From Terrimicrobium sacchariphilum (GTDB lineage: Bacteria > Verrucomicrobiota > Verrucomicrobiia > Chthoniobacterales > Terrimicrobiaceae): a stretch of DNA of 64,000 nucleotides. The translations under genes were made by a program, and so were the position numbers. The number at the start of each line of letters is the position of its first letter. Positions within the stretch are counted from its first letter, which is position 1. A model generated the notes under the pieces. It did no database searches, was not told the origin of the DNA, and saw nothing but the letters and a program-made list of their open reading frames with translations. This document shows positions 1 to 64,000 of the stretch, in pieces. Where the stretch lies: the NCBI RefSeq assembly GCF_001613545.1, contig NZ_BDCO01000003.1, positions 62,001-126,000 on the forward strand, written 5' to 3'.

Positions 1-1
1 C

Positions 2-1117
2 GACCTGCCGACTGGCGCGCAGGGTATCGTGCACATCGTCGGTCCCGAGCAGGGCATCACCCAGCCCGGCACCACCATCGCCTGCGGCGACTCGCACACC
101 TCGACCCACGGCGCTTTCGGCGCGATCGCCTTCGGCATCGGCACCAGCCAGGTCCGCGACGTGCTCGCGACCCAGACCATGGCGCTGCACAAGCCCAAGG
201 TCCGCCGCATCAATGTCGACGGCAAGCTCGCCCCCGGCGTCTATGCCAAGGACGTCATCCTCCACATCATCCGCAAGCTCGGGGTGAATGGCGGCATCGG
301 CTACGCCTACGAATACGGCGGCTCGACCTTTGACAATTTCACGCAGGAAGAGCGCATGACCGTCTGCAACATGTCCATCGAGGGCGGCGCCCGCGTGGGA
401 TATGTGAATCCGGACGACACCACCTTCGATTACCTCAAGGGCCGTCCCTACGCGCCCAAGGCCGAGGAGTGGGATGCCGCGATCGCCCGCTGGCGTTCCT
501 TTGCTTCCGACCCGGATGCCACCTACGACGACGTGGTGAACTTCCGAGCCGAGGACATCGGACCCACGATCACCTGGGGCATCAACCCCGGCCAGGCCAT
601 TTTCATCGACGAGAACGTCCCGACTCCCGCCGAACTGCCCGAGAAGGATCGCGCGACCGCCGAAGAGGCTCTCGTGCACATGAATCTCGCGCCCGGCAAG
701 CCCATCAAGGGCACCAAGGTCGACGTTGCTTTCCTCGGCAGCTGTACTAACGGCCGCCTGAGCGACCTCACCGAGGTGGCGCGCTTCGTCAAGGGCCGCA
801 AGGTCAAAGACGGCGTGAAGGCCATCGTCGTGCCCGGTTCCCAGGGCGTCTCGCAGATCGCCGAGAAAATGGGCCTTGCGGAAATCTTCCGCGACGCCGG
901 TTTCGAGTGGCGCGGTGCGGGCTGCTCGATGTGCCTCGGCATGAACCCCGACAAGCTCGTCGGCCATCAGCTCTGCGCCAGCTCCAGCAACCGTAACTTC
1001 AAGGGCCGCCAGGGTAGCCCGACCGGTCGGACAGTGCTCATGAGCCCGATCATGGTCGCCGCCGCCGCCCTCACCGGCGAGATCACCGACGCCCGCGAAG
1101 TCTTCGACATCAAATAA
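2..1117 (+). CDS. leuC: 3-isopropylmalate dehydratase large subunit (5' end outside window)
   Basis: Isomerises 2-isopropylmalate to 3-isopropylmalate in leucine biosynthesis, in the cytoplasm, as a heterodimer with LeuD. The reading frame is open from base 2, so the N-terminus lies before the window; about 372 codons are present of a usual 465 to 475. Aconitase-family signatures are visible: the [10 protein letters not shown] stretch near the start, and the 4Fe-4S cluster cysteines in GSCTNGR and in [10 protein letters not shown]. The stop is followed 7 bp later by leuD, so the two subunits are co-transcribed. An in-frame GTG at 29 is internal and is not the start. Confidence 0.97.
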
Positions 1118-1124
1118 CTCGTTT

Positions 1125-1730
1125 ATGGCTCTCGAAAAAATCACCCAGGTCACCGGCCGCGGCGTCTACGTCCCCGGTGAAGACATCGACACGGACCGCA
1201 TCATCCCGGCCCGTTTCATGAAGTGCATCACCTTCGACGGTCTCGGCGAGTTCGCCTTCTACGACGAACGCAAGGCCGCCGACGGCTCGCTCAAGCCGCA
1301 TCCGCTCAACGAAGAACGCTATGTTGGCGCGAAGTTCCTCCTCTCCGGGTCGAACTTCGGCTGCGGCAGCTCGCGTGAGCACGCTCCGCAGGCCCTCTAC
1401 CGCTACGGCTTCCGCGCTGTCATTGCCGAGAGCTTTGCCGAGATTTTCTTCGGCAACTCGATCACGCTCGGTATGCCCTGCGCCGTCATGGCCCACGACG
1501 ATATCCAGGCCCTTGCCGGTCTCATCGAAAGCGATCCCGCCATCCTCATCACTCTCGACCTGCTCGAGGGCAAGGTGACGGCCGCCGACATGGACTTCCC
1601 GGCCACGCTTCCTCCGCATGCGAAGGAAGCTCTCGTTCAGGGCAAATGGGACGCCATCGCCGACCTCCTCGAGAGCGTTGACGACATCAAGAACGTGGCG
1701 GGCAACCTCGCCTACTTCAAGGCCGCCTAA
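1125..1730 (+). CDS. leuD: 3-isopropylmalate dehydratase small subunit
   Basis: Swivelling small subunit that completes the LeuCD active site. The protein is 201 aa, normal for the family. It carries the diagnostic SGSNFGCGSSREHAPQAL stretch around residues 66 to 83 and the N-terminal DIDTDRIIPARF substrate-domain motif. The start ATG lies 7 bp after the leuC stop. A strong hairpin follows the gene and probably ends the leu transcript. Confidence 0.97.
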   Translation: MALEKITQVTGRGVYVPGEDIDTDRIIPARFMKCITFDGLGEFAFYDERKAADGSLKPHPLNEERYVGAKFLLSGSNFGCGSSREHAPQALYRYGFRAVIAESFAEIFFGNSITLGMPCAVMAHDDIQALAGLIESDPAILITLDLLEGKVTAADMDFPATLPPHAKEALVQGKWDAIADLLESVDDIKNVAGNLAYFKAA

Positions 1731-1754
1731 GCGCCCTTAGTCCCAAAGACCTTT

Positions 1755-1796
1755 ACGCGCAGCGGGGTGGATTCGTCCTCCCCGCTGTTTGCGTTT
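1755..1796. terminator. Bidirectional terminator hairpin between convergent genes
   Basis: CAGCGGGG at 1760-1767 pairs perfectly with CCCCGCTG at 1780-1787 around a 12-nt loop. An outer ACGC/GCGT pairing (1755-1758 with 1791-1794) extends the stem after a small interior loop. A T-rich tract follows. It sits between leuD (plus) and the GT4 gene (minus), which are convergent, so it could serve both. Identified by eye; no folding energy was computed. Confidence 0.75.
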
Positions 1797-2840
1797 TCAG
1801 AGTACTTTGCCGAGCACTGCGAGCGTCTCGTTCACATTCCGCTCGATGGAATACTGCGCCGCCAGCTCTCGGCAGGCCTTCCCCGTCGCCGCACGATCCT
1901 GTGAGCGCCAGTAGCGCAACGCCTCCGCCAGTCCTTCTACGTCACCGGGCTCGACGACCGAGCCATGCACGCCCGGCGTGATGATTTCGGAAAACCCATT
2001 CGCCGTGGTCGTGATGACGGGCAGCCCCGCCGCCAGCCCCTCCAGGCAGGCATTGGAAAACGGATCGTAGATCGTCGGCAGGATGAACACATCCGCTGCT
2101 GCGAAGACCGGGGGCAGATCGCTTACCGGCCCGAGGAAAATCGCCGACGGGGACGAATACGCCGCCTTTTTACCGCGTCCCGCCACGAGCACTTTCGCGT
2201 CCGCCTTTTCCGCTGCCGCCAGCGCAAAAGCCAGCCCCTTGCGTTCCCAGCCGCTCCCGGCAAAAAGCGCGAGATAACCCTCATCCAGCCCAAGGGCGGA
2301 GCGGGATTCCACCCGATCGGCTGCCGCGAGCGCGCCGCCGATGCCATTGGGCACGATGTGGATTTTCTCCTGCGGATACTCGTGCCAGCGAACGATCTCC
2401 TCCGCCACCATGCGGGAATTTGCAATCACCGCCCGCGCCGTCTGGAACACGCCGCGCTCCAGGCGCATCAGGGCCAGGTGCTTCGGGTTGTAACGGTGAA
2501 ACATCGCCTTCCACCACGGCTCGAATTTCGACCGGCGCTGAATCCACGCCGCATGCACGCCGTCCCCCGCCCGGTATACGTCGCAGCCCGGCACCCGCTC
2601 GAGGCTGAACGTGATGTCCACCGGCGCCTTTGACGCAGCAAAAGCGGCGGCAAATTCATCCGGAGTGCGTCCTGGCAGGCGAATAATTCCCCGCCCAGGC
2701 CAGCGCTCGGCGGGCCATTCGCTGGACGTGATGAGAATGGCCTCGTGCCCAGCCTGCGTGAGGCCGTGGGCGAGCCGCATCAGGTAGGCTTCCGCCCCTC
2801 CTGTGCCGGAGAATCCCCTGCGAACGAGACCGATCTTCAT
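1797..2840 (-). CDS. Glycosyltransferase family 4 (GT-B fold)
   Basis: Probable retaining glycosyltransferase that adds a sugar to a surface glycan, likely lipopolysaccharide. The 347 aa protein starts MKIGLVRRGFSGTGGAEAYL, with the glycine-rich N-terminal loop of GT4 enzymes, and ends with the GT1/GT4 C-terminal domain, including the EGLAAGLPVI acceptor/nucleotide-binding region with its E-x7-E type signature. The frame stays open far upstream, but the ATG at 2840 is chosen because homology starts there and the divergent gene begins at 2883. It lies next to another GT4 and a GT9 gene, which suggests LPS core assembly. Donor and acceptor cannot be read from sequence. Confidence 0.85.
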   Translation of the reverse strand: MKIGLVRRGFSGTGGAEAYLMRLAHGLTQAGHEAILITSSEWPAERWPGRGIIRLPGRTPDEFAAAFAASKAPVDITFSLERVPGCDVYRAGDGVHAAWIQRRSKFEPWWKAMFHRYNPKHLALMRLERGVFQTARAVIANSRMVAEEIVRWHEYPQEKIHIVPNGIGGALAAADRVESRSALGLDEGYLALFAGSGWERKGLAFALAAAEKADAKVLVAGRGKKAAYSSPSAIFLGPVSDLPPVFAAADVFILPTIYDPFSNACLEGLAAGLPVITTTANGFSEIITPGVHGSVVEPGDVEGLAEALRYWRSQDRAATGKACRELAAQYSIERNVNETLAVLGKVL

Positions 2841-2882
2841 TGCCTTGTATGCACGTGTTGGAAAAGCTGGGTAGGTTAATCG

Positions 2883-4094
2883 ATGCCGAGCCATACGTCC
2901 ATACCCGCCGGGGACTTGCAAGCCACCGCGCGCCGGTTGCCGAAATCCCTGTTGTACTCCATTGCGGCGGGCATCGGAGGCAGCGGACTCGATGCCGTTG
3001 CCCTGGAGACGTTGCGCGGAGCAAAGCCATTTCTTGGCCGGGCCGTCGCATTTTCGAGCGATCAGAAGGACATTCCCGTCGATCGCATCACGACGCTGGA
3101 TATTCATCCCGTTAAGCTTCTCTCGTTGCTCTCCCGGCAACATTACATGGGAGCAAAAAAGCATGCCATCGACGCCATCGCGGCCCGGCTGCTTACCCGC
3201 GGCGGGTTCGATTTTCTGCACTCCTGGTCGGGCGATTGTCTGGAGTCCCTCCGCGTGGCCAACCGACGCAACATACCGAGCGTACTGGAGATTCCCACCT
3301 GGCACCGCAACAAAGGCAAGGTGAAGCCCAACGTCACCAAGAGCGAGCGTGAGCGCGCGGCCGCCGGATTTCCCCATAGTGTCTTCAATCGCATGCTTGT
3401 CTCCCGCCAGCAGGTGATGGAGGAGTACGACCGCGCAACCCTCATTTTTGTCCTTTCAGAAAAGGCCCGGGAGACTTTTCGCATCGCGGGCATCCCGGAT
3501 GAAAAGCTCTTCACCATGCATCGAGGGGTTGATGTCGACCGCTTTACGCCTGCCGAGCGGTTGCCGGATAAGTTTCGCGCCGTCTTCCTCGGTGCCGTGA
3601 TCAAGCGCAAAGGCGTCCATATCCTCCTTGAGGCCTGGCGAAAGGCAGCACTTCCCGAGGCCGAGTTGATCCTCATTGGTCAGGTGCAGCCGGAGATGGA
3701 ATCCTTTCTCAAACAGTACGGCGGCGACGATGTGAAGGTGGCCGGGTTCACCCGCGATGTGCCCGGTCTCTTGCGACAGGCTTCGTTGCACGTTTTCCCC
3801 TCCGAACTCGAGGGCAGCGCCAAGGCCACCTACGAGGCTGCCGCCTGTGGTCTTGCCCAGATTGCCACGCGGGAGTCCGGCGACGTCGTGATCGACGGGA
3901 AGAATGGCTGGATCATTCCGCCCAATGATGTCGACGCGCTTGTTGAAGCTCTCCACGCGGCTCATGCCGACCACGACCGGCTCCTGCGATACGGAAAGGC
4001 CGGTCGCGAGCGTGTGGTAAACCATTTCACCTGGGATCATTTCCGCGAGCGTCTGCTCGACGCCTACGATCTCGCGATCCGACGCACCCAATGA
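2883..4094 (+). CDS. Glycosyltransferase family 4 (GT-B fold)
   Basis: A 403 aa GT4-type glycosyltransferase, divergent from the preceding gene with only 42 bp between starts. Visible features are an N-terminal GIGGSG loop near residue 31, the HRGVDVDRF hinge segment typical of GT4 proteins, and the C-terminal ELEGSAKATYEAAACGL signature with the conserved E-x7-E spacing. The first 25 residues look less conserved, so a slightly later start is possible. The stop overlaps the next ATG (ATGA, 4091-4094), so it is translationally coupled to the heptosyltransferase gene. A role in LPS core or another surface glycan is inferred from context. Confidence 0.85.
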   Translation: MPSHTSIPAGDLQATARRLPKSLLYSIAAGIGGSGLDAVALETLRGAKPFLGRAVAFSSDQKDIPVDRITTLDIHPVKLLSLLSRQHYMGAKKHAIDAIAARLLTRGGFDFLHSWSGDCLESLRVANRRNIPSVLEIPTWHRNKGKVKPNVTKSERERAAAGFPHSVFNRMLVSRQQVMEEYDRATLIFVLSEKARETFRIAGIPDEKLFTMHRGVDVDRFTPAERLPDKFRAVFLGAVIKRKGVHILLEAWRKAALPEAELILIGQVQPEMESFLKQYGGDDVKVAGFTRDVPGLLRQASLHVFPSELEGSAKATYEAAACGLAQIATRESGDVVIDGKNGWIIPPNDVDALVEALHAAHADHDRLLRYGKAGRERVVNHFTWDHFRERLLDAYDLAIRRTQ

Positions 4095-5101
4095 AAGTCC
4101 TCCTCGTCCAAGTCAAACGCATCGGCGACCTCATCCTCACCACGCCGGTGATCAAGGCTCTTCGCGCAGCCAAACCCCATTGTCACATCACCGTCATCGC
4201 CGATTCCTCTGCTGCTTCGCTCCTGCCTGCTCTAGGTGCTGACCAGACCTGGACCTTCGAGCGCGCCGGTTTGCTTGCGAATCTCTTTCGTCCCTCCATC
4301 AATCCCTGGATAAAGAGCGACCTGCCGTTTTCGGAATTTGCCTACTGCCTCGACTTCACCGGCACCGACCGGTCCGCCCTCGTTTCCGTGCTGGCGGGAG
4401 GATCGAAGCGCGTAACCTACGAGCGGTTTCGCAAAAAATTCCTTCGCCCGCAGATATACCAGCAGTTCGTTGACTCTTCCGTCCGGCTTCGTCACACCGC
4501 CGACCATCACACCGACCTGCTTCGCCCTCTTGGTATCGAGGTCGAGAATGTCCCGATGGAACTTCATCTTCCGGAGCTTGTTCATGCCGAGGTGCGGGCA
4601 AAGCTGGAAAATCACGAGATTGAGGGCGCGTATGCAGTCATTCATGCGGGAACGGCTCGCCTCGAGAAATACTGGGAGGCCGCCCGATGGGCGCATGTCA
4701 TCGAGTTCCTTCGTTCGCAGTACGGCCTCACCACCATTCTCACGGGTTCCGTCGATCCCGCCGAGCAGCAGCACCTCGCCGACATCAAGGCCGCTCTCAA
4801 GGTTCCCTGTGTCGACCTTTCTGGCGAAACCGATCTCATCGAGCTGGCCACTCTGATTTCCGGAGCGCGGTTTTTCGGGGGAGTCGATACGGCGGCCATG
4901 CATCTCGCCGATGCCTTCCATGTTTCCAGCGTGGCTCTTTTTGGCCCGACGAATCCTTTTCAATGGCGGCCCCGCAGTCTGCGTAGCGCCGTGGTGCGGG
5001 CCGATACGGCGGAACCTTTCACCCCGGATCAAAAAGGCGGGCCGATGACAGACATTGCCGTGACGGATGTGCTGAAGGCTATCGAGCGGGTGCTTGATTA
5101 A
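4091..5101 (+). CDS. Glycosyltransferase family 9 (ADP-heptose:LPS heptosyltransferase-like)
   Basis: 336 aa GT9 protein. The N-terminus MKVLLVQVKRIGDLILTTPV is the family's hallmark (R-x-G-D near residue 12), and the C-terminal half carries the ADP-heptose binding region GGVDTAAMHLADAF followed by ALFGPTNP. GT9 enzymes transfer heptose to the LPS inner core at the cytoplasmic face of the inner membrane. It overlaps the upstream GT4 gene by 4 bp. Its stop overlaps the stop of the convergent histidine kinase gene (5098-5101), leaving no room for a terminator between them. Whether it is heptosyltransferase I, II or III cannot be decided. Confidence 0.92.
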   Translation: MKVLLVQVKRIGDLILTTPVIKALRAAKPHCHITVIADSSAASLLPALGADQTWTFERAGLLANLFRPSINPWIKSDLPFSEFAYCLDFTGTDRSALVSVLAGGSKRVTYERFRKKFLRPQIYQQFVDSSVRLRHTADHHTDLLRPLGIEVENVPMELHLPELVHAEVRAKLENHEIEGAYAVIHAGTARLEKYWEAARWAHVIEFLRSQYGLTTILTGSVDPAEQQHLADIKAALKVPCVDLSGETDLIELATLISGARFFGGVDTAAMHLADAFHVSSVALFGPTNPFQWRPRSLRSAVVRADTAEPFTPDQKGGPMTDIAVTDVLKAIERVLD

Positions 5102-7950
5102 CGGCTCGACGCCTCGACCAGTGTTGCGGCGATGGCTGCGATTTTCACCGGCTTGCTGAGATAGGTGTTCATTCCAGCCTCGAAGCAGTGCTTGCGGTCC
5201 ACGGGAATGATGTCCGCCGTCAATGCGGCGATATAGGCGCTCTTTTTTCTCCCGCTCGCTTTTTCGATCTCACGTATTGCTCGCGTCGCCTCGATGCCAT
5301 CCAGTTCCGGCATCTGGAGATCCATGAGGATGCAATCCGGCTTGATCTCGCGGAATACCTCCACGGCTTCGGCTCCGTTCGAGGCGGCATGCGTCTCGTA
5401 GCCGAGGCGCTTCAGGATCGTCTGGATCAGGCGCAGGTTGACCTTGTCGTCCTCCACCACGAGGACCCGCAGGGGATGTTTGGTGGCAAATTCCGGATCG
5501 AGCGTCACTGGAGAGTCCGTCGGGGTGCCAGTATTGCCGGAGGCTGCCTCTGCGAGCGGGAGTGCGAGAAGAAACTCCGCTCCTTCGCCGGGGTGGCTTT
5601 CCACCGTTAACGTACCGCCCATCAGCTCGGCCAATCGCAGGGAAATGGTTAGGCCTAGCCCGGTGCCTCCGTGGCGTCGCGTCAGGCTTGAGTCGGCTTG
5701 GGTAAAGGGTTGAAAGATGCTCGCGATCTTTTCTGGAGCGATGCCCGGGCCGGTATCCGAGACCGAAAACTCGAGCCTGCGAGTTTCCTTTCCTCGCCGG
5801 AGGGATAGCGTTACGCCTCCCCGCTGGGTGAACTTCACGGCATTGCCTGCGAGGTTGAGCAGGATCTGGCGGATGCGGCCCGCATCGCCGATGACAAAGT
5901 GCGGGACATCCGGCTCGACCGAGACGCGCATATCCAGCCTCTTCTCCGTGGCCAGGGAGGCGAGCAGTGAACGTGTGCTCTCCAGGATTTGCGCCGGTGA
6001 AAATGCTTCGTGCTCGATCGGCATCCGCCCGGCCTCGATCCGGCTGAAGTCGAGAACATCATCGAGCAGATGCAGAAGCGCTTCGCCGCTGTTGACGATG
6101 GTCCGTGCATGGCAGAGCGCCTCCTCCGGCAGGCTCGGAGTATGGGCAAGGAGCTCGGAAAATCCCAGGATGCCATTGAGCGGAGTGCGTATCTCGTGGC
6201 TCATCACCGCCAGGAATTCCCCTTTCGCCCGCTCTCCGGCCCGGGCCTCCTCGGTGAGTTCCTTCTCATGCTCCAGCGCCTGGGCGAGTACCGCTTCGCG
6301 TCGCTGCTTTTCCGTGACGTCTCTGGTGATGGATAACGTGCCTCCATCTGGCATGAGAGTCGTGATGGTGTCGGCAAAGAACTCCGAGCCGTCCTTGCGG
6401 CGCAGCCTCCATTCGCGGCGAAAGATGCCCTCCCGACGAAGGTCTTCCAGAGCCCGGGGGACGTGCTCCAACTCGGATGCGCTCACGATTTGAGACCGAT
6501 GGAGAGTGATCATTTCCTCGTGGGAGTACCCGAGCATGCGGCAGATGCTCGGGTTGGCGTCGATGTAGTGCGAGTTTGCATCGGCTATGAGCAACCCGTC
6601 CGGCGCATGTTCAAAGAGCGTGCGGTAACGCTGCTCGGCGTGAACTCTCTGGGAGATATCCACCCCCACACCGATGAGGCAGGTGGCGCCATTGTAAATA
6701 ATACGGCTTCCGGTCAGGTAATACGGCGTTTCCTTCCCGTTCTTAGATAAAAACGCCGCCTCTGCCCACGACGATCCTTTTTCAAAGACCTCCCCGATTC
6801 GCTCAAGGATGCCTGGCCGGTCTTCTTTTCGAAAGAGGTCGAGGGGGCTGATGCGGGCGATTTCCTCGGGAGTATATCCCGAGACCTCCTCGAAATGCCG
6901 ATTCCACCGCAGGAAGCGAAGCCGGTCGTCATACAGATAAAGTATGCCCGGGATCGTCTCGATCATGGCCGTTGAGAAGCTCTGCTCCTCCCTGGCCGTG
7001 ATCTCCGCCACTCGGCGTTCTCTCCGCTCTTCCAATCCGGTGAGGGCATAGGACAAGTCGTTGGCCGCCTCCTCCAGTAGCGCCATTTCCTTGTCCCGGA
7101 AGAAATTCAACTCCGAGGCATACATGGAAAGCGCCCCACGCGGCGTTCCCTGGACGCGAATGGGAAAGCTTGCCACGGACCGGAAGCCAAATTCCCGTAA
7201 CGCTCTGCGCCATGGTTCCATGTTGGCTTCCTTTTCGATGTCCTCGCATTTGCACGGTCTCCCTGTGCGGAACGCCGTGCCTGCCGGCCCCCGGCCCTCG
7301 GCACGATCGTCGCCGTAGACCATGACCGAGTTGACGTAGTCAGCCCCTTCCCCCGCCACCGCTGCCGGTAAAAGCCGGCACGTCGACTCCTCCACCCAGC
7401 CGATCCAGGCCATGTGAAATCCACCGTCCTCGACTAGAGCTCGGCACACCCGGTCGAGGAGCTCTTCACGCGATTTGGAGAAGACAATGGCGTGGTTGAC
7501 CTGACCCATTGCCGCATAGAGCTTGTTGAGCCTGCAAAATTCCCGGTCCCGCTCCTTCTGGAGCGTCACGTCCCGCTCGATCCGCAAGAGACCGGCTACC
7601 GTACCGGTCCCGTCACACAACGGCTTCACCGACACCGAGACGCTGACCAATCCTCCCTTTTTCGATAGCCGGGAGGTTTCAAATCGATGGACCGCTTCGT
7701 TGTTTGCCACCCGGTTCAGGATATGAGTTTCCTTTTCGATCTTGTCGTCCGGGATGATCGTGGACAGCGGTCGCCCGATCATCTCGACGGCCGCGAAACC
7801 GTAGATCATTTCGGCTGCGGGACTCCAGTCCAGCACATTGCCCTGCAGATCGCACGTGATCACGGCATTTTCCGAAGCCTCCGTTATGGCGGCCAGTCTC
7901 GCTCTCAGCAGACCGTCGCTCTGGCTCGGTATGGGGGCATCAGTTGGCAT
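5098..7950 (-). CDS. Hybrid sensor histidine kinase (PAS-GAF-PAS-PAS-HisKA-HATPase-REC)
   Basis: A 950 aa cytoplasmic hybrid kinase with no membrane segment. Domains by eye: PAS (about 15-130), GAF (about 150-305), PAS (about 325-435), PAS (about 440-550), HisKA with phospho-acceptor H585 in [11 protein letters not shown], HATPase with N-box near 701 and G-boxes DTGPG and GGTGLGL, and a C-terminal receiver (about 826-945) with phospho-acceptor D877 in ILMDLQMP. This architecture integrates several internal signals and needs a downstream HPt protein and response regulator; neither is adjacent. The orphan HPt gene at 47176 is a candidate partner. The stop overlaps the convergent GT9 gene. Signal and output are unknown. 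Confidence 0.93.
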   Translation of the reverse strand: MPTDAPIPSQSDGLLRARLAAITEASENAVITCDLQGNVLDWSPAAEMIYGFAAVEMIGRPLSTIIPDDKIEKETHILNRVANNEAVHRFETSRLSKKGGLVSVSVSVKPLCDGTGTVAGLLRIERDVTLQKERDREFCRLNKLYAAMGQVNHAIVFSKSREELLDRVCRALVEDGGFHMAWIGWVEESTCRLLPAAVAGEGADYVNSVMVYGDDRAEGRGPAGTAFRTGRPCKCEDIEKEANMEPWRRALREFGFRSVASFPIRVQGTPRGALSMYASELNFFRDKEMALLEEAANDLSYALTGLEERRERRVAEITAREEQSFSTAMIETIPGILYLYDDRLRFLRWNRHFEEVSGYTPEEIARISPLDLFRKEDRPGILERIGEVFEKGSSWAEAAFLSKNGKETPYYLTGSRIIYNGATCLIGVGVDISQRVHAEQRYRTLFEHAPDGLLIADANSHYIDANPSICRMLGYSHEEMITLHRSQIVSASELEHVPRALEDLRREGIFRREWRLRRKDGSEFFADTITTLMPDGGTLSITRDVTEKQRREAVLAQALEHEKELTEEARAGERAKGEFLAVMSHEIRTPLNGILGFSELLAHTPSLPEEALCHARTIVNSGEALLHLLDDVLDFSRIEAGRMPIEHEAFSPAQILESTRSLLASLATEKRLDMRVSVEPDVPHFVIGDAGRIRQILLNLAGNAVKFTQRGGVTLSLRRGKETRRLEFSVSDTGPGIAPEKIASIFQPFTQADSSLTRRHGGTGLGLTISLRLAELMGGTLTVESHPGEGAEFLLALPLAEAASGNTGTPTDSPVTLDPEFATKHPLRVLVVEDDKVNLRLIQTILKRLGYETHAASNGAEAVEVFREIKPDCILMDLQMPELDGIEATRAIREIEKASGRKKSAYIAALTADIIPVDRKHCFEAGMNTYLSKPVKIAAIAATLVEASSR

Positions 7951-8136
7951 TCCGGGGGAGAAGGGGATGACTCAGGCCGAGTCAACTACGGGGGGAGATG
8001 GGCTTCATGAATGTTCTTTCCATGCATGGAGCAGACTGCCGGGGAGATCCCACTCTAAGGGATTCATGAGGTTAAGACTAAACGTCTCGCCCTCTCTTGT
8101 AAAGATTTGCCGGGCGGTCAGGGGCCAGCGAGGCCG

Positions 8137-8152
8137 CCCGCCGGGAGGCGGG
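8137..8152. terminator. GC-rich hairpin downstream of plsC
   Basis: CCCGCC and GGCGGG form a perfect 6-bp stem around a GGGA loop, 10 bp after the plsC stop in the direction of transcription. A second possible stem (GGGCGG near 8112 with CCGCCC near 8134) overlaps it. No clean T-run follows, so termination at this site is only a possibility. Confidence 0.35.
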
Positions 8153-8161
8153 ATACGGGCG

Positions 8162-8779
8162 CTATCCGGCGATTGTCAGTTTGGAAATGCCTTCCATCAC
8201 CCGGTCGCTAAGGCGTTGGTAGGTTTCCCGGGAGTTATCGGAGAGTTCATCTTTCGTGAAATAGATCGGCTCGCCGATCACCACCGTGATCTTGGTGAAT
8301 CGCATCCGCTTCGTCCCCTTGGGAAATGCTTCGTAGGCTCCAAATATCCGCATTGGCACCACGGGCGCCTGGGTTTTGGCGATGACCAGTCCGATGCCTG
8401 CCTTGGCCTTCTGGAGGTTGCCATCCTTGGATCGGGTGCCTTCCGGGAAGAGCACGATACCGTTGCCTTCCTTCACCTTTTTGATCACTTCGCGCAATGC
8501 CGACATGTCATTGCCGTCACGCTCGACCGGGATCACGTTCATGTCGGGAAAGAGCGGGCCGAAAAACGGCCACTTCAGCAGGCTCTTGCGGGCGAGGTAA
8601 TATACTGCGCGCCTCGAACAGATTCCCGCCAGCGGCGGATCGAAGTAGCTTGAGTGGTTGACGGCGAGGATGAGCGGTCCCGTCTCGATCATGCGCTCGG
8701 GGTGCACGACGCGCATCCGGAAGAGCGTTTTGGCGAGGATCTTGGCGAGGTTGTAAAAGATGCAGTAGACGAGTGTCAT
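8162..8779 (-). CDS. plsC: 1-acyl-sn-glycerol-3-phosphate acyltransferase
   Basis: Acylates lysophosphatidic acid to phosphatidic acid at the inner membrane. The 205 aa protein has the acyltransferase block I motif H-x4-D in NHSSYFD near residue 41 and block III FPEGTRSKDG near residue 114, both required in the PlsC family. A hydrophobic N-terminus (residues 3 to 18) may anchor it. Its ATG overlaps the cmk stop (ATGA, 8776-8779), a common cmk-plsC arrangement. Substrate specificity could differ from canonical PlsC, as the family includes other lysophospholipid acyltransferases. Confidence 0.9.
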   Translation of the reverse strand: MTLVYCIFYNLAKILAKTLFRMRVVHPERMIETGPLILAVNHSSYFDPPLAGICSRRAVYYLARKSLLKWPFFGPLFPDMNVIPVERDGNDMSALREVIKKVKEGNGIVLFPEGTRSKDGNLQKAKAGIGLVIAKTQAPVVPMRIFGAYEAFPKGTKRMRFTKITVVIGEPIYFTKDELSDNSRETYQRLSDRVMEGISKLTIAG

Positions 8780-9417
8780 GGGGCGGGGGACAACCCCCGG
8801 TTCTCGAGGGCAGACACGATGGTATCGACCACTTGGTCAATGGAAAGGTGGGTACTGTCGACGACGGTGGAACCTTCGGGAATGGTGAGGGGAGCCGTGG
8901 CTCGGGACGAGTCCTGCTTGTCGCGAGCAGCGACTTCATCCGCCTGCCCCTGGGCCGAGCGGCGCTGCTGGCGCACCTCGGGCGAGGCGTCGATGTAAAA
9001 TTTGTAAGGCGTCTCGGGGAAGACCGCGGAACCGATGTCCCGCCCTTCCACGATGCTGTCTGCCACTCCGGCGAGAGCGTGCAGGTGAGCGTTTACCACC
9101 TCCCGCACGGCGGGTACCCGGGCCACGGCGGAGACGCTGCGATTTACTGCGTCGTCGGTGATATTGGCGCGCTGGCCATCGACCTCGAAGAAAGACTCTC
9201 CATTTTCAAACCCGCTACGGAACTGTCCCGCCTTTACCGCCGTGGCGACCGCTCCGGCATTTTGCACGTCGACGCCTCGGACCAGCATGTACCAGGTCGC
9301 CGTGCGGTAAAACGAGCCGGAGTTCACATAGGAAAATCCAATGGTCCTGGCGAGCTTGCGGGCGACGCTGCTCTTTCCCGATGCGGCCGGGCCATCGATG
9401 GCGATGATCGTATGCAT
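8776..9417 (-). CDS. cmk: Cytidylate kinase
   Basis: Phosphorylates CMP/dCMP with ATP. The 213 aa protein starts MHTIIAIDGPAASGKSSVAR, the family P-loop (GPAASGKSS). It continues with the YVNSGSFYR stretch that corresponds to the YxDTGAMYR region of CMP kinases and a REDIGSAVFPE-like segment (GRDIGSAVFPE). It lies between aroA (13 bp upstream) and plsC (4 bp overlap), which is a frequent bacterial order. The canonical D-T-G-A of the CMP-binding region reads N-S-G-S here, a conservative-looking variant. Confidence 0.94.
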   Translation of the reverse strand: MHTIIAIDGPAASGKSSVARKLARTIGFSYVNSGSFYRTATWYMLVRGVDVQNAGAVATAVKAGQFRSGFENGESFFEVDGQRANITDDAVNRSVSAVARVPAVREVVNAHLHALAGVADSIVEGRDIGSAVFPETPYKFYIDASPEVRQQRRSAQGQADEVAARDKQDSSRATAPLTIPEGSTVVDSTHLSIDQVVDTIVSALENRGLSPAP

Positions 9418-9430
9418 GAAGACTTCGGCG

Positions 9431-10810
9431 TTAGCGGCCCAGAGAGGAAATGACTGGTGTCGTGCGCGACAGCAAGCCGGAACCTTTCTGGATTTGCTTC
9501 AACGTGACATCAAAGCCGGGATATGACGTGGCAACGCACTCGACATCCTCGATCACTGTCTCACCCGTGGCGAAGAGCCCGGCGATGGCAAAGGCCATGG
9601 CGATACGATGGTCACCGTAGCTCGGGAGCTTGGCACCTTTCAGCTTCGATCCGCCCTTGATGGTCATGCCGTCCGGGGCCTCGGTAACCTCGACGCCCAT
9701 GGCGCGGAGATTGGTCGCGATGGCTGCGATCCGGTCGGTTTCCTTCACGCGTAGTTCCTTGGCGTCACGGATGACCGTTTCGCCCTTGGCCAGCGCTGCG
9801 GCTACGGCCAGGATCGGGATTTCATCGATCACGTTGGGGATTTCCGCACCTTCGATCACGGTGCCATGGAGGGAGCATCCCTTGATGTCGATCACGCCGG
9901 AGGGTTCTCCCTGCTCGACGACCTCGACTACTTCGCGAATACGCGCTCCCATGCGCACGAGCACGTCCAGCAGGCCGGTACGGCTCGGGTTGAGACCGAC
10001 ATTCTTGACCAGCAGGCGCGATCCCGGCTGCGCTGCGGCTGCCACGAGCCAGAAGGCCGCGCTCGAGATATCTCCCGGCACCTCAAAGTCTCTCGACTCG
10101 ATCGTTTGCAAGCCCACCAGGGATACCTTGTATTCCTTGGGTTCGCGATTTCGCTCGGGACGTACCTCGTCCCGGCGCAACTGGACCTGGAAATACTCGA
10201 GCATTCGCTCCGTGTGGTCGCGGCTCAGTGCCGGTTCGATCACGGTCGTTACGCCCTTGGAAAACATGCCTGCCAGCAGGATGGCACTTTTGACCTGCGC
10301 ACTGGCCACCGGGGAGTTGTAGGTGATCGGCGTGAGCGGACCGCCTTCGATGCGAAGCGGTGGGGTATCGCCGGGTCCCTCGGCGTTGATCTTTGCTCCC
10401 ATGCGGGACAAAGGCTCGATCACACGGCGCATGGGGCGCTTCGTCAGTGAAGGATCGCCGGTGAGCCGACAGGTGAAAGGCTGGGCGGCGAGGATGCCCG
10501 AGATCAGGCGCATCGTGGTGCCGGAGTTGCCGCAGTAAATGTCGCCTTCGGGCTGCTTGAAGACGCCCTTGGACCCGTGCACCACCATGGTCTGGGGTTC
10601 CGGATGCTCGATCGTCACGCCGAGCTGGCGAAATGCCTCAGCCGTCGCGAGGCAGTCCTCTCCCTCCAGGAAATTCGTGATCTTGCACACGCCGTTGGAA
10701 AGCGCAGCCAGCATGATCGAGCGGTGCGAAATGCTCTTGTCGCCGGGAACGGTGATCTCGGTTTCGATGGTGGGGGCGCGTTTGACGCGGAAGGTCTCTT
10801 TCTTACTCAT
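9431..10810 (-). CDS. aroA: 3-phosphoshikimate 1-carboxyvinyltransferase (EPSP synthase)
   Basis: Sixth step of the shikimate pathway: joins phosphoenolpyruvate to shikimate-3-phosphate. The 459 aa protein has the N-terminal PGDKSISHRSIMLAAL motif (lysine and arginine of the active site), the GNSGTTMRL motif, and the C-terminal YGDHRIAMAFAIAGL region. The sequence resembles the class II type (as in Agrobacterium CP4 and Bacillus); this assignment rests on overall look only. The start ATG overlaps the tyrA stop (ATGA, 10807-10810), so the two aromatic genes are coupled. Confidence 0.96.
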   Translation of the reverse strand: MSKKETFRVKRAPTIETEITVPGDKSISHRSIMLAALSNGVCKITNFLEGEDCLATAEAFRQLGVTIEHPEPQTMVVHGSKGVFKQPEGDIYCGNSGTTMRLISGILAAQPFTCRLTGDPSLTKRPMRRVIEPLSRMGAKINAEGPGDTPPLRIEGGPLTPITYNSPVASAQVKSAILLAGMFSKGVTTVIEPALSRDHTERMLEYFQVQLRRDEVRPERNREPKEYKVSLVGLQTIESRDFEVPGDISSAAFWLVAAAAQPGSRLLVKNVGLNPSRTGLLDVLVRMGARIREVVEVVEQGEPSGVIDIKGCSLHGTVIEGAEIPNVIDEIPILAVAAALAKGETVIRDAKELRVKETDRIAAIATNLRAMGVEVTEAPDGMTIKGGSKLKGAKLPSYGDHRIAMAFAIAGLFATGETVIEDVECVATSYPGFDVTLKQIQKGSGLLSRTTPVISSLGR

Positions 10811-11637
10811 GGCAGGTTGTCGCGCACTTCCTTGGCGCGGGAAAGGTAGGCCTCGAGAGCGGCGGCATCGTGGGAGTGGAGGAGGGCTTTCAACTCTTCG
10901 AGAGTATGGGTGAAGTCCTCCAATCCCGCTATGAGAGCGGCCTTGTTCTCAAGCAAAATCTCACTCCACATCGCTGGCGGCCCCGCTGCGATACGGGTTG
11001 TGTCGCGATACCCGCCCCCGGCGATCTTCTGCGCCTCGGGCAGTCGGCGGTTGATCGCGTTGACGAGGGCGGCGGCGGCGGCATGAGGCAGGTGGGAGAT
11101 CCGGGCCACGGATTCATCGTGCTCGTCGGGACTCATCGTCACGATTCGGCATCCCACGTCCCGCCATAGCGACTCAACCTCGGAGACGGCTCTCGGGTCG
11201 GATTTTTCCGTGGGGGTCACCACGGCTGTGGCTCCTTCAAAAAGATCGGGTCGCGCGGCGGAGATTCCGCTCCTCTCGGAGCCTGCCATCGGATGGGAGC
11301 CAACAAACCGGCCGCCAAAGATCGGCTCCAGGGTGTGGACCACGCTACCCTTCACGCTGCCGGCATCCGTTACAATGCCATGGGATGCCATCACGGGAGC
11401 GATGACTTTGGCTATGGTTTCCATCGCACCGATGGGCGTGCAGAAGACACAGATGTCCGCCCCCTCGGCAGCGGCAGCCGGGTCGGTAAAGACGTGTTCA
11501 AAGCTCTGGGCTGCCACCGCGGCGGACTTCTCAGAGCGTGTCCAGAGACGAACATTGCATCCCGGTCGTTTCGACCGTAGCGCAAGAGCTAGCGAACCGC
11601 CAATGAGACCGGGGCCAAAAATGGCGGCGGTGCTCAG
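10807..11637 (-). CDS. tyrA: Prephenate dehydrogenase (probable CTG start)
   Basis: Oxidatively decarboxylates prephenate in tyrosine synthesis. The first ATG/GTG-type start in frame is GTG at 11517, but the frame stays open upstream to 11653 and encodes the Rossmann motif [15 protein letters not shown], which the enzyme needs for NAD(P). The only sensible start that keeps it is CTG at 11635-11637. This gives a protein of 276 aa beginning (M)[13 protein letters not shown], normal in length. The CTG overlaps the stop of the upstream lipoprotein gene as CTGA, matching the ATGA overlaps elsewhere in this operon. Downstream motifs include GSVKG and [10 protein letters not shown], typical of prephenate dehydrogenases. 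Confidence 0.88.
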
Positions 11638-12041
11638 GGGACGAGGAAGATTTTACCCGAGTAAGGGCACTTCACTTCCACTCCCGGCGGGATTCCGCGC
11701 ACGTCGACATACCCGGCCGCCGGAGCGTACGGGCTGGTGACGAAGCCGGGCTTGCCAGGTACCGGGGTGCCGTAGGCGACTTCACGGGATGGAGCCGCAG
11801 TGTTTACGGTAGTCTCGGGCGTTGGGGTTGGGGTCGGAGTCGGCGGCACGACAGCGAGCGGGTCCGGAGTGGGACTCACCTCGGCAGGCGGCGTCGGCTG
11901 GGCAAACTGAGTTCCCGCCGAGTCAGAGCCGAACCGGTTTTGGTTCGTGTGACGGGGCGTCCGGGAGTTCGTACCGCTTTCGCAAGCTGCGAGAGCTGTC
12001 AAAATCGTCAGGCCGCCTACAATCCAGAGCGAGAATTTCAT
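11634..12041 (-). CDS. Pro/Thr-rich lipoprotein, function unknown
   Basis: 135 aa from the ATG at 12041. The signal peptide ends in a lipobox, LTALAAC with Cys20, so it should be exported and lipidated. The middle is a low-complexity linker rich in PTP repeats (about residues 55 to 85). The C-terminus ([20 protein letters not shown]) is the most structured part and contains one cysteine. The stop overlaps the probable CTG start of tyrA. An upstream in-frame start at 12083 would bury the signal peptide and is rejected. No function is recognised; the PT linker resembles wall- or envelope-spanning spacers. Confidence 0.8.
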
Positions 12042-12100
12042 AGATGCAGGGTAAACAAGGCATGAAGGAAGCGCGGATGGCAACTCATTTCTTTTTTTGG

Positions 12101-13801
12101 CTACCGGAGATTTTTGAGCAAGGGCGCTGCACCGAAGGCGCCGAGGAATCCCGCCTGGCTGAGGGAAACCGGGCCGCGTGACTGGAGCAGGTAGCCGTCG
12201 TCGTAACGCGATTGCGCGTAAACGATGGGATTAAGATGTTTGGCCACCGCCTCGGTCGACGGGAGCTTGTTGACGTCGATCGCCGAAGTGCTGCTGGGAT
12301 TGATCGCCGCGCTAAAGACGGCGATCTGTCGAGCCAGAGGGTAGAAGCGGTTGAAAGCAGCACGGATGTCAAGATACCCGAAGACCTCGTTGGCTGACTG
12401 GAATTCGCTCCGCGCATAAGCGAAGGCAGCCGACTTGATCAACGGTTTGCCCGCTTTCTGCGCTGCTATGGCGCGCTCGACATCAGTGGGGTTGAGTCCC
12501 ACGACGAGAAATCCATCGATGAGTGCAAATGTCGGGCTGCTCATCACACCGTTAAGGTTGGTGAAGTTGTAAGCTTTGAATCCACCGATGTCGGAGACGG
12601 TGTATTGGGGAAAGATCGTCGTCAGCTCCTGGATGCTCGCCTCGGCCTTGGCCTTGTCGCGGATCTGCGCAGCGACAAACCCATCGGGCTTCATCTGTCC
12701 CTCGGCCCAGTTCATGACGATGGCGCACTCGGGGCCATAGGCCTCCGGCAGCAACACCGGCAGTTGGGAACTCTGGATGGAGGGAAGGTTGAGGAGCGGC
12801 TTGAGATTGTTGACTGTCGCCAGCTGCTGGAAGTTCAGGAGGAAGTCGACGTATCCCGCCGTGGTTTCCTCGGTGAGTTGGATGCCCGCGTGTGCGAGCT
12901 TGCCGAGCTTGGGTGGATTCTCATGCAGGATGAAAATGCTGTCGCGCAGGTCGAGACCGTCCAGCTTGATTGAGGCGCCGATCGCCTGCACCTTTCGGAT
13001 CTGTTCGACCTGCTCCGGGTTCACTGTGGCCCCTGCCGTGGCGCCGACGGCCAGCAGGGTGTCGATGAACCTCTCGGGCTGGCTAAAGAACAGGAAGTCG
13101 GGGTCGGGCAGGAGCCGCTTTGTCGCAGTCTGGAACTTGGTGTTTTCCGCCAGGGAACCGCCTTTTGTCCGGCCTGCCGCCCGGTCGAGCGCCTGTTTGA
13201 TGCCGTCGGGGTTGTTGGCCAGGAAGCCCCAGTGTCCGTGGCTCGCGCTGTAGAGCGTGAAGTTGCCGTAGTTCGTCGAGAGGATCTCATCACCCTGGTA
13301 GGATTCCGATTTTTGCTCGGAGGCCTTCTGGGAGCGTTCGATCTCTTTGCGGATGCGGGCGATGGCATGGTCACAATCCCCCTTGCCGCCCCAGAACTGA
13401 AAGCCAACCAACAGCGAACTGTCCGAGGACGATACGGAGAGTACCGCCGCGAAGATATGCCCTGGCTTCAGGCGGATCAAAACCTCGGCCGGGCTGTTGC
13501 CGTCGCTTTTCTTGGGACCCTTGCTGCCTTTGCCATTCTTGGGTTCAGGGGCGCCGAAAAATCCGCTGAGTGGTTTTTCCAGGAAGGCTTTGACCTCGGG
13601 TTCCCCCGTGATCTTGGAGATGGCAGTTTGCGGCCATCGAAACGCCGTACGCGGGAGATCGGGCAATTCGACAAGCGCGATCGCATCTCCTGGTACGAGC
13701 CGGGCAGCTTCCATGAATCCCATGCTTCGCCAAAACCAGATGGCGGTCGCGCCAATCAGCACCGCGATTACGGCCAGTGCAATGAATGCCTTCTTGATCA
13801 T
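12101..13801 (-). CDS. Membrane-anchored DUF3352-like protein
   Basis: 566 aa with one N-terminal transmembrane segment or uncleaved signal (about residues 5 to 24) and a large exported domain. Segments such as [40 protein letters not shown] and the repeated [21 protein letters not shown] pattern resemble DUF3352-type proteins, which have no established biochemical role. A K/G/P-rich loop lies near residues 85 to 105. The assignment is by pattern memory only. It is transcribed toward the lipoprotein-tyrA-aroA operon with a 59 bp gap and may be its first gene. Confidence 0.75.
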
Positions 13802-13958
13802 CCGGGTTAGTTACGCCAAGAGACCGGCTGCCGCAAGGCATCGCTCCTCATCCGGGATCATCCTTCAGATTTACCGTTCAATAATTCTACTGAAAGAGTG
13901 CGAAGGTATTTGCTCGCCCTCGACCCTGTGGAGAGTCTACCCGTTTCGTTTCCAGAAA

Positions 13959-15302
13959 ATGAGCAAAGCACTTACCTTTCCCAAGAAGTTCGTCTGGGGC
14001 GTTGCCGCCGCCGCCCCGCAGATTGAAGGCGCAGCATTTGTCGATGGGAAGGGGGAATCGGTATGGGATCGCTTTGCGCGAGTGCCCGGCGCCGTGGATA
14101 ACGGCGAGACCCTCGATGTCGCCTGCGATCACTATCACCTCTACAAGCAGGACTTTAAGCTCATGCGCAAGCTGGGCATCAAAAACTACCGTCTGTCGAT
14201 TGCCTGGCCGCGCATCTATCCCGACGGCGACGGCGCGCTCAATCAGAAGGGTCTCGATTTCTACAATCGCCTCATCGACTCCATGCTCGATCAGGAGATC
14301 ACACCCTGGGTTACAATGTTTCACTGGGATCTCCCTCAGGCGCTTGAGGATCGCGGAGGCTGGCGCTCCCGCGTGACGGTCGACGCCTTCCGTGGCTACT
14401 CGCAGACCATCGTGAAGGCCTTTGGCGATCGCGTGAAGGACTGGATCACCCTCAACGAGATCATCTGCTTCACTGCTCTTGGCTACGGTCAGGGTGATAA
14501 AGCCCCGGGCGCGAAGGAATCCCAGCAGGTCATCAACCAGACCTATCACAACGCTCTCCTCTGCCATGGCGTCGGCATGCAGGCTGTGAGGGAATACGGC
14601 GGACGTCGCGCCCGCGCCGGCATCACGGATAACTCGCCAGTCTTCATTCCCGTGTCGGAAACAGAAGCAGACATCGAGGCCACCAAGCGCTGCTACGCGG
14701 ACCACAATGCCCGTATCCTCGCTCCCATCTATACCGGGGCCTATCCCGCTTCGTACTTGCGTAGCGAGGGCAAGGACCGTCCCATTGTCGCCAAGGGCGA
14801 TATGGAGCTCATCAGCGTGCCGACCGACTTCCTCGGTCTGAATATCTACTGCGGTACCTTCGTTCGTGCGAAGCGTTCGGGCTACGAGAAGCTGCCTTTC
14901 TCCGAGAGCTACCCGAGCGCCAGTTGCACCTGGCTCAAGCACACTCCGCAGGCCACCTATTGGGGCACCCGCCTGCCGCACGAGGTCTACGGCGTGAAGG
15001 ACATCTACATCACCGAGAACGGCTGCGGCTACTACGACGACAAGGTGGAAAACGGAGAGGTCTTCGACCTGCACCGCCGCGACCTCGTCCGCAACTACCT
15101 CGTGGAACTCCATCGCGCCATCCAGGACGGAGTGCCCGTGCGTGGCTACTTCCTCTGGTCGTTCATGGACAACTTCGAGTGGCAGGACGGCTACAAGACC
15201 CGCTTCGGCATCACGCACGTCGACTACAAGACCCAGAAGCGCACTCCCAAGCTCAGCGCCCACTGGTACTCCAAGGTCATTACGGGAAACCGGATCGTCT
15301 AG
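13959..15302 (+). CDS. Beta-glucosidase, glycoside hydrolase family 1
   Basis: Hydrolyses beta-linked glucosides or related sugars. The 447 aa protein has a full-length GH1 TIM barrel: N-terminal FPKKFVWGVAAAAPQIEG, RLSIAWPRIYP, acid/base Glu167 in WITLNEI, nucleophile Glu353 in ITENG, and C-terminal YFLWSFMDNFEW. The frame is open far upstream; ATG 13959 is chosen because it gives the canonical GH1 N-terminus. No signal peptide is visible, so it is cytoplasmic. Unusually, the proline of the usual T-x-NEP motif is isoleucine here (TLNEI). It is divergent from the DUF3352-like gene and stands alone as a sugar-metabolism gene. Confidence 0.95.
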   Translation: MSKALTFPKKFVWGVAAAAPQIEGAAFVDGKGESVWDRFARVPGAVDNGETLDVACDHYHLYKQDFKLMRKLGIKNYRLSIAWPRIYPDGDGALNQKGLDFYNRLIDSMLDQEITPWVTMFHWDLPQALEDRGGWRSRVTVDAFRGYSQTIVKAFGDRVKDWITLNEIICFTALGYGQGDKAPGAKESQQVINQTYHNALLCHGVGMQAVREYGGRRARAGITDNSPVFIPVSETEADIEATKRCYADHNARILAPIYTGAYPASYLRSEGKDRPIVAKGDMELISVPTDFLGLNIYCGTFVRAKRSGYEKLPFSESYPSASCTWLKHTPQATYWGTRLPHEVYGVKDIYITENGCGYYDDKVENGEVFDLHRRDLVRNYLVELHRAIQDGVPVRGYFLWSFMDNFEWQDGYKTRFGITHVDYKTQKRTPKLSAHWYSKVITGNRIV

Positions 15303-15354
15303 TCGGCGACATTCCCGCCTTGGCCGCGAGGCGTGGGTTTTGCCATAAAAGCCC

Positions 15355-16044
15355 ATGCCCCGGATCGTTCGCCGCACCAGCACCAAGGTGATCAACGGCG
15401 TCGTCTCGCCCAAGAACCGCGAGGACGCCACCGATCCGCGCTCCTACCAGATCATCCGCGAACCCGCTGGCCGGGGCTTCAGGCATGTCGTTTCGGCTCG
15501 GCAGCTGGAGCAGTTCATCCATCTCATTCCCGAGGCGGATCAGCTTTTACAGGGTGTGGAAAAGATCGTCCTCTCCGGCGGCTCGGAGAGTGTTTACGGA
15601 TGGCATCGGGATCTCTGGAGGCGGAAAGTCGCCACCATCGAGCTTTGCGCCTGGACGAAAGATATCTGGGCTCCGATGTCCCTCCGCTATTTCCGGCAGC
15701 ATCAGCCGTACCTGGACGCTCTCGGAGTTACGTATTCCCTGGAGGAAACGCCCATACTGTGCCGATTCACCATGACGCAGGCTCGCGCTTTCAGCCTCCT
15801 CCATGTCTTCATGCACGAGCTGGGGCATCATCAGGACTGGAAACGTCGACGCGGCGGTCGCATGAAGGGGCTGGAGGCGTATGCGGACGATTTTGCTTTC
15901 CGCTACTTTGACCTGCTGCTCCCGCTCTATCGGGAAAAATTCGGTGACCCGGCTGCCAACGCAGCGCCGCCACCGCCAGCTCCCAAGCACGCTCAGCCTC
16001 TCGGCAAGGGCTGGGACCGTGTGAACTTCACGCGCGTCATATAG
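15355..16044 (+). CDS. Zincin-like protein with HELGHH motif, function unknown
   Basis: 229 aa, no signal peptide or membrane segment. The segment HVFMHELGHHQDW (HExxH at residues 154-158) has the zinc-metallopeptidase signature, and a glutamate about 20 residues later (GLEAYADDFAFRY, E near residue 175) could be the third ligand. The C-terminus is proline-rich. It is preceded 52 bp upstream by the GH1 gene and followed by two repeat copies. I do not recognise a named family; it could be a protease or a catalytically inactive relative. Proteolysis is inference from the motif alone. Confidence 0.7.
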   Translation: MPRIVRRTSTKVINGVVSPKNREDATDPRSYQIIREPAGRGFRHVVSARQLEQFIHLIPEADQLLQGVEKIVLSGGSESVYGWHRDLWRRKVATIELCAWTKDIWAPMSLRYFRQHQPYLDALGVTYSLEETPILCRFTMTQARAFSLLHVFMHELGHHQDWKRRRGGRMKGLEAYADDFAFRYFDLLLPLYREKFGDPAANAAPPPPAPKHAQPLGKGWDRVNFTRVI

Positions 16045-16119
16045 ATCCGGTTTTTTAAAGATCCGGGACTTTTCTCGTCGTTGTTTCTTCAACAAAACGC
16101 CGGGTCGCAAACACGCAAT

Positions 16120-16159
16120 GTCCTTCTTCGCGTCCTTTGTGACCTTCTGTAAAAACCTG
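16120..16159 (+). repeat. Degenerate copy A of the 9-nt-unit intergenic repeat
   Basis: A weak copy of the CTTTGCTTC/CTTCGCTTC/CTTCTGTTC repeat family, reading TCCTTTGTGACCTTCTGT in its best-conserved part, with a CCTGTCTT tail shared with the copy at 24021. It lies in the 228 bp gap between the zincin-like gene and dnaB. Confidence 0.5.
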
Positions 16160-16225
16160 TCTTTTTTCGGGTCTTCCCGACGTGCCCCCGAAACTGGTGG
16201 CGTCCCGTGAACGTCACGTACCGCC

Positions 16226-16259
16226 AACCCTTTGTTGCCTTCGCTTCCTTCTGTAAAAA
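16226..16259 (+). repeat. Copy B of the 9-nt-unit intergenic repeat
   Basis: Three 9-nt units: CTTTGTTGC, CTTCGCTTC and CTTCTGTAA. It has the same orientation as the degenerate copy about 70 bp upstream and lies just beyond the 3' end of dnaB. The rest of the 16045-16272 gap holds a GATCCGG direct repeat near 16045 to 16070 and nothing else that I can name. Confidence 0.7.
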
Positions 16260-16272
16260 TTCCCGAAGCCCC

Positions 16273-17760
16273 CTACTTGCCCTCTTCCGGGCTCTGCGCG
16301 CGATCCTCGAATCGCGTGATCTGGCGGATAAAGGAGAGGGGGACGCCGCCTACCGGGCCGTTACGCTGCTTGGCGATGATGAACTCGGCGTGGCCTTCCA
16401 GTTCCTTGCGTTCCTCGTCATCGTCGGCGTAGTAGTCTTCACGCCAGAGCAGGCCGACGAGGTCGGCATCCTGTTCGATGGAGCCGGATTCACGAAGATC
16501 GCTCAGTCGGGGGCGACCCTTGCCTTCGCCCGTACGGGATTCCGGATTACGGTTGAGCTGGGCCAGCACGATGATCGGAATCTTGAGTTCCTTGGCCAGT
16601 GCCTTGATGCCGGAGGAAATCTCCGCCACCTCGATCTGACGGTTTTCCTGGCCTCGCTTGGAGGGCGACTTGAGGAGCTGGAGATAGTCGATGACGATCA
16701 GTTCGATATTGTGTCGGTCCTTCAAGCGGCGGGAACGCGCGCGCAACTCGAGAATGCTCAGGCCCGGCGTGTCGTCGATGAACATCTTGCACTCCGCCAG
16801 CTTCGTCGTGGCCTGGATCAGGTTCTGCATGTCGTGCTTCCCGATGAAGCCGTTGCGGATCTTGTTCAAGTCGACCCGCGCCAGCGAGCACAGCAGACGT
16901 TGCATGAGCTGCTGGGTACTCATTTCCAGGCTGTACACGGCCACGGCCTTTCCGGCTTCGGTCGCCACGTGCTCGGCGATATTCATGGCGAAGGCTGTCT
17001 TGCCCATTGAGGGACGCGCGGCGACGACGATCATTTCTCCGGGATGTAGTCCATTCGTCATCTGGTCCAGCCCCCGGAAACCCGAGGGCAGTCCAGTGAG
17101 CGCTCCCCGGTTCTGAAACATCTTCTCGATGCCGTCGAGTGCCTCCATCGCCAGTTCCTTCATCTCGGGAACCTTGGCTTTGAAACGGTCGTCCCCGATG
17201 GCCAGGATACGGGCCTCGGCTTCATCCAGGAGGATCTCCACCGTGCCCTGCTCGTCATAGGCCCGGGTGGTGTATTCCGTGCACGTCCCGATGATCTCCC
17301 GCAGGAGAAATTTCTCCCGCAGAATCTCGAGATAATACGCCGCGTTGGCGGGTGTCGGAACGAATGTGAATAACTCCGAGATCGCCGCTGCTCCGCCGAC
17401 CTCGTCGAGCATGTGACGATCGGCCAGGAGTTGGGTGAGGGAAATAAGGTCGACCGGCTTGTTCGCCTCTCGCATCTCCACCAGTACGGTAAAAATGCGC
17501 GCGTGAGCGGGGTGATGGAAGTATTTCTCCCCCACTTGCTGCTGAATCACCTCATCGATGACTCGCGCAGGGGCGAGCATCATCGATCCCAGCAAGCCCT
17601 TCTCCGCATCAATGCTTTGCGGCAGGGCCCTGTGAATATCTGGTAAGTAACCTGCCTCTTTTTGCGAAAAAGACCGTCCTTTTTGACGGCCTTTTCCTGA
17701 GGCGGCCCCGTTGCTGGTGACGGGGTTCTCGGCGGACATTGCCGGAGAACCTTGGGCCAT
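16273..17760 (-). CDS. dnaB: Replicative DNA helicase
   Basis: Hexameric 5'-3' helicase that unwinds the fork and recruits primase. The 495 aa protein has the N-terminal DnaB domain (LPQSIDAEKGLLGSMML from about residue 47), the RecA-like core with Walker A RPSMGKTAF, Walker B ELIVIDYLQLL and the C-terminal R-finger region (RLSDLRESGSIEQDAD). About 45 residues of basic, low-complexity sequence precede the conserved start, slightly longer than usual; ATG 17739 is an alternative start. It follows rplI by 15 bp, the widespread rplI-dnaB pairing. No intein is visible. Confidence 0.96.
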   Translation of the reverse strand: MAQGSPAMSAENPVTSNGAASGKGRQKGRSFSQKEAGYLPDIHRALPQSIDAEKGLLGSMMLAPARVIDEVIQQQVGEKYFHHPAHARIFTVLVEMREANKPVDLISLTQLLADRHMLDEVGGAAAISELFTFVPTPANAAYYLEILREKFLLREIIGTCTEYTTRAYDEQGTVEILLDEAEARILAIGDDRFKAKVPEMKELAMEALDGIEKMFQNRGALTGLPSGFRGLDQMTNGLHPGEMIVVAARPSMGKTAFAMNIAEHVATEAGKAVAVYSLEMSTQQLMQRLLCSLARVDLNKIRNGFIGKHDMQNLIQATTKLAECKMFIDDTPGLSILELRARSRRLKDRHNIELIVIDYLQLLKSPSKRGQENRQIEVAEISSGIKALAKELKIPIIVLAQLNRNPESRTGEGKGRPRLSDLRESGSIEQDADLVGLLWREDYYADDDEERKELEGHAEFIIAKQRNGPVGGVPLSFIRQITRFEDRAQSPEEGK

Positions 17761-17775
17761 CGTCCTGATGAGTGA

Positions 17776-18300
17776 TTAGCTCTTGGCGGTGCGCTTGCGA
17801 GCCTTGGCGCCTTCTTCGGCACCTTCGGCGTCTTCCGTCTCAACCTTCGGTGTGACGATGCTGATGCGCAGCTTGCCGGTCACGTCGGGGTGGAGCTTCA
17901 CGGGCACCTCGTGGTCGCCGCTCTCCTTGATCGAACGATCGAGGTCGACAGCGTGCTTCGGCAGTTCGATGCCGAGCTCCTTGACCAGGCGGTCGTGGAT
18001 GTCCTTGGAGGTGACGGAACCGAAAGCCTTGCCGGTCTCGCCGGTCTCGAGGGTGAAAGAAAGATTCAGCTTGCCGATCTTGCTGGCGAGTTCTTCGGCG
18101 GCGGTGACTTCGCGAGCTTCACGCTCGGCGCGGATCGCGCGGAGGTGGTTGATCTTGCGAAGCGCGGTGGGCGTCACTTCGAGAGCTTTGCCCTGAGGAA
18201 TAAGAAAATTACGAGCATACCCGCGGCGGACCTTCACGATATCGGCTTCCGCACCGAGATTGGGGATGTTTGCTGTAAGAATGATTTCTGCGTTTGCCAT
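17776..18300 (-). CDS. rplI: Large ribosomal subunit protein bL9
   Basis: Binds 23S rRNA at the base of the L1 stalk. The protein is 174 aa from ATG 18300, with the N-terminal signature (IILTANIPNLGAEADIVKVR, then GYARNFLIPQGKA), the connecting helix and the C-terminal domain. The family is usually near 150 aa; the extra length is a charged tail (acidic run, then KARKRTAKS). An upstream in-frame start at 18357 adds non-conserved residues and is rejected. Co-transcribed with dnaB. Confidence 0.95.
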   Translation of the reverse strand: MANAEIILTANIPNLGAEADIVKVRRGYARNFLIPQGKALEVTPTALRKINHLRAIRAEREAREVTAAEELASKIGKLNLSFTLETGETGKAFGSVTSKDIHDRLVKELGIELPKHAVDLDRSIKESGDHEVPVKLHPDVTGKLRISIVTPKVETEDAEGAEEGAKARKRTAKS

Positions 18301-18364
18301 AGGTGCCCGAGAGTTAAAGCGGGAGGGGGAGCCTACCGCCTCCAGCAGGGGAGTCAACCCGAAA

Positions 18365-19522
18365 TCACGCGAAATCGTAGAGCGCCTGCACCAGCCGCTG
18401 CGCCCGCGTCCTCGGCAGCACGCCTAACTCCATCTGGTTCATCACGTAGGCAAAACCGATTCCCGTCTCCGGATCGGCAAAGGCCAGGCTGCCGCCCGCC
18501 CCCGGATGCCCAAAGGCCGTCATCGACGGTCCATAGATCGCACGCGTCTTGCGCCCGGTCTCGTCGCGCGGGTCCATCATGAACCCGGCGGAAAAGGCGG
18601 TTTCCCGCAGCAGCGTCTGGTCGACGCCATTGGCCAGCGGCGTCCGGAACCACGCCAGCGCCTTGTCAGAGTACATCGGCCCGTCCGGTCGCACGGCTCC
18701 GTTGGCGAGGAAGCTGTAAAACTTTGCCAGAGCCCGCGCACTCGCGATCCCGCCGAGGGAGGGGAGTTGCGCGGAACGAACCGCCGGGGCGTTCATCGCC
18801 GTCGGGGAAAGGGTGGAGGCCGGGGTGCTGAAGGCCCGGCGGGTGAGGGAGTTCAGATCGGCCAGCGCCTTGTTGAAGGCTTCCTCCGTGCCGCCATCGC
18901 TGTGCGCCCGGGGCGGCAGCATCTGGGCCACGCGGGAATGGTACTCCTCCGGCAGTCCGATCCAGGCATCGAGCCCGAGCGGATCGGCGAAATGCGTTCG
19001 CCAGTACACGCTCACGGGGATGCCGGTCACCCGGCGCAGGATTTCATCGGCAACGAAGCCAAACGTACGCGGGCCGTAGGCATGGGACATTCCGGGCGGA
19101 ATGACCGGAGCCTGCTTCTCGATCGCCGCGATCACTCCGGGGTAATCCAGGAGCTGCACACCGCGATCTTCCAGCGCCGACAACCCCGCGCGATGCGAGA
19201 GCGCCTCGGCGAGAGTAATGTCCTCCTTGCCGTTCTGGCCAAACTCCGGCCAGACGAAGGCGACGCGCGTTTCGAGATCGATACCCTCCTGATCGAGGGC
19301 GTGGAGCACGCAGGCGCTGGCCAGTCCCTTCGTCGCCGACCAGATCAGACATAGCGTGTCCGACTCCCAGGGCAGTGTCTTTGCGCCATCGCGCCAGCCA
19401 TGGCTCAGGCAGAGGACTTCCTCCCCGCCCTGCCAGATCGCCACCGAGGCGCCGACGTCGTAACCGAGTGATTCATTTCGCGCAAAGGCCTCGCGAACCC
19501 TGTCCAAAACCGCCGTATTCAC
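18365..19522 (-). CDS. Serine hydrolase of the class C beta-lactamase/esterase family
   Basis: 385 aa cytoplasmic-looking protein with no clear signal peptide. The S-x-x-K catalytic motif is WSATK (Ser62, Lys65). A tyrosine in HAYGPRTFGF near residue 158 matches the Y-x-N position, with glycine-proline replacing the usual x-N. Late GHPGAGGSLAFADPETG resembles the H/K-T-G region (HPGAGG). These features fit EstB-like esterases or peptidases more than a true beta-lactamase. The start is GTG, overlapping the TPR gene stop (GTGA, 19519-19522). Substrate unknown; antibiotic hydrolysis is not supported. Confidence 0.82.
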   Translation of the reverse strand: MNTAVLDRVREAFARNESLGYDVGASVAIWQGGEEVLCLSHGWRDGAKTLPWESDTLCLIWSATKGLASACVLHALDQEGIDLETRVAFVWPEFGQNGKEDITLAEALSHRAGLSALEDRGVQLLDYPGVIAAIEKQAPVIPPGMSHAYGPRTFGFVADEILRRVTGIPVSVYWRTHFADPLGLDAWIGLPEEYHSRVAQMLPPRAHSDGGTEEAFNKALADLNSLTRRAFSTPASTLSPTAMNAPAVRSAQLPSLGGIASARALAKFYSFLANGAVRPDGPMYSDKALAWFRTPLANGVDQTLLRETAFSAGFMMDPRDETGRKTRAIYGPSMTAFGHPGAGGSLAFADPETGIGFAYVMNQMELGVLPRTRAQRLVQALYDFA

Positions 19523-19992
19523 TCGCTGAGCAAATCCTGCACGGCCTTCAGATCCGGATCGTACTTGGCGATCTCGCGGAATTTCTTGTCCAGCTCGAAG
19601 CTCTTCTCCAGGTGCCGCGAGGCCTCCTCGAGGTTGCCGAGCACGGCATCGTAGCAGCCGAGATTGTAATGATAGGTCGGCTCCTTGAGCAGAATGGCCG
19701 GCCCGCCGAGCAGCATGTCCTTGGCCTCGCGGGTGCGCCCCATTTCATGCAGGCAAAAGGCGCTGTGAATGTATCCGGTGGTGCACTCCGGCCACACTTC
19801 GCGCAGGCGGGTGCAAACGTCGAGGGCGGCGTCCCACTGCTTGTGGCGCATGAGGACAAAAAGCCTCATCTGTAGCACCTCCTCGCGATCCTGGTCGTTG
19901 GGAGACAGTTCGTTGAGCTCACGGAGTGCGCTTTCCGGCATCTCGAGCTCGATGTAACCTTGCGCGGCTAATAGGGAGCGTTCCAACGACAT
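19519..19992 (-). CDS. TPR-repeat protein
   Basis: 157 aa from ATG 19992. It is entirely helical in pattern, with about three to four tetratricopeptide repeats, for example LLAAQGYIELEMPESALREL and TYHYNLGCYDAVLGNLEEAS. No signal peptide. TPR proteins are scaffolds for protein contacts; the partner is unknown. It lies between a GT2 gene (41 bp upstream) and the serine hydrolase (4 bp overlap), so the three are probably one operon. The longer frame starting at 20088 adds a non-TPR glycine-rich leader that overlaps the GT2 gene and is rejected. Confidence 0.8.
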   Translation of the reverse strand: MSLERSLLAAQGYIELEMPESALRELNELSPNDQDREEVLQMRLFVLMRHKQWDAALDVCTRLREVWPECTTGYIHSAFCLHEMGRTREAKDMLLGGPAILLKEPTYHYNLGCYDAVLGNLEEASRHLEKSFELDKKFREIAKYDPDLKAVQDLLSE

Positions 19993-20033
19993 CGTGAGCG
20001 AACTAAAAGCAATTTCCGCGCCTTGCAAAGAGA

Positions 20034-21416
20034 TTATCCCTGCTCGGCATCGGGAAGTTCCGTCCCCGCCGCCCGCTGGGGCGCCCACGTCATGCGATTC
20101 CGCAGCAGCGCGACCCAGCCCAGGATGGCTCCGCTGTAGCGCAGCGGCTGAAAGAAAAACGGCTCCAGCAGCGAGGCCGAGATGATACGAAACGCCCAGT
20201 CAGGCGTCACGGGCCGACGCAGCCAGCGGGCGTAAAGAAAGAAGGACAGGCTTTGAAGGCAGAGGTCAAAGACCAGCTTGGCCGCAATGAAGCCGACCAG
20301 CCCCCAGGCGACGTGCGGGGAGTCGAGCAGCAGGACGATGAAAGTGAGCTGCGCGCCCGCCGAGAAAAAGGGCAGCAGGGTGTCGACCGTCTTGGCGGGC
20401 AGCAATACGCCGCCCATCGCGCCGTAGCGGGGATTGGCCACCATGTCCTGATTGCCGAAAAGCGTGGCGAGGAAGCCGCCGAACCACCGCGACCGCTGCT
20501 TCCAGAAAAGCGACACCGTGGCGGGGGCGTCTGTCACCGCCTGAGCTGTGCCGATCACCCCGATGCGCCATTTTTTGCCGGAATCTCCCGCCTCACGGTA
20601 GATTCGGAAGATCAACTCGTAATCCTCCACCCAGCTCGACGGATCGAAGAAGCCGACCTTCTCGATCACCTCGCGGCGGTATGCGCCGAAGGCTCCGGAG
20701 ACCATTTCCATCGCATCGATCCGGCTCCACGCCAGCCGCCACAGATAGGCGCGCATGTACTCGGACCGCTGGAAGTATTCAAAGGCCCGCGCCAGCAGTC
20801 CGCCCCGGCAGGAGGGAATCAACACCCCGCACGCAGCCGCCATCTCCGGGTCGCGGAATTCCTCGCGGATGGCCTTGAGCGAATCCCGCGTCGGCACGGT
20901 GTCGGCGTCGATGGTCACGATCACCTCGCCGCCACAGCGGGGGATGAGTTCGTTGAGGGAATTCGCCTTGCCCGAGGAGGGTTTGGTCCAGACGCGCAGG
21001 ATAGGGAGGATGGAGGATTCGCCGAAATGGCCGTCCATTACCACGCCGTACCTCTCGGTGAGAAAAGAGACCGTGCCATCCGTCGAGCCATCATCGATGA
21101 CCCAGATGGTTTCCCCGGTGCGCATCTGTGGAATGAGCGCATCGAGGCAGGCAGAGATGACGCTTTTCTCATTCCGGCAGGGCACGAGCACCGCCAGTTC
21201 CGGGGGTGAGACATGGCATGTCTTAGGTGCCTCGGAACGCACCACTCCGCGCCAGGCTAGGGTCGTAATCGCGGTGAGCAGCACCGCGTCGTAGGTCAGA
21301 AAAAGAATGCCGATCGCCCAGGCCCACTCGTGGCGGGAGAAAAAGACCGCCGCGAGCGTTCCGACCAGCAACAGCAGGACAAAGCCGAAGAGAAGCCGGA
21401 AGGGGAGGACACGCAT
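20034..21416 (-). CDS. Membrane glycosyltransferase family 2
   Basis: 460 aa processive-type GT2. Two N-terminal transmembrane helices (about residues 5-25 and 31-55), a cytoplasmic GT-A domain with IWVIDDGSTDGT, VTIDADTVPT (DxD-like) and the QRSRW (Q-x-x-R-W) motif, then C-terminal membrane helices. This is the layout of poly-N-acetylglucosamine, hyaluronan and cellulose synthases and of BcsA-like or NodC-like enzymes, which polymerise and export a polysaccharide. Product cannot be predicted. No c-di-GMP PilZ domain is visible. Likely first gene of an operon with the TPR and serine hydrolase genes. Confidence 0.88.
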   Translation of the reverse strand: MRVLPFRLLFGFVLLLLVGTLAAVFFSRHEWAWAIGILFLTYDAVLLTAITTLAWRGVVRSEAPKTCHVSPPELAVLVPCRNEKSVISACLDALIPQMRTGETIWVIDDGSTDGTVSFLTERYGVVMDGHFGESSILPILRVWTKPSSGKANSLNELIPRCGGEVIVTIDADTVPTRDSLKAIREEFRDPEMAAACGVLIPSCRGGLLARAFEYFQRSEYMRAYLWRLAWSRIDAMEMVSGAFGAYRREVIEKVGFFDPSSWVEDYELIFRIYREAGDSGKKWRIGVIGTAQAVTDAPATVSLFWKQRSRWFGGFLATLFGNQDMVANPRYGAMGGVLLPAKTVDTLLPFFSAGAQLTFIVLLLDSPHVAWGLVGFIAAKLVFDLCLQSLSFFLYARWLRRPVTPDWAFRIISASLLEPFFFQPLRYSGAILGWVALLRNRMTWAPQRAAGTELPDAEQG

Positions 21417-21455
21417 GCGTGTTCCCCTCCTACTACGCTCCGGCTCGTTGTCAAA

Positions 21456-22520
21456 TCACGCGACCGTGATCTCCTTGGCGAGATAGACGTCCTGGATGGT
21501 GTTGAGGAGCTCGACGCCCTCGGCCATGGGACGCTGGAAGGCCTTGCGGCCCGAGATAAGGCCCGTGCCGCCCGCGCGCTTGTTTACCACGGCGGTGAAG
21601 GTCGCGTCGGCAAAGTCGTGCGCTCCGCTCGCGCCGCCCGAGTTGATCAATCCGGCCCGGCCCATGTAGCAGTTTGCTACCTGGTAGCGGCAGAGGTCGA
21701 TCGGGTGATCGGTGGTCAACTGCGTGTAGATGCGCTCGTCGAGCTTGCCGTAGCTGGAACTGCCGGTATTCAGCGCCTTGAAGCCGCCGTTGTTCTCCGG
21801 GAGCTTCTGCTTGATGATGTCGGCCTGGATCGTTACGCCGAGGTGGTTCGCCTGGCCGGTGAGGTCGGCGGAGAGATGGTAATCCTTGTCCTTGTTGAAG
21901 GCGGAATTGCGCAGGTAGCACCACAGCACCGTCGCCATGCCCAGTTCGTGTGCGTAGGCGAAGGCCTCGGCGATTTCCACGATTTCATGGCTCGCGTCCT
22001 CGGAGCCGAAGTAAATCGTCGCGCCCACCGCAGCCGCGCCCATGTCGTAAGCCTGGTCGATTTTGCCAAAGAGGATTTCCTTGTGCTGGTTGGGGTAGGT
22101 GAGGAGTTCGTTGTGGTTGATCTTCACCAGGAAGGGGATCTTGTGCGCGTACTTGCGCGACACGGAGCCGAGTACGCCGAAGGTCGACGCCACCGCGTTG
22201 CACCCGCCCTCGATGGCGAGCTTCACGATGTTCTCGGAGTCAAAATAGATCGGGTTCTTGGCAAAACTCGCGCCCGCCGAGTGTTCGATGCCCTGGTCGA
22301 CCGGAAGGATCGAGACGTACCCGGTGCCCGCGAGGCGGCCGGTGTTGTAGATCCAGTTCAGGTTGTTCAGGACGCGCTGGTTGCGGTCCGTGGAGGCAAA
22401 AATCCGGTCCACGAAGTCTCCGCCGGGCAGGTGGAGCAAGTCCTTCGAGATCGTCTTGCATTCATGATTGAGCAGATAGTCCGCCTTGTCCCCGAGATAC
22501 TCCGTGATTTTGGTGTTCAT
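21456..22520 (-). CDS. fbaB: Class I fructose-bisphosphate aldolase (DhnA/FbaB type)
   Basis: Cleaves fructose-1,6-bisphosphate through a lysine Schiff base in glycolysis and gluconeogenesis. The 354 aa protein matches the archaeal-type bacterial aldolase: [14 protein letters not shown], the [12 protein letters not shown] segment, and the C-terminal [16 protein letters not shown] region. ATG 22520 is chosen over 22562 because the conserved sequence begins [11 protein letters not shown]. It is monocistronic, divergent from yebC, with about 155 bp between starts where a promoter for each probably lies. Confidence 0.93.
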
Positions 22521-22675
22521 GTGTTGTGAAGGGTTGACCCTTCCCCCGCTACTCCACCCCATGCTCCCTGTCCAGTAATTGCGCGTGCCAAATGCGAAAC
22601 AGCATGCGCTTCCCGAGGGCGGGCGGATTCCCTCCCTTGTCAGGCACGGCCTGCCTTGCTAAACGAGAGCGACTT

Positions 22676-23407
22676 ATGGGTCGCCAATGGCTTCACGCTA
22701 AACGTGCCGTCGCCTCGCTGAAAAAGTCGCAGGCCACCGGAAAACTCGTCAAAGAAATCATGGTCGCCGCGAAGGTCGGAGGCGCTGATCCCGAGGGAAA
22801 CGCCCGCCTCGCCACCGCGGTGGAAAAGGCGCGCAAGGAGTCCGTCTCCCGCGACGTCATCGAGCGTGCGATTAAGAAGGGCGCGGGCGTCGGCGACGAA
22901 AAGCTCGTGATGGAGCACATCCTTTTCGAGGGCTACGCCCCGCACAAGGTGCCCGTCATTGTCGAGGTCTACACCGACAATAACAACCGCACTGCCCCGG
23001 AGATTCGCGTTCTTTTCAAGAAGGGCCAGCTCGGAACCTCTGGCAGCAACAAGTTCCTCTTCGACCACGTCGGTCTCGTCGAAGCCTACCATTCCGACAC
23101 CAGTGCGGACATCGAGACTGCGGCCATCGAGGCCGGAGCCAATGATTTCGAGCCGCTGACCCACTCGCAAAACGACGACATTCCCGCCGACAAGCTCGGC
23201 GCGCGCTTCATCACCGACCGCACCGCCACCGGTGCCGCCACCAAGTGGCTCACCGAAAACGGCTGGACCGTTGTGACCAGCGAACTCGGCCACATCGCCA
23301 AGCAATTCCCAACCCTCACCGACGACCAGGCCGCCGAAGTCGGCGAATTCCTCCAAGCCCTCGACGATCACGACGACGTCCACCGCGTCTGGGCCGCCGT
23401 GAAGTAA
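22676..23407 (+). CDS. YebC/PmpR-family regulatory protein
   Basis: 243 aa, full length for the YebC/TACO1 family. It starts MGRQWLHAKRAVASLKKS, close to the usual MGRKW/HAK N-terminus, and continues with DPEGNARLATAVEKARKESV, then IERAIKKGAG, and EGYAPHKVPVIVEVYTDNNNRT. Members are described as transcriptional regulators and, more recently, as translation factors acting at proline-rich stretches, so either role is possible. The start at 22676 is preferred to 22592 on homology. A copy of the intergenic repeat starts 9 bp after the stop. Confidence 0.92.
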   Translation: MGRQWLHAKRAVASLKKSQATGKLVKEIMVAAKVGGADPEGNARLATAVEKARKESVSRDVIERAIKKGAGVGDEKLVMEHILFEGYAPHKVPVIVEVYTDNNNRTAPEIRVLFKKGQLGTSGSNKFLFDHVGLVEAYHSDTSADIETAAIEAGANDFEPLTHSQNDDIPADKLGARFITDRTATGAATKWLTENGWTVVTSELGHIAKQFPTLTDDQAAEVGEFLQALDDHDDVHRVWAAVK

Positions 23408-23415
23408 GGAAATTT

Positions 23416-23449
23416 AAACAGAAGGAAGCGAAGAAAACGAAGGGGAAGG
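23416..23449 (-). repeat. Copy C of the 9-nt-unit intergenic repeat (left of GxxExxY gene)
   Basis: Reads ACAGAAGGAAGCGAAGAAAA on the plus strand, so it is the reverse complement of the forward copies. It forms an inverted pair with copy D at 23931; by eye, 23 of 28 positions match. The pair brackets the GxxExxY gene. Confidence 0.75.
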
Positions 23450-23458
23450 CAGACGGGA

Positions 23459-23864
23459 GTGCATCCTTTGTTTTTGAAAGCCGACCGGCTCAGTCACGAG
23501 GTGATCGGGGCGGCGATCGAGGTTCACCGCGAAACGGGGGAGCGGATTGCTTGAGAGCATCTATGAAAGATGCCTCGTGCATGAGCTCTCCCTTCGCGGA
23601 ATATCCGTGGTTCAGCAGGCTCCCGTTGTCATTGAGTACAAAGGCCTCAAACTTGAGGAAACTCTCCGCCTTGACCTACTGGTGGAAGGCTGCCTTTTAA
23701 TCGAACTCAAATCTGTCCAGGACATCCTTCCCGTCCACAAGGCCCAGCTCTTCAGCTACATGAAGCTGCTCAACGTCCCGCTCGGCCTGCTGATCAACTT
23801 CCACGAACCCAAACTCACCAGCGGCATCCACCGCATGATGCTCCCGGGTTCTTCGGGAAAATGA
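23459..23864 (+). pseudogene. GxxExxY-family protein, frameshifted
   Basis: Two frames together encode a GxxExxY-type protein. The first frame, from GTG 23459, gives KADRLSHEVIGAAIEVHRETG and stops at TGA 23552. The second, from the start of LLESIYERCLVHELSLRG near 23545 to 23864, gives the rest. Deleting one G from the run of five at 23536-23540 joins them as ETGSGLLESIYE, the family's normal core. So the lesion is one extra G. It may be a decayed gene, a sequencing error or slippage. The function of the family is unknown; its fold has been related to nucleases by others. Inverted repeats C and D flank it. Confidence 0.82.
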
Positions 23865-23930
23865 ACCGAGCCCGCGCGTCCATTCCTTCCTGAGTTCTCT
23901 CGCGACGAACCGTTGAGCTACGACGCCCCA

Positions 23931-23968
23931 AACCCTTTGCTTCCTTCGTTTCCTTCTGTTCCATCCTG
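23931..23968 (+). repeat. Copy D of the 9-nt-unit intergenic repeat (right of GxxExxY gene)
   Basis: Units CTTTGCTTC, CTTCGTTTC and CTTCTGTTC, followed by a CCATCCTGCCTTG tail also seen in the next copy. Inverted relative to copy C. Confidence 0.78.
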
Positions 23969-24020
23969 CCTTGGTTTGAGTCCCAATACGGCGCCCCGCC
24001 TTTTGCCCGGCGCGCATAAT

Positions 24021-24060
24021 TCCTTTGCTTCCTTCGCTTCCTTCTGTTCAGTCCTGTCTT
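24021..24060 (+). repeat. Copy E of the 9-nt-unit intergenic repeat, in the ffh leader
   Basis: Units CTTTGCTTC, CTTCGCTTC and CTTCTGTTC, with tail AGTCCTGTCTTG. It ends about 5 bp before the ffh start codon, so it occupies the place where a ribosome-binding site would be. Same orientation as copy D, 90 bp away. Confidence 0.78.
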
Positions 24061-24065
24061 GAATT

Positions 24066-25397
24066 ATGTTTTCCCGTCTTTCCGACAAACTGCAGGACGT
24101 CTTCAAGGACCTCCGCGGACATGGGCGCATCAGTGAGAAGAATATCACCGATGCGTTGCGCGATGTCCGGATGGCCCTGCTCGACGCCGACGTCCACTTC
24201 CAGGTCGCCAAGGACTTCATCGCCCGGGTCAAGGACAAGGCGATGGGCGAGGAGGTGCTCCGCAGCGTCACTCCCGGCCAGCAGATCGTTAAAATCTTCC
24301 ACGACGAGCTGACCACGCTCCTCGGCGGCGATGCCGCTCCGCTGAATCTCACCAAACCCGCCCGCATCCTCGTGGTCGGTTTGAACGGTGCCGGTAAAAC
24401 GACATCCTCCGCCAAGCTCGCCCGGCTCTTGAAATCCCAGGGCCGCGCTCCGCAACTCATCGCCTGCGACTTGCATCGCCCCGCAGCCATCGCCCAGCTC
24501 GCCACCCTGGCCGAGCAGGTCGGCGTGCCGGTTTACCAGCCCCAAGCCGGTGAAACCGATGTGCTCAAGGTCGGTCGCGAGGCCGTGGCGTGGTGCGACC
24601 AGACCCCTGGCGACGTGCAGATTTACGATACCGCCGGTCGCCAGGATCTCGATGAACCGCTCATAGAGGAACTGCGTCGCTTGAAGGAATTCCTTCAGCC
24701 TCAGGAGATTCTGATCGTTTGTGACGCCGCTACTGGCCAGCAGGCGGTCAACGTGGCCGAGAAGTTCCACGCCGCCCTCGGCCTCACGGGCATTATCCTG
24801 ACCAAGCTCGACGGCGATGCCCGTGGCGGTGCTGCTCTGTCGCTCCGAGAGGTAACCAAGCAGCCGATCAAGTTCGCCGGTGTCGGTGAGAAGATCGAGC
24901 AGTTTGAGCAGTTTTACCCCGATCGCCTCGCCGGGCGCATCCTCGGCATGGGCGACGTGGTCAGCCTCGTGGAGAAGGCCGCCGAGGTCATCAACGAGGA
25001 CGATGCGCGCCGGATGGAGGAGAAACTGCGAAAGGCGAGCTTCGACCTTGAGGACTTCCTCCAGCAGTTCCGGATGCTCAAACGAATGGGCCCCCTGCAA
25101 AATGTCCTTGGCATGCTGCCGGGAATGGCTAATTTAAAAGGTTCCTCGATTGACGAAGGTCAGTTGAAACGGGTGGAGGCGATTATTCTCTCCATGACAC
25201 CGCAGGAGCGAACGCGTCCGGATATCCTGAACGCACGACGCCGCCAGCGGGTAGCCCGTGGCAGCGGCACCACCGTGACCGAGGTAAACAACCTCATCCT
25301 GCGTTTCACCCAGATGCGCAAGATGATGAAAAATATGGGCCAGATGAAAAAACTGATGGCCCAGGCCCGGAAGGGCGGAATGCTGGGAATGAACTAA
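24066..25397 (+). CDS. ffh: Signal recognition particle protein Ffh (SRP54)
   Basis: GTPase that binds signal sequences of nascent membrane proteins and delivers ribosomes to FtsY. The 443 aa protein has the N domain (1-95), the G domain with P-loop GLNGAGKTT (105-113), IYDTAGRQ and TKLDGDARGG, and a methionine-rich M domain (from about 330, ending with repeated KMMKNMGQMKKLM). No canonical Shine-Dalgarno is seen; repeat copy E abuts the start. It heads an ffh-rpsP-khpA run. The 4.5S RNA partner gene was not found in the window. Confidence 0.97.
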   Translation: MFSRLSDKLQDVFKDLRGHGRISEKNITDALRDVRMALLDADVHFQVAKDFIARVKDKAMGEEVLRSVTPGQQIVKIFHDELTTLLGGDAAPLNLTKPARILVVGLNGAGKTTSSAKLARLLKSQGRAPQLIACDLHRPAAIAQLATLAEQVGVPVYQPQAGETDVLKVGREAVAWCDQTPGDVQIYDTAGRQDLDEPLIEELRRLKEFLQPQEILIVCDAATGQQAVNVAEKFHAALGLTGIILTKLDGDARGGAALSLREVTKQPIKFAGVGEKIEQFEQFYPDRLAGRILGMGDVVSLVEKAAEVINEDDARRMEEKLRKASFDLEDFLQQFRMLKRMGPLQNVLGMLPGMANLKGSSIDEGQLKRVEAIILSMTPQERTRPDILNARRRQRVARGSGTTVTEVNNLILRFTQMRKMMKNMGQMKKLMAQARKGGMLGMN

Positions 25398-25445
25398 ACC
25401 GCCCCCGCGGACCAAAAAATAACCATTTAAACCAACAGAGACATC

Positions 25446-25703
25446 ATGGCAGTTGCAATCCGACTCAAGCGCGAAGGCGCCCGCAATCACCCGTATTACA
25501 AGATCGTGGTGACCGATCAGCGTAGCCCGCGTGACGGAAAATTCATCGAGATCATCGGCACCTACGACCCGAAAAAAGAGGGTGAGAACTTCTCCCTTTC
25601 GCTCGATCGCGCGGAATACTGGGTGGGTGTTGGCGCCCGTCCTTCGCAGACCGTTGGCAGCCTGATCAACAAGGCCCGCAAGAGCAGCACGGTCGCAGCC
25701 TAA
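25446..25703 (+). CDS. rpsP: Small ribosomal subunit protein bS16
   Basis: 85 aa, typical length. N-terminal MAVAIRLKREGARNHPYYKI and the DPKKEGENFSLSLDRAEYW region are the family signature. It follows ffh by 48 bp and precedes the KH gene by 26 bp. A strong hairpin covers its stop codon. Confidence 0.97.
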   Translation: MAVAIRLKREGARNHPYYKIVVTDQRSPRDGKFIEIIGTYDPKKEGENFSLSLDRAEYWVGVGARPSQTVGSLINKARKSSTVAA

Positions 25704-25712
25704 GCTGCGGCC
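25691..25712 (+). other. Strong hairpin over the rpsP stop codon
   Basis: GGTCGCAGC (25691-25699) pairs with GCTGCGGCC (25704-25712) through nine pairs, one of them G-U, around a CTAA loop that contains most of the stop codon. No T-run follows, so it is more likely an mRNA processing, stability or translational element than a terminator. Confidence 0.55.
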
Positions 25713-25729
25713 CTGTCATCGTCGGTCGC

Positions 25730-25960
25730 ATGGAGGAATTCCTGCGCTTCGTCATTGGCAACCTCGTGGAGGCCCCCGAGGCGATCGTCCTTACCAAGAC
25801 GGAAGCCGAGGACCGGGTGGTCTACCACTTGGCGCTCCGCAAGACCGACGTGCCCAAGATTATCGGCAAGGGTGGTCACACCATCCAGGCCATCCGTACC
25901 CTGCTCAGTGCAGCAGGGCACAAGCGTGGCGTGAAAGCCACGCTGGAGATCGTCGAGTGA
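25730..25960 (+). CDS. khpA: KH-domain RNA-binding protein (KhpA)
   Basis: 76 aa single KH domain. The GxxG loop reads IIGKGGHTIQAIRTLL around residues 44 to 59, as in KhpA/YlqC proteins that sit next to rpsP in many bacteria and partner with KhpB/Jag in Firmicutes. Its stop overlaps the GTG start of a tiny lipoprotein gene (GTGA, 25957-25960). Confidence 0.93.
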   Translation: MEEFLRFVIGNLVEAPEAIVLTKTEAEDRVVYHLALRKTDVPKIIGKGGHTIQAIRTLLSAAGHKRGVKATLEIVE

Positions 25961-26085
25961 ACCCGCTGTTGGGGGCTTCACTCGCGTTTCTCATTGTCCT
26001 TCTCGTCGGCTGCGAGCGCCAGCCGGTGAAAGCACAAAACGTCTTTCCCTCTCCCACGCCGGGAGCCGCCGCCTGCTGCCACTGA
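25957..26085 (+). CDS. Tiny lipoprotein, function unknown
   Basis: 42 aa, GTG start overlapping the khpA stop by 4 bp. It consists of a hydrophobic signal and a lipobox (LLVGC, Cys19), followed by a 23-residue tail rich in proline and alanine and ending CCH. The exact GTGA coupling and the well-formed lipobox argue that it is real. The two C-terminal cysteines and histidine could bind metal, but that is speculation. In many bacteria rimM-trmD-rplS follow here; they are absent. Confidence 0.68.
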   Translation: MNPLLGASLAFLIVLLVGCERQPVKAQNVFPSPTPGAAACCH

Positions 26086-26097
26086 GGCACCCTTTTT

Positions 26098-26132
26098 CCA
26101 AGGCTTTCAACAGAAGGAAGCAAAGGGGAAGG
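26098..26132 (-). repeat. Copy F of the intergenic repeat (left of the 277 aa gene)
   Basis: Contains AGGCTTTCAACAGAAGGAA, a 19-nt block present in exact inverted form in copy G at 27143. One 9-nt unit shorter than copy C. A GGAAGG/CCTTCC hairpin (26127-26144) follows immediately. Confidence 0.75.
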
Positions 26133-26200
26133 AAAGAACCTTCCGTGAGTCATCCTGATGTCTGCGGATAGTTCTGGCAATTCGACCTCTCAGGATACTG

Positions 26201-27034
26201 CTAAAGTGGTTCGATCGGAGATGATTTGGGAAGGAGAAGGATGCCTGTTTCCCCGGAGGGACTGGTGAGTTCGAGGGCAGTGTCGCTCAGAAGTGCCCAA
26301 AAAAATACGTGGCGGTCACGTGTTACGAGGACTCCTTCACAATACAAATCGTAGTCTTGAAAAGAATAAGGGCCTCCTGCCGGTTTCAAATTCAGATGAT
26401 CGATGAACCATTTTGGCGCTCGGTTCAGTGTTTCGGGGGCGATCTGAATGCCTTTCGCCTCCTCAATGTTGCGAATTTCATACAGCGATTGAGGTTCTAC
26501 GCTTTTTCCATCCCGGAGAAAGTGGCGTAGATTTTTTTCGGATAACGGGAATGCGGAACCGGTGGCTGGACGAAGATTTGAAGTAAAGGTGAAGAGGTCG
26601 CTCTCCTGCGGAGCCTTGGTAAGAGGCGGAGCTTCATTCGCATTCATGGGTGAAGGAACGCTTTTTGCCTCCGAATCCTTTAGGCGAATCAGGCAACTTC
26701 GATCACCTATGGAAATGCCAAGGAGATGACGGCTGCATAAAACCCAGTGGTACGGAGTTCCGTCCCTGGTGAAGAAATAACCCGTACACCAACTGTCATC
26801 GGACGCATTCTCGATGGCAGCTGGATCGGGTTCGATCACGCCATCCTTAAGAAAGCGCAAGAACTCCTCTCGGGGGAGGATTTTGGATGATCCGTACGGC
26901 GGATCGGAAGCGAAGGCAAAGAGGTCGTCGGGGGAGGGAATCTTATCGAGCGGCGGGCCGGACGCCCAACTATTGGGGCGGGCGGACGAGACGGAGAGAA
27001 GGAGGCAGGCAAAAAGCGAAAGGGGGATTCGCAT
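26201..27034 (-). CDS. Secreted two-repeat protein, function unknown
   Basis: 277 aa with a signal peptide (MRIPLSLFACLLLSVSSARP). The mature part is an internal duplication: repeat 1 (about residues 27 to 120) and repeat 2 (about 135 to 275) share PPL-x-K-x-P, DLF-F-S, a LP/PLSE-x-x-LRxFL(K/R)DG helix, and a later VTRD/FTRDG-x-x-(Y/F)HWVL-type strand ending GILLL or SCLIRL. The gene is visibly richer in A and T than its neighbours, which suggests recent acquisition. It is bracketed by inverted repeat copies F and G. I do not recognise the family. Confidence 0.72.
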   Translation of the reverse strand: MRIPLSLFACLLLSVSSARPNSWASGPPLDKIPSPDDLFAFASDPPYGSSKILPREEFLRFLKDGVIEPDPAAIENASDDSWCTGYFFTRDGTPYHWVLCSRHLLGISIGDRSCLIRLKDSEAKSVPSPMNANEAPPLTKAPQESDLFTFTSNLRPATGSAFPLSEKNLRHFLRDGKSVEPQSLYEIRNIEEAKGIQIAPETLNRAPKWFIDHLNLKPAGGPYSFQDYDLYCEGVLVTRDRHVFFWALLSDTALELTSPSGETGILLLPKSSPIEPL

Positions 27035-27142
27035 GGCGGGACCGTATCAAGATTCCAAGATTTTTTCCAAGCTAGAGGATTCAGGACGTCTCGCTGGGTG
27101 GCTGAAAGCCTCTGTCCGGGATGGCTACTCATGCAGCCCGAT

Positions 27143-27173
27143 CCTATGTTTCCTTCTGTTGAAAGCCTTCTGG
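27143..27173 (+). repeat. Copy G of the intergenic repeat (right of the 277 aa gene)
   Basis: Reads TTTCCTTCTGTTGAAAGCCT on the plus strand; the reverse complement shares the 19-nt block with copy F. It lies just beyond the 3' end of maf. Confidence 0.75.
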
Positions 27174-27180
27174 TCTTCCG

Positions 27181-27786
27181 TCAGTCCTGCGGTTTCGGCG
27201 TGAGGGTCTGGGGGAAATGTTCTGTCAGGGCGTCGAGGACGCGCTCGATGGGGAGGCCGATGACGTTGCTCATCAGGCCTTCGATGCAGGTGATGAGGCG
27301 ACCGTTGTCCTCCTGGGCGGCGTAGGCCCCGGCTTTATCCAGGGTATGGACGGTGGCGAGGTAGTCGTCGAGATCGACGTCCTCCAACGGGCGAAACTGC
27401 ACGCGGGTAGCTTCGAGAAAACGGCACACGCGATTGCTTTCCCGGTGCATGAGACATACGCCGGTGAAAACCTCGTGGACGCGACCGCAGAGCGTTGAGA
27501 GCATGGCTCGAGCCTCGTCGAGATCGGCGGGTTTGCCAAAGACGCGATCATCCAGGGCCACGACGGTATCAGCCCCGAGTACCACGGCATCGGGAATACG
27601 GATTGCCACCTCGCCCGCCTTGAGTTCGGCGTTGGCGAGGCAAAGTTCACGCGCAGTCCATTCGATGCCCGAGAGCTCCTCGACCTGGGCGCTCTCGATG
27701 GAAAAGGCAAGACCGGCCTCGTTGAGGAGGTCCTTGCGGCGGGGGGAACCGGAGGCGAGGATGAGCCTAATAGGCTTCCTCTCCAT
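27181..27786 (-). CDS. Maf-family nucleoside triphosphate pyrophosphatase
   Basis: 201 aa. Hydrolyses non-canonical or modified nucleoside triphosphates (house-cleaning); some members are linked to septum inhibition. Signatures: LILASGSPRRKDLL at the N-terminus and VVLGADTVVALDD with the catalytic acidic residues. ATG 27786 is the only start giving the family N-terminus; it overlaps the end of the upstream gene by 20 bp. The C-terminal KAGAYAAQEDNG, then GLMSNVIGLPIE, is also typical. Confidence 0.93.
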   Translation of the reverse strand: MERKPIRLILASGSPRRKDLLNEAGLAFSIESAQVEELSGIEWTARELCLANAELKAGEVAIRIPDAVVLGADTVVALDDRVFGKPADLDEARAMLSTLCGRVHEVFTGVCLMHRESNRVCRFLEATRVQFRPLEDVDLDDYLATVHTLDKAGAYAAQEDNGRLITCIEGLMSNVIGLPIERVLDALTEHFPQTLTPKPQD

Positions 27787-28060
27787 TGGAGAGCCCGGTG
27801 TCGCGGCGGATGCTCGCGAGGCGGCGTTGCATACTCCGGCTGGATTCCGGAGAGGCATTGCTGATGATCCCGGCCACGAAGGGCAGGATCGTCGCCGCAC
27901 CCGCTCCGATGAGCGCGAGAGCCGTGCGTTGACGGGCCGTGCGGCCCAGCTTGTCGGCCAGGAGCAGGCCGACGCCAAAGCCTACCGCCGCCTGGGAAAT
28001 GGCGACGATGCTGGTCACGGGGACATTTTCCCCGAATTTGTTAAGAGAGATGGAAGACAT
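27767..28060 (-). CDS. Small membrane protein, function unknown
   Basis: 97 aa with two predicted membrane helices (about 15-35, VAISQAAVGFGVGLLLADKL, and 46-66, ALALIGAGAATILPFVAGII), followed by a charged cytoplasmic-type tail. A short MSSISLNKFGENVP head precedes them. It overlaps maf by 20 bp, so co-expression is likely, and is divergent from ruvX with a 50 bp gap. No family recognised. Confidence 0.72.
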   Translation of the reverse strand: MSSISLNKFGENVPVTSIVAISQAAVGFGVGLLLADKLGRTARQRTALALIGAGAATILPFVAGIISNASPESSRSMQRRLASIRRDTGLSNGEEAY

Positions 28061-28110
28061 GGTACGTGCTTGCGCAACGTAGGATTGTGGTATCGGATTT
28101 TCAACTGGAA

Positions 28111-28536
28111 ATGGAAACGAAGAAATATCTCGGTGTGGACCCCGGTGACGCGCGCTGCGGCGTGGCGATCAGCGACGATCTCGCCATGCTGGCTCACCCG
28201 CTGGAAACCATCGATGTCCGCAAGGGCGACCCTGTGGTCCGCGTCGCTGAGATCGTCAATGAACGCTCCATCGCCGGCGTCGTCGTGGGAGTCCCGCGTA
28301 ATATGGACGGCAGTTTCGGCCCCGCCGCCGAGAAGTCCCGCGTCTTCATCGCCGCGCTGAAGGAGAAGGTCTCCTGCCGCGTCATCGCGTGGGATGAACG
28401 CCTCACCACCGTCTCTGCCCAGCGCGCGCTCCGCGAATCGGGCCGCAAGGCAAAGGACCAGAAAAAGATCATCGACCAGGCTGCCGCGCAAATCATCCTC
28501 CAGGGATGGCTGGATTCTCAGGCCGCATGCGGCTGA
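28111..28536 (+). CDS. ruvX: Putative pre-16S rRNA nuclease / Holliday junction resolvase-like YqgF
   Basis: 141 aa RNase H-fold protein. YqgF homologues mature the 5' end of 16S rRNA and were first described as Holliday-junction resolvases. Motifs: LGVDPGDARCGVAISDD (first catalytic Asp), VVGVPRNMDGS and WDERLTT, then the late acidic KKIIDQAAAQIILQ. ATG 28111 is preferred to 28066 because it matches the family start and has GGAA just upstream. The stop lies inside truA (10 bp overlap). Confidence 0.93.
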   Translation: METKKYLGVDPGDARCGVAISDDLAMLAHPLETIDVRKGDPVVRVAEIVNERSIAGVVVGVPRNMDGSFGPAAEKSRVFIAALKEKVSCRVIAWDERLTTVSAQRALRESGRKAKDQKKIIDQAAAQIILQGWLDSQAACG

Positions 28537-29303
28537 AGCTGATCATTTCGTACGACGGTGCGCCCTTCGCGGGCTGGCAAAGCCAGGCCGGAGGCGATGC
28601 CGTGCAGGACGTGATCGAGGCAGCGTTCCGCAAGATCGTCGGCGACCGCGTGGTCGTGCAGGGATCGGGACGCACCGATGCGGGCGTTCACGCGCTGGCG
28701 CAGGTCGCCCATGCCGAAGTGCCCGACGATTCGCTCCCGCTCGACGCATGGCTTCGCGCGCTCAATGCCAACCTGCCTCCCGGGGTTCGCATCATGCGTG
28801 TCACGCGCGCCGCGCGAGACTTTCACGCCCGCTTCTCCGCCACGGGCAAGGTCTATCGTTATCGCATTCGCAACGGTCAGGTGCTGCCTCCGCTGGAGCT
28901 CGGTCGCGTCTGGCATGTGGCTTCGCCGCTGGCCTTGGGCGACCTTCGCTCGGCTGCGGAAATCTTCGTGGGCGAGCACGACTTCGCCGCTTTTGCCGCC
29001 AATCGCGGCGGGCCGATTCACAGCACGGTACGCCGGATTACGTCGATCACGATCACGGAGGAGGCGGGCCTTTTTTCGCTACGCTTCGAGGGAGGAGGAT
29101 TTCTTTACAAGATGGTGCGCATGCTTACGGCTGCACTGGTACGTCACGCGCTGGGCAAGGCCTCGCTCGACGATCTTCGCGGCATCCTGCGCAATGGCTC
29201 GCCGAAGTGGAACCACGTCGCGCCCGCCGAGGGCCTGTACCTTGAGAAGGTGCTCTACTCCGGCACTAAGTCCCCGCAGGTTTTACCGTCGGAGCCGGTT
29301 TGA
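28527..29303 (+). CDS. truA: tRNA pseudouridine(38-40) synthase
   Basis: Converts uridines 38 to 40 of the tRNA anticodon arm to pseudouridine. The 258 aa protein has the N-terminal RLKLIISYDGAPFAGWQSQ, catalytic Asp in GSGRTDAGVHA near residue 58, and the KVYRYRI and FLYKMVRML motifs. It overlaps ruvX by 10 bp and runs 38 bp into the convergent gene at 29266. Confidence 0.95.
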   Translation: MRLKLIISYDGAPFAGWQSQAGGDAVQDVIEAAFRKIVGDRVVVQGSGRTDAGVHALAQVAHAEVPDDSLPLDAWLRALNANLPPGVRIMRVTRAARDFHARFSATGKVYRYRIRNGQVLPPLELGRVWHVASPLALGDLRSAAEIFVGEHDFAAFAANRGGPIHSTVRRITSITITEEAGLFSLRFEGGGFLYKMVRMLTAALVRHALGKASLDDLRGILRNGSPKWNHVAPAEGLYLEKVLYSGTKSPQVLPSEPV

Positions 29304-29787
29304 TTTTCAGAGCGTAATTGTCGTAGTCGATTTGCAGCGAGGCTAACTCCGCAATGTATTTCAGGGCCTCGGTGGCGGGGACATTTTGCAGCGAAAGCGT
29401 GATATGGTCGGTGAGGTCGGTCGGAACCAGCCACACCACGCTGACCTTCTGCTTTCCCTCGGTCAGCTTTTCGATGCGTTGCACTACGTAGTCCACGCAT
29501 TCCCGGGGCGTTGCGTCGGCAAGCTCGATCTTGGGGATGATCACTTTTTTAAGCGACTCCTGCAGCCCGCTGTTGCCGGATTTTGCCTTTAGGGCGATCA
29601 TGCGCGCATAGTTCTGTGCGGTGGTATCTTTCGGGTTCTGTGCCAGAGCGGCATCAAAGAGCATGCGGGCGTTCTCGTAATCGCCTTTTTTGAAGGCCGC
29701 TATGCCCTCGGTCACCATGGGATTCTGAGGGGTCTGGGCAAAGGAACACTGGAGGGCGAGGAGGACCGCAATGAGGCCTCGTTTCAT
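29266..29787 (-). CDS. Exported TPR/STN-like protein
   Basis: 173 aa from ATG 29787. Signal peptide (MKRGLIAVLLALQCSFAQ), then one or two TPR-like helical units (VTEGIAAFKKGDYENARMLF), then a region IPKIELADATPRECVDYVVQ through LSLQNVPATEALKYIAELAS. That second region resembles the secretin/TonB short N-terminal (STN) domain found in PilQ-like secretins. No secretin barrel follows. It may be an accessory protein for an envelope complex. The gene overlaps truA tail to tail by 38 bp. Confidence 0.72.
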   Translation of the reverse strand: MKRGLIAVLLALQCSFAQTPQNPMVTEGIAAFKKGDYENARMLFDAALAQNPKDTTAQNYARMIALKAKSGNSGLQESLKKVIIPKIELADATPRECVDYVVQRIEKLTEGKQKVSVVWLVPTDLTDHITLSLQNVPATEALKYIAELASLQIDYDNYALKIKPAPTVKPAGT

Positions 29788-29873
29788 AGGCGGGAGTGTA
29801 CTGCGGAAATTCCCAAAGATCAACGCACAGGCATCCTTGATTGACCGTGCTCATCTGCTACCGTGCGCGGGTA

Positions 29874-30968
29874 ATGCGGAGCATCGTAACTGTCTGCGGC
29901 TTGTTGTTTTTTGCCCTGGCCGCGCTGGCCCCCTCCGCCCGTGCCCAGATGACCGAGGAGCAGAAGCGCCAGCTCTTCCTCCAGGCGCGGGAGGATATCC
30001 GCCCCGTTCCCGCCGCGTCTTCGACGCCGCGTCCGAAGCCTCGCGCCACGAGTACGCCGCGTCCGACCCCGACTCCCAAACCGAAACCCACTCCGGCACC
30101 CGAGGAGGAAGAGCCGACTCCGACTCCGAAAAAGCATGTGAAGGAGGATGAGGAGCCTGCCAGACCATCGAGGAGCGAGCCGGAGAAGGATGAGAGCACT
30201 CCAACCCCCACGCCGAAAAAGATCTCCCGCGAGGAAGCAGAGCCTCCCTTGCAACCGCAGCAAACGGCACGTGAAGAGTCGACGCCTGCCCCGGCGAAGC
30301 CGTCGGACGAGGATATGAAGCCCGCTGCCGGCGGGCAGGTGCCGCAGGGCAAGACCCCTGGCGGAGTACCGCTCAATGCGCCCATCGTTATCGAAAAATC
30401 CGGCCTTGAGGCCGACCAGGGCGAGCAGCCACCTGCCAAGAATATCGGCGGCTGGTTCAAACGATGGAAATACCTGACTCCCTCCGTACGCCGGGCCATT
30501 GACCAGGCTCGCGTGAAGAAAGGGCGCTGGAAATACATCATCGTGCACAACAGCGGTACACGACAGGGCAATGCCCGCATCTTCGACCTTTATCACCGCC
30601 GCGTCCGCAAGATGCAAAATGGTCTCGCCTATCATTTTGTCATTGGTAATGGCTCATCCTCCGGCGATGGCGAGATCGAGATCGGCGATCGCTGGCGCAG
30701 GCAGATCAATGGCGGCCACGTCGCCAGCGATTATCTCAACGACATCTCGATCGGCATCTGTCTCGTGGGTGACTTGAATCGTGACCGGGCCACCAAGGCC
30801 CAGATGGCGGCGCTCGACGAACTCATCGTGTACCTGCGCGGCCGCGTGGGCAAGGTCAAGGGCAAGCCTGCCATCGTCCTCCCGCACAAGGGAATCAACC
30901 CCAAGCCGACCGACTGCCCTGGTGACAAGTTTGATTACAAATGGCTGAAACAGAAGTTCGGCTCGTGA
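29874..30968 (+). CDS. Exported peptidoglycan amidase-like protein with Pro/Thr linker
   Basis: 364 aa. Signal peptide (MRSIVTVCGLLFFALAALAP, cleavage near ARA-Q). A long PT/PK/E-rich linker (about residues 38 to 150, for example TPTPTPKKI) is followed by an amidase_2/PGRP-like domain from about 200. Zinc ligands by pattern are His225 (IVHNSG), His338 (LPHKGI) and Cys348 (DCPGD), as in T7 lysozyme and AmpD-type N-acetylmuramoyl-L-alanine amidases. These cut the stem peptide from muramic acid in the periplasm. The linker suggests reach across the periplasm. Substrate inferred from the family. Confidence 0.84.
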   Translation: MRSIVTVCGLLFFALAALAPSARAQMTEEQKRQLFLQAREDIRPVPAASSTPRPKPRATSTPRPTPTPKPKPTPAPEEEEPTPTPKKHVKEDEEPARPSRSEPEKDESTPTPTPKKISREEAEPPLQPQQTAREESTPAPAKPSDEDMKPAAGGQVPQGKTPGGVPLNAPIVIEKSGLEADQGEQPPAKNIGGWFKRWKYLTPSVRRAIDQARVKKGRWKYIIVHNSGTRQGNARIFDLYHRRVRKMQNGLAYHFVIGNGSSSGDGEIEIGDRWRRQINGGHVASDYLNDISIGICLVGDLNRDRATKAQMAALDELIVYLRGRVGKVKGKPAIVLPHKGINPKPTDCPGDKFDYKWLKQKFGS

Positions 30969-30981
30969 CGTACTAGAATAA

Positions 30982-31845
30982 ATGAAAATCGGGATTTCAG
31001 GGGCTTCGGGATTCGTCGGAAGCGAGCTTTGCAAGCAGATGGTCAATCGCCATGAGGTGGTGAAATTCTCCCGGCGAGAAAAAGGAGGCAATCGGCTCTG
31101 GTCGATCGCCAGCAAGCCGGACCTCTCGGGTCTCGACGCCTTTATCAATCTTGCAGGCGAGTCGATCATGGGGCTCTGGACGCCGGACAAACGACAGAGG
31201 ATTTCCGACAGTCGGGTAATGGGAACCCGCCGTTTGGTGGAAGCCCTTGGGGAAAAAGGGAATACCGTGAAAACCCTGGTGAACGCATCGGCCATCGGTT
31301 TTTACGGGGATACCGGAGAGCACAAGGTGGATGAAACCTCCCCGGCGGGGAGTGGTTTCCTCGCGGAAGTTTGCCAGCGCTGGGAAGCCGAGGCTCTCAA
31401 GGCGGAGGAGTATGGCGTCCGCGTTGTCCGGGTGCGGATCGGATTTGTCCTGGGAAAGGGCGGGGCGATGAAGCTCATCAAGCCGGTTTTTTCCCTCGGT
31501 CTCGGGGGTAATCTCGGCTCCGGTCGCCAATGGATGAGCGGCGTGCATGTCGAGGATGTCGCCGGGGCGTTTCTCTGGGCGACGGAAAATGATGGAGTCA
31601 CGGGACCGGTCAATGCCGTAATCCCTGAGCCGTTTCGCAATGGGGAGTTCACCCGGCAACTCGCTCACGCCCTGCACCGCCCCGCCTTTCTACCTGTCCC
31701 GGCATTTGCCATGCGACTGATCCTGGGGCGTCTTTCGAGCCTGCTTCTGGACAGCTCACGCGTCCTGCCCCGAGCGTTGAAGGAAGGAGGCTATCGCTAC
31801 AGGCATCCCAGCCTGACGAATGCCCTTATCTGCTGTCTCGAGTAG
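30982..31845 (+). CDS. NAD-dependent epimerase/dehydratase-like protein (TIGR01777/YfcH type)
   Basis: 287 aa extended-SDR protein. Rossmann loop GISGASGFVGSEL, then the family-specific NLAGESIMGLWTP-x-x-R-x-x-I-x-x-SR stretch and LVNASAIGFYGD. C-terminal LTNALICCLE matches the usual end. Function is unknown for the family; one role proposed is sugar-nucleotide or cofactor binding. It starts 13 bp after the amidase stop and may be co-transcribed. Confidence 0.88.
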   Translation: MKIGISGASGFVGSELCKQMVNRHEVVKFSRREKGGNRLWSIASKPDLSGLDAFINLAGESIMGLWTPDKRQRISDSRVMGTRRLVEALGEKGNTVKTLVNASAIGFYGDTGEHKVDETSPAGSGFLAEVCQRWEAEALKAEEYGVRVVRVRIGFVLGKGGAMKLIKPVFSLGLGGNLGSGRQWMSGVHVEDVAGAFLWATENDGVTGPVNAVIPEPFRNGEFTRQLAHALHRPAFLPVPAFAMRLILGRLSSLLLDSSRVLPRALKEGGYRYRHPSLTNALICCLE

Positions 31846-31850
31846 ATCGC

Positions 31851-32324
31851 CTAGGCGAGCTTGCGCTCCGCGGCGCGGAAGCCCGTGATCTTCCCCGCTT
31901 CATCATGGATCGGCTCGAGGGAAATCTCGACGTGGTAGGTCGAACCATCCTTGTGGTAGTTTACCAACCGCACGACGCAGGCTTCTCCCTGGCGAATCGC
32001 CTGGCGCAGGATGTCGACGACAGCGGGATCTGTCTCTGGTCCCTGCAACAGGCTCCCGGGTTTTTTTCCCCGGATCTCGGGAAAGGTATAGCCGCATAGA
32101 CCGGTGAAGGCGGGGTTGATCGCGACGATGCGGCCTGCGGAATCCGTTTCCACCCGAGCCGGCTCAGCATCAATGCGCTCCAGCACCCGGGAGCGCAGAG
32201 TGGAGGGGGGCGGAATGGGATTGGCCGGGTCCCTCAGATCGCTGGCCAGGCGTGCCAGGCCCTTGTTGGACGTACCGTGGCTCGCTCCATGGGCTTCATT
32301 GAGGAAAGATGAGACGGAGATCAT
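31851..32324 (-). CDS. Stand-alone PAS/LOV-like domain protein without the flavin cysteine
   Basis: 157 aa, a single PAS domain (about 45 to 155) preceded by a 40-residue low-complexity head. Its sequence is closest in style to LOV domains (GYTFPEI, GKKPGSLLQG, VNYHKDGSTYHVEI). However, the conserved GxNCRFLQ cysteine that forms the photoadduct is replaced (GKKPGSLLQ, proline or glycine at that place). So light sensing by the usual mechanism is unlikely. No output domain is fused. Convergent with the YfcH-like gene, 5 bp apart. Confidence 0.82.
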   Translation of the reverse strand: MISVSSFLNEAHGASHGTSNKGLARLASDLRDPANPIPPPSTLRSRVLERIDAEPARVETDSAGRIVAINPAFTGLCGYTFPEIRGKKPGSLLQGPETDPAVVDILRQAIRQGEACVVRLVNYHKDGSTYHVEISLEPIHDEAGKITGFRAAERKLA

Positions 32325-32393
32325 CGGAGACGTAACGTGTGGGAATGGCAGATGGATGCAGTCAAGTCAACCGGGTCGGCGATCGTCATGGCG

Positions 32394-32834
32394 TCAATCT
32401 CGGTGGTAGGGTAGCCCGGCTTTGATCGTGCAGGCGCGATAAATCTGTTCCAGCGCAACGACTAACGCCAGTTCATGCTGGAGAGTGCCGGTGGTGAGCG
32501 ACCAGATCAGATCGGCTTTTTCCCGCACGGCAGGAATTAATCCATCTGCTCCCCCTACGATAAGCGCGCAGGGCTTTTTCGGGTGCAGTTCGATTTTTTC
32601 CAGTTCCGTGGAAAAAGCCCGGCTGGTGAACATCTTGCCTCGTTCGTCCATAACAAGCCGGAAACATCCCTCGCTCTTTTCCAGCAGGGCTTTGCCTTCC
32701 TTATCCTGGGTCGAGGCTTTGACCGTCTCGACCTCGATCGTTCCGAAGTTCCGGAGCCGGGCGAGGTACTCATCAATGCCGTCGCGGGCATAGGAAAGAC
32801 GCGGCTTGCCCACGGCCACGATGCGCCAGCGCAT
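32394..32834 (-). CDS. rlmH: 23S rRNA (pseudouridine1915-N3)-methyltransferase
   Basis: 146 aa SPOUT methyltransferase that methylates pseudouridine 1915 of 23S rRNA in the assembled ribosome. The family C-terminal block is clear: ALIVGGADGL (usually IGGxxG), LTTGTLQHELALVVALEQIYRA and the terminal YHRD. It lies 5 bp from lipA, in an operon lipA-rlmH. Confidence 0.95.
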   Translation of the reverse strand: MRWRIVAVGKPRLSYARDGIDEYLARLRNFGTIEVETVKASTQDKEGKALLEKSEGCFRLVMDERGKMFTSRAFSTELEKIELHPKKPCALIVGGADGLIPAVREKADLIWSLTTGTLQHELALVVALEQIYRACTIKAGLPYHRD

Positions 32835-32839
32835 GGCGG

Positions 32840-33736
32840 CTATTTCTTCTTGGCCTGGACCGGGTTGAAGTCGGCGGCGTGGTAGGAACTGCGCACGAGC
32901 GGGCCGCTGGCGACGAACTCAAAGCCCTTGTTGCGGGCGATGTCGCCGTAGAGCTGAAAGGTCTCCGGGCTGACATACTCGACCACTGGCAGATGCTGAG
33001 GGGTCGGACGGAGGTACTGGCCGAGCGTAAGCACGGTGACATTGGCCTCGCGGAGGTCGTCCATGGCCTGGAAAATCTCAGATTCCGTTTCGCCGAGGCC
33101 GAGCATGAGGCCGCTCTTGGTAATGGCCTCCGGGTCCATTTCGCGGACGCGACGCAGGACGTCGAGCGAGAGGCGGTATTTGGCACGGGAGCGGACCATC
33201 GGGGTCAGGCGCTCCACGGTCTCGAGGTTATGGTTAAAGATATTCGGCTTCGCCTCGACCACGGTGCGGATAGGGTCGTCCTTGCCGTTAAAGTCCGGCG
33301 TGAGCACTTCGACGATGATGTCGGGGTCGACGCCGCGAATGGCCTCGATGGTGCGGGCAAAATGGAGCGCTCCTCCATCGGCCACGTCGTCGCGGGCGAC
33401 GGCGGTAATGACCACGTGCTTGAGCTTCAGGCGTCGGATCGCCTCGGCGACGCGCTGCGGTTCATCTTCCTCAAGAGGAAGGGGTTTGGCTGTGGCGACG
33501 GCGCAGAATCCGCAGGCGCGGGTGCAGCGTTCACCGGCGATCATGAAAGTGGCGGTGCCATGGCTCCAGCATTCCCAGCGATTCGGGCACTGGGCGCTCT
33601 CGCAGACCGTGTGCAGCTTCAGGTCGGAAACGAGTGTCTTCGTCGAGAAAAAGACCGGGTTCGAAGGCAATCGCACCTTGATCCAATCCGGCTTTTTGGC
33701 TTGGTGAAGCTCGGGATTAATCTTGGGTGCTGGCAT
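32840..33736 (-). CDS. lipA: Lipoyl synthase
   Basis: Radical SAM enzyme that inserts two sulfurs into octanoyl-protein to make lipoate. 298 aa from ATG 33736; an upstream TTG at 33745 is less likely. Both 4Fe-4S sites are present: auxiliary cluster CESAQCPNRWEC and the radical SAM C-x3-C-x2-C in CTRACGFC. The C-terminal serine ligand motif RSSYHA is also present. It follows recR by 34 bp. Confidence 0.96.
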   Translation of the reverse strand: MPAPKINPELHQAKKPDWIKVRLPSNPVFFSTKTLVSDLKLHTVCESAQCPNRWECWSHGTATFMIAGERCTRACGFCAVATAKPLPLEEDEPQRVAEAIRRLKLKHVVITAVARDDVADGGALHFARTIEAIRGVDPDIIVEVLTPDFNGKDDPIRTVVEAKPNIFNHNLETVERLTPMVRSRAKYRLSLDVLRRVREMDPEAITKSGLMLGLGETESEIFQAMDDLREANVTVLTLGQYLRPTPQHLPVVEYVSPETFQLYGDIARNKGFEFVASGPLVRSSYHAADFNPVQAKKK

Positions 33737-33770
33737 AGGGTGCAAAGAATCGGTGCAATCGGCGGGGGTG

Positions 33771-34379
33771 TCAAACTCTGAGGGAATTTCTTCCCGCGAG
33801 GGCTCGTTGCAGGGTAAGTGGATCGGCGTGTTCCAGACCGCCGCCGGCGGGCAATCCGTGGGCGATGCGGGTGAGTTTCACCTGAAGACCGGAAAGGATT
33901 TCGGCGACGTAATTCGTCGTGGCCTCACCCTCCACATCGGCGCTCAGTGCCAGGATGATTTCAGTCGGGATCTCCTCCGCGATACGCTTGAGGAGTTCGG
34001 CGATGCGCAGATCCTCCGGCCCCACGTTGTCGAGCGGGGCGAGACGTCCGCCCAGGACATGGTATCGACCTCGGAAAAATCCCGTACGCTCGATGGGCAG
34101 GATGTCGGTGGCATTTTCCACCACGCAAATTTCCGGCTGGCGCGTCTCGTCGCGGCAGATTTCGCAAAGTTCCTCCGTGGCGAAGAATCCGCATTGCGAG
34201 CAGGGCTTCAGGTGTTCGGCGGCTTCGCGCAGGCTCTCAGCCAGCTCGATCGGCTTGGCGTCCTTGGCGGCGGTGAGCCATAGGGCGATGCGCTCTGCGC
34301 TGCGTGGCCCGATGCCGGGCAGGAGCCGGAGCTGCCGGGCGAGCTGGCGGAAAGGTTCAGGGTAATCAACCGGCCGCAT
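33771..34379 (-). CDS. recR: Recombination mediator protein RecR
   Basis: Works with RecF/RecO to load RecA on gapped DNA. 202 aa: helix-hairpin-helix (LRLLPGIGPRSAERIA), C4 zinc finger (CSQCGFFATEELCEIC), Toprim domain (ICVVENATDILPIERTG, YHVLGG) and the C-terminal Walker-B-like region with a conserved arginine-glycine segment. Usually next to dnaX/ybaB; here it follows a cyclase-like gene by 25 bp. Confidence 0.95.
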   Translation of the reverse strand: MRPVDYPEPFRQLARQLRLLPGIGPRSAERIALWLTAAKDAKPIELAESLREAAEHLKPCSQCGFFATEELCEICRDETRQPEICVVENATDILPIERTGFFRGRYHVLGGRLAPLDNVGPEDLRIAELLKRIAEEIPTEIILALSADVEGEATTNYVAEILSGLQVKLTRIAHGLPAGGGLEHADPLTLQRALAGRNSLRV

Positions 34380-34404
34380 GTGAAACGGATACGGCGAGGC
34401 CGGA

Positions 34405-35667
34405 TCAGGCTCCGAAGAGGCTCATCTCGTCCTTGGCGGACTCGTCCTCGCCACGGCGGGAACGCTCCACGCGCTGGATGTAGTAGTCGAGCGCCGGATC
34501 GGGAATGCCAGTGATGCGGGCTTTGGAGAATTCCTCGATGGCCTTTTCCCATTTCTTGTCGCGGACGTAGATGACACCGCGCCAGAAATGATCGCGGCTG
34601 CGCTCGCGTTCGGGAGACAGGCTGTGCTTCGGAGCGAGGATTTCGTAAAGCTCCACGCGGCGACGCTCGCCGGCGGCCTTGAGCACCTCGATCGGGCGGG
34701 CTTCAAAGGTGTCGGAGGCTTGCTCGAAGGTCTCCGGGCCGACCAGGATGCGGCAGCCGTAGGTGGCGCAGGCGGCGCAAAGGCGGCGGGCAAATTCCAC
34801 GGCGGGACCGGCCACGCTGAAGTTCGCGAGGCGGCTGCCCCCGTAGGCGGCGGCGATCATTTCTCCCGAGTTCACGCCGATGCGGAAGTCGAACCGGCGC
34901 TGCCAGGTGGCGTCGCACTCGCGGTTCAGGTTATCCAGGCGGATCATGAGGTCGAGAGCGGCACGGCAGGCTCGGGAGGCGTGTTTCTCATCCGGTAGCG
35001 GAGTGCCGAAGACCACACGCAGGCTTTCCCCCGTGCATTCATCCAGATAGCCGCCCACCTCGACGAGGTAGTCGGAAGCGGTTTGGAGATACAGGTTGGT
35101 CATTGCCGCATAATCCTCGGGCGAAAGGAGTTCCATCAACTCGCGATGGTTTTGCACCTCGCAGACGATCACTGTACCCTCGGCCAGGGCGCCGGGGAAG
35201 CTGACGGGCTCGTATCCGTTGACGAGCTGGTTGAAGACCGAGCGCGAGATTCGCTGACCAAAGAGTCGCTCGAGGATTTTTTTCCGCGATCCACTCCCGC
35301 TCCGGCCGTAGATCAGGCCCACGATATACGCGATGAGCACCGCGAAGACGCTCGGGAAGGGAGAGAAAAAGACATTGTAGAGCGAGAGAACCTTCGATCC
35401 CGTGAGCAGGAGCAGGATCGTGGCGACCGCCACGACCGTCTTGAGGGAAGGGCGCGTGATGTCGACCGTCGTCCAGGCAATGGCATAGCTGAAGAATGCC
35501 ATGAGCAGGATCTGGGCGAGCACCGGGACGGTGGTTGCATGCTTCAGGGCGTAAATTTTATCGAGGATGAGGTCGGGGGTGGTGGAAACCCAGCCGGCAG
35601 CGAAGAGCACGGTCACGATGGCCGTACTGATGGTGCCGATAAGAATGGTTGCCTTAAGATATCTCAT
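34405..35667 (-). CDS. Membrane protein with class III cyclase homology domain, likely degenerate
   Basis: 420 aa. Three to four N-terminal membrane helices (about 5-25, 48-68, 76-94, 103-120) precede a class III nucleotidyl cyclase homology domain (about 160 to 345). The residues that bind the two metals are changed: the first Asp (usual F-x-D-I) is Glu170 in [11 protein letters not shown], and the second (usual I-G-D) is Glu214 in [10 protein letters not shown]. The usual asparagine of the G-D-x-V-N block is Glu291 in [10 protein letters not shown], with the arginine kept. So cAMP synthesis is doubtful; a regulatory role is more likely. Start overlaps the ClpX-like stop (ATGA). Co-transcribed with kinase and unfoldase genes. 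Confidence 0.85.
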
Positions 35668-37238
35668 GTTGCGGAATCAGGTTGCGGCTGCCGGTAGGAT
35701 GCCACCACCCACTCGCTCAACACGCCGTCGGGATGGTCCACCGCCCGTGACGGCACGGAGAATTCGATGCGACCGCTGTTTCTCTTTATCAGAGTAAGGC
35801 CAAATTGGTAGTCCTTAAAAGCGCGCTCGCAAAACTCCCGCACCCCGATGTTCTCCTCCCCGGCACGGGCGATGATGCGCGAGATGGCTTCTTCTTCAAA
35901 GGTCAGGTGCAGCCCATGCTCGGAGGAAAACCGGTCGGCAAACTCGATGACAATGGCTTGCAGGGCCTTTTCGCGTTCGGCATGCCCTGCGCGCAAAAGC
36001 TCTGCCAGGACGGCCTTGGGATCATCGATCAGCGCGGCGGTCACGGTGAAAGACCGCACGCCGGAACCAGGCAGTTCAAATTTAAAATCGCGGAAAATGC
36101 GTTCGCAAACGGTCAGTAATCCACGCGCTCCCGTCCCCTCATGGGCGGCCCGGGCAGCGATGCGCCGCAGCGCGTCGTCCTCAAAATACACTTCCAGCCC
36201 GTAGGCGTGGAAGGCCCGTTCGTACTGTCGGATAATGCTGCCCTCGGACCTCTTGAGGATCTCAAATAGGTCGTCCTCGCTAAGGTGATCGCAGATGACA
36301 CGGACGGGGAGACGACCGACGAACTCGGGTTCCATGCCATAATCCACGAGATCGCGAGTCTCGGCAGCGCGTAGGAGATCGGATCCCTCGGGCTGCACGG
36401 CAGGCTCTGCGGCGAAGCCGATATGAGCATGGCGGAGCCTGCGGGCCACCCTGTCGCCGAGTTTATCAAAAGCCCCGGAGACGATGAAAAGGACATGCCG
36501 GGTATTGATCGAGTCGCGGGCGACCTTGCCCTTGCGCTGAAACTCCATGGCGGCCTGCAACTGGGCCTGGAGGTCGTTGGCGCTGCGGAGGGGCACCTCG
36601 GTCTCCTCCATGAGCTTGAGCAGGGCGGTTTGCACGCCCCGACCGCTCACGTCGCGTCCCATGGATTCGCCGCTGCTGGCGATCTTGTCGATCTCGTCGA
36701 TGTAGACGATGCCATATTGGGCGAGTGAGACGTTGCCGTCCGCCTTGTGGACGAGCTCGCGGATGAGGTCCTCCACGTCGCCGCCGACGTAGCCGGTCTC
36801 GCTGAATTTCGTCGCGTCCGCCTTTACAAAGGGCACGCCGATGAGGTCGGCGATGTGCTTGACCAGGTAGGTTTTGCCCACGCCGGTCGGGCCGATGATG
36901 ACCACGTTTTGCTTCGCATACTCGATTTTTGCGGCTTCCTCGGGAGGGAGGGAGGCGACATGCTTGGCATGGTTGTAGTGGTCGCAGACAGCGATCGCCA
37001 GGGCCTTTTTGGCTTCCGCCTGCTGGATGACGAAGCGGTCGAGATGCTGCTTGATGTCCCGGGGCCGGTGGTTGAAGTCAAACTCCACCTTTTCCGTGTC
37101 GACCTCCCCGCCTTCACCGTTTGGCACGGGTTCGGACTGGATGCCGGCACTGGCGGGGTTTCCCCCGAGGCTGGCGCGGAGAAATTCCTGAAGCTTCTGC
37201 TGGAGTTGTTCTGGTGACGGAAGATTGGGTTCGCTCAT
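35664..37238 (-). CDS. ClpX-like AAA+ unfoldase, no zinc domain, duplicated C-terminal domain
   Basis: 524 aa. The ClpX-type AAA+ core is intact: Walker A GPTGVGKT (116-123), pore-loop [11 protein letters not shown] (149-159), Walker [10 protein letters not shown] (177-185), sensor-2 GTGARGL (368-374), and an IGF tripeptide at 273-275, which in ClpX docks ClpP. The N-terminal C4 zinc domain of ClpX is missing, replaced by about 50 unrelated residues. After the usual C-terminal domain (about 330 to 415), a second similar copy follows (about 425 to 510): [13 protein letters not shown], then [16 protein letters not shown] matches [13 protein letters not shown], then [19 protein letters not shown] true clpX is not in the window, so it may be a paralogue. 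Confidence 0.85.
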
Positions 37239-37253
37239 GGAAAGGCGGGAAAA

Positions 37254-39272
37254 TTACGGTTTTGCGCCTTTCACCTTCAGCTGACTTTTGATCTCCTGCA
37301 AACGCTCTGCGATTTTATTCCCTGTGGTGACGGTCGACTCGGCTTCCTTGACCTTGGCGAGGACCTTCTGCGCATCGTCCGCGGTCTTCACCTTGTCGAG
37401 GGCAGTCTGAATGCTGGCAAGTGTCGTGTAGTCCTTAAGGAAAGGTTCGGCGAATTTCTTGTAGTCGGAAATCCAGTCCATACGAGGAGTGAATCCTCCG
37501 CTGCGTGAGAAGGTGCGGAAGAGCGGCCCGCCGTCATCGAATTCACCAAGGACCCAGTCGTGCATGGCAAATGCGAGCAAGCCAAAGGCCTCATACCCCT
37601 GGCTGGAATAGACGCGGTCGATTTCGCTGGGGATGGTCGACTTGGGATTGGCCAGAGTACGGGCTGCCTCCACGAAGAAGCTGGCCAATGGAGCCTGTTC
37701 CGACTCGGAGCTGTATTGCCCAGCCTTGGCGATCTGGTTGAAAACCGCGGCGGCGCCGTCGGCGTCATCATTTGCGAGCAGGGCGAGTCCCTGGTTCATC
37801 AAGGCCCAGTTCTTGAGAGGCTGAGGGACGCCGCTTGCACCGGACAGACGTTGGAACTCTTCCCCGGCCTCGGTGAATTGCCGGTTGTTCATCAGCTTCA
37901 CGCCTTCACGCAGGGTTTTCCAACCCTCCGCCTCGTCAAATTTCGATCCGGCCGTCTGGCTGCTTGTGGCGCCGACAGCGGCCAGCCTGTCGCCGAAGAG
38001 TTTGTCCCGGAAGACCCAGAGCAATACGCCGACGATAAGGATCGTGGCGATGAGGCCGAGGCTGATGTAGGCGGCGAGGTTGCGGGTTTCCTGAGTTTCC
38101 AGGACCACGCGCGCCTTGGGCTGCTGGGGTTTTTGCGTGCGCTCGACCAGCTTGTGGCGGGCGTAGGAAAGGTGGTCGATGAGCTCCCTGTAGGACGGAT
38201 AGCGATCCTCCCGATCCTTGGCCAGCATGCGATTGATGACGTAGGCGGTCTCGCTGGAGACGTCGGGGGCAAAGGATTGCAGGCTGACCGGCTGGCTCTT
38301 GAGCTGCTTGAGAGCGACCATCGAAGCGGTCTCCGCCTCGTATGGCGGGCGTCCTGCCAAAGCATGAAACAACGTGCCGCCGAGGCTGTAAATGTCGCTG
38401 CGAAAATCCTCGGGCTGATTATCGAGCTTTTCCGGAGCGATGTAATATGGCGTACCCCAGATCTCGCCCTTTACAGATGCTGCTTCGTCCATGACCACGG
38501 CGAGACCGAAGTCCACCAGCTTGGCCGTATGTGGATCGGAGAACAGAATGTTGCCCGGCTTGATGTCGCGATGAATGAGACCTTTTTCAAGTCCCGCCTC
38601 AAGGCCTTCCGCGATCTGGATGCCGACATTGAGCACCTGCAATTCCGGCACGCGGTGCTGGAGGGTCATGAGCTGGTCCAGCGATCCCTTCTCGACCAGT
38701 TCCATGGCAAGGTAGAACTGCCCATGGTCCTGACCGAAGGAAAAGATCTTTACCACGTGGGGGTGGTTGATCGAGGCGGTGATGCGGGCTTCCTGCTCGA
38801 GTTTTGCCTGTTCTTCGGCGTTGGCGGCGCATTCCTTCTTGAGAATCTTGAGCGCGACCTGCCGGTGGAGGTTGCAATCGAGGGAGCGAAATACGGCGCC
38901 CATGCCGCCTTCGCCGATGTGCTCGATGAGCTGGAAGTTATTGAATTGGCGGCGGGCACGGAGGTTCTGGCCGCAGCTCGGGCAGTAGATCTTGGCGAAG
39001 GGTTCCTGCGATGTGACATCCATCAGCGTACCGCAGCTCGGGCAGGCTTCCAGCAACTGGCCAGGCACCTGTTCCTCGACCGGTACGGTCTCCAGGATGG
39101 GCGGCTCGGCGGGAGGCACGGCCTCGGGGGCGGACTCCTCCACGGGAGCGTCTTGGGTTTCGGGAGCAGTTTCCGCTTCCGGTAGAGTGCCTTCTCCGGC
39201 TAGGTTTTCGCCCTCTTCCTGGGGGGTGTCGGCCTGTTCGCCCTGCGATTCGCCACTTTTTTCGCTTAACAT
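37254..39272 (-). CDS. Membrane-anchored Ser/Thr protein kinase with N-terminal zinc ribbon
   Basis: 672 aa Hanks-type kinase. Order: acidic low-complexity head (1-70), zinc-ribbon-like C-x2-C pairs (Cys77/Cys80 and Cys97/Cys100), kinase domain (about 113-375) with P-loop IGEGGMGAVF, Lys142, HRDIKPGN (Asp236) and DFG (Asp254), one transmembrane helix (about 399-421), then a roughly 250-residue TPR-like helical region. The TM orientation would place this last part outside the cytoplasm. The catalytic residues are all present. It lies 15 bp upstream of the ClpX-like gene. Targets unknown. Confidence 0.9.
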   Translation of the reverse strand: MLSEKSGESQGEQADTPQEEGENLAGEGTLPEAETAPETQDAPVEESAPEAVPPAEPPILETVPVEEQVPGQLLEACPSCGTLMDVTSQEPFAKIYCPSCGQNLRARRQFNNFQLIEHIGEGGMGAVFRSLDCNLHRQVALKILKKECAANAEEQAKLEQEARITASINHPHVVKIFSFGQDHGQFYLAMELVEKGSLDQLMTLQHRVPELQVLNVGIQIAEGLEAGLEKGLIHRDIKPGNILFSDPHTAKLVDFGLAVVMDEAASVKGEIWGTPYYIAPEKLDNQPEDFRSDIYSLGGTLFHALAGRPPYEAETASMVALKQLKSQPVSLQSFAPDVSSETAYVINRMLAKDREDRYPSYRELIDHLSYARHKLVERTQKPQQPKARVVLETQETRNLAAYISLGLIATILIVGVLLWVFRDKLFGDRLAAVGATSSQTAGSKFDEAEGWKTLREGVKLMNNRQFTEAGEEFQRLSGASGVPQPLKNWALMNQGLALLANDDADGAAAVFNQIAKAGQYSSESEQAPLASFFVEAARTLANPKSTIPSEIDRVYSSQGYEAFGLLAFAMHDWVLGEFDDGGPLFRTFSRSGGFTPRMDWISDYKKFAEPFLKDYTTLASIQTALDKVKTADDAQKVLAKVKEAESTVTTGNKIAERLQEIKSQLKVKGAKP

Positions 39273-39316
39273 TCGCTCCTGGGGTGGGTGATTTAACCTT
39301 CCACTTAATACCTTTC

Positions 39317-40252
39317 ATGGGCAATCAGCAAAAAAATTCTCCCCCGGAAATCGTCTTTGACGGCACAGAACCGGAATATCTGATCGAAGGCGGGGACGCC
39401 GGGCTGCGGTTGGACGTATTTCTGGCCTTGCGATTGCCCGAGTATTCGCGCTCGCGACTGCAGGCCCTCATCAAGACGGGGTACGTCCTGCTGAACGGCG
39501 GGATAGCCCGGCCGTCGGAGACCCTGCGGATGGGTGATCGCATCGTTTGGAAGGCGCCCGCGGCGATCGAGTGTCAATCGGCCCAGCCGGAGGAGATCGC
39601 TCTGGAGATCCTCTATGAGGACGACGACATCATCGTGGTCAACAAGCCGCCGGGCATGGTCGTTCACCCTGGCGCAGGGCATGTCGACGGCACTCTGGTT
39701 TCCGCCTTGCTGCATCACTGCGGCAGCCTGTCCGTTATCGGGGGCGAGGAGAGGCCGGGCATCGTCCATCGTCTCGACAAGGAGACGAGCGGGTGCCTTG
39801 TGGTGGCCAAGAACGACGTCGCCCACCGTGTGCTGGCTGAGCAATTCGCCGATCGCGGAGTGGAGAAGGTCTACCTCGCCGTGGTCGACGGCGTGCCGAA
39901 GCGCACCTTTGGCACCATCGACCAGCCGATCCGCCGCCATCCGGTGAACCGCCAGATGATGGCCATCGCGAGAAATGGCCGGGGCCGTCTCGCCCTCACC
40001 GAATACAAGGTGCTGGGCAAGCGGGACAACGTCTCGCTGGTCGAGTGCCATCCCAAGACGGGCCGCACCCACCAGATCCGCGTCCACCTGAAGTTCCTCG
40101 GCAATCCCGTGGCAGGTGATCCGGTTTACGGCAAGCGCGGCAACTGGGAAAGGCACCTCCTCCATGCTTGGAAACTTTCATTCGACCATCCGGTGACCGG
40201 CGAGCGGCTTTCTTTCGAGGCACCGCCGCCGGAGGAGTTTCGATTCGCTTGA
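39317..40252 (+). CDS. RluA-family 23S rRNA pseudouridine synthase (RluD-like)
   Basis: 311 aa from ATG 39317. An S4 RNA-binding domain (LDVFLALRLPEYSRSRLQAL) precedes the catalytic domain with HRLDKETSG (Asp154) and the C-terminal GRTHQIRVHL. RluD modifies helix 69 of 23S rRNA (positions 1911, 1915, 1917). RlmH, which methylates position 1915 after that step, is also in this window. The paralogues RluC and RluD are hard to tell apart by eye, so no symbol is given. Divergent from the kinase gene, 44 bp apart. Confidence 0.9.
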   Translation: MGNQQKNSPPEIVFDGTEPEYLIEGGDAGLRLDVFLALRLPEYSRSRLQALIKTGYVLLNGGIARPSETLRMGDRIVWKAPAAIECQSAQPEEIALEILYEDDDIIVVNKPPGMVVHPGAGHVDGTLVSALLHHCGSLSVIGGEERPGIVHRLDKETSGCLVVAKNDVAHRVLAEQFADRGVEKVYLAVVDGVPKRTFGTIDQPIRRHPVNRQMMAIARNGRGRLALTEYKVLGKRDNVSLVECHPKTGRTHQIRVHLKFLGNPVAGDPVYGKRGNWERHLLHAWKLSFDHPVTGERLSFEAPPPEEFRFA

Positions 40253-40286
40253 ACCTCACCCGTTCCTGCCTAGACTAGCGCGTTCC

Positions 40287-41807
40287 ATGAAACTCCCCCA
40301 GGCAACCCTCATCGCGGCCGTCTTGGCCTGCCACGCAGGTCTGGCGCAAGCCGAGACGCTGGACGTGTCGTTGCAAAAGGCGGTGCAGCTCGCGCTGGCG
40401 AAGAATTTCCGGATCAAGGTGGAGGAGTTTTCACCCAAGATCGCCAAGGCCCGGGAGCTGAGTTCCACGGGGAAATTCGATCCTGTGCTGGAGGCGTCCT
40501 ACACCTACAGCCATAGCGAGCAGGAGCTGCGAACCCTGAGCAACAATCTCGTCGACCCGGTGTCGTTGCCGGGTGGCGAGGATCCGTCGCTGTTTGCCCG
40601 CACGACCGGGCAGGAGGCGGACATTTCGGTGGCGGGTCTCACGCCGACCGGGCTCACCTATGACATCGGGCCGTCGTTGACGATCAACGACAACACGCAA
40701 CGCGATCCGCAGTATACGAGCTACAACACGTTTCTCGGCTTTTCCGTTACCCAGCCGCTTCTGAAGAACTTTGGTACGGACGTAAATCTCGCCAGCGTGC
40801 GCGTGGCCCGGGCCGACCAGGCCATCTCCCAGTGGCAACTGCGCCAGCAGGTCATGGATGTCGTCACCGACACGATCACGACCTACACAGAACTCTATTT
40901 TTCCATCGAAAACCTCGGGGTCGAGGAACGGTCGCGCGGGCTTTCCGCCCAACTGGTCCAGGATAACGAAAAACGCGCCGAGATCGGCGTGATGTCACCG
41001 CTGGATGTGATGCAGGCCAAGGCCGACCTCGCTGCTCGGGAGGAGCGTGTGCTCATGGCGGAGCGCGAGGTGAAGAACAACGAGAATTTCCTCAAACAAC
41101 TCGTCACCGATGAGATCTCCGGTCTCCTCGACACGAATGTCCAGGTAGCGCAACCGCCGCTGCCCGAGGTCGGAGACATCAATCGGAAAAAGGACATCGC
41201 TCGCGCTTTCGAGCTCCGCCCGGACTACCGACAGCTCCTGCTCAGCATCCAGAAAAGGCAGATCAATGTGGTCTTCACCCGCAACCAGTCCCTGCCGCAG
41301 CTCGATCTCACGGGCAGCCTCGGACTTAACGGAATCGACACGAATTTCCTCTCCAGCGTGCAGCGCGCCAGCGGTGTGAATGGTACCAACCGCAATACCG
41401 CCTGGGACATCGGGGCGATCTTCAGCCTCCCGATCCCGAACCGAGAAGCCAAGGGCGACCTGGAAGTAGCCAAACTGCAAAGCCTTCAGGCTTTGGTCGA
41501 CCTCAAGCGGCTCGAGCAGGCCATCATCGTCGAGGCCGACAATGCTGCTGGGGAAATCGACACCACCCGCAAGCGCATCGAGGCCAGCCGCGTGGCGCGG
41601 GAATTTGCCCAGATGACGCTCGATGCCGCCCAGGCCCGTCTCGCCAGCGGGACGTCGACGACCTTCGAGGTCCTGCAATTCCAACGGGATTTCGCCACGG
41701 CGCAGGTGAATGAATTGCGCGCGCGGGCCGATTTTATCATCGCGGTGGCCCGGTACGCGAGGCTCACGGGATCGACCCTGGAGCGCAATCGTATCATTCT
41801 CGATTGA
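40287..41807 (+). CDS. TolC-family outer membrane efflux protein
   Basis: 506 aa. Signal peptide (MKLPQATLIAAVLACHAGLAQA), then two long repeated coiled-coil halves (about 25-290 and 300-500) characteristic of TolC: DVSLQKAVQLALAKNFRI at the start of repeat 1, and LEQAIIVEADNAAGEIDT in the later half. It forms a trimeric channel across the outer membrane and periplasm for type I secretion or multidrug efflux. No membrane-fusion protein or pump gene is adjacent, so its partners lie elsewhere. Confidence 0.88.
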   Translation: MKLPQATLIAAVLACHAGLAQAETLDVSLQKAVQLALAKNFRIKVEEFSPKIAKARELSSTGKFDPVLEASYTYSHSEQELRTLSNNLVDPVSLPGGEDPSLFARTTGQEADISVAGLTPTGLTYDIGPSLTINDNTQRDPQYTSYNTFLGFSVTQPLLKNFGTDVNLASVRVARADQAISQWQLRQQVMDVVTDTITTYTELYFSIENLGVEERSRGLSAQLVQDNEKRAEIGVMSPLDVMQAKADLAAREERVLMAEREVKNNENFLKQLVTDEISGLLDTNVQVAQPPLPEVGDINRKKDIARAFELRPDYRQLLLSIQKRQINVVFTRNQSLPQLDLTGSLGLNGIDTNFLSSVQRASGVNGTNRNTAWDIGAIFSLPIPNREAKGDLEVAKLQSLQALVDLKRLEQAIIVEADNAAGEIDTTRKRIEASRVAREFAQMTLDAAQARLASGTSTTFEVLQFQRDFATAQVNELRARADFIIAVARYARLTGSTLERNRIILD

Positions 41808-41850
41808 CGCCCTACTTGCGAAGGAAGCCCGTCGGCACTAAAACGGGCGG

Positions 41851-42636
41851 ATGAGTGGCACACTGAAAATCGCAGACCGGGAATTCAACTCACGTCTCCT
41901 CATGGGGACGGGGAAGTTTTCCTCCAACGAGGTCATGCGCGACGCCCTCGACGCCAGCGGATGTGAGATCGTGACGGTCGCCCTCCGGCGCGCCGACCTG
42001 ACGGGCAAAAACGATCCCTTCGCCAATATCCTGGAATTCATCGACCCGAAGCGCTACCTGCTCCTGCCCAATACCAGCGGAGCGAACACCGCCGAGGAGG
42101 CGATCCGGCTCGCCCGCCTCGCTGCCGCCGCCGGGCTGCCGAAGTGGGTGAAGCTTGAGATTCACCCCGACCCGCATTACCTCCTGCCCGATCCCATCGA
42201 GACGCTGAAAGCCGCCGAGGTGCTGGTGAAGGAGGGCTTCACAGTCCTGCCCTATATCAACGCCGACCCCGTGCTGGCCAAGCGCCTCCAGGACGTCGGC
42301 ACCGCCACGGTCATGCCGCTCGGCGCTCCCATCGGCAGCAACCGGGGCATCGAGACTCGCGCCCAGATCGAGATCATCATCAGCCAGGCCACCGTGCCGG
42401 TCGTGGTGGATGCCGGCATCGGCGCTCCCAGCCATGCCGCCGAGGCGCTGGAGCTCGGAGCGGATGCCGTGCTCGTCAATACCGCCGTCGCGGCTGCCGG
42501 TGACCCGGTGGCCATGGCGCGCGCCTTTCGCAAGGCGGTCGAGGCCGCCCGCGAGGCGGTCGAGGCGGGATTGCCCACCCAACTCGACCATGCCGAGGCG
42601 ACGAGTCCGCTCTCGACTTTCCTGAAAAGTGCTTAA
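41851..42636 (+). CDS. thiG: Thiazole synthase
   Basis: Makes the thiazole-phosphate moiety of thiamine from deoxyxylulose 5-phosphate, glycine-derived dehydroglycine and ThiS thiocarboxylate. 261 aa, with LLMGTGKF and EIVTVALRR motifs, the Schiff-base lysine in WVKLEIHPD and the phosphate-binding PVVVDAGIG and [14 protein letters not shown]. The usual partners thiS and thiH are not next to it. A 6-bp hairpin (GCCCGT 41827 with ACGGGC 41843) lies directly before the start; no TPP riboswitch fits in the 43 bp leader. Confidence 0.95.
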
Positions 42637-42660
42637 ATAAATCGCGAGCCCTCCACGCCC

Positions 42661-45126
42661 GTGGCCGAAGACAAGCAAACCCCCATGATGAAGCAGTATC
42701 TCGCCGCCCGGCGGGAACTGCCGCCGCGCACGATCCTCCTGTTCCGGCTCGGGGATTTCTACGAGATGTTCGGCGAGGACGCGAAGGAGGCGTCGGCCAT
42801 TCTCAATGTCGCGCTGACCAAGCGCGGCGAGATGCCCATGTGCGGGGTGCCTTCGCATTCGGCCCGTGGTTACATTGAAAAGCTGGTCAAAAGCGGCTGG
42901 CGCGTTGCCCTGTGCGATCAGGTGGGCGAGGTGCAGGCGGGCAAGCTCGTCCGCCGCGAACTGACCCAGGTGCTCAGCGCGGGTACGCTGGATGACTTTG
43001 GCCTCGATGACCGCAAGCCGAACTATCTCGCCGCCATCTGCCAGCGCAAGGACGGCATCGGCCTGGCGTATTGCGAGCTGAGCACGGGCGAATTTCGCGT
43101 GGCGGAGTTGCCGGACCTCGCCGCTGTTCTCAACGAACTGGCTCGCGTCTCTCCGGCGGAAACCATCGCGCCATCGCATCAGGAGGAGTTCTTTCGCGGC
43201 GTGGCCGGAGTGAACTTTCTCGACGGCTATATCTTTGAGCCCGAGCCCGCGGCGGAGGTGCTGCTGGAGCACTTCAAGGTGCACTCGCTTGATGGCTTCG
43301 GCGTAGCGGAAATGCGCGCAGCAGTGGGCGCGGCTGGGGCGCTCCTGCATTATCTGACCCGCCAGATGCGGCGCAGCGTCTCGCACCTCCGGCGGCTCCA
43401 GTCCTACCAGACAAGCCAATACCTTGTGCTCGACGCCGTCACGCAAGCCCACCTCGACCTGGTCGAGTCGCGCGGCGGGAGAGGCATGACGCTCCTCGGC
43501 GTGCTGGACCGTGCCGTGACGCCGATGGGCGCGCGCATGATCCGGGAATGGATTCTCCACCCCCTGCGCGATGTGGAGTCCATCGTCGCCCGCCAGCAGG
43601 CCATCGCCCGGCTGCTGGAGGATTCAATTCAACTTGGCAAACTCCGGGAGCATCTCGGCTCGATCCGCGACCTTGAGCGGGCCGCCTCGCGGCTCAATGG
43701 CTCGTCCGGCAATGCACGCGACCTTGCCGCGCTCGGGGCATCGCTTTCCCTCGTTCCCGCCGTGGCGGACGCCGCACGTGCGATTGGCAGCCCGTTGATC
43801 GATTCGCTTGCCGAACGTCTTTCGCCTCTGCCCGAGCTGGTGGAAAGTATCGCCCGCGCTGTGGTGGATGAGCCCCCGGCTCTTTTGCGGGAGGGTGGAT
43901 TTGTCCGCGACGGCTTTGATCCCGCGCTGGATGAGTTACGCTCCGCTTCCCGAGAGGGCAAGGACTGGATCGCCAATCTCCAGGAGCGCGAGATCACCCG
44001 CACGGGGATCAAGTCGCTCAAGGTGCGCTTCACCTCGGTCTTCGGCTATTTCATCGAGATCACGAAGGCCAATCTCCCGTCCGTCCCCGAGGATTATGTG
44101 CGCAAGCAGACGACAGTAAACGGCGAGCGATTCATCACCCCCGAGCTCAAGGAGATCGAAAACAAGATCCTCGGCGCCGACGAACGCGCCAAGGCTCGCG
44201 AGGCCGAAATTTTCCAGGAACTCCGCGCCCTCGTGGTAGGGCATCTTGCCGCGATCCAGGAGACCGCCGCCTCGCTGGCTTCCCTCGATGCCCTCGGTTC
44301 GCTGGCCGAGACGGCGCGCCAACTGCATTACTGCCGCCCGGTGGTGGATGATTCCGGGGTGCTGGAGATCGTGGAGGGACGCCACCCGATCCTCGACTTT
44401 CAATCCACCGGCGAGCGGTTTGTTCCGAACGACACCTCGCTGGACACCGACGGCCACCGTTTCGCCATCATCACGGGTCCGAATATGGCGGGTAAATCCA
44501 CCTACATCCGGCAGGTGGCCCTACTCACGCTCATGGCCCAGATCGGCAGCTACCTGCCCGCGCAATCCGCCCACGTCGGGCTGGTCGATCGTATCTTCAC
44601 GCGCGTGGGTGCGAGCGACGATCTCACCAAGGGGCAGAGCACCTTCATGGTCGAGATGAACGAGACGGCGAACATCCTCAACAACGCCACCGGCAGCAGC
44701 CTTGTCATCCTGGATGAAATCGGGCGCGGCACGTCGACCTTCGACGGTCTCTCCATCGCCTGGAGCGTGGCCGAGCATCTGCACGATGTGATCGGCTGCC
44801 GCACGCTCTTTGCCACCCACTATCATGAGATCACCGATCTCGAGCGCACTCGCTCTGGGGTGCTGAATCTCAATGTCGCCGTACGCGAGTGGAACGATCA
44901 GGTCATCTTCCTGCGCAAGATCCTCGAGGGTCGCGCGGACCAGAGCTACGGCATCCAGGTCGCCCGGCTGGCAGGATTGCCTGATGTCGTGCTGAACCGT
45001 GCCAAGGAAATCCTCAACAACCTGGAAAAAGCAGAACTTAACGCCGAGGGCGAGCCGGTTATTGCCCGCTCCCGCCGGAAAAAGGCGGCGATTCAGAACG
45101 GGCTCGATCAGCTCAATCTGATCTAG
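42661..45126 (+). CDS. mutS: DNA mismatch repair protein MutS
   Basis: 821 aa, GTG start. Mismatch-binding domain with the Phe-x-Glu motif (Phe33, Glu35 in GDFYEMFGED), connector and lever domains, clamp (about 400 to 530) and ATPase domain with Walker A GPNMAGKST (606-614), VILDEIGRGTSTFDG and a LFATHYHE switch. Length is slightly below E. coli MutS (853) but complete. It starts 24 bp after thiG. mutL is not in the window. Confidence 0.96.
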   Translation: MAEDKQTPMMKQYLAARRELPPRTILLFRLGDFYEMFGEDAKEASAILNVALTKRGEMPMCGVPSHSARGYIEKLVKSGWRVALCDQVGEVQAGKLVRRELTQVLSAGTLDDFGLDDRKPNYLAAICQRKDGIGLAYCELSTGEFRVAELPDLAAVLNELARVSPAETIAPSHQEEFFRGVAGVNFLDGYIFEPEPAAEVLLEHFKVHSLDGFGVAEMRAAVGAAGALLHYLTRQMRRSVSHLRRLQSYQTSQYLVLDAVTQAHLDLVESRGGRGMTLLGVLDRAVTPMGARMIREWILHPLRDVESIVARQQAIARLLEDSIQLGKLREHLGSIRDLERAASRLNGSSGNARDLAALGASLSLVPAVADAARAIGSPLIDSLAERLSPLPELVESIARAVVDEPPALLREGGFVRDGFDPALDELRSASREGKDWIANLQEREITRTGIKSLKVRFTSVFGYFIEITKANLPSVPEDYVRKQTTVNGERFITPELKEIENKILGADERAKAREAEIFQELRALVVGHLAAIQETAASLASLDALGSLAETARQLHYCRPVVDDSGVLEIVEGRHPILDFQSTGERFVPNDTSLDTDGHRFAIITGPNMAGKSTYIRQVALLTLMAQIGSYLPAQSAHVGLVDRIFTRVGASDDLTKGQSTFMVEMNETANILNNATGSSLVILDEIGRGTSTFDGLSIAWSVAEHLHDVIGCRTLFATHYHEITDLERTRSGVLNLNVAVREWNDQVIFLRKILEGRADQSYGIQVARLAGLPDVVLNRAKEILNNLEKAELNAEGEPVIARSRRKKAAIQNGLDQLNLI

Positions 45127-45187
45127 GGCGCTGGGGGCGGATATATTTTTCGTTGCCGCGTCTGGTGGTTCCTGCGCTTCTATTTCC

Positions 45188-46486
45188 GTGAAACTCGAAG
45201 TGCGGCGCAATCTCTCCCAGATCGCCGGAACCGCGTTGATCGGCCTCTGCGCCGGTCTCGTGGCGGTCTTTTTCCACATCGCGATGGAACGGACCTTTGA
45301 CTATCTGATCCGAACACCCTCGACTCAAAACCACTGGTGGTTTGGCTACACGACGATCTTCCTGATGGTCGCAGGCGCGGCCTTGACGGGGTTCCTCATT
45401 TCCCGTTTCGCTCCGGATGCGCCGGGCAGCGGAATTCCGCAGGTCAAGGCGGCCTATCACTCCGGGCGACTCGATTTTTCCTGGAACCTGATCTGGGTGA
45501 AATTCCTCGGGGGCGTGCTCTCGATCGGTACGGGTTCCAGTCTGGGCCGTGAAGGCCCCACGATCCACATCGGCGCAGCCATCGCGAGCAAGGTGGCGAA
45601 CATTCTCGGTGAGGACAAGGCGGCCAAGGCCAATGCGGTGTGCGCAGGCTCGGCAGCTGGACTCTCGGCTGCCTTCAACAGTCCGCTGGCGGGTGTCACC
45701 CTCGTGCTGGAGGAAATCGCCGGAGGCAAGAACCAGCATAAATTCGCCGGGCGGTCGCTGCTCGCCGCCGCCCTCGCGGCCAGCGTGGTGTTTTTCCTGA
45801 GCCATGACCAGGCATGTCTGCCCATCGGGAAGGATCTGCTGTTGTCGTGGAAAGTGATGGCGCTCGCCCCGGTGGTGGCGATTTTCTCCGGGTTCTGCGG
45901 GCTGACTTTTCAGTATTTCACCTTGCGGCTGCGCAATCGCATGAAGCACATCAAGCTGCCGATGCCCTTCAAGCTGGCGCTGGGGGCCTTCCTGGCCGGT
46001 CTGGTGGCGCTGCTCTGTTTCCGCCTCGTAGGGTACGTGGGGGTTTTTGCACTGGGCGAGGTGACCTTGCAAAAGGCGCTCAACCATGAGGTCATCTGGC
46101 AGGCGGCCCTAGTGCTGCTCATAGGCAAGATCATCGCGACGAGCCTTTGCTATGGCACGGGCGGCTGCGGCGGCATCTTTGCCCCCATCGTCTTCTTTGG
46201 CGCGATGGCGGGGCTGGTGGTTGGAGGGGTGGCCACTCCCTTCCTGGCGCTCACGCCCGATGACCAGGTGCTTCTCGCTCTCGTCGGCATCACGGGAGCT
46301 CTCGGAGCAGTCGTTCGCGCGCCCATCACGTCCATCCTTATCGTGATGGAGATGACATGGCAGATTCATGTATTGCCTGCCCTCATGATCGCGGCGGTGA
46401 TTTCGGTCTTTCTCAATCGCACCTGCTTCCAGGCCAACTTCTACGATGCCGCACTCCTGCAGGATGGCATCAAGATTCCTGATTGA
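45188..46486 (+). CDS. ClC-family chloride channel/transporter
   Basis: 432 aa, about ten to twelve membrane helices. The three selectivity signatures are present: GSGIPQVK (80-87), GREGPTIHIG (120-129) and GGCGGIFAP. Glu122 in GREGP is the gating glutamate that also exchanges protons, which fits an H+/Cl- antiporter rather than a passive channel. No CBS domains. GTG start. It is followed by an SDR gene 2 bp downstream, so co-transcribed; the link in function is not obvious. Confidence 0.92.
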   Translation: MKLEVRRNLSQIAGTALIGLCAGLVAVFFHIAMERTFDYLIRTPSTQNHWWFGYTTIFLMVAGAALTGFLISRFAPDAPGSGIPQVKAAYHSGRLDFSWNLIWVKFLGGVLSIGTGSSLGREGPTIHIGAAIASKVANILGEDKAAKANAVCAGSAAGLSAAFNSPLAGVTLVLEEIAGGKNQHKFAGRSLLAAALAASVVFFLSHDQACLPIGKDLLLSWKVMALAPVVAIFSGFCGLTFQYFTLRLRNRMKHIKLPMPFKLALGAFLAGLVALLCFRLVGYVGVFALGEVTLQKALNHEVIWQAALVLLIGKIIATSLCYGTGGCGGIFAPIVFFGAMAGLVVGGVATPFLALTPDDQVLLALVGITGALGAVVRAPITSILIVMEMTWQIHVLPALMIAAVISVFLNRTCFQANFYDAALLQDGIKIPD

Positions 46487-46488
46487 TC

Positions 46489-47172
46489 ATGGCGGGCATT
46501 GTTCTCATCACAGGCGCCGCGCGCGGCATCGGTCGGGGACTGGCGAAGAAATTTGCGGCGGAAGGCTGGCTGGTGCTGGCCGCTGCGCGACGCACGACCG
46601 ATGTCTCGCTCGATCCGGCCATTCACGCGATTCCCCTGGATGTGCTTTCCGACGATTCCGTGAGCAGTGCAGCGGCTACGATAGCGGCGGGCTATCCCTG
46701 CATCGACATGTTGATCAACAATACAGCGGTTTTCCCAGGTGAGGGCAATGAGCGGTTGGAGGACATTCCCGCGGAGTGGTTTGAGGACGCCTTTGCCACC
46801 AATGTTGTCGGGGTGATCCGGGTGACCCGGGCGTTTCTGCCGTTGCTACGGAAATCCGCCTCCGCCCGTATCATCAACATCTCCTCCGGAGCGGGCACGG
46901 TTTCGGAAAAGACCGATTCGGCCTACTATCCCTATAGCGTCTCAAAGGCAGCGCTGAACATGCTGACGCGTGCAATGGCGGCTGAGTACCGGGAGGAGAA
47001 AATCCCAGTGTTTGCTCTCAGCCCGGGATGGGTAAAAACAGATATGGGCGGCTCCGCCGCGCCGTTGAGCGTGGAGGAATCCGCCGGATCTCTTTTCCAG
47101 ACGACGACCCGGCTCGAATTGGAGAAAAGCGGAGGTTTCTTCGGGCGCGATGGCGAGGTTTACCCTTGGTAA
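46489..47172 (+). CDS. Short-chain dehydrogenase/reductase
   Basis: 227 aa classical SDR. Cofactor loop LITGAARGIGRGL (TGxxxGIG), NNTAVF (NNAG-like), Ser in IINISSGAG and the Y-x-x-x-K active site YSVSK. The C-terminal FGRDGEVYPW suggests a CsgA/sepiapterin-like subgroup. Substrate unknown. An in-frame TTG at 46483 could also start it. Confidence 0.85.
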   Translation: MAGIVLITGAARGIGRGLAKKFAAEGWLVLAAARRTTDVSLDPAIHAIPLDVLSDDSVSSAAATIAAGYPCIDMLINNTAVFPGEGNERLEDIPAEWFEDAFATNVVGVIRVTRAFLPLLRKSASARIINISSGAGTVSEKTDSAYYPYSVSKAALNMLTRAMAAEYREEKIPVFALSPGWVKTDMGGSAAPLSVEESAGSLFQTTTRLELEKSGGFFGRDGEVYPW

Positions 47173-47175
47173 CGC

Positions 47176-47517
47176 TCAGGCGTTTCGTTGGATGCGCACC
47201 TCGGCTACGGCCTTCTCAAAGCTCAGCGTCGCATCGCCCAACAAGGCGGTGGCGTCGATGAGCGAGCCGGTTTTTGCATTTTGCTCCAGGGTTGCCGCAG
47301 CACGGCTCACGCCGACGAACCCAAAGTTCGCGGAACTTCCCTTGATCTGATGTGCGACCTTGGCGGCGGCTGAGGCGTCTCCTGCCAATACTTTATCCCG
47401 CAACTGCGAGAGGAGGGTTGGCATTTCCGAGACGAACTCCCGGTAGATCTCCACAAAATCGGGGGTGAAACCGTCGGCGATCATGTCGAGTTGTTCCCAA
47501 TCGATCAGCGCAGACAT
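47176..47517 (-). CDS. Histidine phosphotransfer (HPt) domain protein
   Basis: 113 aa four-helix HPt domain. Phospho-accepting His56 lies in VAHQIKGSSANFGF (family H-x-L-K-G-S-S). It relays phosphate from a hybrid kinase receiver to a response regulator. No kinase or regulator adjoins it. The hybrid kinases at 5098 and 61220 both end in receivers and need such a partner; a link is inference only. The frame extends to 47652 without HPt sequence. Confidence 0.86.
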   Translation of the reverse strand: MSALIDWEQLDMIADGFTPDFVEIYREFVSEMPTLLSQLRDKVLAGDASAAAKVAHQIKGSSANFGFVGVSRAAATLEQNAKTGSLIDATALLGDATLSFEKAVAEVRIQRNA

Positions 47518-47587
47518 CGTGGTGGGATTATGCAATGGGATGCGTTGTGGCTCAAGGAGATTAACTCGGGTGTGGCTGGGATCTCTT

Positions 47588-48166
47588 CTATGTCCATAGA
47601 GCTTTGGCGGCCAGACTCTTTGCAAGGAGTTTGAGGTACTTGGAGCGAGCAATCTCCCGGGCGCCGAATCGTTTCAGGTGAGGTGTCACCCACTGCGTAT
47701 CGAGGAGGAGAAAACCGCCGCTTCGAAGCCGCTCCACCAGGCGTACCAGAGCGACCTTGGATGCGCCCGATACGTAATGGAACATCGACTCTCCAAAAAA
47801 TGCTGCACCCAGCCGCACGCCATAAAGCCCCCCAGCGAGCTTGCCATCGCGCCAGACTTCCACCGAGTGCGCGGCGCCATTGCGGTGCAGGGCGAGGTAG
47901 CTGCGGATGAGAGTCTCGTCGATCCAGGTTTCCTCCCGTTGTCCGCAGGCTCTCATCACGGTCTCGAAGCAGGTATCGATCCGGATTTCCCAGGCTGGGT
48001 CGTCCAGGGTTTTGAGGGTTCCATGGGGGATGTGAAAGTCTTCCAGCGGGACGATGCCTCGAGGGTCGGGGGAGAAGCAGCGGATCGACCCATCGGCCAT
48101 GGCCATGGGGAACCATCCGGAAGCATACAAACCAAGAAGCTGCTCCGACGGAATGATAGTTGCCAT
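47588..48166 (-). CDS. aat: Leucyl/phenylalanyl-tRNA-protein transferase
   Basis: Adds Leu or Phe to N-terminal Arg/Lys of proteins, marking them for ClpS-ClpAP (N-end rule). 192 aa from ATG 48166. Signatures: GLYASGWFPMA, FSPDPRGI, the AFFGESMFHYVSGASKVAL block and LLLDTQWVTPHLKRFGA. The usual length is near 230; this copy is at the short end but has all conserved blocks. Confidence 0.93.
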   Translation of the reverse strand: MATIIPSEQLLGLYASGWFPMAMADGSIRCFSPDPRGIVPLEDFHIPHGTLKTLDDPAWEIRIDTCFETVMRACGQREETWIDETLIRSYLALHRNGAAHSVEVWRDGKLAGGLYGVRLGAAFFGESMFHYVSGASKVALVRLVERLRSGGFLLLDTQWVTPHLKRFGAREIARSKYLKLLAKSLAAKALWT

Positions 48167-48195
48167 AAGAGGGTCGTCCTTTCTAATATCCGCGC

Positions 48196-48372
48196 GTGAG
48201 ATGCGTGACAATTTTAATGGGCATTATGTCCCTGCTCCTCGTTGGCGGCTGTTCCGTAGCGGAACAGGACGTGAGCGACGTGGGTCAGCGATTCCAGCAA
48301 GGCATTCAGGGCCAGGGACGTATCGTGCCAAATAATCCCACTGCCGACAGCTTCGGCTCCGACTACCAGTAA
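48196..48372 (+). CDS. Small lipoprotein, function unknown
   Basis: 58 aa from a GTG start. Hydrophobic signal with lipobox LLVGGC (Cys19), then a 39-residue polar tail rich in Q, G and D that ends DYQ. It sits between aat (divergent) and guaA (26 bp downstream). The lipobox and reading-frame length support it, but no homology is recognised and an ATG at 48217 is an alternative start. Confidence 0.62.
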
Positions 48373-48398
48373 CCAAGCATCTCCGCTCCACAACTCTC

Positions 48399-49963
<1,565 letters not shown>

Positions 49964-49973
<10 letters not shown>

Positions 49974-50452
49974 CCCGAGCCATCTATCCCGGCAGCTTCG
50001 ATCCGATCACGCTCGGCCATCTGGATATCATCCTCCGGGCGCGTCGGATGTTTGACTCCGTGATCGTGGCGGTCGCCTTCAATGAGGCGAAAAAGCCCCT
50101 TTTCACCGAGCAGGAACGTATCGAAATGGTCGAGGAAGCCCTTGGGGGCGCTCCCGGTATCGAGGTGCGTCTGCTCGATGGGCTGCTTGTGGATTTTGCA
50201 CGTGATCAGGAGGCGTATGTCATCGTGCGCGGATTACGGGCGGTGTCGGACTTTGAGTTTGAGTTCCAAATGGCGTTGATGAACCGGCGGCTGGAACCCC
50301 GGCTCGAGACCATTTTCCTCACGCCGAAGGAGGATTACACTTATCTCAGCTCCCGCATCGTCAAGGAAGTGGCCAAGCTCGGGGGCGATGTACGCCCTTT
50401 TGTGCCGCCTAACGTTGTGCGTCTGCTCAAGGAGAAGTATTCTAGGGAATGA
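49964..50452 (+). CDS. coaD: Phosphopantetheine adenylyltransferase
   Basis: Fourth step of coenzyme A synthesis. 162 aa: [18 protein letters not shown] with the (H/T)xGH motif [26 protein letters not shown] and [17 protein letters not shown], all family-typical. Overlaps guaA by 10 bp and the DUF177 gene by 4 bp (ATGA). Confidence 0.96.
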
Positions 50453-50898
50453 AAGTCCATCTGCACCAGATCCCCCAGGGCGGTACTTTGCTGATCGAGG
50501 GGGAGGAGGACGCATCGTTCCTCGGCCTCGAGGAGGCGGATGCCAAAGCGCTGTCGCCCGTCCGTTACGCGCTCGATGTCGGCTTGTCCGATGGCGGGCT
50601 TTTTGCCACCGGGTGGCTGGAAGTCGAGGTCGAGCTTCGTTGCGTCGCCTGTCTCGAAACCTTTCCCACGAAGGTCCGAATCGACCCTTTTGCCCTCCAA
50701 AAAGAGTTGGATGGACGAGAGTTGGTTGACTTGACGGAGGAGATTCGAGAAGATATTCATCTTGCCCTTCCCTCGTACCCACGATGTGATGCCGAGGGGG
50801 AAAGGGCGTGTCCAGCCAGCTTTCCGCGGGCGTCTGCAACCGAGTCGTCAGGCGCTGTTGCTTGGGATGCCTTGGACAAACTGAAAAATAAAGACTGA
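50449..50898 (+). CDS. DUF177/YceD-family protein
   Basis: 149 aa. The C-x2-C in LRCVACLE and the following (F)-x-L-x-x-E-L-DGRELVDLTEEIREDI-x-LALP block are typical of YceD/DUF177, which nearly always precedes rpmF and is linked to 23S rRNA or ribosome assembly. A fairly divergent C-terminus (about 115 to 149) carries two more cysteines. Two base pairs separate it from rpmF. Confidence 0.88.
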   Translation: MKVHLHQIPQGGTLLIEGEEDASFLGLEEADAKALSPVRYALDVGLSDGGLFATGWLEVEVELRCVACLETFPTKVRIDPFALQKELDGRELVDLTEEIREDIHLALPSYPRCDAEGERACPASFPRASATESSGAVAWDALDKLKNKD

Positions 50899-50900
50899 TT

Positions 50901-51086
50901 ATGGGAGTTCCTAAACGTAAAACCTCTAAGATGCGCCTTCGCACCCGCAAGGCGGCCAACCGCTGGCATGCGCCGAAGCTTTCGAAGTGCCCGCAGTGCG
51001 GCGCCGCCGCGCGCTCGCATACCGCTTGCCCGGCTTGCGGATATTACAAGGGACGCCAGGTCCTGACCGTCGACGCTGCTGAATAA
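50901..51086 (+). CDS. rpmF: Large ribosomal subunit protein bL32
   Basis: 61 aa. MGVPKRKTSKMRLRTRKAAN start and a complete zinc-type C-x2-C ... C-x2-C (CPQC, CPAC), so this is the zinc-containing C+ form. Classic DUF177-rpmF-plsX-fabH cluster. Confidence 0.97.
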   Translation: MGVPKRKTSKMRLRTRKAANRWHAPKLSKCPQCGAAARSHTACPACGYYKGRQVLTVDAAE

Positions 51087-51141
51087 GTAGTTCCCGGCGC
51101 GCCATGGCTGGTTTGTTCAGCACAGTCGCAAAAATAGATCA

Positions 51142-51170
51142 AGGGGCCGCTTGTCGGCCCTTCCTCTTTC
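51142..51170 (+). terminator. Hairpin between rpmF and plsX
   Basis: GGGCCG (51144-51149) pairs perfectly with CGGCCC (51155-51160) around CTTGT, and A-G/T-T pairs may extend it to 8 bp. A pyrimidine-rich TTCCTCTTTC follows, then the plsX ATG at 51172. It could be a partial terminator that reduces read-through from rpmF, or a structure that controls plsX translation. Confidence 0.5.
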
Positions 51171-51171
51171 A

Positions 51172-52191
51172 ATGAGGCTGGCTCTGGATGCCATGGGGGG
51201 TGATTATGCCCCCGCGAACCCCGTTGCGGGCGTCGTCCAGGCGCTGCGCCAGTATCCCGATTTCACCGTCATTCTCGTCGGCGACGAAGCCAAGGTCCGT
51301 GCGGAGGTAGCGAAGCACGACCTGAGCGGAGTCGCCGATCGCGTCTCGTACCATCATGCCTCGCAGGTCGTGGAGATGGGCGAGAGCGGACTCGAGAGTG
51401 TACGGAAGAAGAAGGATTCCTCGGTCAGTCGTGCGATTGATCTCATCAAGGAAGGGAAGGCGGATGCCGTGGTATCCGCCGGACATACCGGCGCGCTCGT
51501 CGCCGCCGCGACGATCAAGCTGAGAACCCTGAGCGGGATTCACCGCCCCGGGCTTGCTGTCGTGATCCCGGCCGATCCCAAAGGGTTTCTGCTCATCGAT
51601 GCAGGGGCCAATATCGATCCGGCTCCCGAGCATATCGTAGGCTACTCGATCATGGGCAGCATCTACGTGCGCGAGATCCTGGGGTACAAGGAGCCCCGCG
51701 TCGGGCTGATGTCCATCGGCACCGAGGCGAGCAAAGGCAACGAATTTACCAAGTCCTGCTACGAACTCCTCGAGCAGGCGCCCATTAATTTCGCCGGCAA
51801 CGTCGAGGGGCATGGGCTTTTTAAAGACCCTGTCGAGGTCGTCGTATGCGACGGCTTTGTGGGCAACATCCTCCTCAAGACCGTGGAAGGGCTGGCCAAG
51901 TCGCTCTTCCAGTGGATCAAGAAGGAGATCGTGAAATCTCCCGTCCGCATGCTGGGCGCGTGGCTGACCAAAGGCGCGTTCCAGGCGATTCGCAAGCAGA
52001 CCAGCACCGACGAGTATGGCGGCAGCCCGCTGCTCGGAGTGAACGGCGTTTGCATCAAGGCCCACGGCAACTCCTCTCCGACGGCCATCAAGAATGCGGT
52101 GCGCGTTGCGCGCGAATTTGTTGCCCAACGGGTCAATGAGCGCATAGTAGAGGCCATCGATACCCATCATGAAAAACTCGCCGCGCAGTAA
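51172..52191 (+). CDS. plsX: Phosphate acyltransferase PlsX
   Basis: Makes acyl-phosphate from acyl-ACP for phospholipid synthesis. 339 aa from ATG 51172 (TTG 51151 is a weaker option inside the hairpin). Family blocks: RLALDAMGGDYAP, then VVSAGHTGALVAAA, then IDAGANIDPAPEHIV, then VCDGFVGNILLKTVEG. Its 3' end overlaps fabH by 23 bp. Confidence 0.96.
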   Translation: MRLALDAMGGDYAPANPVAGVVQALRQYPDFTVILVGDEAKVRAEVAKHDLSGVADRVSYHHASQVVEMGESGLESVRKKKDSSVSRAIDLIKEGKADAVVSAGHTGALVAAATIKLRTLSGIHRPGLAVVIPADPKGFLLIDAGANIDPAPEHIVGYSIMGSIYVREILGYKEPRVGLMSIGTEASKGNEFTKSCYELLEQAPINFAGNVEGHGLFKDPVEVVVCDGFVGNILLKTVEGLAKSLFQWIKKEIVKSPVRMLGAWLTKGAFQAIRKQTSTDEYGGSPLLGVNGVCIKAHGNSSPTAIKNAVRVAREFVAQRVNERIVEAIDTHHEKLAAQ

Positions 52192-53185
52192 AGTGCGCAA
52201 GCCCTCCCGCGCCGTTTCCATCGTCGGAACCGGCAGCTATGTTCCCGAGAAGGTTCTCACCAACGCAGAACTGGAAAAGATGGTCGATACCACGGATGAG
52301 TGGATCGTCTCCCGTACGGGCATCAAGGAGCGCCGCATCGCTGCCGAGGGAGAATTCACCAGCCACATGGCGACCAAGGCCGCCCAGCGCGCCATGGAGC
52401 AGGCGGGAGTGACGGCAGAGGAGATTCAGCTCATCGTCGTGGCCACGGTCACTCCGGACACCTTTTTTCCTTCGACCGCCTGCCATGTCCAGCGTCAGCT
52501 GGGGGCAAAGAATGCGGCCTGTTTCGATATTTCCGCGGCTTGTTCGGGATTTCTCTACGGCATCGAGGTTGCGCAGCAGTTCATCAGCAATCACACCTAC
52601 GAGACCATTCTCGTCATCGGTGCGGATCGTCTCAGCTCCATCGTCAACTGGAATGACCGCAATACCTGCGTGCTCTTCGGCGACGGAGCGGGAGCTGCCA
52701 TCCTGCGCTATCGCGCTGAATCCCATGGTGTTATCAATACCTTTATGGGGAGCGATGGCAACTACGGCGACATCCTGCACATGCCGGGTGGCGGTTGCGC
52801 CGTGCCGATCACCGCAGAGAATGTCGACCAACGCCTGAACACCCTGCACATGAACGGTCGTGAGACCTTCAAGCAGGCTGTCATTTCCATGATGGCTGCG
52901 GCCAACACGGCGCTGGATCGCGCCGGTCTCAAGGTGGAGGATCTTACCTGCGTGATTCCTCACCAGGCCAATCTCCGCATCATCGAGGCCCTGGCCGATC
53001 GTATGGACCTGCCGCTCGAGCGATTCCACATGAACCTCGACAAATACGGTAATACCTCCGCGGCGGCGGTCGCGATCGCCCTCGACGAGGCCAATCGACT
53101 CGGCCGGTTCAAGGTCGGCGATTATATTCTCATGGTGGTCTTTGGCGGCGGTCTGACCTACGCCAGTTCTGTCGTCCAGTGGTAG
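52169..53185 (+). CDS. fabH: 3-oxoacyl-ACP synthase III
   Basis: Starts fatty-acid synthesis by condensing acetyl-CoA with malonyl-ACP. 338 aa with the Cys-His-Asn triad: Cys125 (AACSGF), His265 (IPHQAN), Asn295 (YGNTSAA). N-terminal VGTGSYVPEKVLTNAELEKM is typical. The start lies inside plsX (23 bp overlap). An about 12-residue basic head precedes the usual start, so a later start at residue 15 or so cannot be excluded. Confidence 0.95.
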   Translation: MKNSPRSKVRKPSRAVSIVGTGSYVPEKVLTNAELEKMVDTTDEWIVSRTGIKERRIAAEGEFTSHMATKAAQRAMEQAGVTAEEIQLIVVATVTPDTFFPSTACHVQRQLGAKNAACFDISAACSGFLYGIEVAQQFISNHTYETILVIGADRLSSIVNWNDRNTCVLFGDGAGAAILRYRAESHGVINTFMGSDGNYGDILHMPGGGCAVPITAENVDQRLNTLHMNGRETFKQAVISMMAAANTALDRAGLKVEDLTCVIPHQANLRIIEALADRMDLPLERFHMNLDKYGNTSAAAVAIALDEANRLGRFKVGDYILMVVFGGGLTYASSVVQW

Positions 53186-53238
53186 GGCAGGGGCTTTCCG
53201 CCCTCGCTTCCCGTCGGAAGATGTGCCAGCTTTAAGCC

Positions 53239-54087
53239 ATGCTCATCGACACCCACGCGCATCTCGATTATCCGGACTTCCAGCAGGACCTTGACGAGGT
53301 GCTGGCTCGTGCCGCAAACGAAGGGGTGACGCGGGTCATCACGATCGGCACTGGCCTGGATAGCAGTGCCCGGGCCATCGCGCTCGCGGAAAAGTATCCG
53401 CAGGTCTACGCTGTTGTCGGGGTGCATCCTACCAATGTCCTCGAGGAGGAAGCGGATTTCCTGCCCGCCCTCCGTGAGCTGGCCCGGCATCCCAAGGTGG
53501 CTGCCATCGGCGAGACGGGCCTCGATTACCATCATCTACCCAGCGAAACCTTGCAGACTTCTCCGGCTCTGGCGGCTCTCCAGGCGGAAAGTCCCGAGGA
53601 CGCCCAGGCTGCCGTGATGGATGGAGCGTATAAGTCGGCCCAGGCGGATGCTTTCCGCGCCCAGCTCGATCTCGCGGTGGAACTCGGGCTGAATGTCGTC
53701 ATCCATCAACGTGACGCATGGGACGATACGCTCGATCTTCTCAAGCCTTATACCGGCAAGGTGCGTGGAGTGTACCATTGCTTTGGCAATTTCCCCGACC
53801 AGGCCCGCCAGATTCTCGACCTCGGCCATCTCGTCTCTTTCACGGGTATCGTGACATTCAAGAACGCAGGGCTGGCGCGCGAATGCGCTGTCACGTTGCC
53901 ATTGGACAAATTCATGGTGGAGACGGATTGCCCCTACCTCGCGCCGGTGCCGTTTCGAGGGAAACGCTGCGAGCCTGCCCATACCCGCCTCGTTGCGGAA
54001 AAGATCGCCGCCGAGCGGGGGATTTCACTACAAGACCTCGCTTCTGCCACCACCCAGACAGCGGAAGGGTTTTTTCGCCTGAAATAG
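53239..54087 (+). CDS. TatD-family metal-dependent deoxyribonuclease
   Basis: 282 aa TIM-barrel hydrolase. Metal ligands by pattern: DTHAHLDYP at the N-terminus, GETGLDYH, NVVIHQRD and TDCPYLAP (family TDxPYL). A roughly 30-residue segment after GLDYHHLPSE is longer and more alanine-rich than in most TatD proteins. Members are 3'-exonucleases or D-aminoacyl-type hydrolases. Monocistronic, before the chemosensory operon. Confidence 0.9.
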   Translation: MLIDTHAHLDYPDFQQDLDEVLARAANEGVTRVITIGTGLDSSARAIALAEKYPQVYAVVGVHPTNVLEEEADFLPALRELARHPKVAAIGETGLDYHHLPSETLQTSPALAALQAESPEDAQAAVMDGAYKSAQADAFRAQLDLAVELGLNVVIHQRDAWDDTLDLLKPYTGKVRGVYHCFGNFPDQARQILDLGHLVSFTGIVTFKNAGLARECAVTLPLDKFMVETDCPYLAPVPFRGKRCEPAHTRLVAEKIAAERGISLQDLASATTQTAEGFFRLK

Positions 54088-54137
54088 ACTGCAACGTTGC
54101 GTCGATCTGGCGGAATCGTTAGGGTGGCCAGATAGCT

Positions 54138-55868
54138 ATGCGTTGGACTATCAGCCGCCAGATCGCTGCGGGTTATGCGATTTCCCTTCTCTTCGTCATC
54201 GCACTGGGCGGTACCGCGTATTGGACCTCTCATCAGATGCTCGACGCCTTTGACCAGCGGCGGAATGCGACGCAGATTATTCTCGCCTCGGATCAGGTTC
54301 TGAACCTGGTCCAGGATGCGGAAGGCGGGCAGCGCGGCTATTTGCTCACCGGGTCCGAGCCTTATCTGGAACCCTATCGGTCGGCGATATCCCGTCTTCC
54401 CTCCGCAGTAGATACCCTGAAGCTGCTGGTAGGAAAATCAGCTCTGGGGCAGGATGGGCTGGCGGAATTGCAGACAGCGGTAAATGACAAGCTTGCGGAG
54501 CTCGCCCATACGATCGACCTGAGGCGTGGCGCGCAGGGTGCCGCCGCCCTTGAGATTGTCAATCAGGGGGCGGGAAAGGAAGCAATGGATCGCATCCGAC
54601 AGCGGCTGGATGTCATCAAGCAGGCTCAGCTCAATGAACAGGGCGCCCGCAACGAGGAGGCGCAGAGCGCCGCCGCGTTCCTGCTCGATGTACTCGTCAT
54701 CGGCATTCCGGTCTCTGTGATTGTCATGATCTTCTCGGGCATCGTGACCTCGCGTCGCATTCTCCGACCCGTCGCGGAGATTACCGAGGCGGCTCGTTCG
54801 GTCTCGGAAGGGGATCTTGAGGTAAAGCTTCCCGAGAAGTCCAAGCTCGAGGAGATTCATGCCCTTACGCGTTCTTTCGGGAGCATGGTGTCGTCCCTGC
54901 GGCAATCGGCGAAACTGAGCGAGCGTCTTGCTTCCGGCGACCTGACGGTCGAGGTGAAGCCTCTCTCCGACAAGGACGTGGTCGGCAAATCGCAGGCCGA
55001 TATGGTGACCAAGCTTTCCGACCTGATCGAGCAGGTGCAGCGCTCGGGCGTGCAGGTCAACTCGTCCGCAGTGCAGATCGCGGCCGCGTCGAAGGAGCAA
55101 CAAAGCACTGCCAGCGAGATGGCATCCACGACCACCGAGATCAGCGCCACATCAAAGGAGATCAGCGTGACGGCGGCCGAGTTGCTGAAGGCTGCCGATA
55201 ATATGAATGAGGTGTGCCAGAGACTGGCGGGCCTCGCTGTTGATGGCAAAGAGGGGCTGCAACGAATGGATCAGGTCATGCGGCATATCATCGACGCCTC
55301 AGCCGCAATCACCGCGCGGTTTGGAGAAATGAATGATCGCGCCGGGACCATCAGTTCGGTCGTCACCACCATCACCAAGGTCGCCGACCAGACCAACCTC
55401 CTCTCGCTCAATGCCGCCATCGAGGCTGAGAAAGCGGGGGAATACGGACGCGGCTTTTCCGTGGTTGCCGCCGAGATCCGCCGGCTGGCCGATCAGACTG
55501 CGGCCTCTACACTCGACATTGAGCAGATGGTCAAGGAGATGCTCGCCTCGGTGTCTGCCGGCGTGATGGGGATGGACAAGTTTTCGGAGGAGGTGCGCCG
55601 CAATGCCCACGAGGTGACTGATGTCACCCGCCAGATCGATGGCATGATTGAGCAGGTCCAGTTGCTCGCGCCCGGCGTGGAATCTGTTTACGAGGGCATG
55701 CGCACCCAGACCCAGGGGTCGGCCCAGATCAGCGAGGCGCTCGTCCAGCTTGGTGATGCCGCGCGGCAGACGGCGGACGCCATCCGCGATTCCAACAGGG
55801 CAGTGGAGCAGCTCAACGAGGCGACCGGGGGGCTTCAAAAAGCCGTCTCCCGGTTCAAACTGCGGTAA
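54138..55868 (+). CDS. Methyl-accepting chemotaxis protein, WspA-like, with CHASE3 sensor
   Basis: 576 aa transmembrane chemoreceptor. TM1 (about 10-30), CHASE3-type periplasmic helical domain (LNLVQDAEGGQRGYLLTGSE signature), TM2 (about 183-204), HAMP (205-258) and signalling domain with hairpin tip DQTNLLSLNAAIEAEKAGEY. The EAEKAGEYGRGF variant, instead of the usual EAARAGE, is what I recall for WspA-like receptors. No C-terminal NWETF-type pentapeptide for CheR tethering. First gene of a seven-gene operon; the next starts 1 bp after its stop. Confidence 0.93.
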   Translation: MRWTISRQIAAGYAISLLFVIALGGTAYWTSHQMLDAFDQRRNATQIILASDQVLNLVQDAEGGQRGYLLTGSEPYLEPYRSAISRLPSAVDTLKLLVGKSALGQDGLAELQTAVNDKLAELAHTIDLRRGAQGAAALEIVNQGAGKEAMDRIRQRLDVIKQAQLNEQGARNEEAQSAAAFLLDVLVIGIPVSVIVMIFSGIVTSRRILRPVAEITEAARSVSEGDLEVKLPEKSKLEEIHALTRSFGSMVSSLRQSAKLSERLASGDLTVEVKPLSDKDVVGKSQADMVTKLSDLIEQVQRSGVQVNSSAVQIAAASKEQQSTASEMASTTTEISATSKEISVTAAELLKAADNMNEVCQRLAGLAVDGKEGLQRMDQVMRHIIDASAAITARFGEMNDRAGTISSVVTTITKVADQTNLLSLNAAIEAEKAGEYGRGFSVVAAEIRRLADQTAASTLDIEQMVKEMLASVSAGVMGMDKFSEEVRRNAHEVTDVTRQIDGMIEQVQLLAPGVESVYEGMRTQTQGSAQISEALVQLGDAARQTADAIRDSNRAVEQLNEATGGLQKAVSRFKLR

Positions 55869-55869
55869 T

Positions 55870-56325
55870 ATGCTCTACGTCGTTTGCCGCATCGGAGACG
55901 ACGCCTACGCCTTGCCGGCCACAGCGGTCGACAAGGTATTGCCGTATGCCGTCCTCAAGCCCCTGCCCGGCGCAGTACGGGGGCTCGTCGGCGTGCTGAA
56001 CTATCAGGGGCAGTCTGTTCCCGTGGTTGATCTCGGGCTGCTTTTTCAGGGAGTTTATACGCCGGAAGCCTTTGGCTCCCGCATCGTCCTGTGCCAGGTG
56101 CCGGGGCTTCGTTCCGGTCGGGTGGGAATCCTCGTTGGCTGCGTTGATGGAGTATCGGCTATTTCGGAGGACTCCTTCATTTCTCCGGGGGCAACGGCGG
56201 ATCCCTGCCTGGGAGAGGTTTCACCTGTGGGTGGTTCCTTCATCCAGCGAATTGAGCTTCCATCGGTATTGCCAGATAACGTCCTCGAAAGTCTCGACTG
56301 GTATGAGGCAGGGGAGGTGGCATGA
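55870..56325 (+). CDS. CheW-like coupling protein (WspB position)
   Basis: 151 aa SH3-like CheW domain (VVCRIGDDAYALPATAVDKV, GLVGVLNYQGQSVPVVDLG). Couples receptor to the CheA-type kinase. ATG 55870 follows the receptor stop directly; the frame open to 55648 is a shadow of the receptor. Overlaps cheR by 4 bp (ATGA). Confidence 0.9.
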   Translation: MLYVVCRIGDDAYALPATAVDKVLPYAVLKPLPGAVRGLVGVLNYQGQSVPVVDLGLLFQGVYTPEAFGSRIVLCQVPGLRSGRVGILVGCVDGVSAISEDSFISPGATADPCLGEVSPVGGSFIQRIELPSVLPDNVLESLDWYEAGEVA

Positions 56326-57500
56326 ACGTGATCGACCAGATCGCCGGGTTTGTGAACGAGCATGCCGGGTTTGAAACCTCCGGGACGGGCCGGCAGCAAT
56401 TGATCAAGGCTATTGAGCGTCGCACAGACCCAGGAAGTCCGCTGGAGGATTATCTGTTGAAGCTGAGATCCTCCCCTGCGGAACTTCGTTCTCTCCTGGA
56501 AGATTTCGTGGTGCCGGAGACGTTCTTCTTTCGCTACGAGGAATCCTTTCGCGCCTTGACGCAGTGGGCCCGCCAGCACAAGAAGCGTCCCCTGCGCATC
56601 CTGAGCGCGGCTTGCTCGACGGGAGAGGAGCCGTATTCTATTGCCTTTTCCCTCCTCGAGGCGGGATGGAAGCCCAGGGATTTCCATATCGAGGCGTTTG
56701 ACCTGAGCGAACCTGCGATCCAGACGGCACGTGCGGGCGTCTATCGGTCAAATTCCTTCCGCGGAGAGATCGGGCCTTGGCAGGAACGATTTTTCGAAAA
56801 TGCAGGTGAAGGTTGGAGAGTGCGTAGTCAATACCTTGATTTGATCGACTTTCGCCGCTCGAATCTCCTGCTCATGGAGGATGTGGCCTGCTGGGATGCG
56901 ATCTTTTGCCGCAATGTGATGATCTACTTCGATAATCCCAGCCGGCAGCGTGTATCCGATCTGCTTCATCGCGCGCTGTTGCCGGGTGGAATGCTTTTTC
57001 TCGGGCCCGCGGAGCCTGCGGCGATGTCGGTTTACGGGTGGCGGACGACCGGACTGGAAATGAGCTTCACTGTGCAGGCATCGACCGATCCGGCGATGGC
57101 ACCCTCGGTGATCAAGCCCAAGCCGATCACTCTTGCCCCTCGCCGCCGGGCCATCGGGTATTCTGCACCACGCTTCATGCCAGATGCGGCTCCGCCGGAG
57201 ATGACGGTCGAGGATGCGCGGAAGCTGGCCGACCAAGGCCGGGTCCAGGAGGCTCGGGATATGCTGCGTCGAGTGCTTGCGGTGAGACCGGACGACGCTG
57301 CAGGCAGGTTCCTCCTCGGGCTGATCGAGGAATCCCTGGGGAATATCGTCGAGGCCGAGGCCCAATACCGGCAGACGCTCTATCTGGAGCCTGCGCACCA
57401 GGAGGCGATGCACCATATGGCCTTGCTCCTGCGCAAGCAGGGTCGCACCGACGCTGCCGGGCGATTTGAACGCCGAGTCTCACGGAGGATGCCTTCGTGA
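56322..57500 (+). CDS. CheR-type methyltransferase with C-terminal TPR (WspC-like)
   Basis: 392 aa. N-terminal CheR domain, SAM-binding AACSTGEEPYSIAF (near residue 95 to 108), FCRNVMIYFDNPSRQ and MLFLGPAEPA, then a proline/basic linker and a TPR segment (about 295 to 385). The CheR-TPR fusion is the WspC layout. Methylates glutamates of the receptor to set its sensitivity. GTGA overlap with the next cheW. Confidence 0.92.
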   Translation: MNVIDQIAGFVNEHAGFETSGTGRQQLIKAIERRTDPGSPLEDYLLKLRSSPAELRSLLEDFVVPETFFFRYEESFRALTQWARQHKKRPLRILSAACSTGEEPYSIAFSLLEAGWKPRDFHIEAFDLSEPAIQTARAGVYRSNSFRGEIGPWQERFFENAGEGWRVRSQYLDLIDFRRSNLLLMEDVACWDAIFCRNVMIYFDNPSRQRVSDLLHRALLPGGMLFLGPAEPAAMSVYGWRTTGLEMSFTVQASTDPAMAPSVIKPKPITLAPRRRAIGYSAPRFMPDAAPPEMTVEDARKLADQGRVQEARDMLRRVLAVRPDDAAGRFLLGLIEESLGNIVEAEAQYRQTLYLEPAHQEAMHHMALLLRKQGRTDAAGRFERRVSRRMPS

Positions 57501-58042
57501 ACGGGCCGCGTCTGGTCCGTTCCCTTCCTGCGGATCTTCGCGTGGAGTGGGCTGCGGAGATCGCCCGGCCTCCTGTAGTCGAGGCGAGCCGTGAGGGAAG
57601 GCTGCGTCTCCTCGTGGCCCGGGTGGGAGGCGACTGGCTCGGCTTCCCGCCGGATTTGATCGCGTCGACTTTGCCGGTCGGTTCGATCCGGCGAATACCT
57701 CATCGAGTCTCGGGAAACATCGAGGGTCTCTTCAATGCCGATGGACGCGTCGTGGTATGTGTGAACCTTGAGCGTCTCCTTCAAACTTCCGCTGCGCTTT
57801 CCGAGGATGCGTCTGCCGCACGGATGTTGATCCTCCAGTGGCGGCATACGCAGGTCGCCGTGAGGGTGAGTTCCGCCTGGGGGTTGGAGGAGATTGACCT
57901 GTCAGCACTCCAGAAATTGCGTGAGGGCGCCAGCGCATCGCTGGCGGGAGTGAGCCGTGGTGTCGCCATTCATATCAATCAGCCAGTGGTGTGCCTTGAT
58001 GCAGAGCGTCTGGTTGCAAGCTTGCAGGAGGCGATCGAATGA
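57497..58042 (+). CDS. CheW-like coupling protein (WspD position)
   Basis: 181 aa, GTG start. CheW fold from about residue 38 (LLVARVGGDWLGFPPDLIAS, GLFNADGRVVVCVNLERLL) after a roughly 35-residue head. Second CheW of the operon, as in Wsp. Overlaps cheA by 4 bp (ATGA). Confidence 0.88.
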   Translation: MNGPRLVRSLPADLRVEWAAEIARPPVVEASREGRLRLLVARVGGDWLGFPPDLIASTLPVGSIRRIPHRVSGNIEGLFNADGRVVVCVNLERLLQTSAALSEDASAARMLILQWRHTQVAVRVSSAWGLEEIDLSALQKLREGASASLAGVSRGVAIHINQPVVCLDAERLVASLQEAIE

Positions 58043-60222
58043 AGGGCGATGACCTGAGCGGATATTCCATGGACGAGCTGTTCCGCGCGGAGGCGGAGCA
58101 GCAGTGCGCGATTCTGTCGGACACTCTTCTCCGATTGGAAAAAGCCAGCGATGTGGCGCCTCTTCTCGAGATTCTCATGCGAGCAGCGCATTCGCTGAAA
58201 GGTGCGGCTCGCATCGTGGGTAATGATGGCGCTGTACGGGTGGCCCATGCGATGGAGGATCTTTTCGTCAAGGCGCAGAAGGAAAACGTAGCGCCTGTGG
58301 CGCAAACGGTCGATGTGCTTCTGAGTGGAGTCGACCTTCTCCGCGACCTGAGCATCACTCCCGATCACGCCGAAAGCGCGTCCCGTATCGAGCGTTTCCT
58401 GGCCGAGTGTTCGGACTTGCGGCCGGCTCCGATTCCAGTCATGCCGGCGCCGGTTCCTGCCGCGGTGATGGAGCCCGTGCCTGCTCCGGAACCGGAGCAT
58501 GGAAAGAAAGATGTCCGCCTCGATGCTGAGCGCCTGGATAATCTGCTGGCTCTTGCGGGACAGGCTGTCGTCTCCGCCGCAGAGACCGGTGCGGGAGTGA
58601 CGGCGGTACGCGCCGCGTTACGTTCTCTGCAGACCGTACTGAGCGAGCTCCGCAACTCCGATCTGACACCGAGGCAGCGACAGTTGCTGCGGCAGGCGGG
58701 TGCATTGACTTCATCCTGCCAGTCTCTGGCAGCCGAGGAGAGCGAACGACGAGACCTGCATGATCGACGTCTGCTGCAACTCTGCGGCCGTATTTATCGG
58801 GAGACGCTCTCCTGCCGCATGCGCCCGTTTGGTGATGTCGCCGGGGCGTTGCGCCGCCTTGTCCGAGATCTGGCTCGCGACTTGGGCAAGGAGGTCGATC
58901 TGGTCATCCAGGGCGAAGATACCGAGGTGGATCGCGATATGATCGACCGCTTTGAGGGTGCGCTTTCCCATTTGATCCGCAATGCTCTCGACCATGGTCT
59001 GGAAACTCCCGCGGAGCGTCTCGCTGCCGGGAAGCCCCCGTGTGGAAGGCTGGAGATCACTGCTCATCATCATGCGGGATGGCTGAGTGTTTCCGTGGCC
59101 GATGATGGCCGTGGAATGAATGTCGAAACCATCCGCCAGACGGTCATTCGACGGGGGTTCTCCGCCGAGGAGCACGCCCGCCAGATGAGCGACCAGGAGC
59201 TTTCCGAGTTTCTCCTCCTGCCCGGTTTCTCGCTCAGTGAGCGCGTTACGGAAATTTCCGGGCGAGGAGTCGGGCTCGATGCCGTACGCTCGATGGCTTA
59301 CGAGGTTGGGGGATCGATCCGGCTGGGTCAAAGCGCAATGGGAGGCTTCCTTTGCGAGATCATTCTCCCCGTGGCGCTCTCCCTGCTCCGCGCCGTGGTG
59401 GTCGAGGTCTCGGGAGAGCGGTACGCCTTTCCGCTGGCGAGGATCGAGCGCATCGTGGAGGTCACTCGGGCCGATGTGCATCTCATCGGCGGCATTCAGC
59501 ATGCATTCCTCGAAGGGGAAAAGGTGGAGATATTCAGTGCGGCGCAAGTCCTGGAGGTGGGGGAGGGAGACGTTTCCAACGATGGAATCAACCTCGTGAT
59601 CATTCCCTCGGGGCAGGGCCGTATCGGTCTGGCAGTCGACCGCCTGCTTGGGATGAAGGAGTTGTCGTTGCAGCGTCTCGATGGACGGCTGGGCCGCACG
59701 CAGGATGTCAGCTCTGCCGCCTTGCTGGAGGACGGGGAAGTCGTCATCGTGCTAGACATCAATGATCTCTCCGTGACTGCCGCGAATTTCTCCGCCGCCT
59801 CCCAGCACCGTGCGATTTTCCCAGAGGACAAGACCGGCCCGGGTTACCGCATCCTCGTGGCAGACGACTCGCTCACGGTACGTGAGCTCGAGCGCAAGCT
59901 CCTCGTCAGCCAAGGCTATGAAGTCGATACTGCCGTGGATGGAGCGGATGCCTGGAATGCGCTACGCAGCGGGAAATACGATCTTCTCGTGACGGATATT
60001 GACATGCCCCGGCTCGATGGCATCGAGCTCGTAAAGCTCGTTCGCAACAATGCCCAGCTCCGCGACCTTCCTGTCATCGTCATGTCCTACAAGGAGCGGG
60101 ATGAGGATCGCGCCCGCGGCCTGGAAGCCGGAGCAGACTACTATCTGACGAAATCGAGTTATCAGGACGAGTCGATCCTGGGAGCGGTGCGCGAGTTGCT
60201 CGGGCAGCCGTCGGTGGCGTGA
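58039..60222 (+). CDS. Hybrid chemotaxis kinase CheA-REC (WspE-like)
   Basis: 727 aa. HPt with phospho-accepting His51 (AAHSLKGAARIVG), a proline-rich linker, dimerisation (about 150-270), HATPase with N-box LIRNALDHGLETPAERL and G-box ADDGRGM, CheW-like regulatory domain (about 445-580) and a C-terminal receiver (about 603-720) with Asp653 (LVTDIDMPR). CheA-REC fusion is characteristic of Wsp and other non-flagellar systems. No P2 CheY-binding domain is obvious. Confidence 0.94.
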   Translation: MKGDDLSGYSMDELFRAEAEQQCAILSDTLLRLEKASDVAPLLEILMRAAHSLKGAARIVGNDGAVRVAHAMEDLFVKAQKENVAPVAQTVDVLLSGVDLLRDLSITPDHAESASRIERFLAECSDLRPAPIPVMPAPVPAAVMEPVPAPEPEHGKKDVRLDAERLDNLLALAGQAVVSAAETGAGVTAVRAALRSLQTVLSELRNSDLTPRQRQLLRQAGALTSSCQSLAAEESERRDLHDRRLLQLCGRIYRETLSCRMRPFGDVAGALRRLVRDLARDLGKEVDLVIQGEDTEVDRDMIDRFEGALSHLIRNALDHGLETPAERLAAGKPPCGRLEITAHHHAGWLSVSVADDGRGMNVETIRQTVIRRGFSAEEHARQMSDQELSEFLLLPGFSLSERVTEISGRGVGLDAVRSMAYEVGGSIRLGQSAMGGFLCEIILPVALSLLRAVVVEVSGERYAFPLARIERIVEVTRADVHLIGGIQHAFLEGEKVEIFSAAQVLEVGEGDVSNDGINLVIIPSGQGRIGLAVDRLLGMKELSLQRLDGRLGRTQDVSSAALLEDGEVVIVLDINDLSVTAANFSAASQHRAIFPEDKTGPGYRILVADDSLTVRELERKLLVSQGYEVDTAVDGADAWNALRSGKYDLLVTDIDMPRLDGIELVKLVRNNAQLRDLPVIVMSYKERDEDRARGLEAGADYYLTKSSYQDESILGAVRELLGQPSVA

Positions 60223-61223
60223 TGAGAATCGCCATCGTCAATGATTCGCTCACCGCAGTCGCGCTGTTGAAAGAGGTGATCGCGGCCGAGGAGGGTTTTG
60301 CTGAGGCCTGGGTGGCGGTCGACGGTTCGGAAGCCGTTCAGAAATGCCGGGATGACGTGCCGGACATCATTCTTATGGATCTGGTCATGCCAGTGCTTGG
60401 CGGAGTCGAGGCCACCCGGCAGATCATGAGGGAGACGCCCTGTCCGATTCTGGTTGTTACGGGATCGGTCGAGGGAAATGTCTCCGCTGTCTTTGAAGCG
60501 ATGGGAGCAGGTGCTGTCGATGCAGTAACCACACCTGCATTCGGGTCCTCGGAGGCGCGGCGCATCCTGGTGGACAAGATCCGTTCGGTCGCTTCCATTG
60601 CGGCCCCTTCCGCGATTTTTCGAAAGGGCGGCTCCAGGACGCGAAAGGAGGGCGTTGCCGACGCCTGTGTGCTTATTGGCTCCTCCGCGGGAGGCCCCGC
60701 CGCCCTCATGACCATTCTCGAGCAGCTGCCTGCCTCACTGCGGGCTGCTGTGATCATAGTGCAACATATTGATGCGAGATTCGATGCCGAACTCGCCTCC
60801 TGGCTCGATGCGAAAACGCAGCTCCCCGTGCGTCTTGCTGAGGAAGGCGAGGAGCCGCCGCCGGGCGAGGTGGTGGTGTCCCGGGGTGGGCGGCACCTGA
60901 CTTTTAGCCATCGGCGTCTTCGCTATACCAGCGTCCCCGATCTCTCCTACCAGCCTTCGGTCGATGTGCTTTTCGAAAGCGCTGTGACGCAGGGAACGGC
61001 GCACCTCATGGGGGTCGTTCTCACCGGGATGGGGCGTGATGGCGCCCGGGGACTCATGTGCCTCCGTACAGCGGGCCACCTGACCATCGCCCAGGATGAG
61101 GCGACGGCCGCCATTTATGGAATGCCTCGCGCCGCCACAGAGAATGGGGCCGCCCGGGAAGTCCTGCCACTTGATCGTATCGCCAGCCGCATTGAAGCCT
61201 GGAGCAACTCGCCAATCCCATGA
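60222..61223 (+). CDS. cheB: Chemotaxis response regulator methylesterase CheB (WspF-like)
   Basis: 333 aa. Receiver with Asp53 (ILMDLVMP) and methylesterase domain with the Ser-His-Asp triad in [18 protein letters not shown] and [10 protein letters not shown]. Removes receptor methyl groups when phosphorylated. ATG overlaps the CheA stop (TGATG); a GTG one codon earlier also fits. Overlaps the final kinase gene by 4 bp. Confidence 0.94.
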
Positions 61224-62926
61224 ACGAATTTATCAACCCTAGTCGCGCAATGGTCCTGCTCGTGGACGACCAGGCACTGGTCGGAGAATCTCTCCGCCGA
61301 GCCCTCGCCATAGAGGACGATATCGACTTCCATTTTTGCGCGGATGCAGCGTCCGCCCTGGATCAGGCGCGAAAGATCCGCCCGACCGTCATTCTGCAGG
61401 ATCTCGTGATGCCTGGAGTGAGTGGTCTCGATCTGGTGCGGCTTTATCGTGCCGATTCCACGCTCCGCCAGGTGCCGGTCATCGTCCTTTCGGTACGGGA
61501 GGAGCCGGAAACCAAGCGCGATGCCTTTGCCGCAGGAGCCAACGACTATCTCGTCAAACTCCCCGATCGTGTGGAACTGCTTGCTCGTGTGAGGTACCAT
61601 TCCTCCGCCTACCTGGCCCAGCTCGATCGCGATGAGGCCATGCATGCGTTGCGCGAGAGCCAGCGCGAATTGTTGGATTCCAATACCGCGCTCATCTCGC
61701 TCAACCAGAAGCTGGAGGTCGCGACGCGAGCCAAATCGGAGTTTCTGGCCATGATGAGCCACGAAATCCGTACTCCGCTCAATGGGGTGCTCGGATTTTC
61801 CGACTTGCTGGCCGAGACGACGCTGGATGAGGAGCAAAAGGGGTTCGTCGAAACGATCCGTTCCAGCGGACGGTCACTGCTTACCGTCATCAATGACGTG
61901 CTCGACTTTTCCAAGATCGAGGCCGGCAAGCTGACCATTGAAAACGTGGGCTTCAACATCGGGCAGTGTATCCGCGAGGCGAGCGAGCTTTTCGTTCCCA
62001 AGGCGCGGGACAATGGGACGACGCTCACCTGGGACGTCGCGCCGACTCTGCCCACTACTGCGGTAGGCGATTCCATGCGCCTGAGGCAGGTGATTTCGAA
62101 CCTGGTGTCGAATGCCGTGAAGTTTACCCGCTCGGGCAATATTCAGATCATTGCCTCCCTTGGTGATCCTCGCGAGATCACCAAAGCGACCGACCGGTTT
62201 TTTACCGGGCCGGGGGATGCGGCTTTCTTCCTGCGCGTGAGCGTGTCTGATAGCGGCATAGGCATTCCATCTGAGAAGATACCGTTGCTCTTCAAGAGCT
62301 TTGATCAACTGGACCCTTCGACGGCGCGCAAGTTCGGAGGCAGCGGTCTGGGGCTGACCATCTGTCGGCGGTTGTGCCAGCTCATGGGAGGCGACATCTG
62401 GGTTAATCCGGAGCGCGCCTCCGGGTCGGAATTTGTTTTCATGGTCAAGCTCGCCGCTGGTGGAGAGCTACCGCAGCGATCGGGTGGCAAGGTCACCGTG
62501 TCCTGCACGCCCGGAGTGGATGAGATCCTGGCCGGATCGCGGGTGCTCGTGGCGGAGGATAACAAGGTCAATGCCGCGCTCATCGCCACGCTGCTGCGCA
62601 AGTTTGGCATCGATGCCCGGTGCGTTTCCAATGGCGTCATGGCGTATGAGGCGGTTACCGAGACCGACGTCGATCTCGTGTTCATGGATATCCAGATGCC
62701 TGAGCTCGATGGTCTCGAGGCGACGGCTCGAATCCGCGAAAGTGAGAGAGAAAACAAGCGTAAACCCTGCTACATCATCGCGCTGACAGCCGAGGCTCTG
62801 CAAGGGGATGCCGAAAAGTGCATCCGGGCCGGGATGAATGATTATCTCGCCAAACCCATCCGCACGACGGACCTCGCTGCCGCGTTGGCGAAATATTGCA
62901 GCGCGCGCTCCCCGATGGCATCCTGA
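61220..62926 (+). CDS. Hybrid histidine kinase REC-HisKA-HATPase-REC, putative operon output
   Basis: 568 aa, cytoplasmic. Receiver 1 (about 10-130, Asp61 in ILQDLVMP, Lys113), coiled-coil linker, HisKA with His181 ([11 protein letters not shown]), HATPase ([15 protein letters not shown]), receiver 2 (about 440-560, Asp490 in [11 protein letters not shown]). It occupies the place of WspR, whose receiver is fused to GGDEF. Receiver 1 resembles a CheA target, so CheA may phosphorylate it and thereby switch kinase activity. Translationally coupled to cheB (ATGA). No DNA-binding or GGDEF domain. Confidence 0.93.
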
Positions 62927-62930
62927 CGAC

Positions 62931-63422
62931 ATGCCCTCATTTGACGTAGTTTCCGAAGTTGACCGCATGGAGGTCAAAAACGCGGTTGATCAATCGCTGC
63001 GCGAGCTTTCCTCGCGGTTTGATTTCAAAGGCCTCACCACCTCGATCGAGATCGACGCCAAGACCGGCTCGATCCTGCTCAGTGTCGACGATGGAGCCCA
63101 GATGAAGGCTCTGCGCGAGATCGTGATCGGCAAGCTGGCCAAGCGCAATATCGACCTGCGCAACATCGAGCAGAAAGACCCCGACATCTCGCCGCTCGGC
63201 CACTCCCGGCAGGAGCTCGTGATCAAGCAGGGTCTCGACGGCGACAAGGCCAAGGAGATCAACAAGGCGATCAAGGCTCTCAATCTCAAGGTGCAAGCCT
63301 CATTGCAGGATCGCCAGATCCGCGTGACGGGCGGCAAGCGCGACGATCTCCAGAAGGTCATCGCCGCCTTGCGCGCTGGCGACTATGGCGTCGCCCTCGC
63401 CTTCAAGAATTTCCGCGATTGA
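62931..63422 (+). CDS. YajQ-family nucleotide-binding protein
   Basis: 163 aa from ATG 62931 (frame shadow upstream inside the kinase gene is rejected). MPSFDVVSEVDRMEVKNAVD and RFDFKG, then IRVTGGKRDDLQKVIAAL and FKNFRD are the YajQ signature. Family members bind c-di-GMP (a Xanthomonas YajQ homologue is a reported example) or other nucleotides. Its place 4 bp after the operon, which lacks a cyclase, is suggestive but not proof of a link. Confidence 0.92.
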   Translation: MPSFDVVSEVDRMEVKNAVDQSLRELSSRFDFKGLTTSIEIDAKTGSILLSVDDGAQMKALREIVIGKLAKRNIDLRNIEQKDPDISPLGHSRQELVIKQGLDGDKAKEINKAIKALNLKVQASLQDRQIRVTGGKRDDLQKVIAALRAGDYGVALAFKNFRD

Positions 63423-64000
63423 TTACGCCGAGGCGATTTCCTCGGTGATAGCCAGGGCCGCGGCCCGGGGATCGGCTGCTCCCGTGATAGGACGGCCGAT
63501 CACGAGATAACTCGCTCCGGCGCGAATTGCCTCCGCCGGGGTCATCACGCGCTGCTGGTCGCCCTTGTCCCCGCCTGCGGGGCGTACGCCGGGCGTCACG
63601 ATGGTGAGTTCATCGCCATAGGTGGCGCGCAGGACAGGCAGCTCCAGCGGGCTGCACACGATGCCGCGTGCTCCGTTGTCGTAGCCGAGGCGCACGAGGC
63701 GGCTGACCTGAGATTCCACGGGATCGTGTACTCCGACGCCCTCGAGTTGGGCCTGGTCAAAGCTGGTCAGCACCGTCACGCCCAGGATGAGCATGCCGGA
63801 GTCGCCGACGGCCGATTGTGCAGCGGCGATCATCTTGGCTCCGCCTCCGAGGTGGATGGTGGTCATATCGACGCCCAGTTTGGCGGCGGAAGCGACGGCT
63901 TCCTTGGCGGTGTTGGGAATATCGTGAAACTTCAGGTCGAGGAACACGCGGTAGCCTCGTGCCTTGAGTTCCCGCACGATGGACGGTCCTTCGGCGGTGA
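63423..64000 (-). CDS. pyrF: Orotidine 5'-phosphate decarboxylase (5' end outside window)
   Basis: Last step of UMP synthesis. Frame open to the window edge; about 192 codons seen, with the catalytic DLKFHDIPNTA (Asp-Lys-x-x-Asp), GVRPAGGDKGDQQRV and the phosphate-binding YLVIGRPITGA. Convergent with yajQ; the stop codons abut. Confidence 0.95.
   Translation of the reverse strand, partial: TAEGPSIVRELKARGYRVFLDLKFHDIPNTAKEAVASAAKLGVDMTTIHLGGGAKMIAAAQSAVGDSGMLILGVTVLTSFDQAQLEGVGVHDPVESQVSRLVRLGYDNGARGIVCSPLELPVLRATYGDELTIVTPGVRPAGGDKGDQQRVMTPAEAIRAGASYLVIGRPITGAADPRAAALAITEEIASA

Follow-up and report, generated by a model that had tools for sequence, protein, structure and literature searches.

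Introduction

REPIN/RAYT systems consist of REP-invert-REP hairpins together with a single-copy REP-associated transposase, while MITEs are short, non-coding, dispersed elements with terminal inverted repeats. The GxxExxY family is spread over many phyla, and to our knowledge neither a function nor a transposase-type activity is known for its proteins. A literature search on the arms of GxxExxY/PF13366/TIGR04256 genes, with a coverage that left most subscription journals outside, returned no paper on the topic by title. REP-associated transposase systems of the REPIN/RAYT kind (PMC3116915), the GTAG/CGTC-type tags of REP repeats (PMC3733652), TAACTGA direct repeats (PMC4679880) and IVPs in rRNA insertions (PMC11270868) are the subjects of the respective papers.

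Here we analyzed an inverted repeat that surrounds a gene for a 277-aa protein between khpA and maf of Terrimicrobium sacchariphilum. The whole 64-kb stretch of DNA under analysis is referred to as the window, the genome it belongs to as G000, and two genomes of the same genus (congeners) as G001 and G002. The features of the window are collected in Table 1.

Table 1. Positions of the repeat arms, genes and exchanged DNA in the window
Feature	Position	Strand	Basis or remark
B-type arm	16125..16150	-	motif match
A-type arm	16229..16254	-	motif match
Arm of the same family, left of the GxxExxY gene	23418..23443	+	motif match
GxxExxY gene (PF13366/TIGR04256), frame broken near the N-terminus relative to G001	23547..23864	+	PF13366 E 3e-31; TIGR04256 E 2.5e-33
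Arm of the same family, right of the GxxExxY gene	23934..23959	-	motif match
Second arm to the right of the GxxExxY gene	24022..24047	-	motif match
Left arm of the 277-aa gene, A type, 27 nt	26100..26126	+	holds exact 19-mer 26101-26119; A arm also at the orthologous site in both congeners
Stretch unlike both congeners	26127..27154		1028 nt vs 348 nt in G001; 26133-27141, 1009 nt vs 292 nt in G002
277-aa ORF, signal-peptide-like hydrophobic N-terminus (by eye), one domain in two copies	26201..27034	-	ORF list
Repeated domain, copy 2, about aa 136-273	26216..26629	-	internal alignment
Repeated domain, copy 1, about aa 27-121	26672..26956	-	internal alignment
Old hairpin spacer, remnant on the gene side of the right arm	27089..27139	-	ungapped 51-nt match to the G001 element
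Right arm of the 277-aa gene, A type, inverted partner	27143..27169	-	holds exact 19-mer 27150-27168

Inverted arms at the 277-aa gene and their family in the genus

The 277-aa gene is enclosed by an exact inverted 19-mer, AGGCTTTCAACAGAAGGAA. With up to 3 mismatches allowed, 0.02 matches to it are expected by chance in the window, and 0 of 100 shuffled sequences contained two. A first, sequence-only reading of this DNA had recognized the block itself correctly and had placed it at 26102 and 27167, positions that turned out to be off by one. The 19-mer extends into 27-nt arms, which are 93% complementary and separated by 1016 nt. Each arm is a composite of an inner 17 nt, ACAGAAGGAARCNAAGG, and an outer part (GGCTTTC...). 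With up to 2 mismatches allowed, an 18-mer with the outer part had no occurrence in the genome other than this pair. The inner motif, on the other hand, was present in 43 genome copies at up to 1 mismatch versus 2 for the reversed control, and it also brackets the GxxExxY gene at 23547-23864, which shares its arm ends with the 277-aa element. The proposal that both genes have the same arrangement was thus borne out, as the inner 17 nt of both repeats are one motif, and judged by this motif the repeats at the two genes are a single family.

A search with the three-unit arm pattern at up to 2 mismatches gave 68 matches in G000, 49 in G001 and 69 in G002 (reversed control 2, 1 and 1), and at most 10 in each of 20 other genomes searched. 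In the stretches that were fetched from the three genus genomes, the arm matches at up to 2 mismatches numbered 90, 57 and 76, some chance matches included, and were sorted into A and B types by a simple ad hoc rule. All three genomes have further sites with a nested layout consisting of A arm, B arm, core, B' arm and A' arm. Arrays of arms in the same direction were observed in G000 as well (contig C2, near 607, 614, 911 and 998 kb), where units of ~150-160 nt each contain one B and one A arm.

G000, G001 and G002 carry one PF13366 gene each, bracketed in every case by arms of the family, and other genomes of the same survey contain up to 6. The GxxExxY gene of the window (23470-23864) may be inactive here, because its reading frame is broken, relative to G001, close to the conserved N-terminal motif.

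Composition and product of the 277-aa gene

The initial impression that the gene is lower in GC than its neighbours held. With 52.8% it had the lowest GC content (mean 61.2, sd 2.5) of 54 window ORFs, a mechanical pick of frames of at least 150 aa taken longest first without overlap, which includes the 277-aa ORF and probably a few spurious ones. Its GC3 was 54.2% compared to a mean of 72.8 (sd 7.6), with lower values in 2 of these 54 ORFs, and its codon use was likewise not equal to that of the window ORFs, as reflected in a codon-adaptation value of 0.563 versus a mean of 0.688 (sd 0.080; 4 of the 54 ORFs lower).

Alignment of the protein with itself revealed an internal duplication with a score of 82, which was reached in 0 of 2000 shuffles (shuffle maximum 53). 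This structure of two domain copies is an independent sign that the predicted protein is real, and the product is probably a secreted two-domain protein. It had no Pfam or NCBIfam match. Convincing relatives were found neither in 38 related genomes besides its own nor among 387 genomes of the phylum (own included), where five weak matches with E 0.004-0.009 were obtained besides the protein itself. The same was true for a profile of the two repeats in 384 genomes of the class (own included; one match at E 0.0017 besides its own) as well as for GTDB contigs, viral contigs, plasmids and phages. These weak matches, together with a PHROG match at E 0.22 and a PDB match at E 0.97, were not believed to be homologues. 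The structure predicted from the single sequence had a mean pLDDT of 35.3, too low for a fold search, and Rfam returned no gathering-level match in four loci, the single match in the 277-aa gene being at chance level (E 0.69).

The khpA-maf interval in related genomes

In both congeners khpA and maf are adjacent, with A arms in the gap and without the 277-aa gene. The arms of G002 include the AAGGCTTTCA extension as they do in the window, and G001 retains AAGGCTTTCA on the right arm alone. The gap itself is taken up by a non-coding nested hairpin of ~300 nt that consists of A arm, B arm (TTTTTACAGAAGGTCGCAAAGGACACAAAGG-like), core, B' arm and A' arm. These hairpins are strongly self-complementary according to their predicted folding energies as RNA (G002 -173 and G001 -155 kcal/mol, computed without a shuffle control). 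The sequence-only reading had proposed to look for an empty khpA-maf interval in relatives: the gene is indeed absent from both congeners, but the interval holds a hairpin. The view that the repeats carried the gene as their cargo was not supported, since the same arms are found at this site in both congeners around non-coding DNA. Conservation of the gene at this place across the phylum, the observation that the reading had held against itself, was not encountered, the gene being missing from the same place in both congeners.

When the khpA-maf elements of G001 and G002 were compared, 336 nt aligned at 79% in opposite orientation, while the flanks were collinear. Of 9 orthologous loci that carry arms on both strands and whose interiors are detectably similar, 3 have an interior inverted between species, compared to 0 of 5 loci with arms on a single strand, in a grouping of our own in which two of the nine loci match in both directions and were scored as not inverted. 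The remaining comparisons of this survey, including that of the khpA-maf element of the window, yielded no interior similarity in either direction. Hairpin interiors inverted in place between congeners were seen at three orthologous sites (L068, L069, L042, L114, L117 and L133).

The window could be aligned from 15300 to 64000 (49 kb) with G001 and over its whole 64 kb with G002. Only one length difference of more than 60 nt was present relative to G001 and two relative to G002, all of them at arm sites, and the stretch with the 277-aa gene was the sole gene-sized length difference in the aligned window. A stricter alignment left extra unaligned stretches of 42-132 nt elsewhere, in which the genomes differed in length by no more than 13 nt, and it contained no indel of at least 40 nt inside any aligned block. 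The exchanged stretch starts and stops at the arms. It includes the spacer remnant next to the right arm, whose match to the G001 spacer scored 23, against a maximum of 15 in 1000 shuffles; the corresponding part of G002 matched it weakly, at a score reached in 18 of 1000 shuffles.

Among 20 khpA loci with 1.5-kb flanks, maf was located beside khpA in the three genus members as well as in G029, a member of another family of the order, and nowhere else. The khpA-maf gap of G029 (624 nt) holds an unrelated open frame of 207 aa, and neither arms nor an inverted repeat were found in it (score 10, as high in 117 of 200 shuffles). The gap can therefore take a gene without arms. The arms at khpA-maf may be younger than the split from G029's family.

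Arms around GxxExxY, IVP and other genes

GxxExxY genes of the order were surveyed for similar arms. A PF13366 match was present in 21 of 23 genomes, and of the 30 GxxExxY loci 4 near contig ends were dropped. Inverted arms were found in the 400-nt flanks of 22 of the 26 testable loci, with a best period of 8 in eight, 9 in ten and 10 in four of them, and the arm sequences differed strongly from genome to genome. The khpA loci that served as control had inverted arms in 0 of 20 cases, or 1 of 20 in a run with 60 shuffles. Similarly, 52 of 73 testable loci among the best 80 of 581 GxxExxY loci of a GTDB scan (7 with short flanks were dropped) exhibited an inverted pair above all shuffles, as opposed to 2 of 63 for control flanks displaced by 700-1000 nt. 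Among the 52 positive loci, a few (e.g. L217 and L248) did not resemble unit arms. According to the record titles, the loci of the scan span Verrucomicrobia, Planctomycetes, Bacteroidetes, Cyanobacteria, Geobacter, Chloroflexi and others. The design common to many phyla is a GxxExxY gene bracketed by an inverted pair of arms, each of about three 8-9-nt units, whose sequences vary between genomes, and the arms of the 277-aa gene are one sequence version of this design.

Covariation between arm sequence and GxxExxY protein was weak (Mantel r 0.19 with kinship ignored, 11 of 1999 permutations as high) in the 33 of the 52 loci with simple arms. An alignment of 12 GxxExxY proteins revealed a conserved G-x-G-x-x-E-x-x-Y, a D, an E-x-K and a Q, residues that would fit a working PD-(D/E)XK nuclease, which is a predicted activity. 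In 380 kb sampled from G003, a genome of another genus in the same family, 20 arm-like matches to three other designs were present at up to 2 mismatches (reversed control 1), about 5 of which flank GxxExxY genes judging from their position. A short gene-less hairpin of CACGAAA-type arms (at 8854 and 8929) was also observed in G003 (contig C12, L288 8854-8953). It is too small for a gene, and a GxxExxY gene with arms of this type is located ~1.7 kb away. The survey of 23S rRNA IVP genes (PF05635), with 30 loci fetched, 2 dropped and a few below the family cut-off, detected inverted short-period arms in 22 of 28 testable loci, and the best period was 7 nt in 17 of these 22.

Within the genus, a VOC-family gene (PF00903) is located between A and B arms in G001 and has A and B arms on its left and an A arm on its right in G002. 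In G000 the gene is found at this place too, and one decayed arm was observed there. Since it is an old resident of all three genomes, bracketing can arise around an old gene, and a position between arms does not by itself make a gene cargo. A small HEAT-like lipoprotein gene of G001 and a gene of G002 with a weak GIY-YIG match were considered as further bracketed genes and rejected, since in each pair one of the arms is absent, has decayed or falls inside the frame of the gene. The arm site of the former (L115, contig C34) has a counterpart in G000 from which the gene is missing (L149, C2), and that of the latter (L139, C14) spans ~1.8 kb compared to ~0.6 kb in G000 (L147, C2:846134-846874).

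History of the khpA-maf site

The arms are common to all three genomes, the gene is present in one, and a spacer remnant has been retained beside it, so that the arms look older than the gene. The simplest history of the site is that the khpA-maf hairpin is the older and was replaced by foreign-looking DNA, and we regard it as likely that the gene took the hairpin's place between the hairpin's own arms. A nested hairpin of A arm, spacer, B arm, core, B' arm, spacer and A' arm would have been present in the khpA-maf gap before the three sampled species split. In G000 the left spacer, both B arms and the core would then have given way to ~0.95 kb of foreign-looking DNA with one gene, with the outer A arms and one spacer remnant retained. 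As a possible cause, we infer that long palindromes break or misreplicate easily and are then repaired with incoming DNA; recombination through the repeated arms could be an alternative route of entry. The same process of breakage and repair, or of recombination, could also explain the flipping of hairpin interiors in place. Several observations limit this reading: the spacer remnant comprises only ~50 nt and its match in G002 is weak, the interior of the window's element has no similarity to either congener that passes E 0.001 once the arms are masked, the mechanism of replacement is a putative one and no donor copy of the 277-aa gene was found in the collections searched, and the gap of G029 holds another gene without arms.

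Joint travel of arms and gene as a cassette or transposon-like unit would account for the inverted arms, the odd composition and an exchanged stretch that ends at the arms as well as for the GxxExxY gene bracketed by the same arm family, and terminal inverted repeats such as those of a MITE or a transposon-borne cassette are indeed present at the 277-aa gene. However, none of the 14 neighbouring or enclosed ORFs had a Pfam match to a transposase, and the target-site duplications that the sequence-only reading had looked to are not visible in the sequence beside the arms (TTCC outside the left and CTGG outside the right arm). Neither the gene nor the arm extension has a second copy in its own genome, both congeners have arms at the same site, and the VOC gene, resident in all three genomes, is bracketed by the same arms in two congeners. 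We therefore consider joint travel improbable. That a foreign gene entered an ordinary intergenic gap by coincidence, with the arms uninvolved, appears rather unlikely. Foreign genes do enter intergenic gaps, the G029 gap with its unrelated frame and no arms is a case in point, and any role of the arms is putative, but the stretch that differs is bounded by the arms and is the sole gene-sized difference in the aligned window, and the other length difference of more than 60 nt relative to G002 is located at arms as well.

The 277-aa gene could instead be old, ancestral at khpA-maf and lost in both congeners with hairpins in its place, and a genus sampled by only three genomes leaves room for such a history. 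It would require about two losses, because the identities of the flanking blocks are similar in all three genus pairs (85-95%). Homology between the G001 and G002 hairpins extends over 336 nt, hairpins nested in this way occupy other sites in all three genomes, the composition of the gene is odd, and in G029, the sole outgroup in which khpA and maf are neighbours, another gene lies between them, all of which makes an ancestral gene quite improbable. Replacement of the older hairpin between its own arms thus remains our preferred account. What is seen at khpA-maf suggests in-place flipping of such hairpins as well as their possible replacement by a foreign gene; they would then be candidate sites for the entry of new genes into chromosomes that are collinear elsewhere.

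Comparison with described systems

The arm pair at the 277-aa gene has no PF13366 gene inside, and the locus does not qualify as a GxxExxY element. It resembles the loci of the GxxExxY family (TIGR04256, PF13366) in that the same arms bracket the GxxExxY gene of the window and the 277-aa gene, and it differs from them in its gene, which is not a GxxExxY gene. MITEs are resembled by the form present in the congeners, which is short, non-coding and dispersed and has terminal inverted repeats. In contrast to MITEs, no target-site duplication was seen here, and the form in the window carries a gene. We know of no transposase that shares the arm ends.

The likeness to REPIN/RAYT lies in the many dispersed inverted pairs of one short repeat and, in the genus, in the enzyme gene, of which every genome has a single copy with arms of the same family on both sides. 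On the other hand, the candidate enzyme here is a GxxExxY protein (PF13366, PD-(D/E)XK superfamily) while RAYT is an HUH (Y1) transposase, the arms consist of about three 8-9-nt units while REP is a short palindrome, and the arm motif ACAGAAGGNNRCNAAGG contains no GTAG/CGTC-type tag by inspection. Moreover, the system described here is known from sequence alone.

By analogy, GxxExxY proteins might be the enzymes of a very widespread REP-like system. Each would recognize its own inverted arms of about three units with 8-9-nt period and act on the arm pairs dispersed in its genome, which would thereby spread, be inverted in place and exchange their content. In this view the 277-aa gene would be swapped-in content, and the IVP four-helix-bundle proteins would belong to a parallel system with arms of 7-nt period. 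We offer this only tentatively. An activity of GxxExxY proteins on the arms is putative, and the GxxExxY frame of the window is itself broken near the N-terminus. What favours the analogy is that, in the genus, the only enzyme gene and many dispersed pairs have arms of one family, that the arm design is the same across phyla, and that arms and protein covary weakly (r 0.19, kinship ignored). An arm pair of fixed design and variable sequence around GxxExxY genes, together with the additional arm pairs dispersed in the genomes examined (three of the genus and a sample of a fourth), points to a testable job for the family. The 23S rRNA IVP genes (PF05635) share with GxxExxY genes the position between inverted short-period arms, and they differ in a best period of mostly 7 nt and in an unrelated protein family.
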